Of a stretch of 37,538 bases of DNA, positions 1-37,538 are shown piece by piece. The position numbers were made by a program, and so were the translations under genes. The stretch spans positions 1-37,538 of the forward strand of contig JAHDWN010000004.1 in the NCBI GenBank assembly GCA_023382675.1, given 5' to 3'. Within the stretch, counting starts at the first letter, position 1; the number at the start of each line of letters is the position of its first letter. This stretch comes from Anaerolineae bacterium (GTDB lineage Bacteria > Chloroflexota > Anaerolineae > Aggregatilineales > Phototrophicaceae). A model generated the notes under the pieces. It saw only the letters and a list, made by a program, of their open reading frames with translations. It had not been told where the DNA came from and made no database searches.

Positions 1-712
1 AGATGGAAGTACGGAGTGGATAAGTGCGATCATAGACCGTGTCCGCAGTTGGCGTGACGCCATTGATCGGAAGCGCACGCACATGCGAAGACAGATCACT
101 GAGTGAGCCATAACCAATCGCGCCGGGATTTTCGGCCACGGTTTCTGCTGTTGCCTGATTGGAAGGTACCACCAGAGCTGCGGGTGACGTGGCAAGCCCA
201 CCCATCACGAGCGCCTCAAACTCTGCGCGCATAGCCGAAGAATCGTCACGTGCGACAACGATGATGGGAACATCATCTCCGCCGACAGCATCCCAGCGCT
301 GGATGCGTCCTGTATAAATCGTTCTGAGTTCTTCAATACTGATGCCCAACGCAGGGTTATTCGGATGCACCAGAATCGTCAGGGCATCCTGTCCGATAGG
401 CGCAGCCCAGAAGGGACTTTGCGGATCGTCAATATCGTCAGGCAAGTGATGGCTGAGAAAGTATGAGCCTTCTTCACGGAGAATACGCTCGGCGATGGCA
501 CTATAACTGCCGCTGGCAAGCTCGAAAACGGCGCTCGAATCGTACTGCCGATATGCTGACGTCAGATCGTACAGCAAGGGTATCGTGGCGGTCGTTGCAT
601 AGACACGCAGCGGCGTTGTATGCGAGATGGGCGTGGCTGATGGGGCAACCTGGGTGCTACAACTCACCAATGTAAATGCAACTGCGACGAAGGTGTGTCT
701 CGCTCGCCCCAT
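1..712 (-). CDS. PstS-like phosphate-binding lipoprotein, C terminus cut off by the window edge
   Basis: The frame reads on the minus strand from an ATG at 712, preceded by a purine-rich AGGATGAT, and runs off base 1, so 237 residues are visible and the C terminus is missing. The N terminus is short, hydrophobic and followed by a lipobox-like LVSC at about residues 15-18, then a Ser/Thr/Pro linker, as in exported lipoproteins. The body looks like a periplasmic-binding-protein fold of the PstS/PBP-like 2 type: a 'TIYTGRIQRWD' stretch (residues ~134-144) and 'NPGAIGYGS' (~201-209) match regions conserved in phosphate-binding proteins. By family it would capture phosphate or a similar oxyanion for an ABC importer, but no permease or ATPase gene is visible. 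It follows tgt on the same strand after a 118-base gap, so it probably has its own promoter. Binding to another anion cannot be excluded. Confidence 0.75.
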   Translation of the reverse strand, partial: MGRARHTFVAVAFTLVSCSTQVAPSATPISHTTPLRVYATTATIPLLYDLTSAYRQYDSSAVFELASGSYSAIAERILREEGSYFLSHHLPDDIDDPQSPFWAAPIGQDALTILVHPNNPALGISIEELRTIYTGRIQRWDAVGGDDVPIIVVARDDSSAMRAEFEALVMGGLATSPAALVVPSNQATAETVAENPGAIGYGSLSDLSSHVRALPINGVTPTADTVYDRTYPLRTSI

Positions 713-794
713 ATCATCCTGAACACAGCGTAATACGCCCCACCGCTGAATATAACAGCACGGGTCTCTGTAGGCAGGGCTGGTCCCATACAGC

Positions 795-824
795 AAAAAA
801 TCTCACCCGGTAACCTCTCTGGTG
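795..824 (-). terminator. weak candidate terminator after tgt
   Basis: Just past the tgt stop on the minus strand, CACC and GGTG (804-807 and 821-824) can pair around a 13-base loop, followed by a run of six T residues (795-800). The stem is only 4 bp, so this is a weak candidate. Confidence 0.3.
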
Positions 825-830
825 CAGTAA

Positions 831-1940
831 CTACAGGTTCTGCAAATAACGCGCAAGAAAAGCATCTGCATAATCGCGCAACGCCCCCTGGAAGATCGCC
901 TGTCGCATTTGCTCCATGTGTCGAAGCAAAAAGCGAATATTGTGGACACTCAGCAAGAAATGCCCCAGAAGCTCCCCGGATTTCACCAGGTGGCGCAGGT
1001 ACGCACGCGAGAAATTCTGGCAACAATAACAAGAACACGTATCATCAATTTGCGTTTCAGCGCGCGCATGTTCGAGATTGCGCAGATTGGTCGTTCCATA
1101 GGGTGTGAAAGCGGCGCCATGGCGGGCGATGCGGGTTGGCATGACACAATCGAACATATCGACACCGCGCAACACCGAATTTACCAGATCATCCGGCGCG
1201 CCCACCCCCATAAGATAACGAGGTTTGTCCTGCGGCAGCATAGGAACCGCGTAATCGAGGGCGGCGTACATTTGCGGCTTGGTTTCACCCACGGCCAGGC
1301 CGCCAATAGCGTAGCCCGGAAAATCGAGCGCTCTCAAAGCAATTGACGACTGCTCGCGCAAGTCTTCAAATATGCCACCCTGCTGAATCCCGAACAGCGC
1401 CTGCACGGTGTCATCGGGGTGCGCTTCCCGGCAGCGCGCTGCCCAGGCATTGGTGCGAGCGACCGCCTTTTCGACAATGCTGCGATCGGTTGGCAGAGGA
1501 CACTGATCGAAGGCCATGATAATGTCCGCACCGAGATTCTCCTGGACCTGAACGGATTTCTCAGGCGTCAGCCGGTGTTGACTGCCGTCGATGTGGCTGC
1601 GGAAGGTGACACCCTGATCGTCGATCTTGTTGATTTGGGCCAGGCTGAAGACCTGAAAGCCGCCAGAGTCGGTCAAGATCGGCCCATCCCAGGCCATGAA
1701 ACGATGCAGCCCGCCCATCTCCGAGATAAGTTCATCACCAGGGCGCAAGTAGAGATGATAGGTATTCGCCAGCACGAGCGAAGCGCCAATCTCGTGTAAA
1801 TCGCGCGGGGGGACAGCTTTGACCGTGGCCTGTGTGCCCACAGGCGCAAATATCGGCGTCGGAATATCGCCATGGGGTGTATGGAGTATGCCGGCGCGGG
1901 CACGCCCATCGGTAGCGAGAAGTTCGAATTCGAAAGCCAT
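831..1940 (-). CDS. tgt: queuine tRNA-ribosyltransferase (tRNA-guanine transglycosylase)
   Basis: Tgt exchanges guanine 34 in GUN-anticodon tRNAs for the queuosine precursor preQ1. The 369-residue TIM-barrel protein has the bacterial signatures: TDSGGFQVFSL with the acid/base Asp at residue 91, FGIQQGG in the middle, GVDMFDCVMPTR with the nucleophile Asp at 264, and the zinc site C302-x-C304-x2-C307 with His 333. I start at the ATG at 1940 (MAFEFELL), where family proteins normally begin. An in-frame TTG lies at 1964, but GGAAAG sits about 8 bases before 1940. A TATAAT box with a -35-like hexamer lies upstream. It is divergent from alr. No queC/D/E/F/G or queA is nearby, so the rest of the pathway must be elsewhere or queuine must be scavenged. 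The assignment is secure. Confidence 0.97.
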   Translation of the reverse strand: MAFEFELLATDGRARAGILHTPHGDIPTPIFAPVGTQATVKAVPPRDLHEIGASLVLANTYHLYLRPGDELISEMGGLHRFMAWDGPILTDSGGFQVFSLAQINKIDDQGVTFRSHIDGSQHRLTPEKSVQVQENLGADIIMAFDQCPLPTDRSIVEKAVARTNAWAARCREAHPDDTVQALFGIQQGGIFEDLREQSSIALRALDFPGYAIGGLAVGETKPQMYAALDYAVPMLPQDKPRYLMGVGAPDDLVNSVLRGVDMFDCVMPTRIARHGAAFTPYGTTNLRNLEHARAETQIDDTCSCYCCQNFSRAYLRHLVKSGELLGHFLLSVHNIRFLLRHMEQMRQAIFQGALRDYADAFLARYLQNL

Positions 1941-1971
1941 GAAGATCGCTTTCCAATGCGGCAAAGGTTAG

Positions 1972-2000
1972 ATTATATGCCGTCAGGTATCGGCAGTCAT
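1972..2000 (-). promoter_or_regulatory. sigma70-type promoter for tgt
   Basis: On the minus strand, ATGACT (1995-2000, 4 of 6 matches to TTGACA) and a perfect TATAAT (1972-1977) are 17 bases apart. This predicts a transcript start near 1965, giving a leader of about 25 bases before the tgt ATG at 1940. The region also holds the upstream part of the divergent alr gene. Confidence 0.6.
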
Positions 2001-2018
2001 TGGTCAGCCCACTATAAC

Positions 2019-3164
2019 ATGATGGTTTCCAGCAATTCTTATCGCCTGCGCCCGACCTGGGTCGAGATTTCGCCTCAGGCAATCGCGCATAATGTGCGCC
2101 GCCTCAAACAAATCATCGGCACACGCGTAGCACTGATGGCAGTTGTCAAAGCCGACGGCTACGGCCACGGCGCGATCACCGCGGCCCGCACAGCCCTCGC
2201 CAATGGCGCGTCGCACCTGGCGGTCGCCAATCTCGAAGAAGCGATCATCATACGCGAAGCCGGTATCCGCGCGCCAATCCTGATTTTGAGCTATACCCCG
2301 ATTGAAGCCGTCCCATTGGCGCTCGCGCACGATTTGACGCTAACCGTCTACGATGCGTCACTCGCGGCGGCGTATCATCAAAAAGCGCAGCAAGCACAAC
2401 AGCAACTGCGCGTCCATCTTAAGATAGATACGGGCATGGGACGCCTTGGGTTGCTGCCCGCCGCCCTTTCCGCGGCCTTCGCCTCGTTTACCCATCTGGA
2501 TTTCGAGGGCATCTACACACACTTTTCGGTGGCTGACGAAAACGCAGCCTTCACTGCCGAGCAAGTACAGGCCTTTCGCCGCCACGTCGAGGCGCTGCGG
2601 GCGCCCGGCATGACGTTCAGATACGTCCACGCGGCCAATTCCGCCGGTACATTGGCCTCGCCTGACAATCATTTCGATCTTGTGCGCGTCGGGTTGGCGC
2701 TGTATGGGCTATCACCCTCGGAAACTGTACCTGCCCCGCCCGATTTTATGCCAGCCATGACATGGAAAAGTTTGATCGCTTCGGTCAAGACGCTGCCAGC
2801 AAGTCACACCGTCGGCTATGGCAACACCTACGTGACTCAGCGCGAGACACTAGTAGCCGTGATCCCCGTGGGCTATGCCGACGGCTTGCGACGCGCCCCG
2901 GCGCACCAGGGCGAAGTGCTTGTGCGCGGCCAGCGTGCGCCCATCATCGGGCGCGTGAGCATGGAAAAGACGATTATCGACGTGAGCCACATCCCGGATG
3001 TACACATCGGCGACGAAGTTGTTCTGCTCGGCGCGCAAGGTGACGAGCGGATCAGCGCAGAAGAAATTGGCCGCAAGATTGGGACGATCAACTACGAAGT
3101 CGTGTGCAGCATTCTGCCCCGCGTACCCCGTGTGCCCGCAGACGACGCGGCAACCGATGCGTAG
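2019..3164 (+). CDS. alr: alanine racemase
   Basis: This PLP enzyme interconverts L- and D-alanine, supplying D-Ala for peptidoglycan. It has the fold III barrel with the PLP lysine in VVKADGYGHG (K44 from this start) and the opposing catalytic tyrosine in HTVGYGNTY (Y267), followed by the C-terminal beta domain with PVGYADG and GRVSMEKT. Length is 381 residues, normal for the family. The start is uncertain. ATG codons at 2019 and 2022 put 13 residues or fewer before the conserved RPTWVEIS but lack a clear Shine-Dalgarno. An in-frame ATG at 1977 has AAAGGT about 8 bases upstream and would add 14 residues. TATAAC (2013-2018) directly abuts the 2019 ATG. The gene is divergent from tgt and convergent with the permease, 12 bases away. 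Confidence 0.95.
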   Translation: MMVSSNSYRLRPTWVEISPQAIAHNVRRLKQIIGTRVALMAVVKADGYGHGAITAARTALANGASHLAVANLEEAIIIREAGIRAPILILSYTPIEAVPLALAHDLTLTVYDASLAAAYHQKAQQAQQQLRVHLKIDTGMGRLGLLPAALSAAFASFTHLDFEGIYTHFSVADENAAFTAEQVQAFRRHVEALRAPGMTFRYVHAANSAGTLASPDNHFDLVRVGLALYGLSPSETVPAPPDFMPAMTWKSLIASVKTLPASHTVGYGNTYVTQRETLVAVIPVGYADGLRRAPAHQGEVLVRGQRAPIIGRVSMEKTIIDVSHIPDVHIGDEVVLLGAQGDERISAEEIGRKIGTINYEVVCSILPRVPRVPADDAATDA

Positions 3165-3176
3165 ACATGGCGCGCG

Positions 3177-4178
3177 CTAGAAAGCGACGTTCAGATTGAG
3201 CCAGATGCCGATCCACAGGGTGAGCAGCAGCGGCAGCAGGATGAGATAGAAGACGACACGCCCTTTGAAGACCCCCGCGAACATCAACGTGCTCTTGATG
3301 TCCACCATCGGGCCGAAGGTGAGAAACGCGAGGATCGAGCCAGTGGTAAACGTACCGGCAAAAGCCAGCGCCAGGAAAGCATCCACAGTCGAGCAGACGC
3401 TGAGCAAGAAGGCAAGCGCCTGCATGACGATAACTGAGACCACCGGCCCACGCCCCAGAGCGATCAAGACATCCTGACTGACGAGGGTTTGCATGGTCGC
3501 CGCCAGCAGCGATCCGATGATCAGGTAGCGCCCCATCTCGAAGAATTCGTCGCCAGCCAGCCGCAGCGCAGCGCGCAGGCCAACGCCGAGCGATTTGCGC
3601 CTGGGATAGAGGGGAATGACTTCGCCCACTCCGCCCATCACCGGTGCGAGCGCGTGGGCACGCAGTACATCCTGCGGGCGTGCAGCCAGCGCAAAGACGA
3701 GTCCAACGGCAACGGCGACAACGATGGTGACGATAAACCGCCCGATCAGCGTGGGGCCGACGCCGAAAGCAACCGCTGTGCTGACGAGCACAACCGGGTT
3801 GATTACCGGCGCAGCAAGCAAGAAAGTGACGCCCACGCTCATGGGCAGGCCCTTCATGAACAGCCGCCGCACAACGGGGACGACGCCGCATTCACACACA
3901 GGAAAGAGAAAGCCCAGAAAGGCGCCGACGACGGTCGCCTGGATGCGATTACGCGGCACGAAGCGCGCGATGTCATCCGGCGTGACGAAAGCGTCGATCA
4001 AGCCTGAGGCGAGCGTACCGAGCAGCAGAAATGGCGTTGCTTCGATAAAGATCCCCAGGAAGCGAGTGCTGAAAATGCTGATGATCGTACCGGCATCTTG
4101 CCCGGTTCCGAGAATGGCTACCAACAGCAAGGCCACAATAACCAGGACAACAAACCAAAGAAGCGCGTGCCGGAGCAT
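3177..4178 (-). CDS. permease of the YraQ/ArsP (DUF318) family
   Basis: This is a 333-residue integral membrane protein with about eight hydrophobic segments, beginning right at the N terminus (residues ~5-24). The signature CECG (C95, C97) sits in '[10 protein letters not shown]', followed by the conserved 'RRLFMKGLP' and 'AAPVINPVV' loops. Family members include ArsP, which exports trivalent organoarsenicals, and YraQ-like permeases of unknown substrate; the paired cysteines suggest thiol or metal/metalloid chemistry. Usually a partner gene (a TIGR03943-type protein or an ArsR regulator) lies beside it. None is present here; the upstream neighbour on the same strand is a TolB-like protein 65 bases away. 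TAAGG precedes the ATG by about 8 bases. The family is clear but the substrate is not. Confidence 0.88.
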
Positions 4179-4243
4179 CCTTCTTACCTTACGTCCACAT
4201 CATCTGCGTTCGTCACGCCATTCTAGCAGACACGATCAATCGC

Positions 4244-5440
4244 CTATAGCCCGCAAGCCGCTTCGCCGGTGTAAGCGGATGGACTCCAGACGGGCGGTGT
4301 ATTGCCGGGATTGGCATCGTCCAGCCACGCCCACGCGCCGGTCGTGGTATCGACGACGGCCAGATAATACTCACTGCGCAGCGCCAGAAAGCGCCCGTCG
4401 ACGCTGAAACGCGGGTAGTCGATGAAGCGCAGCGCCGGATCGAGTGGATATGACTGCGCATCGGTATCGGCGTTGCCGACCAGAGGCACCTGCCAGAGAC
4501 GATTCTCGCTGACGCCCCGAAAGTCACGCATCGTGGCCACAATGGCTGTACTATCCGGCAACCAGATCGCGTCCAGCCCCAGCATCCACTCGAAATTGAG
4601 TTGAGTCGGGATAGCAGCGTCGGCGTTGCCGATCATCCATACAGTGTCGTTATTCGGGCGCGGCGAATAGAAAAATCCGATCAACAGATCGTCAGGCGAC
4701 CAGACGGGGCGATGCACACTGCCGGTTGGGAATGCGGTGAGCCGGTATTTGGTCTCCCCATCGGCGCTGACGACCCAGAGATCGGCTTCGCTGATCAACT
4801 GCTCTTTGGGCACGGGTGTCGCCCCGCTCGGCGGCGTGGGCGGTGCGGTCGAGAAAGCATCCGGCCCCGGAATCCGCCCGTCGTAGGCAACATAGGCGAG
4901 CCATGCGCCATCGTGCGACCAGACAGGCGAATGCTCAGCGCCGCTGACGCTGTAGAATTGGGGCGCGCCGCCCTCCGCCGGTATCCAGGCAATGTGAAAG
5001 GTCTCCTGAGTGAGGCGTCCGGGCGGTGTTTCGCGCCGGAAAAAGGTGAAAGCGATGCGCCCATCCACCGGATTGATCTGCGGCTCCCAGGCACTCCAGT
5101 CTTCGGGCGGCAGATCGGCAAACTGCACGAGCGAGCGCAGATCAGTGCCATCGAGCCGGGCGCTGTACAAACGCGAGATTCCGCCCGGCTCGCCGAGCGT
5201 GAAAATGACACGGCAGCCATCCGGCGCGAAGCCCCAGACGAAGTGCTCGCGCGCATCGAAGCGCAGCTCGCGCCGTCCGCCGGACAGATCGTAGAGCACA
5301 ATGCGATCCTGGCGCGCCGTCGTCGTTGCGATCAGCGGCGCGCCCAGCGGAGCGGGCTGCGCACGCATCGGCATGGGTGCGAACAGGCTCAGCAAGCCGA
5401 TGAGAAAAGCCGCACTGATGGCTTTACGCGCGCTCGTCAT
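4244..5440 (-). CDS. exported TolB-like beta-propeller protein
   Basis: The gene encodes about 398 residues with a typical signal peptide at the N terminus (a charged MTSARK, a hydrophobic stretch, then an 'MRAQP' cleavage region). The rest consists of repeated blade-like units with the 'PVWSHDGAWLAYV', 'PVWSPDDLLIGFF' and 'PRFSVDGRFLALR' pattern of TolB/WD40-like (PD40) propellers, about six to seven blades. Such domains usually act as extracytoplasmic binding scaffolds. There is no protease or TonB/Pal context to give it a partner, so the role is unknown. I start at the ATG at 5440, with GAGGGT 9 bases upstream; an in-frame ATG at 5461 would add seven residues. It lies between the permease and the thioredoxin gene on the same strand, with gaps of 65 and 84 bases. 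Confidence 0.8.
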   Translation of the reverse strand: MTSARKAISAAFLIGLLSLFAPMPMRAQPAPLGAPLIATTTARQDRIVLYDLSGGRRELRFDAREHFVWGFAPDGCRVIFTLGEPGGISRLYSARLDGTDLRSLVQFADLPPEDWSAWEPQINPVDGRIAFTFFRRETPPGRLTQETFHIAWIPAEGGAPQFYSVSGAEHSPVWSHDGAWLAYVAYDGRIPGPDAFSTAPPTPPSGATPVPKEQLISEADLWVVSADGETKYRLTAFPTGSVHRPVWSPDDLLIGFFYSPRPNNDTVWMIGNADAAIPTQLNFEWMLGLDAIWLPDSTAIVATMRDFRGVSENRLWQVPLVGNADTDAQSYPLDPALRFIDYPRFSVDGRFLALRSEYYLAVVDTTTGAWAWLDDANPGNTPPVWSPSAYTGEAACGL

Positions 5441-5524
5441 CTTACCGATACCCTCGACCATGCACTTTATATTAGGACGGCTATTGTAGCGGCTGTGCCA
5501 GAGATAAACAGCGTCGCCTGAAGA

Positions 5525-6334
5525 TCAGCCCTGGACGGTGACGTAATCGGCGCTTACATACCCGGTGTGATCACCATAGGTGATCTGATACCAACCCAAT
5601 GCTTCGGCTTCGACAACGAAGGCCATACCCGGCTGAATCGAGCCGATGATGGCACGATCCAGGCCAGCGCCATCGCGGACGTTGAGCACGACATCCGGCG
5701 TCAGATAGCGCTCACTCTCGCCGGGTAACACATCTTCAGGCGTATACGGTTCCGCGAGCAGTGCCTGAATCGCCTGCTCGGTCTGGGCGTAGCGGCCTTC
5801 GCCAATCGCCAGATAGCGGATATTGCCCTGCTTGTCGATCAGATAGACAGTCGGCCAATAGCGCTGGTTGTAGGCATCCCAGGTCGCGCCGTCGTTGTCG
5901 AGCGCAATCGGATAGGTGACGCCGAGACGCTCAGCAGCGGCGCGCACATTTTGTACGTCGTGCTCGTAGTAGAACTCCGGATAGTGGACGCCAATGGTCA
6001 CCAGCCCTTGATCGGTGTAGGTTTCATGCCAGCCCTGGACGTGCGGCAGTGTATGGATGCAGTTGATGCAGTCGAACGTCCAGAATTCGAGCAGGACGAC
6101 ACTGCCGCGCAGATCTTGCAGGCGCAGCGGACGATCCGTGTTCAGCCAGCCCTGGCTGAGGATTTCGTGGGCAGCGCCGCGATTGGGCAGATCCGACGCG
6201 GGCTGTGCCTGGGTTCGCGTCATATCGATTTTGAATGACGAGCGCGCAAAGGTCACACCGGCCAGAACCGCGACAAGCATGATGGTGAGCGCAAGCGCCG
6301 CGACGCGCAGCAGGTTGGAGGACATAGGCGACAT
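5525..6334 (-). CDS. exported thioredoxin-fold protein with C-terminal SH3b domain
   Basis: The 269-residue protein has an N-terminal membrane anchor or signal (~9-30). A TlpA/DipZ-like thioredoxin domain (~55-195) carries the redox motif C89-I-N-C92 in 'FWTFDCINCIHTLP' and the cis-proline region 'YWPTVYLID'. The last ~65 residues form a bacterial SH3 domain with the usual 'VLNVRDGAGLD' and 'GYVSADYV' patterns. The first part should do thiol-disulfide exchange outside the membrane. The SH3b part usually binds peptidoglycan or proteins, so the enzyme is probably tethered to the wall; that is inference. The 'DCINC' type resembles the DipZ/redoxin subfamily rather than classical TlpA (WCxxC). 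AAAGG lies about 12 bases before the ATG at 6334. A two-component system lies upstream on the same strand, about 100 bases away. Confidence 0.85.
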   Translation of the reverse strand: MSPMSSNLLRVAALALTIMLVAVLAGVTFARSSFKIDMTRTQAQPASDLPNRGAAHEILSQGWLNTDRPLRLQDLRGSVVLLEFWTFDCINCIHTLPHVQGWHETYTDQGLVTIGVHYPEFYYEHDVQNVRAAAERLGVTYPIALDNDGATWDAYNQRYWPTVYLIDKQGNIRYLAIGEGRYAQTEQAIQALLAEPYTPEDVLPGESERYLTPDVVLNVRDGAGLDRAIIGSIQPGMAFVVEAEALGWYQITYGDHTGYVSADYVTVQG

Positions 6335-6437
6335 GGTAATCGCTGCCTTTCTCTCACATTGACGATGAGCGCCCGCCGGATCGGATTACCGACAGTCACG
6401 CACGTTTGCAGTTGAACATGATCCGGTTACGAACAGA

Positions 6438-7688
6438 TTACAGAGGGAGCGCGACGGTGAACGTCGTCCCGCGAACGGCGTCACTTTCGACGCTGATACG
6501 TCCATCATGCGCTTCGACAAAGCCGCGCGTGATCGCCAGGCCGAGGCCCGCGCCACGCTGCCCGTCGCGATGCGGCGTGCGTGCGTTTTCGCCGCGATAG
6601 AAACGGTCGAAAATGTGGGGTAGATCTTCGGGCGAAATGGTCGAGCCGGTGTTGCGCACGCGAATAAGCACAATCTCCGACCGTTTTTCGATATCGACGT
6701 AGATGCTGCCGCCCTGGGGCGTATGCCGCAGGCCATTGTCGAGCAGGTTGTAGAGCACGCGCTCGATCTTATCGGCCGCGAGGCGCATCGTCGGCAGATC
6801 CGCCGGAACGGTGCTGGAGAGCATGATCTGTGCCTCCGCAGCGCGGGCGGCCAGACTCTCCAACGCCTCGTCGATCAGCGGCCTCAGGTTGGTCGGTTTG
6901 CGTTCCAGAGCAAGATGCCCGGTATCCATCTGGGCTAATTCGAACAAGTCATCGATCAAGCGCCCCAGGTGTTCGATCTCGCGCTGCATCTGTTGCCGGT
7001 AGCGTAAAATCGTTACCTCGTCATCGACAACGCCGTCGAGAATAGCTTCATTCATGGCGCGTACGGCGGCCAGCGGTGAACGCAGATCGTGCGAAGCCCA
7101 GGCGACCAGATCGCGCCGGGTCTGATCGAGCGCTCGCTTTTGCGCGTCAACCGTCTCCAATTCTTCGGCCATGTTGTTGAACATGCGCGTGAGATGTGCC
7201 AGTTCGTCATTGCCGCGGACGGACAGGCGCGTATGTAGTTCGCCACGAGCGACACGCCGGGCAGCATTGCCCAACAATTCGATGCGTTCGATCAACGTCC
7301 CGGCGATAAAAATCACCGAGATGACGGCGATCACCCCACCGTAAACCAGCAAGGCGCTGGTCAGCAGCAGATCGTGCTCGCTGATGAACATCAACTGCGC
7401 GGTCACAAACACGTTGATGAAAACGAGCACCACGGTGAGGATGATGATGGTGAGGAGCGTCCAGCGCAGGCTGGTAAACCACTGGATCAATCGCCGCCGA
7501 TAGAGCAAATAGACGCCGCCGATAGTGACTGCGCCCGTAGAAATCATGAACAGCATCAACTGCTGAATGTCTTCCAGCGGCGGATTGAGCGTCAGCACGA
7601 TCATCGCCATGGCGATGCCAAAGGCCGCCAGCATGGCGAAGATCAGCACAAAGATCGGCGAGAGGGCGCGGTTGCTAAGCAGGTTCAA
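6438..7688 (-). CDS. membrane sensor histidine kinase
   Basis: From a TTG start at 7688 the protein has 416 residues: four transmembrane segments in the first ~135 residues with only a short external loop, a HAMP domain (~133-185), a HisKA dimerisation helix with the phospho-acceptor His 200 in 'WASHDLRSPLAAV', and a HATPase_c domain with the N box (N314/N318 in 'LYNLLDNGLRHTP') and 'GAGLGLAITRG'. The G1 box reads 'VRNTG' instead of 'V-DTG', a common variant. No ATG is suitable: the first one lies inside TM1. TTG at 7688 has a GGGG-rich Shine-Dalgarno 7 bases upstream; GTG at 7703 or 7706 are alternatives. It overlaps the regulator gene by 14 bases, implying coupled translation. With little extracellular sequence it probably senses a membrane or intracellular signal. 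Confidence 0.92.
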   Translation of the reverse strand: MNLLSNRALSPIFVLIFAMLAAFGIAMAMIVLTLNPPLEDIQQLMLFMISTGAVTIGGVYLLYRRRLIQWFTSLRWTLLTIIILTVVLVFINVFVTAQLMFISEHDLLLTSALLVYGGVIAVISVIFIAGTLIERIELLGNAARRVARGELHTRLSVRGNDELAHLTRMFNNMAEELETVDAQKRALDQTRRDLVAWASHDLRSPLAAVRAMNEAILDGVVDDEVTILRYRQQMQREIEHLGRLIDDLFELAQMDTGHLALERKPTNLRPLIDEALESLAARAAEAQIMLSSTVPADLPTMRLAADKIERVLYNLLDNGLRHTPQGGSIYVDIEKRSEIVLIRVRNTGSTISPEDLPHIFDRFYRGENARTPHRDGQRGAGLGLAITRGFVEAHDGRISVESDAVRGTTFTVALPL

Positions 7689-8388
7689 ATTTGTACCCCA
7701 CACCACGGAGCGTATGAATGTAGGTCGGATTGGCCGGGTCCGGCTCGATCTTTTCGCGCAGGCGGCGGATGTGGACCGTGACAGTGCTTTCGTCGCCGTA
7801 AAAATCGTGTCCCCAGACCTGATCGAGCAGTTGATCGCGCGTGAGCACCTGCTGCGGATGCCGCGCAAACAGCCACAGGAGATCGAACTCCTTTGCCGTC
7901 AGTGTCACAGGCTCATCATGGAGAAAAACCACTCGCCGCCGAGGGTCGATATGCAAATCGCCATAAGTGCGCGGCTCTTCGCTGCCAGTATCTTCCGGCG
8001 CGCTGCGGCGGAGCACGGCTTTAACACGCGCGACGACCTCACGTGGACTGAACGGCTTGACGATATAGTCGTCGATGCCCAGATCGAAGCCGTCCAATCG
8101 ATCCCGTTCATTGCCGCGCGCCGTCAGCATGATGATCGGAACTTCGCCATGCAGGTTGTGAAATTCCGGCGCATTGCGCAGCAGCCGCGCGACCGAGAAC
8201 CCGTTCATGCCGGGCAGCATCACGTCAAGCAGGATCAGATCGGCCCGTTGATCGCGCAAGACATCCAGCGCCTGGTGTCCGTCTTCGGCTTCAACGACCC
8301 GGAAGCCTTCTACTTCCAGGTAGCGGCGTACAACATCGCGGATTGTTGCTTCGTCGTCAATGACGACAATCGTTTTTGATTTCACCAT
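7675..8388 (-). CDS. OmpR/PhoB-family response regulator
   Basis: The 237-residue regulator has a receiver domain (1-120) with the acidic pair D11-D12, phospho-acceptor Asp 55 in 'LILLDVMLPG' and the conserved Lys in 'DYIVKPFS'. A winged-helix output domain (~140-235) shows 'LTAKEFDLLWLFARHP', 'STVTVHIRRLREKIE' and 'TLRGVGYKF'. It is the cognate partner of the kinase that follows and overlaps it. The ATG at 8388 fits the family start; a longer open frame to 8445 is less likely. No good Shine-Dalgarno is visible, but TACGAT (8395-8400) lies exactly six bases before the ATG, which may be a -10 box for a leaderless or nearly leaderless transcript. Targets are unknown; the divergent corA shares the upstream region and is one candidate. 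Confidence 0.93.
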   Translation of the reverse strand: MVKSKTIVVIDDEATIRDVVRRYLEVEGFRVVEAEDGHQALDVLRDQRADLILLDVMLPGMNGFSVARLLRNAPEFHNLHGEVPIIMLTARGNERDRLDGFDLGIDDYIVKPFSPREVVARVKAVLRRSAPEDTGSEEPRTYGDLHIDPRRRVVFLHDEPVTLTAKEFDLLWLFARHPQQVLTRDQLLDQVWGHDFYGDESTVTVHIRRLREKIEPDPANPTYIHTLRGVGYKFEPA

Positions 8389-8484
8389 ATGCCTATCGTA
8401 TCCTATTTGGATTACCGTTGCCTTACACGATTTTGATGTGTTCACAGACGCGAAAATTTCGTCACCAGGGGATACAATAGTCGG
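8389..8484. promoter_or_regulatory. divergent promoter region between the two-component system and corA
   Basis: This is a 96-base intergenic region. On the minus strand TACGAT (8395-8400) is six bases from the regulator ATG. On the plus strand TACAAT (8473-8478) is six bases from the first corA ATG at 8485. Neither has a convincing -35 hexamer at 16-18 bases, although TTCACA (8441-8446) lies further upstream on the plus strand. The six-base spacing suggests transcription starting at or next to the start codon. Confidence 0.4.
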
Positions 8485-9459
8485 ATGAATCGCCGGTTGC
8501 CGAATCTACCTAGTTCGTTTGATAATGATTTTATGACCATCTACAGCCTGACCTACAACAGCACGACCTGGATCAACCTGGTCAATCCGACACCGCAAGA
8601 CGTGGCTGCAATTCAGCGACTTTATCCATTCATCCACCCCTTGAACGTGGAAGACATCACCAGCAACATCGAGCGCGCCAAGATCGACGTGGACGATGAG
8701 TATCTGTTTGCCGTCTTCCATTTTCCCCGCTGGGACGCCAAGATGCGCCTGACACGACCATACGAAGTCGATCTGTTCGTAGGGCGCGGCTTCATCGTGA
8801 CGTCGACCGCGACCGAAGGCGTGTTCAAACCCCTGGAAGCTCTGTATGGCGGAGCAGAAGAAGACGAAGCACGGCGCGCGGCAATTATGGGCAAGGGCGC
8901 AGCACACGCCTTCTATGTGGTGGTCGATACGCTGGTCGATTATATCTTCCCGATCTTGCGCAAGGTCGATCAAAATATCCACGATCTTGAAGAACGGATC
9001 TTCAGCGACGAAGGCCGCGTGATCATCCGCGATATAGCCATGGTGCGGCGTGACATTATCGCCCTGCGCCGCATCATCCGGCAGCTTGTGCCCGTGGTCG
9101 AGTCGCTTGACCGGTCGACGCGCCAGGTCTTCCGCGACGATCTCGAAGATTACTTCGATGACATCGCCGACCATATGCACCGCGCTCGCGACATCATCGA
9201 TGAGGATTACGAAGTGATCGACGGGTTGGCCGACACGGCAGACAAACTGCTCAGCCATCGCATCAACAATGTAATGCGCGTGCTGACGGTGATTTCCGTC
9301 ATTATGCTGCCGCTGACGCTGATTTCCAGCATCTACGGCATGAATCTGAATGTGCTGCCGCTATCGGATCATCCGCAGTCTTTCTGGATCATCAGCGCGG
9401 TGATGTTGTTGATCGCCTTCGTCATGCTGGTCTATTTTCGGTTTCGCCAATGGCTCTAA
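8485..9459 (+). CDS. corA: CorA-family magnesium/divalent cation transporter
   Basis: The 324-residue protein has a large N-terminal cytoplasmic domain with long helices (ending in 'DEDYEVIDGLADTADKLLSHRINNVMRVLTV') and two C-terminal transmembrane helices. The first ends in the diagnostic YGMN loop and the second is followed by a basic tail. CorA pentamers conduct Mg2+ (and Co2+/Ni2+) down the membrane potential. The start is ambiguous: ATG at 8485 follows TACAAT by six bases, while ATG at 8533 (MTIYSLTYN) is preceded by GATAAT, also by six bases; neither has a Shine-Dalgarno. The conserved region begins shortly after 8533. Its 3' end overlaps the RNase D gene by 10 bases, so the two are probably co-transcribed. 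Confidence 0.92.
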   Translation: MNRRLPNLPSSFDNDFMTIYSLTYNSTTWINLVNPTPQDVAAIQRLYPFIHPLNVEDITSNIERAKIDVDDEYLFAVFHFPRWDAKMRLTRPYEVDLFVGRGFIVTSTATEGVFKPLEALYGGAEEDEARRAAIMGKGAAHAFYVVVDTLVDYIFPILRKVDQNIHDLEERIFSDEGRVIIRDIAMVRRDIIALRRIIRQLVPVVESLDRSTRQVFRDDLEDYFDDIADHMHRARDIIDEDYEVIDGLADTADKLLSHRINNVMRVLTVISVIMLPLTLISSIYGMNLNVLPLSDHPQSFWIISAVMLLIAFVMLVYFRFRQWL

Positions 9460-10634
9460 ATCATCTTCCCCCGGCCATCTACATCGACGACGATCATCGC
9501 CTGCTAGGTCTGGTGCCGCTGCTGGCCAGAGAGCCGCTGATCGCAATCGACACCGAGTCCAACAGCCTGCACGCCTACCGCGAGCGCGTGTGTTTGATCC
9601 AGATCTCGACGCGGCAAGTCGATTACATCCTCGACCCGCTGACGATTGGCGACCTGTCGCCGCTCAAGCCAATCCTGGCCGATCCGAAAATCGAGAAGGT
9701 CTTCCACGCCGCCGAATACGACTTGATTTGCCTGAAACGTGACTTCGATTTCACCATCCACAATCTGTTCGACACGATGATCGCCGCCCGCGTCTGCGGC
9801 TATCGATCAGTCGGGCTGGGCGCGCTGTTGAACGAATTCCTGAACATTCACGTGGATAAGAGCCATCAACGCGACGATTGGGGATGGCGTCCACTGCCGG
9901 CTGATAGTTTGCGCTACGCCCAGATGGATACGCATTACCTGGCGACTTTGCGCGATCATCTGGCCGGGCAGTTGGCAGAGATGGAGCGCGAGCCTGAAGC
10001 CCACGAGCTGTTCGAGCAAATGTGCAATGTGCGTATACCGAGCAACGGTTTCAACCCTGAGGGATACTGGCGGCTGGCGCTGCCCAACAACCTGACAGAA
10101 CGCCAGGCGGCTGTTTTACGCGAATTATATCTGTGGCGCGATCAACTGGCAGAGCGGCGCGACGTGCCACCGTTCAAGGTTTTGAGCGATAAAACACTGA
10201 TTTCTCTCGCCCGGCAAGCACCGCAAACCACCGGTGAACTGGCCCACATTCACGGCATGACACCGGGCAATGTGCGCCGGTTTGGGCGAGATGTTGTGCG
10301 GTTAATCGCACAGGGGAGTGAAGCACCGCTGCCAGAGCCGCCTGAGCCAGAACCGGCGGCAGATCCGCGCGTGATTGAACTCTATTCAGCCCTGCGGGAA
10401 TGGCGGCGTGACCGGGCGAACGAGCGCGATGTCGAATCCGACGTAATTGTGTCACGCGATGCGCTGTGGTCGATGGCAGAAAATACGCCGACAACGCTCA
10501 AGGAGCTGCGTGAATTGGATGTACTCGGCCCATGGCGCCTTCAAGCGTATGGGGATGAACTGCTGGCGCTCATTCAGCGGCACATACCGAAAAAACGGCG
10601 ACCGAATCGCACATCGCGTGACCATGAGACATAG
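9450..10634 (+). CDS. rnd: ribonuclease D with two HRDC domains
   Basis: RNase D is a 3'-5' exoribonuclease that trims tRNA and other structured RNAs. The 394-residue protein has the DEDDy exonuclease residues in place: D34 and E36 (IDTES), D91 (FHAAEYDL), and Y156/D160 (YAQMD). Two helical HRDC domains follow, at about residues 215-295 and 315-385, joined by a Pro/Glu-rich linker; HRDC modules bind nucleic acid and help grip tRNA-like substrates. Length and layout match E. coli RNase D. The ATG at 9450 lies inside the end of corA (10-base overlap). The gene is followed after 16 bases by a second nuclease-type gene, suggesting a nucleic-acid-processing group. All catalytic residues are present, so it should be active. 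Confidence 0.94.
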   Translation: MALNHLPPAIYIDDDHRLLGLVPLLAREPLIAIDTESNSLHAYRERVCLIQISTRQVDYILDPLTIGDLSPLKPILADPKIEKVFHAAEYDLICLKRDFDFTIHNLFDTMIAARVCGYRSVGLGALLNEFLNIHVDKSHQRDDWGWRPLPADSLRYAQMDTHYLATLRDHLAGQLAEMEREPEAHELFEQMCNVRIPSNGFNPEGYWRLALPNNLTERQAAVLRELYLWRDQLAERRDVPPFKVLSDKTLISLARQAPQTTGELAHIHGMTPGNVRRFGRDVVRLIAQGSEAPLPEPPEPEPAADPRVIELYSALREWRRDRANERDVESDVIVSRDALWSMAENTPTTLKELRELDVLGPWRLQAYGDELLALIQRHIPKKRRPNRTSRDHET

Positions 10635-10650
10635 TTAGGAGCAAACGCGC

Positions 10651-12054
10651 ATGAAAATCACGTTCTTCGGTGCAGCGCGCACGGTGACAGGCTCGCAGCA
10701 CATGATTGACATCAATGGACAGCGGATCTTGCTCGATTGCGGTTTGTATCAGGGTCGCCGTTCAGAAACCTATACGCGCAACCTGCACCTGCCATATGAT
10801 CCGGTCTCAGTCGATGTGATGGTGTTGTCCCACGCACACATCGATCATTCGGGCAACATTCCGAACCTGGTCAAACACGGTTTTCGTGGGGACATCATCT
10901 GCACCCATGCCACACGCGATCTCTGCGCGACGATGCTGCTCGACAGCGGGCACATTCAGGAGCGCGATGTCGAATTTTTGAACAAGCGTCGCAAACGCCG
11001 TGGAGAAGAACCTGTCGAACCGATCTACACGCAGGAGGAGGCGTCGCGCAGCCTGGATAACTTCATCGGCCAGAGTTATTACCGCACGCGGGCGATTGCG
11101 CCAGGCGTCAACCTGACGTTCCTCGACGCCGGGCACATGCTTGGCAGTACGATTGTCGTTCTGGACATCGAAGATCGCGAGGCAAAGCGGGATTTGCGGC
11201 TGGTCTTCAGCGGTGATCTGGGCCGCAAGGGCATCCCGATCATTCGCGACCCGGAGACGGTGGATCGCGCGGACGTGCTGATCATGGAAAGCACCTACGG
11301 CAATCGACTCCACGACGATATGGGCTATGAGACCAAACGTATAGAGCATATCATCGTCGATACGTACCGGCGGGGTGGTAAGGTGATCATCCCGGCGTTC
11401 GCCGTGGGCCGCACCCAGCGGCTTGTCTATATGCTGCATGAACTGCGCCTGAAGGGTGATATTCCGGAAATGCCGATCTTCGTGGACAGCCCGCTGGCTA
11501 TCGACGTGACAAGCGCGTTTCGTTCGCATCCTGAGTGCTATGACGCCGAAATCCGCGAGTTCATCTCCGGCAATGGTGTGCGAGACCCATTCGGTTTTGA
11601 AGACCTGACGTACACACGCACGACCGAACAGAGCAAGCGGATCAATTTTCTGCGCGAGCCTGCCATCATCATCAGCGCCAGCGGCATGGCGGAGACGGGG
11701 CGCATTCTTCACCATCTGAAGAACAACATCGAAGACGCGCGCAACACCATCCTGATCGTCGGCTTCCAGGCCGAAAACACGCTGGGGCGACGCCTGTTTG
11801 ATGGCGCGAAGCGCGTGCGCATTTTTGGCGAAGAATATGACGTGCGCGCGCAGGTAGAAGTGACCACCGGCCTGAGCGGTCACGCGGACCGCGTCGGACT
11901 GCTGGAATGGTTTGGCGCGTATCAAAAACGCCCGGACAAAGTGTTTCTCGTCCACGGCGAATTGGAACCAGCGACTGCCCTGGCGGATGGTCTGCACGCA
12001 GAATTCGGCGTTAACGCGAAAGTGCCCGATTGGAAGCAGAGTTTCGAAGTGTAG
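10651..12054 (+). CDS. metallo-beta-lactamase/beta-CASP RNA-processing nuclease
   Basis: The 467-residue protein has the MBL zinc motif H61-x-H63-x-D65-H66 in 'LSHAHIDHSGNIP', the 'DAGHMLGS' and 'SGDLGRKG' motifs, and a beta-CASP insertion with 'VIIPAFAVGRTQRL', 'SASGMAETGRILHHLKNN' and 'GLSGHADRVGLLEWF'. This is the CPSF73/Ysh1-like bacterial group of endo/exoribonucleases (relatives of TTHA0252), distinct from RNase J, which lacks this exact ending. It is expected to cut or degrade single-stranded RNA; a DNA role like that of SNM1 relatives cannot be excluded. GGAG lies about 11 bases before the ATG. It sits 16 bases after rnd and two bases before the small clamp-motif gene, strongly suggesting an operon. 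Confidence 0.93.
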   Translation: MKITFFGAARTVTGSQHMIDINGQRILLDCGLYQGRRSETYTRNLHLPYDPVSVDVMVLSHAHIDHSGNIPNLVKHGFRGDIICTHATRDLCATMLLDSGHIQERDVEFLNKRRKRRGEEPVEPIYTQEEASRSLDNFIGQSYYRTRAIAPGVNLTFLDAGHMLGSTIVVLDIEDREAKRDLRLVFSGDLGRKGIPIIRDPETVDRADVLIMESTYGNRLHDDMGYETKRIEHIIVDTYRRGGKVIIPAFAVGRTQRLVYMLHELRLKGDIPEMPIFVDSPLAIDVTSAFRSHPECYDAEIREFISGNGVRDPFGFEDLTYTRTTEQSKRINFLREPAIIISASGMAETGRILHHLKNNIEDARNTILIVGFQAENTLGRRLFDGAKRVRIFGEEYDVRAQVEVTTGLSGHADRVGLLEWFGAYQKRPDKVFLVHGELEPATALADGLHAEFGVNAKVPDWKQSFEV

Positions 12055-12056
12055 CT

Positions 12057-12467
12057 ATGAAACAGCGCAGCGTGTTCGCCGACGAATGGCGTGAGTGTCT
12101 CCGAGCGCATTACATGCACGTCGTACGCATCGGGGACATTTCGACCGAACCCACGCTCATCAGCGTTATGCAAGAGGCGGGTTTTAGCGAGACGGAGCTG
12201 GCTGAGCTGCGCATCCGCGCGACGATGCACGTGGATGACGTGGGCGCGGATTTTCAACCGGACGCGGCAGTGGTCGAAATGATCAAATCACAGATGGAAG
12301 CATCGCCAGCAGCAGAAATAATGGAGACAGCGCCGGAAGTCGTTGCAGCCGAACCCGGCGAGGCCGAAAACGAAGCGGATATGCCTCCAGCCGAAGAAGA
12401 GCCGCCGCCAAACGAAGAATATTACGCGCCGCCAGACGACAGTCCGCACCAGCTTTCGCTCTTTTAG
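12057..12467 (+). CDS. small acidic protein with C-terminal sliding-clamp-binding motif QLSLF
   Basis: I do not recognise a named family. The 136-residue protein has an N-terminal, apparently folded and mostly helical part (~1-75; 'FADEWRECLRAHYMHVVRIGD', 'AGFSETELAELRIRA'). A strongly acidic, Ala/Pro/Glu-rich and probably disordered linker follows (~80-130), and the extreme C terminus is QLSLF. That pentapeptide exactly matches the consensus QL(S/D)LF by which DNA polymerases and repair proteins bind the beta sliding clamp. A free C-terminal end on a flexible acidic tether is the usual layout for such motifs. The inference is a clamp-recruited adaptor or regulator, perhaps for the adjacent beta-CASP nuclease or RNase D. 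ATG at 12057 is two bases after the nuclease stop; no strong Shine-Dalgarno, so translation may be coupled. The motif could be chance; five residues is short. Confidence 0.75.
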   Translation: MKQRSVFADEWRECLRAHYMHVVRIGDISTEPTLISVMQEAGFSETELAELRIRATMHVDDVGADFQPDAAVVEMIKSQMEASPAAEIMETAPEVVAAEPGEAENEADMPPAEEEPPPNEEYYAPPDDSPHQLSLF

Positions 12468-12475
12468 GTGTCGCG

Positions 12476-14008
12476 GTGAACGGGAGACACGGTTGCGTCC
12501 GGGTTCTGTGCGCGTTCAGTCGGCGCGCATGGGGCTGGGCTGTGGCGCTGGTGCTGCTCACCACGATGGCGCTGCCTCTTCATGCGCAGGAAGCTACACC
12601 GGAAGCACCGGATCAGCCCAACCTGAGCTATGGGCTGGGCGCGACGGGCGAGATTGACGACAACGACCCACGGGTGCTTTATAGCTTTGACGGCCTGCGC
12701 GGCGAATTCATCTCGCTGACACTGCGCGCCACAAGCGGCGATCTCGACCCGGTGCTGCTGGTGATGGACGGCGCGGGCGATGTCCTGGCACGGCGGGATG
12801 ACAGCAGCGGCACACGAGATATCCACATCGAGTCGATCCGCATTCCCCAAACCGACCGCTACTACGTCATCGTCGGGCGCTTCGGCTACACCCTCGGCAC
12901 GACGCGCGGTGAATTCGAACTCGAACTCGAACGCATTGGCGCCAGTTTTTCGGATGGCAGCGGCCTGCGCTACGGCGATACCGTGCTCAATCAGATCACT
13001 GACATGAACCCGCGCGTTTACTACACCTTCCGCGGGCAGCGTGGCGACATCATCACGTTGCGCATGGAGCGCACATCCGGCGATCTCGACGCGGCGCTGC
13101 AACTGGTCGATAGTCAGGGCACCGTCGTCGCCGAAAACGACGAGATCGAAGGCAGTGGCAGCCTGGATGCCGCCATCGTCGGGCATATCATCGAGAAAGA
13201 TGACACTTACATCATCATCGCGACCCGCTACGGCCAGGTCGCCGGGCGCAGCAGCGGCAGTTTCATCCTGACCCTCGATTCCGGGACGACCGGCGGACTG
13301 GGACGCACGGCAGAATCACCCATCCCGTTGATCCCTGACCAGCCATACGACGGCGAGATCACAGCTACACGCTTCGAGCAGTTCTATCGCTTCGAAGGCA
13401 AGCAGTTCGACATCGTGACCATCGAGATGAGCCGCGACGGCGGCGCGCTGGATTCGCTGCTGGTGCTGACCGATGACCAGCAAAATCCCATTGCCAGCGA
13501 TGACGACGGGGGCGGCGGCCAGAACGCAGCGATCCGCCAGTTCGCGCTCCCCTATGACGGCACGTACGATGTGATTGCCACACGCTTCCAGCGCGAACAG
13601 GGAACGACCACGGGCAAGTATCTGCTGTCACTGCGCGCAGAAGGCAATGCCTTCGACGGCGTGCCGGGCGACATCGGGCGGATGGTCTACGGCAGCACCG
13701 CCAATGGGACGCTCGATGACCTGGTGCCGCGCATTTTGGTTGCGTTCTATGGCGCGGAAGGCGATGTGATCACGATCAGCATGACGCGCACGGGCGGCGA
13801 TCTGGATTCGGTGGTCACGCTGTTGGACGCGAACCAGCAGGTGTTGATCAGCGATGACGACAGCGGCGGCGGGCAGAATGCGCTGATCGAACGTTACACA
13901 CTGCCTACCAGCGGTATCTATTTCATCCAGGCTTCGCGCTTTGAGGGCGCTGATCGTCCCGTGACACACGGCAGCTTCATCCTGGTGCTGGCGCGGCGCT
14001 TTGACTGA
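12476..14008 (+). CDS. exported protein with four PPC-like repeats
   Basis: From a GTG at 12476 the protein has 510 residues. Residues ~1-38 are a signal peptide (basic start, hydrophobic core, 'PLHAQ' cleavage region). The rest is four homologous units of about 104 residues (~50-153, 163-269, 285-388, 402-507). Each unit has the pattern 'Y-x-x-x-x-G-x-I', '(V)YYTFRGQ-GD', 'SGDLD-x-x-L-L-D', an Asp/Gly-rich loop such as 'SDDDGGGGQN', and an 'I-x-A-(S/T)-R-(Y/F)' strand near the end. This matches the bacterial pre-peptidase C-terminal (PPC) beta-sandwich, here without any peptidase. Repeats 3 and 4 have the most acidic loops, possibly calcium sites. The role is probably surface or secreted binding; unknown. 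It starts eight bases after the clamp-motif gene but shares no obvious function with it, and ends 12 bases from the convergent hydrolase. Confidence 0.85.
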   Translation: MNGRHGCVRVLCAFSRRAWGWAVALVLLTTMALPLHAQEATPEAPDQPNLSYGLGATGEIDDNDPRVLYSFDGLRGEFISLTLRATSGDLDPVLLVMDGAGDVLARRDDSSGTRDIHIESIRIPQTDRYYVIVGRFGYTLGTTRGEFELELERIGASFSDGSGLRYGDTVLNQITDMNPRVYYTFRGQRGDIITLRMERTSGDLDAALQLVDSQGTVVAENDEIEGSGSLDAAIVGHIIEKDDTYIIIATRYGQVAGRSSGSFILTLDSGTTGGLGRTAESPIPLIPDQPYDGEITATRFEQFYRFEGKQFDIVTIEMSRDGGALDSLLVLTDDQQNPIASDDDGGGGQNAAIRQFALPYDGTYDVIATRFQREQGTTTGKYLLSLRAEGNAFDGVPGDIGRMVYGSTANGTLDDLVPRILVAFYGAEGDVITISMTRTGGDLDSVVTLLDANQQVLISDDDSGGGQNALIERYTLPTSGIYFIQASRFEGADRPVTHGSFILVLARRFD

Positions 14009-14020
14009 GGTATGACTGCA

Positions 14021-14659
14021 TCAGCCGTCTTTTTGTGCACCAGTCTGGTGAGCGATCCATTGATGAGCGGTGTGCAAGTCATCCTGTGTCAGGCGGTGAT
14101 CGACATTCTGCCATGAGAGCGTGACGTCAGCGCCCGAATCGCGCAGGATTTCGGCGAGACGATCTGTGGACTCGTGCGGGATCAGGTTGTCGAAACGCCC
14201 GGCGGTGATGAGCACCTGCGTGCCCTGCAAGGCAGGCGGTTGCTCCGGCTCCAGCGGCAGCATAGCGCGGAACAAGACCGCGCGCTGGATCACGCCCGGA
14301 CGCAAGAGCAGGGTGCTTGCGGCTATATTTGCGCCGTTGGAATAGCCGACCGCGATCAGCGATGACGGCGCAAAACCATAATACGCAGATGCAGACAGGA
14401 CGAAATCGGCGAACGCCTGGGTGCGCGCAATCAGATCGTCGATGTCGAACACGCCTTCGGCAATGCGCCGGAAGTAGCGGTTGCTGCCGTGCTCAGAGAC
14501 ATTGCCGCGTACACCGAGCATGGCGGCGCCAGGCGCAATTCGCGGAGCGAGCGGAAACAGCGATTGCTCGTCGCCGCCAGTGCCATGGAGCAGAAGCAGC
14601 GTCGGTGTGCCGGGCGTCTGAGCAGGAACAAACTCGTGAATGTGGGTATCGATAGTCAT
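14021..14659 (-). CDS. MhqD-like alpha/beta-hydrolase (carboxylesterase/phospholipase family)
   Basis: The protein has about 212 residues with an alpha/beta-hydrolase fold. The oxyanion motif is LLLHGTGGDE. The catalytic triad is Ser 107 in GYSNG, Asp 157 in 'AGRFDNLIP' and His 188 in 'VDHRLTQDD'. It belongs to the small carboxylesterase/phospholipase group that includes Bacillus MhqD, induced by quinones and catechols. No signal peptide, so it is cytosolic. The gene begins 12 bases after the MarR-type regulator (ATG 14659, with AGGTG about 9 bases upstream; GTG 14671 is an alternative) and is co-transcribed with it. Its physiological substrate is not known even in Bacillus. Context with an MhqR-like repressor and MhqO-like dioxygenase supports the mhq assignment. 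Confidence 0.87.
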   Translation of the reverse strand: MTIDTHIHEFVPAQTPGTPTLLLLHGTGGDEQSLFPLAPRIAPGAAMLGVRGNVSEHGSNRYFRRIAEGVFDIDDLIARTQAFADFVLSASAYYGFAPSSLIAVGYSNGANIAASTLLLRPGVIQRAVLFRAMLPLEPEQPPALQGTQVLITAGRFDNLIPHESTDRLAEILRDSGADVTLSWQNVDHRLTQDDLHTAHQWIAHQTGAQKDG

Positions 14660-14671
14660 GACAGGAGTCAC

Positions 14672-15139
14672 CTATTCTGAATCTGAGGGTGGATGTTCGC
14701 GCAGACCCAATTTGCGGCAGAGACAAGCCAGCGTTTCCTGCTCCTCTGCCGTCAAGACGCTGAGATCGGAGACGATGCCTTGAATATGCGCCGGCAGGAT
14801 GCTGTCAAGCAGCGCGCGGCCTGCGTCGGTCAGTGTGACCCGAACGTAGCGCTGATCCGCAGAATCGCGCACGCGGCTGATAAGATCGCGCTTCTGCAAA
14901 TTTTGCAGCACGATAGTGATATTGCCCGTGCTTTTCAGGAGCTTACGGGCAAGCTCCACCTGTGACAGCATCCCCAGATGATAGAGCGCTTCCAGCACGC
15001 CGAATTGGGTCGTCGTCAGGTTATGGTTGGCGAGATGCGCATTCGTACGGTCAAGGACGCTTTCAGCAGCACGAGTCAGTTTGATGTAGGTATCCAGCGC
15101 GCGCACCGCTTCCGGCGGACCCTGATATTTCGTCGGCAT
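14672..15139 (-). CDS. MarR-family repressor, MhqR-like
   Basis: This 155-residue winged-helix regulator shows the MarR pattern: an N-terminal dimerisation helix ('LDTYIKLTRAAESVL'), 'LTTTQFGVLEALYHLG', the recognition region 'LLKSTGNITIVLQNLQKRDLI', the wing 'DQRYVRVTLTDAG', and a C-terminal helix pair. The 'LKSTGNIT' recognition sequence is close to that of Bacillus MhqR, which represses quinone-detoxification genes. The ATG at 15139 has an excellent GGGGAG Shine-Dalgarno 7 bases upstream, ruling out the in-frame GTG at 15154. It has a strong TTGACA-N18-TACAAT promoter overlapping the divergent dioxygenase promoter, and a perfect 12-bp palindrome lies just beside it. It probably represses itself, the hydrolase and the dioxygenase. 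The inducer (quinone, catechol or other electrophile) is inferred. Confidence 0.9.
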   Translation of the reverse strand: MPTKYQGPPEAVRALDTYIKLTRAAESVLDRTNAHLANHNLTTTQFGVLEALYHLGMLSQVELARKLLKSTGNITIVLQNLQKRDLISRVRDSADQRYVRVTLTDAGRALLDSILPAHIQGIVSDLSVLTAEEQETLACLCRKLGLREHPPSDSE

Positions 15140-15180
15140 AGCCCAGCTCCCCACCGCCAGAATCTCTAATGCAGTTCCAA

Positions 15181-15237
15181 TTGACAGACAAATTGTAACA
15201 TGATAATCTATTCAATGTCAAATCGTTTGAATTCAAA
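15181..15237. promoter_or_regulatory. overlapping divergent promoters and palindromic operator of the mhq-like module
   Basis: On the minus strand TTGACA (15216-15221) and TACAAT (15192-15197) are 18 bases apart, a strong promoter for the marR gene. On the plus strand TTGACA (15181-15186) pairs with either GATAAT (15202-15207, spacing 15) or TAATCT (15204-15209, spacing 17) for the dioxygenase. A perfect 12-bp palindrome, TTTGAATTCAAA (15226-15237), lies next to the marR -35 and just downstream of the predicted dioxygenase start. Repressor bound there could block both promoters. Its GAATTC centre resembles the palindromic Bacillus MhqR site. Confidence 0.7.
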
Positions 15238-15275
15238 GTGTTCACTGCGAATGTAAGCGGCTAAGGAGCATTCTC

Positions 15276-16250
15276 ATGCAATTGCATGGTATTCATCACG
15301 TGACCGCCGTCACCGCCAAAGCCTCGCTCAATCTGGACTTCTACACGCGCGTGCTGGGTCTGAGGCTGGTCAAGAAATCGGTCAACCAGGATGACGTATC
15401 GGCCTATCATCTGTTCTATGCCGATAAGCTGGGCAGCCCCGGCACGGACATGACGTTTTTCGATTGGCCGATGACCGCTGCCAACCGGCGCGGCACCGAC
15501 AGTATCTCGAACACGCTGTTCAGAGTGAATGGCACCGAAGCGCTGGAATTCTGGCGGGCACGCTTCGACGAGCAAGGCGTGAAGCACCAGGGGATCGGCA
15601 GCTTCGCCGGGCACAGCGCGATCCACTTCGAAGATCCGGAGGGGCAGCAGCTAACCTTGGTGGACGACGAGGGCGCGCCGATTGAGGGCGAACTCTGGGA
15701 AGCAGCGGGCATTCCGCTCGAATACGCGATCCGCGGGTTCTACGGTGTGATGCTGTCCGTGCCTCAGCTCGAGCCAATCGCACAGCTTTTCACGCTGCTG
15801 CTGGGCTTTGAAGAGATGGCGCGTGTGCCGAGCACAGACGGAAGCCAGAAGGAAGTCGTCGTCTTTGGTATGGACGGCGGCGGCCCCGGCAAAGAGGTGT
15901 TCGTGGTCGAGGAGCGCGGGGTCATGCCAGCGCGGCTGGGGCATGGCGGCGTGCATCACGTGGCCTTCCGCCTGAAAGACGACGCCGAGCAGCAAGCCTG
16001 GCTGACTCGCCTGGCGCAGGTCGGCGTGCGGACTTCGGGGCAGGTTGATCGTTACTACTTCAAGTCGGTGTATTTCCGCATCTCCAACGGCATCCTGTTC
16101 GAGTTGGCGACGGATGGGCCGGGCTTCGCCACCGATGAAAGCCTGGAGACTCTCGGCGAACGGCTGGCGCTGCCGCCCTTCCTGGAGCCGCAGCGTGCAC
16201 AGATCGAAGCTGGCTTGAAGCCGCTCGACACAGCCCACATATCGCGCTAA
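15276..16250 (+). CDS. MhqO-like ring-cleaving dioxygenase (VOC superfamily)
   Basis: The 324-residue protein has two vicinal-oxygen-chelate halves. Metal ligands are visible in 'GIHHVTA' (H7/H8), 'GGVHHVAFR' (H227/H228) and 'GILFELATDGPGF' (E276), the last being typical of MhqO/MhqA-type glyoxalase-fold dioxygenases. These are linked to removal of hydroquinones and catechols in Bacillus. An AAGGAG Shine-Dalgarno lies 7 bases before the ATG. The gene is divergent from the MhqR-like repressor and probably under its control through the shared palindrome. A strong hairpin follows the stop codon. It could also act on another aromatic or reactive carbonyl compound; the family is clear but the substrate is inferred. 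Confidence 0.92.
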   Translation: MQLHGIHHVTAVTAKASLNLDFYTRVLGLRLVKKSVNQDDVSAYHLFYADKLGSPGTDMTFFDWPMTAANRRGTDSISNTLFRVNGTEALEFWRARFDEQGVKHQGIGSFAGHSAIHFEDPEGQQLTLVDDEGAPIEGELWEAAGIPLEYAIRGFYGVMLSVPQLEPIAQLFTLLLGFEEMARVPSTDGSQKEVVVFGMDGGGPGKEVFVVEERGVMPARLGHGGVHHVAFRLKDDAEQQAWLTRLAQVGVRTSGQVDRYYFKSVYFRISNGILFELATDGPGFATDESLETLGERLALPPFLEPQRAQIEAGLKPLDTAHISR

Positions 16251-16273
16251 GGGCTGCTTCGCGAACGCATCAT

Positions 16274-16310
16274 GAAGGCTGCGTGGTATGTACCGAACCA
16301 CGCAGCCTTC
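16274..16310. terminator. strong hairpin between convergent genes
   Basis: A perfect 14-bp inverted repeat (16274-16287 with 16297-16310) surrounds a 9-base loop between the dioxygenase stop (16250) and the convergent sugar kinase stop (16323). The stem is GC-rich but no T run follows on either strand. It most likely acts as a bidirectional terminator or 3'-end stabiliser. Confidence 0.7.
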
Positions 16311-16322
16311 GCTGCATTATGC

Positions 16323-17828
16323 TCAAACATGGGTGTCGCGCAGCGTCTTGGCCGCGGCGTACATGTGTTTGTAACGGGCAAATTGCTCGTCGTAGGCAGC
16401 CTGCCAGCGGAGATCTGGCTCGAAGACGCGGTCGATCTGGATCAGCCTGTCCATGGCCTCATCCAATGACTTGTACACCCCGCTCCCCAACCCGGCGAGC
16501 GCAGCAACGCCCAGGCCAGTCGCCTCGGTCATGCGCGGGCGCACCAACGGACGCCCCAGGATGTTGGCTTTGATCTGCAACCAGGTATCGGATTTCGCAC
16601 CGCCACCGACCGCGCGGAATTCGTCGATGTGAATCTGCGCGGCTTCCATCAGCTCAAGGCCTTCGCGGAAATAGTAGGTCGCGCCTTCGAGCAGCCCGCG
16701 AACGAATTCACCGCGTGTCGTTCCCAGAGTCAGACCAGCGATCAGCCCATAGGGGTTCTCGTCGTAGTAGGGCGGGCCAGTCACGCCAAAATGCGGCAGC
16801 ACGAGCACCCGGCTCGGCTCCGGAGGCATTTCAGCCAGCAGCAGGTCATAAATATCGAGCCCTTGCTGCTGCGCGGCCGCATGTTCGACGGCGGTGAAGG
16901 TATCGCGAAACCACTTGAGCAGCGAGCCGCCAGTCAGATTGTAGTAGAAGCTGACGTACATGTCCGGTATGGCCGCGTGCTCGACACTGAGCTGGATCGC
17001 CAGCATCTGGTCAGTCGGCGGTATGCGGTCGTAGGCCGGGACAATGACGAGAAACGTGCCAATCGAGTAAACGGCCATGCCCGGCTTGGAGACGCCCGCG
17101 CCCAACCCGTTTGCGCATTGATCGTGCGCACCGACGATGATCTTTACGTGCGGCGGCAGGCCGAGTTCGCGCTGCATCGCCGGCGAGACCTCGCCGATGG
17201 GCGTGCCGGAAGGGGCGACAGCGGGCAGTTTCTCGATGGGCATCCCGACGTAAGCGAGCGTGTCCGTTGACCAGCGCTCGCCTTCCAGGTCAAAGAAGAG
17301 TGACCGATTCGCCAGTCCGTAGTTCGTGACCGGCTCCCCCCCCAGGAGATAGGCGACCAGATCGGCCCAGTTGAGGAACTTGTAGGTCTTCTCGAACAAT
17401 TCTGGTTGGTTGTCGCGCAGCCAGATGAGTTTTGGGCCGCCAAACATGTTGTTGACGACGTTACCGCTGCGCCGCAGGAACATGGCCGGATCGAGCTGTT
17501 CGAGGTGGGCTGCCGTCTCCACACCGCGCGCGTCGAAGCCCATGAGCGAGTTGCCGAGGATCTCGCGATCTGCCGAGACGGGCGTCATCGCCTCGCCCAT
17601 CGACGACACGGCCAACGCAGTGATCGGATCGTGCTTCGTTTCAGCAGCGACGGCGCGCAGCACACCTTTGATGCGCTCCCAAACATCGCGGCTGTCAAGT
17701 TCCGCCCAACCGGGCTGCGCGCGCTGAAGATCATATTCGCACTGCTGAAGCGCGATGACGCGCCCGTCAATCGAGATCGCCATGACCTTACAGCCGGTCG
17801 TTCCCACATCAATGCCAAGTAAACTCAT
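16323..17828 (-). CDS. FGGY-family carbohydrate kinase (xylulokinase-like)
   Basis: The 501-residue kinase opens with the sugar-kinase phosphate motif 'LGIDVGTTGCKV'. It has the conserved catalytic Asp in 'VGAHDQCANGLGAGV' (~236) and the C-terminal ATP-binding signature 'AVGGGAKSDTWLQIKANILGRP'. Length and motifs match xylulokinase-type FGGY proteins that phosphorylate pentuloses or related ketoses. A GAGGGG Shine-Dalgarno lies before the ATG at 17828. It is the last gene of a minus-strand set, 48 bases after an aldolase-like gene: a kinase plus class II aldolase is the classic layout for phosphorylating a ketose and splitting the product. Substrate specificity cannot be read from the sequence, and no sugar transporter is in view. 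Confidence 0.9.
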   Translation of the reverse strand: MSLLGIDVGTTGCKVMAISIDGRVIALQQCEYDLQRAQPGWAELDSRDVWERIKGVLRAVAAETKHDPITALAVSSMGEAMTPVSADREILGNSLMGFDARGVETAAHLEQLDPAMFLRRSGNVVNNMFGGPKLIWLRDNQPELFEKTYKFLNWADLVAYLLGGEPVTNYGLANRSLFFDLEGERWSTDTLAYVGMPIEKLPAVAPSGTPIGEVSPAMQRELGLPPHVKIIVGAHDQCANGLGAGVSKPGMAVYSIGTFLVIVPAYDRIPPTDQMLAIQLSVEHAAIPDMYVSFYYNLTGGSLLKWFRDTFTAVEHAAAQQQGLDIYDLLLAEMPPEPSRVLVLPHFGVTGPPYYDENPYGLIAGLTLGTTRGEFVRGLLEGATYYFREGLELMEAAQIHIDEFRAVGGGAKSDTWLQIKANILGRPLVRPRMTEATGLGVAALAGLGSGVYKSLDEAMDRLIQIDRVFEPDLRWQAAYDEQFARYKHMYAAAKTLRDTHV

Positions 17829-17876
17829 TTCAATAACCCCTCGTGTCGAGGGCTGCGCCAGACGGAACGGAAAACT

Positions 17877-18842
17877 TCATAGTCCGAGCCGGGCGTAGCC
17901 TAATAATTCCATCACGTCGACCATGATGTCGGCGGCAGTTTCCACCGAGTCAGTGAGATATTGGTGCGATTCTGTGGCCTCGAAATCACCGCGTTCGACG
18001 GCCTCACGGCGCTCGAATAACCGTCGAGCCGCGACCTGCCCGGCCTCGCGCACGATGCGCGTCCACATATTGACGCGGATGACGCCATCATCCGCCAGAT
18101 TCTGCATCTGCTCTGGCGATAGGCTGGACGTGCCGTGCAGCACCAGCCGCGCATCGCCCAGGCTGCTTGTCAGTTCGCGCGCCCGCTGCTTGAGGTAGGT
18201 GACACCGCCAACATGATCCGACTGCTGCTCCGTGCCCAGATCGGCGACGATGAAATCAACACCGGTCGCCGCCATGTAGGCCGTCGCTTTTTCGATGTAG
18301 TCGTCTTTCTGGACGGCTCCATGCTGTCCGGCGATACTCAACTCCTCAATGATACCTTCGACCAGCACCTGCTTGCCATACGTCTGCACATACTCGCGAG
18401 TCATGGCGATGTTGTCTTCGAGGGGGTACGTCTGCGCATCGAACATGACCGTAGCCACGTGATCCACCCCCTCGGTCAGCGTCCAGCGGTCGCGCACGGG
18501 GTCGTGGTGATCGAGATGAGGCAGGACGACAACGTTGCGATAGGGTGCATCGTCGCCATCAGTCAGCAAACGCAGGTGCGTCATCATCGAGAGAAAGCCG
18601 ACGCGCGCATCGCCGCTGTAGGTGGCGCGCTTCATCTGCGGCATGTGCGGATACGTGCCAGTCATGGCGACGGCGACCGGTATCTCGTGTAGATGATATT
18701 TTTCGCCGATGCGTTGCGCGGCGAGCAGGATCGCCTCGGTGTTCCAGTGTGAGGCGGTGCAGAAGATCGCCATCGCCACCCGGCGGTCACGGAAGTGTTG
18801 GGTATATTCCGCCGCCGCGGTTCGCTGGGTGATGTAGGTCAT
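17877..18842 (-). CDS. divergent class II (fructose-bisphosphate-type) aldolase-like protein
   Basis: The 321-residue protein aligns with class II ketose-bisphosphate aldolases: 'VVLPHLDHHDP' (H109, D111, H112) matches the H-x-D-H metal/catalytic motif, 'VATVMFDAQTYPLEDNI' matches the SVM-D-S-P-EENI region, 'VLVEGIIEEL' holds the conserved Glu (E162), 'VLHGTSSL' keeps the later His ligand (H236), and 'IRVNMWT' matches the KINV-T phosphate site. The usual GT(A/S)HG segment with the second zinc His instead reads 'LGTEQQSDH', so that ligand is Gln or a shifted His 210. Activity may therefore be altered. Partner kinase follows after 48 bases. The radical SAM gene precedes it by 28 bases. I call it an aldolase-fold enzyme of unproven substrate, probably acting on a phosphorylated ketose. 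Confidence 0.78.
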   Translation of the reverse strand: MTYITQRTAAAEYTQHFRDRRVAMAIFCTASHWNTEAILLAAQRIGEKYHLHEIPVAVAMTGTYPHMPQMKRATYSGDARVGFLSMMTHLRLLTDGDDAPYRNVVVLPHLDHHDPVRDRWTLTEGVDHVATVMFDAQTYPLEDNIAMTREYVQTYGKQVLVEGIIEELSIAGQHGAVQKDDYIEKATAYMAATGVDFIVADLGTEQQSDHVGGVTYLKQRARELTSSLGDARLVLHGTSSLSPEQMQNLADDGVIRVNMWTRIVREAGQVAARRLFERREAVERGDFEATESHQYLTDSVETAADIMVDVMELLGYARLGL

Positions 18843-18870
18843 AATGTTAGCCTGTCAATAGATGCGAGCA

Positions 18871-20352
18871 TCAAAACCCCGTCGTCTCCGGGCGGCGGTA
18901 ATGAATCGCTCGCTGTAAAGCCTTGAGTTCATAGGGAAACGCATAGGTCTTCGTCTGGTAGCGCCAGCCGCTCATCGCGCGCAGGACGTGGCGTACGTTG
19001 CCTTTGAGACGCATGTCGGTGACGGTCGGGTAAAAGGCGTTGACGACCGACTCGAAATCGCGCACGCGGCGGCGTACATCATCCTTGAACCAGGGCGTGC
19101 CGGGATCACGGCGCATGGAACGCTTCGCCCATTCATCGCTCGCCCACTCTTCCAGCGTATCCGGGAACTTGAAGCCAAGCCGGGTCGCCTCGTCGAGCAG
19201 GATGCTGCCTTCCTGTGGCACCGGCGTGTAGATGTAGAGTACCAGTTCCGTCGCCGGGTTGATGCGCTTGAGCTTGCGGATGAAAGCGATGGTCTTCTCG
19301 ATGTCGTCCATCGGATCGGGCGGGTTGCCGAGCACGAACGAGAGTTCAGGCACAATCCCGTAGTGCTTCATGCGTTCGACCAGCGCCAGTGTTTGCGCTG
19401 TGCCGCTGCGTCCGCCCTTGTTCATGCGTTTGAGCGTCTCGTCATCGCCGCTCTCCGCGCCCACGAAGATCATCTTCGCCCCGCCACGCTTCATCTTGTC
19501 CCAGGTCTCATCCTGATAGCTCATCAGCGTATCGACGCGCCCCAGCCCCCACCAGCGAATATCCCGCCCGATCATGCGCTCGGCAAATTCCGCCGTGCGC
19601 GACTCGCTGACGAAGAAATCCATGTCGTGGAATTCCAGGCCGTCAATGTGCCAGTTGTCTTGCATGTAACCGACGATATTCGCTACACGCTCGGCGCTTT
19701 CGGGTATCCAGCGGCGGTTGGCGAGCGCGACGACAGCGCAGAAATTACATGCGAATGGACAGCCGAAGCTGGTGTTATGCGAAAGCACGCGCTCGCCCAG
19801 GTAGCTGTTCCCGACATAGCGCGAGACATCAAGGCGATCATAGGGAAACCAGGGCAGGTTGTTGAGCGGAATGACCGGTGCGCGTGGGTTGACCTTGATG
19901 CTGCCGCCGTCGTTGTAAGCGAGCGAGGGAATGTCGTGGAGCGCGCCGCCATGATGCAGCGCATCGACGAACTGGCGAAACGGCGCTTCGCCCTGCCCCT
20001 GAATGACGTAATCGATACAGTCGCTTTGCAGTGCGACCTCGTAGTGCTGTGTCGGAAAATAACCGCCCCAAAGAATCGTCAGATCGGGCAGCGCGCCTTT
20101 GACGCGCTTGCAGACCGGCACTGCCTGCCGAAGCTGCGGCCCTGGCATGACTGTGCAGGCGAGCAGTATTGCGCCGGTCGCCTGTGCCCGCGCAATGATA
20201 TGGGCGGCGGGGTCAGCGATCAGATTGCCGTCGATAAATTCGACATCATAGTCGTCGGCGATCACGGCGGCGACCGCCAGCAGCGACAGCGGCAGACGCT
20301 GCTTGCCGGGTGATGTACTGATCGGGTTGTAGAGCAGAACAGTGTGGCGCAT
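18871..20352 (-). CDS. B12-binding-domain radical SAM protein
   Basis: The 493-residue protein has an N-terminal cobalamin-binding-like Rossmann domain (~1-150; 'EFIDGNLIAD', 'LWGGYFPTQH', 'YVIQGQGE'). A radical SAM barrel (~185-400) follows with the 4Fe-4S motif C198-x3-C202-x2-C205 in 'SFGCPFACNFCAV', 'FVGAESGDDETLKRMNK' and 'ELSFVLGNPPDP'. The C-terminal ~90 residues are less conserved. This is the BchE/HpnP/P-methylase-like class B group, which catalyses methylations, cyclisations or rearrangements. The classic D-x-H-x-x-G B12 ligand motif is not seen, so cobalamin may bind base-on-free or not at all. ATG 20352 has GAGGGA 7 bases upstream. It heads the minus-strand set with the aldolase-like gene and sugar kinase. 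Product unknown. Confidence 0.87.
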   Translation of the reverse strand: MRHTVLLYNPISTSPGKQRLPLSLLAVAAVIADDYDVEFIDGNLIADPAAHIIARAQATGAILLACTVMPGPQLRQAVPVCKRVKGALPDLTILWGGYFPTQHYEVALQSDCIDYVIQGQGEAPFRQFVDALHHGGALHDIPSLAYNDGGSIKVNPRAPVIPLNNLPWFPYDRLDVSRYVGNSYLGERVLSHNTSFGCPFACNFCAVVALANRRWIPESAERVANIVGYMQDNWHIDGLEFHDMDFFVSESRTAEFAERMIGRDIRWWGLGRVDTLMSYQDETWDKMKRGGAKMIFVGAESGDDETLKRMNKGGRSGTAQTLALVERMKHYGIVPELSFVLGNPPDPMDDIEKTIAFIRKLKRINPATELVLYIYTPVPQEGSILLDEATRLGFKFPDTLEEWASDEWAKRSMRRDPGTPWFKDDVRRRVRDFESVVNAFYPTVTDMRLKGNVRHVLRAMSGWRYQTKTYAFPYELKALQRAIHYRRPETTGF

Positions 20353-20530
20353 CGCAAGTTCCCTCAGCTCTGGCACGGTCGAATCATTGTGGCGCAGGAT
20401 GTCCTGCTGCGCAACCGGAGCCGAGCGCGCGCTTGCCTGGCTCTGGGACGACCGCCAGCACAGTGTTTAGCCTGCCTGAGGAACAACCGGGGTACAATAG
20501 AGAAGCTATTTTCGAGTTAGCAGGTTAGAC

Positions 20531-21043
20531 GTGCATCAAGATCCACTTTCCCCCGAACCCGATATTGAAGGCGCGATTGCGCTTCTGCAATCGCCGGACA
20601 TGCAGATCCGTCAATTCATGGCATATTTACTCGGCCAGGCGCAGAGCATAGAGGCTGTCGAACCGCTGATTTCGTTGCTGGAGGACGAAAACGTCGGCGT
20701 GCGCGGCGCAGCGGCGAACGCGCTCGGCAAGATCGGCGACCGCCGCGCGCTGCCGCACCTGGAAAGACTGTTGCTTCACGACAATCGTCAACTGGTGGTG
20801 TGGGCCGCTTTCGCGCTGACACGCCTGGGCGAAGATTATTTTCACGTCCTGGTCAATGCGCTCCGCTCAGACGACGTTCACATTCGTCGCAGCGGCGTCC
20901 TGGCGCTGCATCAACTGGGCGATACCCGCGCGATCCCACCCCTTCTGGCCTTGCGTGACGATGTTGAGAAGCGCTTCGATGGTGATACGACTGTGGCAGA
21001 GGCGGTCGCGCGCACGCTGGCCGACCTGGGTTACAGCGATTAG
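20531..21043 (+). CDS. HEAT-repeat (PBS lyase-like) protein
   Basis: This 170-residue, all-helical protein is built from HEAT-like repeats of about 30 residues, each with the alternating 'A-V-x-x-L-x-x-L-L-x-D-E-x-x-x-V-R-x-x-A-A-x-A-L-G' pattern (e.g. 'NVGVRGAAANALGKIGD', 'NRQLVVWAAFALTRLGE', 'DVHIRRSGVLALHQLGD'). Such solenoids mediate protein-protein contacts or lyase/isomerase activity on bilins; no catalytic residues can be assigned. The GTG start at 20531 has AGGT about 6 bases upstream. A TACAAT box (20493-20498) lies 32 bases before the start, without a clear -35. It is divergent from the radical SAM gene. Role unknown. Confidence 0.85.
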   Translation: MHQDPLSPEPDIEGAIALLQSPDMQIRQFMAYLLGQAQSIEAVEPLISLLEDENVGVRGAAANALGKIGDRRALPHLERLLLHDNRQLVVWAAFALTRLGEDYFHVLVNALRSDDVHIRRSGVLALHQLGDTRAIPPLLALRDDVEKRFDGDTTVAEAVARTLADLGYSD

Positions 21044-21233
21044 GAAATCATATCAGCCGCGCCCTGCGACCCACTGACAGGTCATTCAGAATTGAACTCT
21101 GATTCGAACCTTAATGCACCCTGGCTTGCGCAGCGGTTGATTCTGGCTAAGATCAAGGCGCTCGATACGTCATTATGATGCGCGCCATATCATCGCCGAC
21201 GACATCGAACCCATCTTGCTGAAGGATCATTCC
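21044..21233. other. intergenic region before the VWA gene
   Basis: This 190-base gap holds the Shine-Dalgarno GAAGG (about 21221-21225) for the next gene. GATTCGAACC (21101-21110) resembles a tRNA T-loop but has no pairing arm and no tRNA around it. I see no clear promoter. Confidence 0.4.
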
Positions 21234-24167
21234 GTGCGCAAAGTCCTCGACCTCGTAGTTCTGTGTTTGCTCGTCGTTCCCGTGAGTTGGGCTGCCGGTC
21301 AAACGACTGAGTTGACGACCATGGCAATCAACAGCGTGCGAACGGGCAGCTTCCCCAAGATCGTTGTCACCGCCAATGTTTACGACTCGCTGGGACAACC
21401 GGTGCGCGGCCTGACGCGAGAGAACTTCGCCATCAAAGGCGATCTGGCTGGTCTGGTGAACATTCTGGACGTGGAAAACGTCACCGACGACAATCTACCG
21501 CTTGCAACTGTGCTCGCCATCGATGTCAGCACCAGCATGGAAGGCACGCCGATAGAACGCGCCAGAGCAGCGGCACAGCTCTTCGTTGACAGTCTGCGCC
21601 CTAACGACGAGGTGGCTATCGTCACTTTCGGCAGTGTCGCCACTGTGGTACAAGAATTCACGACCGACCGTGACAGTGTGCGCCGGGCTATCGCCAGCCT
21701 AGCACCCGGCGGGCAGACAGCGCTCTACCAGGGCGCATTCGAGGCAGTCAGGCTGGCGGCCAACTCGCCGATTCCGCGCCGCGCAGTCATCTTGCTGAGT
21801 GACGGCGCAGAGTTTGGCGGGCGGAGCCAGGCAGGGCGCGATGCGGCGGTTCAGGAAGCCGTGCCCAACGATGTCCCGGTGTATACGATTGGCCTGGGCT
21901 TTGGCGCAGACCGCACCTATCTTGCGGAGCTGTCTGGCGGCACTGCCGCACAGTTTTTCGAATCACCTAATCCGGATCAACTTGACGCGATCTACACCGA
22001 TCTGTCGGCGTTGTTTCGCAGCCAATATATCCTGACATTGGAAACCGGCATTCCGGGCGATGGGCGGAATTATGTGCTGCGCTTGCAGGCCGATACACAA
22101 ATCGGCAGCGCAGCGGCGGAAGCGCTTTTTCGTGTTCCTATCCCGGTGCCGATTGTGCGCATCCTGGACGTGCCGGATCAGGTTATCGATACGCCGGTCA
22201 GTTTTACGATTGACGTACTGGCAGACGACGAACTGACGCAGGTCACAGTCGATACTGGGGATGGCGCCAGCCTGCTGGTCGAATTCGCCTCGCCCTATAG
22301 CGTGACTATCGACCCGCAGATACTGCCGCCGGGGCAGCGCACGTTCACCGTCCGCGCCAGCGACGAAACCGGCGATGTCGGGGAGGCGAGCTTCATAGTA
22401 GAGATCGCAGCGCTGCCGCCGATTGCCGCCATCACCAATCTCCAGCCAGGTGAAACCCTCCGTGAAAGCCGCGTCGTCAATGTGACCTACATGAGCCAGA
22501 CGCCGGTCATCCGGGTCAATTTCCTGCTGGACGGCTTATCTTATGGTCAGCGACTCAGTCCACCGTATGAAGCGCCGCTCGACGTATTCCAACTCACCGG
22601 CGGCGGACACATCTTGAGTGTCATCGCAGAAAACGCCGCCGGAGTCACCGCGCAGCAGGATATTGCGTTCAACGTCGATGAGAACATCGGCCTGACGCTG
22701 ACGGCGCTCGTGCCGACGGACACGCCAACACCGACGCGCCTACCGCTGGGCACAACACCAGGTGCGGGCGACGCGATTCTCCCGGCGCTGACCGGGACAC
22801 CAGCCACAGGCATTCCAGGCGGCAACGTACAGGCGACAGTGAACGCGCAAAGTACCTCCGAGCAGATCGCCGCCATCGGCACGGCTGACGCACGCGCGAC
22901 CGACGCGCAGGTGATCACCAACGCGACGGCAGATGCGCGCGCGACAGCGGACTTCCGCTCGACATTCGAGGCAGCCAACGCCGCCGCGACTGAGCAAGCC
23001 GCGACGGTGGATGCAGCAGCACAGGCTACCCAGGAACAGGCCCAGGCCACCGCTGACGCAGCGAATGCAAGCACAGCCACGGCTGCGGCGGCACAGGCCA
23101 CTCAGCAGCAGGCCACCACTGACGCAGCGAACGCAAGCACAGCGGCGGCTGCAACTGTTCAGGCGCAGGCGACGGCGGTGCAAATCGCTGCGGCGGCCAC
23201 GGAAAACGCAGCTACAGCGACCAGCAGTGCAGCAACAGCTCAGGCGCTGCAAACGCTGGCAGCGGAAGAAACACAGGTCGCTAACTTGCAGGCCACACAG
23301 ACGACGATTGCCCAGGTCTTCGCACTGCGGCAGACGCTGGACGCACAGGCGACGCAAGACATCGGCGCGACGCAGACTCTCAATGCAGCGACCCAGGCTG
23401 CTGCCTCGGCAACGCGCGCCGCTGCTACGTTGGAGGCACAGGCGCTTCTGGATGCGCAGGCGACCCAAACAGCCAGCGCCGCGACAGCGCAAGCCCTCAC
23501 AGCCCAGGCCGCTGCCACCGACCAGGCCCTCTTGACGCAGGCAGCGGCGACACAAGCAGCCCTTCTGACCCAGGCGGCAGCAACGCAACAGGCCGCGGCA
23601 GCGCAGACGGCAGCAGCGGCGACCGCCATCGCGCAGACGCAAGCCGCACTGGATGCGGCAGCCGCACAGACGGCGCTGGCAGCCACGCTGAATGCGCTCG
23701 CGACGCAGCAGGCAGCGACGGAACAGGCTCAGGCGACGGAAAATGCCGCGACAGAGGCCGCCGCCGCGACGCTCATCGCCCAGCTCACCCAGACTGCGGC
23801 AGCCTCGGCCACGCGAGCCGCCGCGACCGATCAGGCGGCGACACAACGTGCGCTGGCGACCGAGAATGCCCAGGCTACCCAGACGGCGCTGGTCGCTATC
23901 ACCCGTTCCAGCGCCACCGAAGCCGCGCAGACGCAGGCAGCGCAGGCTTCGCAGACGGCGGCCATCGTTGCCACGACAGCCGCTGCACCATCGCTAACTC
24001 CCAGCATCACCCCGACGCTGCAACAGGAAGAGGTGGTCTCACAAAGCCCACCGATACCTACAGACTTACTGCCACTGACCTGTGTGATCGGGGCGCTTGC
24101 TGGTGTAATGGCGGTCATATTTGTACTGATCGGCGGCAGCCAGCGCCGTCGTGACCGGGGTAGATAG
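21234..24167 (+). CDS. exported von Willebrand factor A protein with long Ala/Thr/Gln-rich stalk and C-terminal membrane anchor
   Basis: From the GTG at 21234 (GAAGG 8 bases upstream; a TTG at 21216 is less likely) the protein has 977 residues. Residues 1-22 are a signal peptide. A VWA domain (~88-270) has an intact metal (MIDAS) motif D97-x-S-x-S in 'AIDVSTSMEG' and 'LLSDGAEF'. Two or so Ig-like domains follow (~290-500), then a Thr/Pro linker ('PTDTPTPTRLP'). A ~390-residue segment (~530-917) is almost only Ala, Thr and Gln with scattered Leu, without Cys and almost without Pro; it probably forms an extended helical stalk. A transmembrane helix (~945-967) and basic tail 'RRRDRGR' anchor the C terminus inside the cell. 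The N-terminal VWA would thus be displayed outside on a stalk, perhaps binding protein ligands or neighbours. Similar Ala/Thr-rich tracts occur in other Chloroflexota proteins. Confidence 0.85.
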   Translation: MRKVLDLVVLCLLVVPVSWAAGQTTELTTMAINSVRTGSFPKIVVTANVYDSLGQPVRGLTRENFAIKGDLAGLVNILDVENVTDDNLPLATVLAIDVSTSMEGTPIERARAAAQLFVDSLRPNDEVAIVTFGSVATVVQEFTTDRDSVRRAIASLAPGGQTALYQGAFEAVRLAANSPIPRRAVILLSDGAEFGGRSQAGRDAAVQEAVPNDVPVYTIGLGFGADRTYLAELSGGTAAQFFESPNPDQLDAIYTDLSALFRSQYILTLETGIPGDGRNYVLRLQADTQIGSAAAEALFRVPIPVPIVRILDVPDQVIDTPVSFTIDVLADDELTQVTVDTGDGASLLVEFASPYSVTIDPQILPPGQRTFTVRASDETGDVGEASFIVEIAALPPIAAITNLQPGETLRESRVVNVTYMSQTPVIRVNFLLDGLSYGQRLSPPYEAPLDVFQLTGGGHILSVIAENAAGVTAQQDIAFNVDENIGLTLTALVPTDTPTPTRLPLGTTPGAGDAILPALTGTPATGIPGGNVQATVNAQSTSEQIAAIGTADARATDAQVITNATADARATADFRSTFEAANAAATEQAATVDAAAQATQEQAQATADAANASTATAAAAQATQQQATTDAANASTAAAATVQAQATAVQIAAAATENAATATSSAATAQALQTLAAEETQVANLQATQTTIAQVFALRQTLDAQATQDIGATQTLNAATQAAASATRAAATLEAQALLDAQATQTASAATAQALTAQAAATDQALLTQAAATQAALLTQAAATQQAAAAQTAAAATAIAQTQAALDAAAAQTALAATLNALATQQAATEQAQATENAATEAAAATLIAQLTQTAAASATRAAATDQAATQRALATENAQATQTALVAITRSSATEAAQTQAAQASQTAAIVATTAAAPSLTPSITPTLQQEEVVSQSPPIPTDLLPLTCVIGALAGVMAVIFVLIGGSQRRRDRGR
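23044..23143 (+). repeat. short direct repeat within the VWA stalk coding region
   Basis: Bases 23044-23077 recur almost unchanged at 23110-23143 (32 of 34 identical by eye), a period of 66 bases or 22 residues. This suggests that the Ala/Thr/Gln-rich segment expanded by internal duplication. Confidence 0.75.
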
Positions 24168-24178
24168 GGATCAAGTCT

Positions 24179-24592
24179 ATGGGCACGCTGGTATTGCGTA
24201 TTATCATCAATGCCGTCGCCATCGCCGCGATCACGGCGGGCTATCTGTCGGGCATCCGCATCGTCGGCAATAACCCGTACGTCATTCTATTGGGCGTCGG
24301 CCTGATCTTCGGCGTCGTCAACGGGCTGATCAAACCGCTGGTCGATCTGCTGACGTGCGCCCTGACGCTGCTGACCTTCGGCCTGTTTCGCTTGATTGTC
24401 AACGGGGCGATGCTGATGCTGACGGCATATTTCTCGCGGCTGCTCGAACCGACCATCGGCGGCAGGCTGGAGGTCGATAACCTGCTCTGGGGTATCATCG
24501 GCGCAGTGGTCGCCAGCGTGATCGCGATGGTTCTAGAGCGCATCCTGGGTGTTGACGGGCGTCGTGACGATAGACGAGAACGCGACCGTTGA
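24179..24592 (+). CDS. small membrane protein of the YvlD/phage-holin-4_2 family
   Basis: The 137-residue protein has about four transmembrane segments (residues ~5-25, ~35-50, ~58-82 and ~100-120). The characteristic loop 'GLIFGVVNGLIKPLVDLLT' and 'FGLFRLIVNGAMLMLTAYFS' identify the YvlD (DUF360, phage holin family 4) group. A charged tail rich in Arg/Asp ends the protein. Function is unknown; Bacillus YvlD is linked to cell-envelope stress genes. AGGGAT lies about 8 bases before the ATG. It starts 12 bases after the VWA gene, so the two may be co-transcribed, which would put it in an envelope context. The holin label is historical and no lysis genes are nearby. Confidence 0.87.
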   Translation: MGTLVLRIIINAVAIAAITAGYLSGIRIVGNNPYVILLGVGLIFGVVNGLIKPLVDLLTCALTLLTFGLFRLIVNGAMLMLTAYFSRLLEPTIGGRLEVDNLLWGIIGAVVASVIAMVLERILGVDGRRDDRRERDR

Positions 24593-24630
24593 CCCAGAAA
24601 TGCCAGACATACAAAGCGACATAATAAGGT

Positions 24631-25344
24631 ATGGCAAAAGCACATTTTAACTTTGAAAGTCATGCTGCAGTGGTGACGGGCGCGGGCGGCGGCATTGGGC
24701 GCGCGATTGCGCTGGCACTGGGCGCAGCGGGCGCGGCTGTCGTCTGTGGTGACATCAATCCCGACCGCGCGGACGAGAGCGCCCAGGCGATTGTCGATGC
24801 AGGCGGGCGGGCGCTAGCCTGGCAGACCGATGTTGCCAATCGCTTCCAGGTGAGCGCCATGATCGAAGGCGGGCGCGACGCCTTCGGACGGCTCGACATC
24901 CTGGTGAACGCTGCGGGGGTATACAAACGCGGCGGTATTCACGCGATTGACGAATGGGATTGGCGGCGCATTCTGGACGTGAACCTGACCGGCGCGTTCT
25001 TTTGCACCCAGCTTCTCAGCCGCGTGATGGCGGAGGAAGGTGGCGGCGTGATCATCAACGTCGCATCAGACGCAGCCTATCCAATCGCTTTGCCGGAAGG
25101 TACCGCCTACGCCGCAAGTAAAACCGGTATGATCGGCATGACCATCCAGGCAGCACACGAACTCAAGGCGCACAATATCCGGGTCAACGCCATCTGTCCT
25201 GGCGGTGTTGACGAAGAAGATAGCACACCGGCGCGCACGGAAACACCCGCTGCGCCGGACATGATCGCGCCGTTAGTGCTTTTTCTATGTTCGGATGACG
25301 CCCAGTTGATCACCGGGCAGGCGATACACATCGGCCCGGCGTAA
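24631..25344 (+). CDS. short-chain dehydrogenase/reductase (SDR)
   Basis: This 237-residue Rossmann-fold oxidoreductase has the classical SDR motifs: nucleotide-binding T-G-x3-G-x-G (residues 16-23), 'ILVNAAGVY' (NAAG), a Ser in 'NVASDAAY' and the catalytic 'YAASK' (Y160, K164), and 'IRVNAICPGGV'. 'GDINPD' (an Asp after beta2) favours NAD over NADP. The substrate-binding loop after CPGG is short and Pro/Thr-rich, making the protein slightly shorter than usual, and the C terminus has the usual 'LFLCSDDAQLITGQAIHIG'. It probably oxidises a sugar or secondary alcohol; the substrate cannot be told. There is no well-spaced Shine-Dalgarno (AAGG is one base from ATG), but CATAAT (24620-24625) lies five bases upstream. 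It is convergent with the large kinase. Confidence 0.92.
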   Translation: MAKAHFNFESHAAVVTGAGGGIGRAIALALGAAGAAVVCGDINPDRADESAQAIVDAGGRALAWQTDVANRFQVSAMIEGGRDAFGRLDILVNAAGVYKRGGIHAIDEWDWRRILDVNLTGAFFCTQLLSRVMAEEGGGVIINVASDAAYPIALPEGTAYAASKTGMIGMTIQAAHELKAHNIRVNAICPGGVDEEDSTPARTETPAAPDMIAPLVLFLCSDDAQLITGQAIHIGPA

Positions 25345-25382
25345 ACCGTTTTCAAGCAGCAGTCGATTTACAGGCACGCCGG

Positions 25383-28300
25383 CTAATCGGCTTCTGGCTC
25401 CGGCGTTTGTGCCTCGGCCAGAGGCACCGTGAAATGGAACGTCGTGCCCTGACCAACCGTGCTTTCGACCCAGATGCTGCCTTCATGTCGCTCGACAATG
25501 CCGCGCGTGATCGTCAGGCCGAGGCCGGTGCCGGGCTGCTCGCGGGCGGCGGGATTCTCGCTGCGGAAATAGGGCGTAAACAGTTTCGCCAGGTCTTCTT
25601 CCGACATGCCGATGCCCTGATCTTGAACGCGCACGTGCAGCATCGGTTTGCTCACCTGTCCCTGAGGCGTGCGCTGCGATGTCGAGACTTCAGCGCCGAT
25701 GGTGATTTGCCCATCCGCCGGGCTGTATTTGTAGGCATTGCTGACGAGGTTGGTCAACACCTGGATCATGCGATTGCGATCTGCAAACACATCCGGCAGA
25801 TCCTTTGCCATGTCGATGTGGACTAGCTGACCTTTGTCCTCAATCTGTTTTTGCAGCGGACGCAGCGTTTCGTCAACGATGTCGGCGAACGAGCAAGCAT
25901 CAGGCTCGATGCGCAGATTGTTCGTTTGCAGCTTCGTAACGTCGTTCAAGTCGCTGACGAGGGTGTTCATGCGCTCAGCATTCGAACGGATCGTGCCCAC
26001 AAAATGACGCTGCTGATCGCTCAATGCGCCGACTGCCCCGGTCATGATCACGTCGGCATAGCCTTTGATCGACGTGAGCGGGTTCTTCAATTCGTGGGCG
26101 ACAAAGCTTACAAACTCACTCTTGGATTGGTTCGCGCGCGCCAGTTCTTCATAGAGCTGCGCATTGGCGATGGCAATGCTGGCATGTTCCGCCAGACGCT
26201 GCAAGAAGGGCATGTCGGACAGGCGCAGGCCGGCTTCTTCCGTGCTTTCCAGTATCATGACCGCGATTACGTCGCCTGACGTCAGCATTGGCAGCGTGAT
26301 CTGACAACGCGCATCGCGCAAGCTCGGCGTATAGAGCGGATCGATAAGCATATCTGACACCAGTTCTGCGCGGCGTGTCCGCATACTGCGGCTGACGATG
26401 CCCTTGTCGAGCGGCCAGAGGTTGCCCTCTGCGTCAGGGGGAGCGTCTTCCTCTGCGTAACCGACACTGGCAACGACACGCATGAACTGCTTGTCACTCA
26501 GCACAACGCCCAAAGCGCCTGCCGACGCACCAGTGTTGGCGACAGCCCAACGGAGTGCGATTTCGGCAACGGCGTCCAACGAATGTGAGCGGTTCATCTC
26601 AGCATCGATACGCTCCAGCATTTCCAACTCGCTCAGGCGCTCACTCAACTGCTGGTCGGTCATCTGGAACAATCGGGCGTTTTCGATGGCGACGGCTGCC
26701 TGCCCGGCGAACGTTGTCAAGAGATCGGCGTCGTCTTGCGTGAAAACGCCAACACGCCGGTTCAGGATTTCGAGAACGCCAATGGTCTTGTTCTGTGTGA
26801 TGAGCGGGGCAGCCAGAATACTGCGGGTGACGAAGCCATCGCTGGCGAGTTCACCGGCCCAGCGCGGATCGGATGCCGCGTCGTTGACAATGATGACTTT
26901 GCCGGATTGCGCGACCTCACCGACCAAGCCGCGCCCCATCGGGATACGCACGCCCATAAGATCGCTTTCCGGGCTGCCAATATCGACCTTGAATTCCAGA
27001 TCGCCGCTGCCGTCGTCTGTCGTCAGCAGCAGCGAGCCAGCCTCAGCATTGAGAATGTCGGTGGCGCTGGAGGTGATCAGATCCAGGAGCTTATCGACGT
27101 TGAAATTGAGTTCGGTCGCTACCAACACCCGGCTAACGTCGTTGAGGGCCGCTAATTGGCGCGCGCGCATGTTAGTTTCGGCAAACAAGCGGGCTTTATC
27201 GAGCGAAGTCGCTGCCAGTGCGCCGATGTCGCTCAACATACGCATCTGGTCATCCGAGAATGGGCGGTTGGTCTCGACCGTGCCGACGGCCAGCACTCCC
27301 AGCGTGCGCGATCCGGCGATCAGCGGCACGCCCATCCAGGCCTGAATAGCTCTGTCTTCACGCTGGATGCTCGCCCCTCGCTCCGACATAGCGCGGGTGA
27401 AACTTGCCACGCGCAGAGGCTGGCTGGTGCGAGCGACCTCACTGACGACATCGTGGCTGAGTATCCAGCGGTTGTTCTCTTTGTCTTCATAGCGCTCGCC
27501 ATTTTCCTGAACGAACGCGTAGTACAGCTCGTTCATCGCCGGGTCACGAAGCGCAATGTAGGAGTGAGTGCCGTCAATCAGCTTGAGGGTTTGCGTGCCG
27601 ATCAACTCCAGCAATTGATCGTAGTCGCCGGTGAAATTGACCGCCTGGCTGACGCGGCTGAGGATGCCCAGCTCGCGCACGCGGCGCTCCAGCGAATCGA
27701 CAACCTGGGCGCGTTCGACAGCGATGGTCATCTGGTTGGTCAAATTCTCGACGAACCGCTGCTCTTCGAAGGTGTATTCACCCGCCCCCGACAATGGCGC
27801 ACCGAGAATCGCAAATCCGCTCAGGCGGCTGCTTCCACGAAATCCGACGATCAGGCGTGGTTTGAGCACGTTGAGACGGGCACGTTCAGCAATGAGATCT
27901 TCGGGCCAGGGTTTGTTTGCGTTCAGGTGAATCAGCCCATCCTGGCGTCTGAGCAATTCGACCAGTGGGCTATCTGCGGCAAATCGAATGTCTGTATCCG
28001 GTCTGACTTTTCCGTAGGCTACATATTCTTCAAACTGCGGACCCGGCAAGAAGATGAAGAAATGTGAGGGAGCAATGGTCTGTTCAATCGTCGTCCGGTA
28101 TTCAGCACTGATGGCGGGCAGTTCGCGCAAGGCGCTGAGACTGCGTGCAAACTGCTCGACTTGATCTTGATAGTTGATGCGCTCACGGAAATAGAGCCGG
28201 TCGATTTGCTTTTGCAGACGGGTACGCACAGGCAAGAAAGCGATTGCGACCACAAAGACCGCAAGAGCGACAAAGAGCGGGTTACCAGGTTCGATCAGGC

Positions 28301-29573
28301 TTCCGGAGAAGATGGTGATGCTCAGCACGAGCAAGAAGTAACCGACGATCAAACCCAAAGCGAGGAAGGTATAAGTGATACCCATGCTGATCCAGCGATC
28401 AGCATCCACCGGGCGCGCCTGCGAAGCAGCGTAGGCCATACTCAGGGCTGGCAGAGCAAAAAAGGGTGCGATGACCGAGGTATTGAACGGTATCACGTCG
28501 CCACCCAGCAGGGCGCTGGTGACAAGATTCAACAGCCAGATAGCGCCGGGAACAATCGCGAACAGGAACCCTGTCAACACCATGCTCGCTTGATCGCGCA
28601 TCAAGGAGGTTGTTGAGCGCCGGCGCTGACGCGTCCAGATGAAGGTAGACACTATCGCGCCGACCAATGCCGTCATGGGTGGCAACTGAACGCCCAGGAG
28701 CACATTGTTGGCTGAAGCAGGGGTATTGTGCAGCCACAATCCGAGCAGTGCCAGTGTCAATGCAATGCCAAAAGGCACCCATAGGAGGCGCGATGAGCGA
28801 TAGACGCGAGGCAGCGGGGCGGGAAAAACCAGACTGAGGCTGACGACAGCCCCGCCGAGCAATGCCGTTGCCACAATCCACGCCGTCGTAAAACGATGCG
28901 TCGTGTTGAGATCGAACAAGCCCATACAAAAGATTGCCAGCAGCGCCCCTACCAGAGCGACCAACCTGCCACTGGCCGTTTTGTGGCGCAATGCAAGCAC
29001 AACGATGCCAATGCCCAGGGTTAAAACCCCGGCAAAAAACGGAACCCAGAACAAAGCAATGATGTCATTATCGGGAAACTCGGCGAGCAGCACCCGAGCA
29101 GTGCAGGTAGAGAAGCCCGCTAATGGAGCCTGACAGGTGATGCCAGGCGCAGGTGTCTCTCCGCCGCTGATCGGACGGAGGAAGGTCAGCTCGACTTCAT
29201 CGCCGATGTTGTGCTGCGCGAGCAGTGTGTTCAGGCGCAGATAAGCATCGAGGCCATCGCCCGTAGATTCACCATCGAGAGCGATAATTCGGTCGCCCCG
29301 CTTGATGCCCGCTGCCAGACCGGCCCATTCCCAACCGATTGGTCTGGTGCCATCTACGACAAGAGTGCGCGTCACCATGACGCCAGGGAACGGCTGTACG
29401 CGCCATTCCATCGCCGAGATCACCGCCAACATCGCTATCAGCACGCCGATGACGAATACAAGCGCGACCGCGAATGTAGCGAAACGGCGATCAAGGCGTC
29501 TGCTAGTGCTTTGAGCGGCACGACCAGACGTGATTGTGTTCAAACGATCGCTGCTGTTCTGAATTGCAGACAT
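25383..29573 (-). CDS. large orphan sensor histidine kinase with PDZ-like, multi-TM and four GAF-like domains
   Basis: The 1396-residue kinase has a TM helix (~31-53), an external PDZ-like domain (~60-165, with 'AAGIKRGDRIIALDGES'), about eight TM helices (~172-447), and four GAF-type domains. These lie at ~470-620 (divergent), ~645-795, ~820-970 and ~998-1140. A HisKA domain follows with phospho-acceptor His 1160 ('FVAHELKNPLTSIKGYA'), then a HATPase_c domain with the N box (N1275/N1279), D1318 in 'VQDQGIGM' and 'GTGLGLTITRG' (~1348-1358). All kinase residues are present. The PDZ-TM block recalls ComP-type peptide-sensing kinases; the GAFs could bind cyclic nucleotides or haem, but this is not shown. 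No response regulator is next to it, so it is an orphan. ATG 29573 has no clear Shine-Dalgarno. It is convergent with the SDR gene. Confidence 0.92.
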   Translation of the reverse strand: MSAIQNSSDRLNTITSGRAAQSTSRRLDRRFATFAVALVFVIGVLIAMLAVISAMEWRVQPFPGVMVTRTLVVDGTRPIGWEWAGLAAGIKRGDRIIALDGESTGDGLDAYLRLNTLLAQHNIGDEVELTFLRPISGGETPAPGITCQAPLAGFSTCTARVLLAEFPDNDIIALFWVPFFAGVLTLGIGIVVLALRHKTASGRLVALVGALLAIFCMGLFDLNTTHRFTTAWIVATALLGGAVVSLSLVFPAPLPRVYRSSRLLWVPFGIALTLALLGLWLHNTPASANNVLLGVQLPPMTALVGAIVSTFIWTRQRRRSTTSLMRDQASMVLTGFLFAIVPGAIWLLNLVTSALLGGDVIPFNTSVIAPFFALPALSMAYAASQARPVDADRWISMGITYTFLALGLIVGYFLLVLSITIFSGSLIEPGNPLFVALAVFVVAIAFLPVRTRLQKQIDRLYFRERINYQDQVEQFARSLSALRELPAISAEYRTTIEQTIAPSHFFIFLPGPQFEEYVAYGKVRPDTDIRFAADSPLVELLRRQDGLIHLNANKPWPEDLIAERARLNVLKPRLIVGFRGSSRLSGFAILGAPLSGAGEYTFEEQRFVENLTNQMTIAVERAQVVDSLERRVRELGILSRVSQAVNFTGDYDQLLELIGTQTLKLIDGTHSYIALRDPAMNELYYAFVQENGERYEDKENNRWILSHDVVSEVARTSQPLRVASFTRAMSERGASIQREDRAIQAWMGVPLIAGSRTLGVLAVGTVETNRPFSDDQMRMLSDIGALAATSLDKARLFAETNMRARQLAALNDVSRVLVATELNFNVDKLLDLITSSATDILNAEAGSLLLTTDDGSGDLEFKVDIGSPESDLMGVRIPMGRGLVGEVAQSGKVIIVNDAASDPRWAGELASDGFVTRSILAAPLITQNKTIGVLEILNRRVGVFTQDDADLLTTFAGQAAVAIENARLFQMTDQQLSERLSELEMLERIDAEMNRSHSLDAVAEIALRWAVANTGASAGALGVVLSDKQFMRVVASVGYAEEDAPPDAEGNLWPLDKGIVSRSMRTRRAELVSDMLIDPLYTPSLRDARCQITLPMLTSGDVIAVMILESTEEAGLRLSDMPFLQRLAEHASIAIANAQLYEELARANQSKSEFVSFVAHELKNPLTSIKGYADVIMTGAVGALSDQQRHFVGTIRSNAERMNTLVSDLNDVTKLQTNNLRIEPDACSFADIVDETLRPLQKQIEDKGQLVHIDMAKDLPDVFADRNRMIQVLTNLVSNAYKYSPADGQITIGAEVSTSQRTPQGQVSKPMLHVRVQDQGIGMSEEDLAKLFTPYFRSENPAAREQPGTGLGLTITRGIVERHEGSIWVESTVGQGTTFHFTVPLAEAQTPEPEAD

Positions 29574-29612
29574 AGAGCGTTCTGAAAGGCTTAATCTCTT
29601 GACAATGCATCA

Positions 29613-29618
29613 ATTCTA
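29613..29618 (-). promoter_or_regulatory. extended -10 promoter for the large histidine kinase
   Basis: On the minus strand TGTTAGAAT contains the extended -10 pattern TGnTAnnnT, with TAGAAT at 29613-29618, about 40 bases before the kinase ATG. No good -35 hexamer is visible, which is common for extended -10 promoters. Confidence 0.4.
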
Positions 29619-29733
29619 ACACGGGGTGCGCCTACGATTCCGATAGATTAGCGTTAGGGACGTGTTTTGAACCGGGCAAATGGTCGATCAAGCCGCCAGT
29701 ATGCAGCACATCGCATGTGTACTGGCTTTTTGC

Positions 29734-29739
29734 TATAAT
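29734..29739 (+). promoter_or_regulatory. extended -10 promoter for the B12-binding subunit/meaB genes
   Basis: TGCTATAAT holds a perfect TATAAT (29734-29739) with the extended TGn element directly before it. It predicts a start near 29746, about 50 bases upstream of the first ATG at 29798. No good -35 is visible. Confidence 0.6.
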
Positions 29740-29797
29740 CAACTACAAAAGTTAAGTTTCGTTTATATGCTATGCACATTGCACAGGGAATCTCTTC

Positions 29798-30220
29798 ATG
29801 TCAAGTGATCGCCCAATCCGAGTTCTCATCGGCAAACCAGGTTTGGATGGGCATGACCGGGGCGCAAAAGTCATCGCGAGGGCACTGCGCGACGCGGGGA
29901 TGGAGGTCGTCTATACAGGATTGCGCCAAACGCCGGAGATGATCGCTGAAGCTGCACTGCAAGAAGACGTGGACATTGTGGGTCTCAGCATCTTGAGCGG
30001 GGCACATATGGCCCTTGTGCCCCGGATTCGCGAAGTCATGGACAGCAGCGGGTTGAAAGATGTCCCGCTGATCATCGGTGGCATCATTCCCGATGCCGAC
30101 AAACAGGTGTTGGAGACGATAGGGGTGAGCGGGATTTTTGGCCCTGGGGCGAACACCGAAGAGATCACAGGGTTTATCCGTTCGCTGGTGGCAGCGCGAG
30201 ACCAGGATAGACCGGCGTGA
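29798..30220 (+). CDS. methylmalonyl-CoA mutase-type cobalamin-binding small subunit
   Basis: This 140-residue protein is a complete B12-binding Rossmann domain with the base-off/His-on motif D17-x-H19-x-x-G22 in '[10 protein letters not shown]', followed by '[10 protein letters not shown]' and '[11 protein letters not shown]', exactly as in the C-terminal domain of acyl-CoA mutases. It is the small subunit of a split enzyme: the large, TIM-barrel catalytic subunit is not in the window. The likely reaction is (R)-methylmalonyl-CoA to succinyl-CoA or a related isobutyryl/hydroxyisobutyryl-CoA mutase. An AGGGAA Shine-Dalgarno lies 8 bases before ATG, and an extended -10 box precedes it. It overlaps meaB by four bases (GTGA), showing translational coupling with its chaperone. 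Confidence 0.92.
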
Positions 30221-31245
30221 GCGCGCTGGCGACACAGGTCTTACAAGGAGACCGCCGTGCGCTGGCACGGTTGTTGACCATAGTGGAAAATGCGCGCGAG
30301 GGTAGTGATGATGCCCTCGCCGCTTTATTTCCCCACACCGGACATGCACACATCGTCGGCATCACAGGGCCACCCGGCGCGGGCAAGAGTACGCTCGTCA
30401 ATGCCTTGACGCAGGCCCTGCGCACGGACCAAAAAACCGTCGCCATCCTCGCTGTCGATCCGACCAGCCCGTTTAGCGGGGGGGCAATCCTGGGCGACCG
30501 CATCCGTATGCGCGATCTTGCAGGTGATACGGGCGTCTTCATCCGCAGCATGGCGACGCGTGGCAGCCTGGGCGGATTGGCCCGTGCATCACGCGACGCA
30601 GTGCGCCTACTTGATGCGGCAGGCTATGACCATGTGCTCGTCGAAACCGTCGGCGCGGGCCAGAACGAGGTCGAAATTGCGCGCATGGCGCAGACCGTGC
30701 TGGTCGTGGAAGCCCCAGGCATGGGCGATGATGTCCAGGCCATCAAAGCCGGTATCCTTGAAATCGCGGACATCCTGGTGGTCAATAAGGCCGATCATCC
30801 AGGTCTCGACAATACGGTTCGAGGATTGAAGATGATGCTTGAATTGGGCCACCCGGCATCCCGAACGCAGGTGATGTCGCATCATGGCCGAGCTATGAGC
30901 GTCGCCGCACCCGTTTCAGCGAGTGACGACCAGCCGCTGTGGATGCCGATAATCGTACAGACGGTTGCCACTGAAGGCCGGGGCATCGAGGCGCTGCTCG
31001 ATGCTATCCGCGCGCATCGAGCGCATTTGCATCTGGATGGACATCTGCAAAGACTTGAACATCGTCAGCTTGAGATCGAGTTGCAAGAACGACTTCGCGA
31101 CGCACTGTTGGCGCGTCTCCTGGAGCACGTTTCTGCACAAGACATGAGCGTATTGATCGAGCGCATTCAACAGCGACGCCTGACCCCAAATCAGGCCGTA
31201 GAGACTATGCTGGCCGGGCTTCGCTTTGGGCAATTTGAGGATTGA
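30217..31245 (+). CDS. meaB: MeaB/ArgK-type GTPase chaperone for cobalamin-dependent mutase
   Basis: The 342-residue G3E-family GTPase has the Walker A motif GPPGAGKS (51-58), '[20 protein letters not shown]', '[12 protein letters not shown]' (the switch region typical of MeaB) and the base-recognition motif 'NKAD'. The C terminus is a helical dimerisation region. MeaB protects methylmalonyl-CoA mutase from inactivation and gates cobalamin loading and release. The GTG start at 30217 overlaps the mutase small-subunit stop by four bases. The tight pairing supports a joint role with that subunit, although the catalytic partner must lie elsewhere. The PRPP synthetase gene follows after 43 bases. 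Confidence 0.95.
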
Positions 31246-31288
31246 ACCTTTCACTGCAGCACGGGTCGAGAACTGAGGGAATTCATCT

Positions 31289-32263
31289 ATGGCCTACTCC
31301 AGTCATAATTATCTGGCCTCCTATGGCGCGATAAAACTCTTCGGCGGTTCGTCTTGTCCGGATCTCACGCGCGAGATTGCGGCGTACCTGGGTGTGCCGG
31401 TCGGCCTCTACGTGCGCGAAGTGTTTCCGAATGAAAACATCTTCATCCGTTTGCAGGAAAGCGTGCGCGGTCAGGACGTGTACATCGTGCAAACGCTGTG
31501 CCCGCCGGTTCACGACCACATCTTCGAGATGCTGATCATGATCGACACGATCAAGCGCGACTCGGCGGCGCGGATCAACGTCGTCGTGCCCTATCTGGCC
31601 TATTCGCGGTCGGATAAGAAAGATCAGCCGCGCGTCGGGATCACGGCACGTTTGCTTGCGAACCTGATCGAGACGGCGGGCGCAGATCGCTACATGACCA
31701 TCGACTTGCACGCCGGGCAAATTCAGGGCTTCTACAACATCCCCGGCGACGCGCTGACGGCCTTCCACATTCTGGCAAAGTACGTCGAAGAAAAGCACAT
31801 TCCCGATCTCGTGGTCTGCTCGACCGATCTCGGTTTTGCCAAGAAAGCTCGCAACTGGGCGGAACGCCTGAACACTCCCCTGGCGATCATCGAAAAACGC
31901 CGCACCGGCAACACCGGCACATCGGAAGCCTTGACGATCATCGGTGATGTAAACGGTAAAAATGTGCTCCTGGTCGATGACGAGGTACTGACCGGCGGCA
32001 GCGTTACCAATGCAGCTGAATTGGTCCACAAAGAAGGCGCGCGCGACGTTTATCTGGCATTTACACACCCGATGCTCGATCAGAGCGCCTACGACCGCCT
32101 GAGCAAAGGTCAGTTCAAGGAAATCATCACAACGAATTCAATCCCCGTTCCAGCACAGAGCCGCCTGCCCAACATGACCATTCTGTCAGTCGCGCCCATG
32201 TTGGGCGAAGTCATCCGGCGGGCACACGAAGGCCGCAGCGTGGGCGAATTGTTCAACGAATAG
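31289..32263 (+). CDS. prs: ribose-phosphate pyrophosphokinase (PRPP synthetase)
   Basis: Prs makes 5-phosphoribosyl-1-pyrophosphate from ribose 5-phosphate and ATP, for nucleotides, His and Trp. The 324-residue protein has the flexible ATP loop 'PYLAYSRSDKKDQPR' (~101-115), 'DLHAGQIQGFYNIPGD' (139-154), 'STDLGFAKKAR' and the EKRR Lys/Arg (~202-205), and the PRPP-binding loop 'LLVDDEVLTGGSV' (227-239). The usual second acidic residue of that loop (VDDxxDTGG) is Leu 234 here, so the loop is a variant. GAGGGA lies 8 bases before ATG. It follows meaB after 43 bases; nothing ties it functionally to that gene. An 11-bp hairpin lies just after the stop codon. Confidence 0.93.
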   Translation: MAYSSHNYLASYGAIKLFGGSSCPDLTREIAAYLGVPVGLYVREVFPNENIFIRLQESVRGQDVYIVQTLCPPVHDHIFEMLIMIDTIKRDSAARINVVVPYLAYSRSDKKDQPRVGITARLLANLIETAGADRYMTIDLHAGQIQGFYNIPGDALTAFHILAKYVEEKHIPDLVVCSTDLGFAKKARNWAERLNTPLAIIEKRRTGNTGTSEALTIIGDVNGKNVLLVDDEVLTGGSVTNAAELVHKEGARDVYLAFTHPMLDQSAYDRLSKGQFKEIITTNSIPVPAQSRLPNMTILSVAPMLGEVIRRAHEGRSVGELFNE

Positions 32264-32270
32264 AGCGCGA

Positions 32271-32298
32271 TCAGCAGTGGCCTAAAAGCCGCTGCTGA
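32271..32298. terminator. hairpin at the end of the convergent prs and aldo/keto reductase genes
   Basis: TCAGCAGTGGC (32271-32281) pairs with GCCGCTGCTGA (32288-32298) around the 6-base loop CTAAAA, an 11-bp stem with one G-T wobble. It overlaps the last codons of the reductase gene, so it probably terminates prs and perhaps both transcripts. No clear T run follows. Confidence 0.55.
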
Positions 32299-33247
32299 CC
32301 CCTGCCAGTTGTTCGAGATCGCCCGGCGCGAGCGCTACCTCAACCGCATCGACCAGATCCATGAGCTGATCCACTGTCCGCGCGCCAATGATCGGTGCCG
32401 TGATCCCCGGCAGTGAAAGCTGCCAGGCCAACGCAACTTGCGCGACCGGCACGCCATGTTCAGCAGCGATGCGCTCGGCTTCTTCCACAACACCGAAAGC
32501 GCGCTCATCCGCAAGCAGTTGTTTGATCAGGCTGCCGCCCGCACGCGTGGTATCTGCCTGGTGATCGTGCCGTTTATATTTGCCTGTCAAGAATCCAGCA
32601 GCCAGCGGGCTGTAGGGAATTACGCCAATCTCCTGATCAAGGCAGGCGGCTTGCAACTCCCGCTCCCATTCCTGGCGATGCAGCAGGCTGTGATGAGGTT
32701 GAATGCAGTCGAAGCGGGCGTACCCACTTTTATCGCTGATCCAGAGTGCTTTCATGAGCAGCCAGGCAGGATAATTGCTTGCGCCGATGTAGCGCACCTT
32801 GCCACTGCGCACAAGATCGTCGAGCGCCGCGAGGGTTTCATCCAGCGGCGTCTCGTCATCCGGATAATGCACTTGATACAGATCGATGTAATCGGTCTGC
32901 AAGCGGCGCAGGCTGTCGTCAACGGCCTGCATGATGTGTACACGACTCAACCCCTGCCCATTGGGGCCAGCCCACATCGCCCCGCGCACCTTCGTCGCGA
33001 TCACGACTTGACGCCGATCTTTGGTCTTGAGCCACTCGCCGATGATCGTCTCGCTCTCGCCGCCCTGATTGCCATCGACCCAGAATGAATAAATGTCTGC
33101 CGTATCGAAGAAGTTGATCCCGTGGTCGAGCGCGGCATCCAGGATTGCGTGTGAGGTTTTGACATCTGCCGACCAGCCAAAAGTCATCGTCCCTAGACAC
33201 AGTGAACTTACCTTCAAGCCGGTGCGTCCGAGCTTGCGATAGAGCAT
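32282..33247 (-). CDS. aldo/keto reductase
   Basis: The 321-residue NAD(P)H-dependent reductase has the AKR catalytic tetrad: Asp and Tyr in 'FFDTADIYS', Lys in 'VVIATKVRG' and His in 'LYQVHYPD'. It also has 'RYIGASNYPAW' and the C-terminal cofactor motif 'APIIGARTVDQL'. It belongs to the tas/YghZ-like or AKR11-like group with the 'MLYRKLGRTGLKVSSLCLGTMTFG' opening. A perfect GGAGGTG Shine-Dalgarno lies 6 bases before ATG 33247, which settles the start against an upstream frame to 33310. Substrate is unknown, probably a carbonyl or sugar. It is the last gene of the minus-strand group with the acetyltransferase and rhamnosidase, with a 96-base gap. Confidence 0.93.
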   Translation of the reverse strand: MLYRKLGRTGLKVSSLCLGTMTFGWSADVKTSHAILDAALDHGINFFDTADIYSFWVDGNQGGESETIIGEWLKTKDRRQVVIATKVRGAMWAGPNGQGLSRVHIMQAVDDSLRRLQTDYIDLYQVHYPDDETPLDETLAALDDLVRSGKVRYIGASNYPAWLLMKALWISDKSGYARFDCIQPHHSLLHRQEWERELQAACLDQEIGVIPYSPLAAGFLTGKYKRHDHQADTTRAGGSLIKQLLADERAFGVVEEAERIAAEHGVPVAQVALAWQLSLPGITAPIIGARTVDQLMDLVDAVEVALAPGDLEQLAGVSSGF

Positions 33248-33343
33248 TAATTCACCTCCAATGCAAAGAAACGGTGGGTAAGTATGCGTTAATCCAGGCA
33301 CTGTTTCCACTTGTCGAGCAATTTGCGCGTCGCAGCGGAATCC

Positions 33344-34276
33344 CTAATGCTTGCGATAGGACGTGACGGAATACTTTGGCTCGAAGCCTATCGCTCGATA
33401 CAGGGCATTCGAGGCGGCATTATCGGTCTCACTTCCGACCTGTGCCACTTGCATCCCGCGTTGGCGCATAAACTGCAGCCCATGCGCCATCAGTGCCCGC
33501 CCCAGCCCTTTGCGCTGGTACGCCTTGTGGGTGCCGACAGGCTCGAACAGGCCCATGCCATTGGAGGAATCCAGCCACGTGATGCAAAACGCGGCGAACG
33601 TGCCATCCGGCGCAACGACAACATGCTCCAGTGTCGGATCATAACCAGGTTTTCGCATCACTTCGTCGCGATAGAGATCAGCCGTCCAATTTGAGCCAAA
33701 CGCCCCGCTGTGGACTGCCGCCAGGCCCGCGGCGTCCGCTTCACCAACCGCTGAACGAATCGTGTATCCCTCTGGCAGGACGACGTCAGGTAGATCGGTG
33801 ACGATTTGGCGTTCATTGATCGTTATCCAGGGTGTGTCGTCCGGCTGGTAGCCAAGGGCGATCAGGCAATTAGCACGGGCCACATCACATTCATCGACAT
33901 CCGTCATGACGGCTTTCTCTTGTGTACCTTCGCCATCCATCCAGGCGCGTAGGGTCACGTCAGCCCAACCAAGCACCTCGTTTTCGAACGCACTAGCGCG
34001 ATGAGCCGGGCTAATGAAAGCATCGTAACTACCGTGACGAGGGTAGACCAGCGCAAAACCAACCAACTGCCCATCGAGGTACCACAAACGGATCATCTCG
34101 TTCCGAGGATAACGACCGCGCAATCCATTGTAGATACGATGCGGCAAATCCCCGATGTGACAGTAACCACAGTTACCACGTTCGTGAATCCAGCCTGCCA
34201 GAGCTTGTTGCATAGCTATCAGATCATCGGCACCCTGGTAGATGTGATATGTGAAAGATGACAGCCTGTCTGCCAT
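33344..34276 (-). CDS. tandem GNAT acetyltransferase
   Basis: The gene encodes about 310 residues with two GNAT-fold halves. The C-terminal domain has the acetyl-CoA loop 'RKGLGRALMAHGLQFM' (Q/R-x-x-G-x-G/A) and 'GSETDNAASNALYRAIGFE'. The N-terminal half (~1-150) keeps the fold pattern ('LWYLDGQLVGFALVY', 'CLIALGYQPD') but lacks a clear acetyl-CoA loop. ATG 34276 (MADRLSSFTY) has TAGGA about 9 bases upstream; the open frame extends to 34408 but would overlap the rhamnosidase. It follows the rhamnosidase by 46 bases. Acceptor unknown; tandem GNATs can modify antibiotics, amino acids or protein N termini (mycothiol synthase is built this way, but no relative genes are here). Confidence 0.85.
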   Translation of the reverse strand: MADRLSSFTYHIYQGADDLIAMQQALAGWIHERGNCGYCHIGDLPHRIYNGLRGRYPRNEMIRLWYLDGQLVGFALVYPRHGSYDAFISPAHRASAFENEVLGWADVTLRAWMDGEGTQEKAVMTDVDECDVARANCLIALGYQPDDTPWITINERQIVTDLPDVVLPEGYTIRSAVGEADAAGLAAVHSGAFGSNWTADLYRDEVMRKPGYDPTLEHVVVAPDGTFAAFCITWLDSSNGMGLFEPVGTHKAYQRKGLGRALMAHGLQFMRQRGMQVAQVGSETDNAASNALYRAIGFEPKYSVTSYRKH

Positions 34277-34322
34277 GTCTGCAGTCCTAAAAGAAAATGG
34301 GTAATAACATCGCCGGTTGACT

Positions 34323-36995
34323 TCATGTAGAACCCGGTGATGGAGCTTCCAGTTCGACAGGCGTGTCTTCTTCCAGGAAATGATACGAAATCGTGTAACA
34401 GCCTGCACCGAGAGTCAGCTCCACGTTATCACCGATCTGCTCGCCTTCGCGCAGCCGCTGATCATTGATCGATGTCTCGCTTAACTGTGCGTTGGGGAGT
34501 ACGACCCTGGCCGCTGCATTGAACGGAATCGTGATTTCGATGGTGAGCCGCCCTGCTTCATCGATGCGCCAGCCGCTTTCGTAAAAGCCAGCCGCCGACC
34601 GGTAGCGCGCCCTGGCCCATTGCAGGGATTTGTCCGGTTTGGGCGCGATCCGGGCATGGCGGAAGCCCGCAACGTCATCTTCACCCGCAGACGGGTTCAG
34701 CCCGCACATATCACGGTACATCCATTCGACGATGGAACCGTAGGCATAGTGGTTTAGCGAGTTCATGCTCGTTGAGCTAATCGAGCCATCAGGGTTCAGT
34801 GAGTTCCATCGCTCCCAGATGGTCGTCGCGCCCAGGTTGACGGCGTACAGCCAGGACGGGTAATCCTCATTGAGCAGCAGTTTGTAAGCCAGGTCGTTGG
34901 CTCCAATATTCGAAAGCACTCGACAGAGATAGGGCGTGCCGACAAAACCTGTTCGCAGATGCAGATTATCTTCGGTAAGCCTCAAGATAAAATCCTTCTT
35001 GATCCGCTCGAGATGTGCCTCTGACACCAGATCCATGAACAGCGCCAACAGGTATCCCGTCTGGGTAGGGATAGCCAGCCGTCCAGTCGCAGTGAAATAC
35101 TCCTTCTGAATCGCCGCCTTTACTTCAGCGGAGAGACGCCCATAAGCATCCGCTTGTTCTTTCTTGCCGAGCACCGCAGCCGCGCGCGCGACCAACCGTG
35201 CTGAGTAACAATAGAACGCCGATGCGATGAAGTCTTCGGGGGTGCCACCTCTACGTGGCGAGACCGGGTCTCTGCCGTCTAGCGCCAGCCAATCGCCAAA
35301 GTGAAAGCCCTCTGTCCACAGTCGCCTGCCGCCAGAGGCTTCATCAACCTCCTGGATGTAATCCACCCAGGCACGCATACTTTCAAACTGCTGTTCCAGG
35401 ATGTCCAGATCGCCGTAGCATTCGTAAACAACCCACGGCACGACAGTAGCTGCGTCTCCCCAGGCGCTGGAACCGCCACGATTCAGATTAGACATGGGTA
35501 CGATGTAGGGCACGATCCCGCCAAGCTTCGCTTGCTCTTTTGCCAGGTCGTACATGTATTTGGAAAAGAAGGCGTCCACATCCATATTGAAGCAGGCTGT
35601 GCCCGCGAAGATCTGGGCATCGCCCGTCCAGCCCAGGCGCTCATCTCGCTGCGGGCAGTCGGTCGGGATGTCGAGGAAATTGCCCTTCTGCCCCCACAGC
35701 GCATTCTTGAAGAGTTGGTTGACCTTCTCGTTCGAGGTTTCGATCTCGCCGATAGTGTCGATTCGTGAGTAGACAATACAACCCGTGAAATCATCGAGAT
35801 TGAGCGGCCCATCCCAGCCTGAGATCTTGACATAGCGAAAGCCGTAAAAGGTGAAATACGGCTCCACAATCGCCTCAGCACCATCCGCGATATAGGTATA
35901 CTCCGCCCTGGCTGTACGCAGGTTATCGCGGAAGAAATTGCCCTCTTGCAGCAGTTCGCCAAATTGAAGATGGATGCGGGTACCAGCCTGGGCCTGCGTT
36001 CTGAAGCGAACCCAACCGGTGATGATCTGCCCCATATCTAACACTGTCTCACCGGCTGGGGTGTGGATCACCGCCACCGGCTTGATCTCTTCGTTGATGC
36101 AGACCGGAATCGACCTCCTGGCCTCCAACCGCGTCATGTCGATGTCGATTGATCTGACGTTGGAGGATCTGTCTGATGGCTGTATGGCCTTCTCGATCCG
36201 CGCATCATAGATCTCACCGTCGAAAATGTCGCTATCGATGACCGGCGAGGGTTGGGCTTGCCACGATGAATCGGAAACGGCGATCATCTCGTCGCCGCTT
36301 TCCAGTGTGACGTGGATTTCGCAGATCAGCGCAAAGCGGTCGCCGTAGAAATCTCGACTGCCGCCGTTCGCGCCGTAGCGCCCCTTGTACCAACCGTTGC
36401 CCAGCATGACGGACACTGCATTCGCACCCTGCACAAGCTGATCGGTGATGTCAAACGTTTGATACTGGATCCACTGGTCATAGGCATTGCAGTAGGGCGT
36501 GAAGTATTCGTCTCCGACCTTCTTCCCATTCAACTCAAATTGATACAATCCCAAGCCGCAAACATAAGCTCGCGCTGCAGCAGGCCGGGCTGGCAAATCA
36601 AAATGACGATAGAAAATTGGGTGTATCTGGTTGTCATCCCAATCAGGGGTAAGCCACTCCGCCTGCCAGGGTTCGTCCATCTTCGCTGTCTCGAACCATG
36701 TAGGGTCGCTTTCGGCGGTCTCTGTTTCTCCCCAGACTCTGACCTTCCAGTAATAGCGGGTACGGGGCTTGAGTGAGATCGGCGGACGGTAGGCAAGGCT
36801 GTCGATGACGAGGCCGTCAACCTGGCCGCTGTCGAAGACAATCTGCTCGAATTCACTGTCATGACTTACCAGGATTTGAGCAGCAGTTTGCAGCTTGTCG
36901 GGAGTATCTTCCACAATCCAGGAAAAGGTCGGTTTTTCGATAGCGAAGCCGAGAGGGCATTCGATATGGTTGGTCTTAAGACAGGTTATCTTCAC
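34323..36995 (-). CDS. alpha-L-rhamnosidase, GH78 family
   Basis: The 890-residue enzyme removes terminal L-rhamnose from glycosides and polysaccharides. It has the multidomain layout of GH78: an N-terminal fibronectin-like domain (~1-105), beta-sandwich domains (~110-410), an alpha6/alpha6 catalytic barrel (~420-790) and a C-terminal beta domain. The signature 'DCPQRDERLGWTGD' (446-459) contains the likely general acid Glu 452; 'TIWERWNS' contains the general base (~E728). There is no signal peptide, so it should be cytosolic and act on imported oligosaccharides. The start is a GTG at 36995, with GAGAT about 7 bases upstream; no ATG is well placed. It leads the acetyltransferase and aldo/keto reductase genes on the minus strand. 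No rhamnose isomerase or rhamnulokinase is visible, but the FGGY kinase and aldolase-like genes at 16-19 kb could conceivably handle sugar products. Confidence 0.95.
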   Translation of the reverse strand: MKITCLKTNHIECPLGFAIEKPTFSWIVEDTPDKLQTAAQILVSHDSEFEQIVFDSGQVDGLVIDSLAYRPPISLKPRTRYYWKVRVWGETETAESDPTWFETAKMDEPWQAEWLTPDWDDNQIHPIFYRHFDLPARPAAARAYVCGLGLYQFELNGKKVGDEYFTPYCNAYDQWIQYQTFDITDQLVQGANAVSVMLGNGWYKGRYGANGGSRDFYGDRFALICEIHVTLESGDEMIAVSDSSWQAQPSPVIDSDIFDGEIYDARIEKAIQPSDRSSNVRSIDIDMTRLEARRSIPVCINEEIKPVAVIHTPAGETVLDMGQIITGWVRFRTQAQAGTRIHLQFGELLQEGNFFRDNLRTARAEYTYIADGAEAIVEPYFTFYGFRYVKISGWDGPLNLDDFTGCIVYSRIDTIGEIETSNEKVNQLFKNALWGQKGNFLDIPTDCPQRDERLGWTGDAQIFAGTACFNMDVDAFFSKYMYDLAKEQAKLGGIVPYIVPMSNLNRGGSSAWGDAATVVPWVVYECYGDLDILEQQFESMRAWVDYIQEVDEASGGRRLWTEGFHFGDWLALDGRDPVSPRRGGTPEDFIASAFYCYSARLVARAAAVLGKKEQADAYGRLSAEVKAAIQKEYFTATGRLAIPTQTGYLLALFMDLVSEAHLERIKKDFILRLTEDNLHLRTGFVGTPYLCRVLSNIGANDLAYKLLLNEDYPSWLYAVNLGATTIWERWNSLNPDGSISSTSMNSLNHYAYGSIVEWMYRDMCGLNPSAGEDDVAGFRHARIAPKPDKSLQWARARYRSAAGFYESGWRIDEAGRLTIEITIPFNAAARVVLPNAQLSETSINDQRLREGEQIGDNVELTLGAGCYTISYHFLEEDTPVELEAPSPGST

Positions 36996-37538
36996 GATTT
37001 ATCTCGCCGGTACAGTGTAATTATCCTTGAAGTCCAGCATGAATTATCCCTGAGGGGCCGCTATCCTACGCTGATCGATCTACGCAGGATTGGGCACCGT
37101 CCTGGCGCTTATAATAAAGATAGTCTCAGCAAAACATCCAGCCAGTAGATTGCTTTTGTTACAGCCCCAAAACGCCAGGCTATCTCAAAAACGCGGAAAT
37201 GACAGGATCACTCTGGTTTATCCTTTTAAGGCTCATTTTGCTGATCCCTTCGGCTCGATAATCTTGGAACTGTACCTACAGCAGGCAGACCGGGATTAGC
37301 GCCAAGATTCGCATGGCGAAAACTCCACCCCGGTTGGTAACAGTGGCAGGATCGACAAACAAGCGCAGCTCAAACGACATCGCACAGTGATTCAAATCGT
37401 TGAAATAGCTCGGTAGCGGGGGGGGGTGTTTAACCCCCCCCATTGTGTCAGCCCCCTGTTGTGGTACTTTATTGAAAGCCAGACCCGCGAAACGGGCCGG
37501 CAAGTCCGCACCCCCCCGGGCAAACCAGGTCGGTACGG
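36996..37538. other. non-coding right end, with homopolymer hairpin and doubtful ORF
   Basis: These 543 bases hold no gene I trust. AATTATCC occurs twice, at 37019-37026 and 37042-37049, 23 bases apart, upstream of the rhamnosidase start; this could be a direct-repeat operator. Nine G (37418-37426) and eight C (37434-37441) around a 7-base loop form a stark hairpin, and further C/G runs follow (CCCG-CGGG at 37484-37496; a C7 run near 37513). A minus-strand frame (37276-37503, 75 codons) contains 'FNDLNHCAMSFELRLFV', vaguely like the C-terminal beta domain of MscS channels, but the frame is short and crosses the G/C runs. It may be a broken gene or sequence error near a contig end. Confidence 0.3.
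37418..37441. terminator. G9/C8 homopolymer hairpin
   Basis: The run of nine G residues and the run of eight C residues can pair into an 8-bp, all-G/C stem with a 7-base loop. It could stall transcription, but such runs are also frequent assembly or sequencing errors near contig ends. Confidence 0.3.

Follow-up and report, generated by a model that had tools for sequence, protein, structure and literature searches.

Can a protein of only 136 amino acids be a client of the bacterial sliding clamp, and, if so, what would it do there? This question is raised by a gene of an Anaerolineae bacterium (assembly GCA_023382675.1, contig JAHDWN010000004.1) that is located on the plus strand at positions 12057 to 12467 (stop codon included) of the window, i.e., the whole stretch of 37,538 nucleotides that was analysed. 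It was delineated by translation of its open reading frame and by the homologues that were found for it, and it is single-copy in its own genome, where the search returned the protein itself and a next match with an E-value of 0.83. The C-terminus of the predicted product reads DDSPHQLSLF, followed directly by the stop codon; its last five residues (132 to 136; positions 12450 to 12464, plus strand) form a clamp-binding-type pentapeptide according to the translation, the homologues and the published consensus. The QLSLF end had already been recognized in a preliminary description of this DNA, as had the two bases that separate the stop of the preceding gene (12054) from the start of the reading frame (12057); both readings are correct.

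This preceding gene codes for a nuclease of the beta-CASP metallo-beta-lactamase type (10651 to 12054, plus strand), and is itself preceded by the gene for an RNase D-like 3'-5' exonuclease that contains two stretches of the HRDC type (9450 to 10634, plus strand), so that the gene order in the window is RNase D, beta-CASP nuclease, 136-amino-acid protein. Both neighbors were assigned through domain searches against Pfam and NCBIfam and through a survey of related loci. In NCBIfam, the beta-CASP protein matches the type VII CRISPR Cas14 model best, at 418 bits, the cut-off of this model being 800.

Distribution of the Protein Family

Relatives of the protein are present in 93 of the 98 genomes of the same taxonomic family, and in 62 of the 63 high-quality ones, as judged by protein search. 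A 36-row profile detected them in 130 of the 154 genomes of the host order (81 of the 90 high-quality ones) and in 31 of 396 genomes of the class, all of which belong to the host order; a phylum sample of 400 genomes yielded two matches, the studied genome itself and one other of its family. Outside the host order, no member was found in the class (396 genomes) and phylum (400 genomes) samples by searches that score a part of the first-look candidates, from which very distant relatives may escape. A broader profile of the N-terminal domain (66 of 67 rows; L161 was omitted for a run of N) gave matches with E-values of 0.5 or below in 180 of the 396 class genomes; 31 of these are clear (E ≤ 7.3e-11) and again all from the host order, and they are followed by a gap to an E-value of 0.004 and then by weak, scattered matches. 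The weak match in genome G117 covers 15 residues at a contig end and is probably a piece of a true gene. No relative was detected in the plasmids or in the viral contigs that were searched.

Relatives occur in 21 named records; the titles of 20 of these give Anaerolineae, Anaerolinea, Anaerolineales or Chloroflexi, and that of the remaining one gives Bacteroidetes. The protein from the latter record (L036) is a close family member set in an Anaerolineae-like gene order, and the record is probably a mislabelled metagenome-assembled genome.

The profile found no match in 24 genomes of the order, three of these absences (G026, G045, G117) being located at contig ends; the beta-CASP gene was present in 13 of the 18 such genomes examined. 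The gene is missing from all five genomes of g41, and is therefore dispensable in this group. There, a SurE-like gene (tested against Pfam SurE in one genome, L199) follows the beta-CASP gene, and a gene of similar appearance, by sequence likeness, follows the gene for the 136-amino-acid family in the sister genus g42.

A search of the open-licence PMC literature on the tail, on the clamp in Chloroflexota, and on small or proteome-wide clamp binders revealed no report on this family in titles or the beginnings of abstracts. The passage on Chloroflexi/Anaerolineae in a study of clamp evolution (PMC8357120) considers a possible transfer of the clamp gene and contains nothing on clamp clients.

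Conservation of the C-Terminal Tail

A total of 181 loci, many of them overlapping, were gathered; a profile search over these loci, combined with a choice of start codons, yielded 179 proteins, 129 of which are distinct. One locus (L050) was left out since its contig starts inside the gene; its end does read QLSLF. Three of the 129 distinct proteins were set aside, two because they lie at contig ends and one because of a run of N, leaving 126 evaluable homologues. The tail, defined as Qxx[LMF]F, forms the exact C-terminal end of 114 of these, with QLSLF in 48, QMSLF in 15, and 28 rarer types in the remaining 51; it lies one or two residues inside the end in three others (L051, L107, L148). 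Hence, 117 of 126 homologues keep the tail at, or within two residues of, their C-terminus. The 48 proteins ending in QLSLF encode it by 35 different 15-base sequences, and the conserved entity is consequently the peptide and not the DNA.

The degree of constraint was assessed with 58 motif-bearing members sharing less than 70% identity by a crude ungapped measure. Since the choice of these members itself fixes or restricts Q at -5, L/M/F at -2 and F at -1, the informative positions are -4 (L in 45, M in 7), -3 (S in 47) and -7 (P in 41), to be compared with an entropy that averages 3.28 bits across the 28 columns starting at -40. The preliminary description had predicted a tail that is conserved and a linker that drifts, and this is the pattern found among the homologues.

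The same description had named homologues without the motif as evidence against its reading. Nine of the 126 homologues are of this kind and count against it: L083, L084 and L085 (f3), L093 and L114 (f8), L099 (f2), L103 and L104 (f4), and L149 (f1). One of them, L104, carries QKSLF followed by a stop in another frame; the gene hence looks frameshifted, and the displacement of its tail probably stems from a frameshift in the gene or in the assembly. The other eight have no tail with a stop nearby in any of the three frames. These losses, confined to a few lineages, look like secondary ones, with the exception of the f8 pair, which cannot be polarized. The three f3 proteins are 71 to 72 amino acids long and end directly after the N-terminal domain, with neither linker nor tail; the domain can thus persist without the clamp motif.

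Other Carriers of the Tail and Control Genes

Genes of seven kinds from the same loci (RNase D, beta-CASP, CorA, TadA-like, MalQ, alpha-amylase-type and HisS; one example of each was checked with Pfam) carry the motif at their end in none of 259 cases, and none of 1095 members of a looser set of predicted reading frames, which includes antisense shadows as well as genes truncated by the ends of the loci, terminates in it. At the DNA level, the studied assembly (96% complete) contains the pattern for QLxLF followed by TRR at 12 places, as compared with 8 for the reversed control; for a wider pattern, the numbers are 15 and 13. The two extra places with a true stop contributed by the wider pattern (L194, L196) are open for 15 and 8 codons only. 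The raw pattern shows no clear excess, and the evidence accordingly resides in the position of the motif at the ends of orthologous genes.

A true stop is present at six of the 12 places. Two of these are spurious, as their frames stay open for no more than 10 and 5 codons; the other four are the gene for the 136-amino-acid protein and those for a family-4 uracil-DNA glycosylase (UDG4; L187:829-1515; TIGR00758, 181 bits, the cut-off being 125), a radical SAM protein (L189:1504-2694) and an Ogt-like protein (L182:1504-1974). The radical SAM protein resembles TIGR03916, a putative DNA modification/repair family, with a score (262 bits) below the cut-off of 343.5. The Ogt-like protein, which ends in QLRLF, scores above the cut-off for PF01035 and below that for TIGR00589; it reads PWHRV at the position where alkyltransferases carry PCHRV.

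UDG4 matches occur in 148 of the 154 genomes of the order, many of them only via a weaker second group; the listed g22 genomes seemingly lack the closer group and have the weaker one only (E around 1e-30). The tails of 50 UDG4 proteins of the closer group were inspected (the 30 best and 20 from other families, including some genomes without the gene for the 136-amino-acid protein), and 49 of these orthologues (within L238-L287) have the motif at their end, after a Pro-rich linker. Proline is found at -7, two residues before the Q, in 43 of the 50 UDG4 proteins and in 94 of the 114 exact tail-bearers of the 136-amino-acid family. The papers that a search of the open-licence PMC literature for family-4 UDG and the clamp listed deal mainly with archaeal PCNA, and no report on such a tail in bacteria was among them. 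Of 61 genomes sampled from the family, 42 encode the radical SAM protein; among the 30 best (L288-L317), Qxx[LM]F is the end of 23 and lies inside by one residue in one more, whereas three end in QxxLL and three in other ways. The tail is shared with DNA-repair-type proteins of the clade, which supports this part of the preliminary description.

Because the tail is kept in 114 plus 3 of 126 homologues, is found on none of the 259 neighboring genes, and recurs on co-bearers of the repair type, we consider it very probably a real clamp-binding motif. A receptor other than DnaN, such as a protease that reads the tail as a degron, would make the likeness to the clamp motif a matter of convergence. 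C-terminal hydrophobic tips can indeed act as degrons, and some tips deviate from the strict consensus at its second position (QSSLF, QNSLF, QKSLF). However, Q and F are kept, mostly with L, S and L between them, as in the consensus given in PMC12309361; the same tail sits on nearly all UDG4 orthologues examined; and in three members it is followed by one or two further residues, unlike a strict end-reading degron. We regard a non-DnaN receptor as very improbable.

The DnaN Clamp as the Likely Receptor

The studied assembly encodes one DnaN protein, which scores above the cut-off of TIGR00663 and has matches in the PDB to 55 distinct sequences, both of clamps and of clamp fusions. In alignments, it keeps the stretches ADGYRLA, KFPDF, NIRYLIDAL and VLMPM, which line the peptide pocket of DnaN. 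In the 136-amino-acid protein, QLSLF is placed at the free C-terminus after a linker for which AlphaFold2 reports mostly low confidence, and should hence be accessible. PMC12309361 gives QL[S/D]LF, more generally QxxLF, as the consensus, and reports that the C-terminus of the Bacillus subtilis PolC protein is QLSLF and that the corresponding peptide binds its clamp with a KD of 3.8 µM. By motif, conservation and context, the studied protein can be classed as a putative clamp client, and it is highly probable that its tail would bind DnaN.

Architecture of the N-Terminal Domain and the Linker

AlphaFold2 models (with 21 sequences as input for the full-length protein), together with the conserved residues, delineate a three-helix N-terminal domain (residues 8 to 56; positions 12078 to 12224, plus strand) whose fold was not recognized; its helices span residues 8-25, 31-40 and 45-56. 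Per block, the pLDDT values are 96-97 for residues 11-50, 82 for residues 51-60, and 51-78 from residue 61 on; a weaker helix is predicted at residues 70-81 within the linker, and the confidence thereafter is mostly low. The mean pLDDT and the pTM are 76.2 and 0.45 for the full-length model, and 82.2 and 0.60 for a model of the N-terminal domain only. In alignments, F7, W11, L15, L34 and G42 are nearly invariant, and the identity of the domain to that of the window protein drops to 22% in the 66-row alignment. The domain has a mean net charge of -6 among the 58 members, and a nucleic-acid-binding function, assessed from this charge, is consequently unlikely.

The linker (residues 70 to 131; positions 12264 to 12449, plus strand) is acidic and rich in Pro, Ala and Glu, as delineated by its composition and its pLDDT values, with a net charge of -16 over these residues. 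Among those of the 58 members longer than 85 amino acids, the segment from residue 76 to the motif varies between 14 and 105 residues and is composed of 16% P, 15.5% E, 15% A and 12% D; the 114 exact tail-bearers are 76 to 222 amino acids long. A CxCxxC motif follows the N-terminal domain in 51 of the 129 homologues (e.g., L029, L040, L145, L157) and is absent from the window protein. Together with a preceding His it reads HPxECxCxxC in 12 of the 58 representatives, where the His was matched, and this sequence might possibly form a zinc site in the linkers of these homologues.

Searches of Pfam and NCBIfam with the 136-amino-acid protein returned nothing above the cut-offs (top match DUF913, E 0.092), Pfam recognized no family above cut-off in six relatives (one chance match, E 0.59), and the family profile had a top E-value of 0.56 against PDB sequences. 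Fold searches with the full-length and N-terminal-domain models against the PDB, and with the latter against viral models, gave no match with an E-value of 0.001 or below. The top scores, Z 7.6 (3bey) and Z 7.5 (the N-terminal domain of YebC, 1kon, which superimposes with 1.1 Å over 48 residues at 2% identity), fall into the range that the tool assigns to common helical arrangements. We file the family as a new one, without significant Pfam, NCBIfam or PDB match, inside a known kind, the clamp-binding proteins.

A small protein that ends in a strong consensus tail and lacks a recognized enzymatic domain might also be a regulator of clamp occupancy, a protein that carries no cargo and competes with polymerases and repair enzymes for the pocket, thereby setting access or polymerase exchange, with the N-terminal domain acting as a dimerizer or switch. 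The long acidic linker fits competition as well as tethering. However, a conserved domain of 50 residues in which F, W and L are nearly invariant would be superfluous in a pure competitor, and this domain persists in f3, where the tail has been lost; we consider such a regulator unlikely.

Comparison with Known Proteins

Single-stranded DNA-binding proteins (SSB) consist of a small folded domain (an OB fold), an acidic disordered linker, and a short hydrophobic docking tip of the DDDxPF type. The 136-amino-acid protein has the same layout of domain, acidic linker and short tip, but is predicted to be helical and not to adopt an OB fold, and its tip is PHQLSLF and not an acidic PF tip. Regulators of the Hda/HdaA type are non-polymerase proteins that a short motif recruits to the clamp, and Hda is an AAA+ protein; the short clamp motif and the non-polymerase nature are common to both, whereas the AAA+ domain is absent from the 136-amino-acid protein. 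With Bacillus PolC, as described in PMC12309361, it shares the identical pentapeptide at a free C-terminus, yet it contains no polymerase, exonuclease or other Pfam or NCBIfam domain. Similar in layout within the host order are the family-4 UDG proteins, since both combine a folded domain, a Pro-rich linker and a terminal (P)xQLSLF-type tail; UDG, in contrast, is an enzyme of a known family, and the 136-amino-acid protein has no recognized enzymatic domain.

Three identities were considered and rejected. The protein has no OB-fold match in Pfam, an N-terminal domain predicted to be all-helical, and a PHQLSLF end (SSB); no AAA+ match in Pfam or NCBIfam at a length of 136 amino acids (Hda or another DnaA-related protein); and, at the same length, no match to a C-family polymerase domain in these libraries (PolC or DnaE). 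The readings as an SSB-like protein, an Hda-like protein or a polymerase subunit were dropped because the defining domains are absent.

Genomic Neighborhood and the Beta-CASP Nuclease

The neighborhood was surveyed at 113 distinct loci, 103 of which have at least 1.6 kb of upstream DNA. A beta-CASP gene of the same strand precedes the reading frame by 400 bases or less at 45 of these 103 loci, an RNase D gene at 13, and a MalQ (4-alpha-glucanotransferase) or alpha-amylase-type gene within the same distance at 25; none of these is found there at 20 loci, with two beta-CASP genes and one RNase D gene slightly further off. RNase D is encoded within 3 kb at 40 of 95 loci. Downstream, a gene for a TadA-like deaminase is present within 2.5 kb at 67 of 98 loci.

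Given that either nuclease gene is the immediate upstream neighbor on the same strand at 58 of the 103 loci, sometimes overlapping or abutting, the protein might be envisioned as an adaptor that brings RNase D, the beta-CASP nuclease, or both to the replisome for the removal of RNA or the clearing of R-loops. However, neither gene is located upstream at any of the 14 f2 loci that were judged, and 13 of these keep the tail. The reverse is found in f3, where two of the tail-less proteins of 71 to 72 residues (L084, L085) are encoded directly downstream of a beta-CASP gene. The three f3 loci L083, L084 and L085 still adjoin RNase D. Furthermore, the MalQ or alpha-amylase-type gene takes the upstream position at a quarter of the loci, the TadA-like deaminase gene is the commoner neighbor, and the motif is absent from the ends of all the RNase D (44) and beta-CASP (47) genes that were checked. 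We therefore judge a nuclease adaptor of this kind to be quite improbable.

The preliminary description had tied its proposed adaptor to the beta-CASP nuclease, a view that is not supported, given adjacency at fewer than half of the loci, the f2 tails that occur without this gene, and the reverse situation in f3. Since tail and beta-CASP gene occur independently of each other, this neighborhood may reflect operon history more than partnership; the beta-CASP nuclease is not an obligate partner, and the link to it is weak.

Proposed Role and Implications

The protein probably belongs to the machinery for the copying or repair of DNA. Our preferred reading, which we hold with moderate confidence, is that of a stand-alone, non-enzymatic accessory protein tethered to the clamp. 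The C-terminal QLSLF would dock into the peptide pocket of DnaN, the sliding clamp; the linker, acidic and disordered, would serve as a tether whose length varies; and the three-helix domain, which is small and likewise acidic, would hold or position a partner protein at the clamp, in the setting of replication-coupled DNA repair or replisome upkeep. If the clamp is indeed bound, it is reasonably likely that the N-terminal domain is a protein-binding module that recruits such a partner. The common neighbors speak against this accessory-protein reading, as RNase D, beta-CASP and TadA-like genes are genes of RNA metabolism and not of replication. Furthermore, the tail-less f3 proteins and the five g41 genomes without the gene indicate that the link to the clamp is not indispensable in every lineage.

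A more specific version is put forward tentatively, as a possibility of somewhat lower standing: an order-specific replisome adaptor whose N-terminal domain recruits a repair or replication enzyme, as part of a habit of this clade to tether base-damage repair proteins to the clamp. The other named members of this habit would be UDG4, the TIGR03916-like radical SAM protein and the Ogt-like protein, with their C-terminal PxQLSLF-type tails.

Should the tail bind DnaN, the protein would be one associated with replication or repair and conserved through most of a bacterial order. Its family, which stands outside the general domain libraries, would then illustrate that replisome accessories can be lineage-specific. 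The tail would provide a handle by which the partner can be found and a function named, through peptide binding and pull-down. Searches for the tail may also help to detect clamp clients in uncultured bacteria, since the real genes that it picked out in this assembly beside that for the 136-amino-acid protein are all of the repair type.
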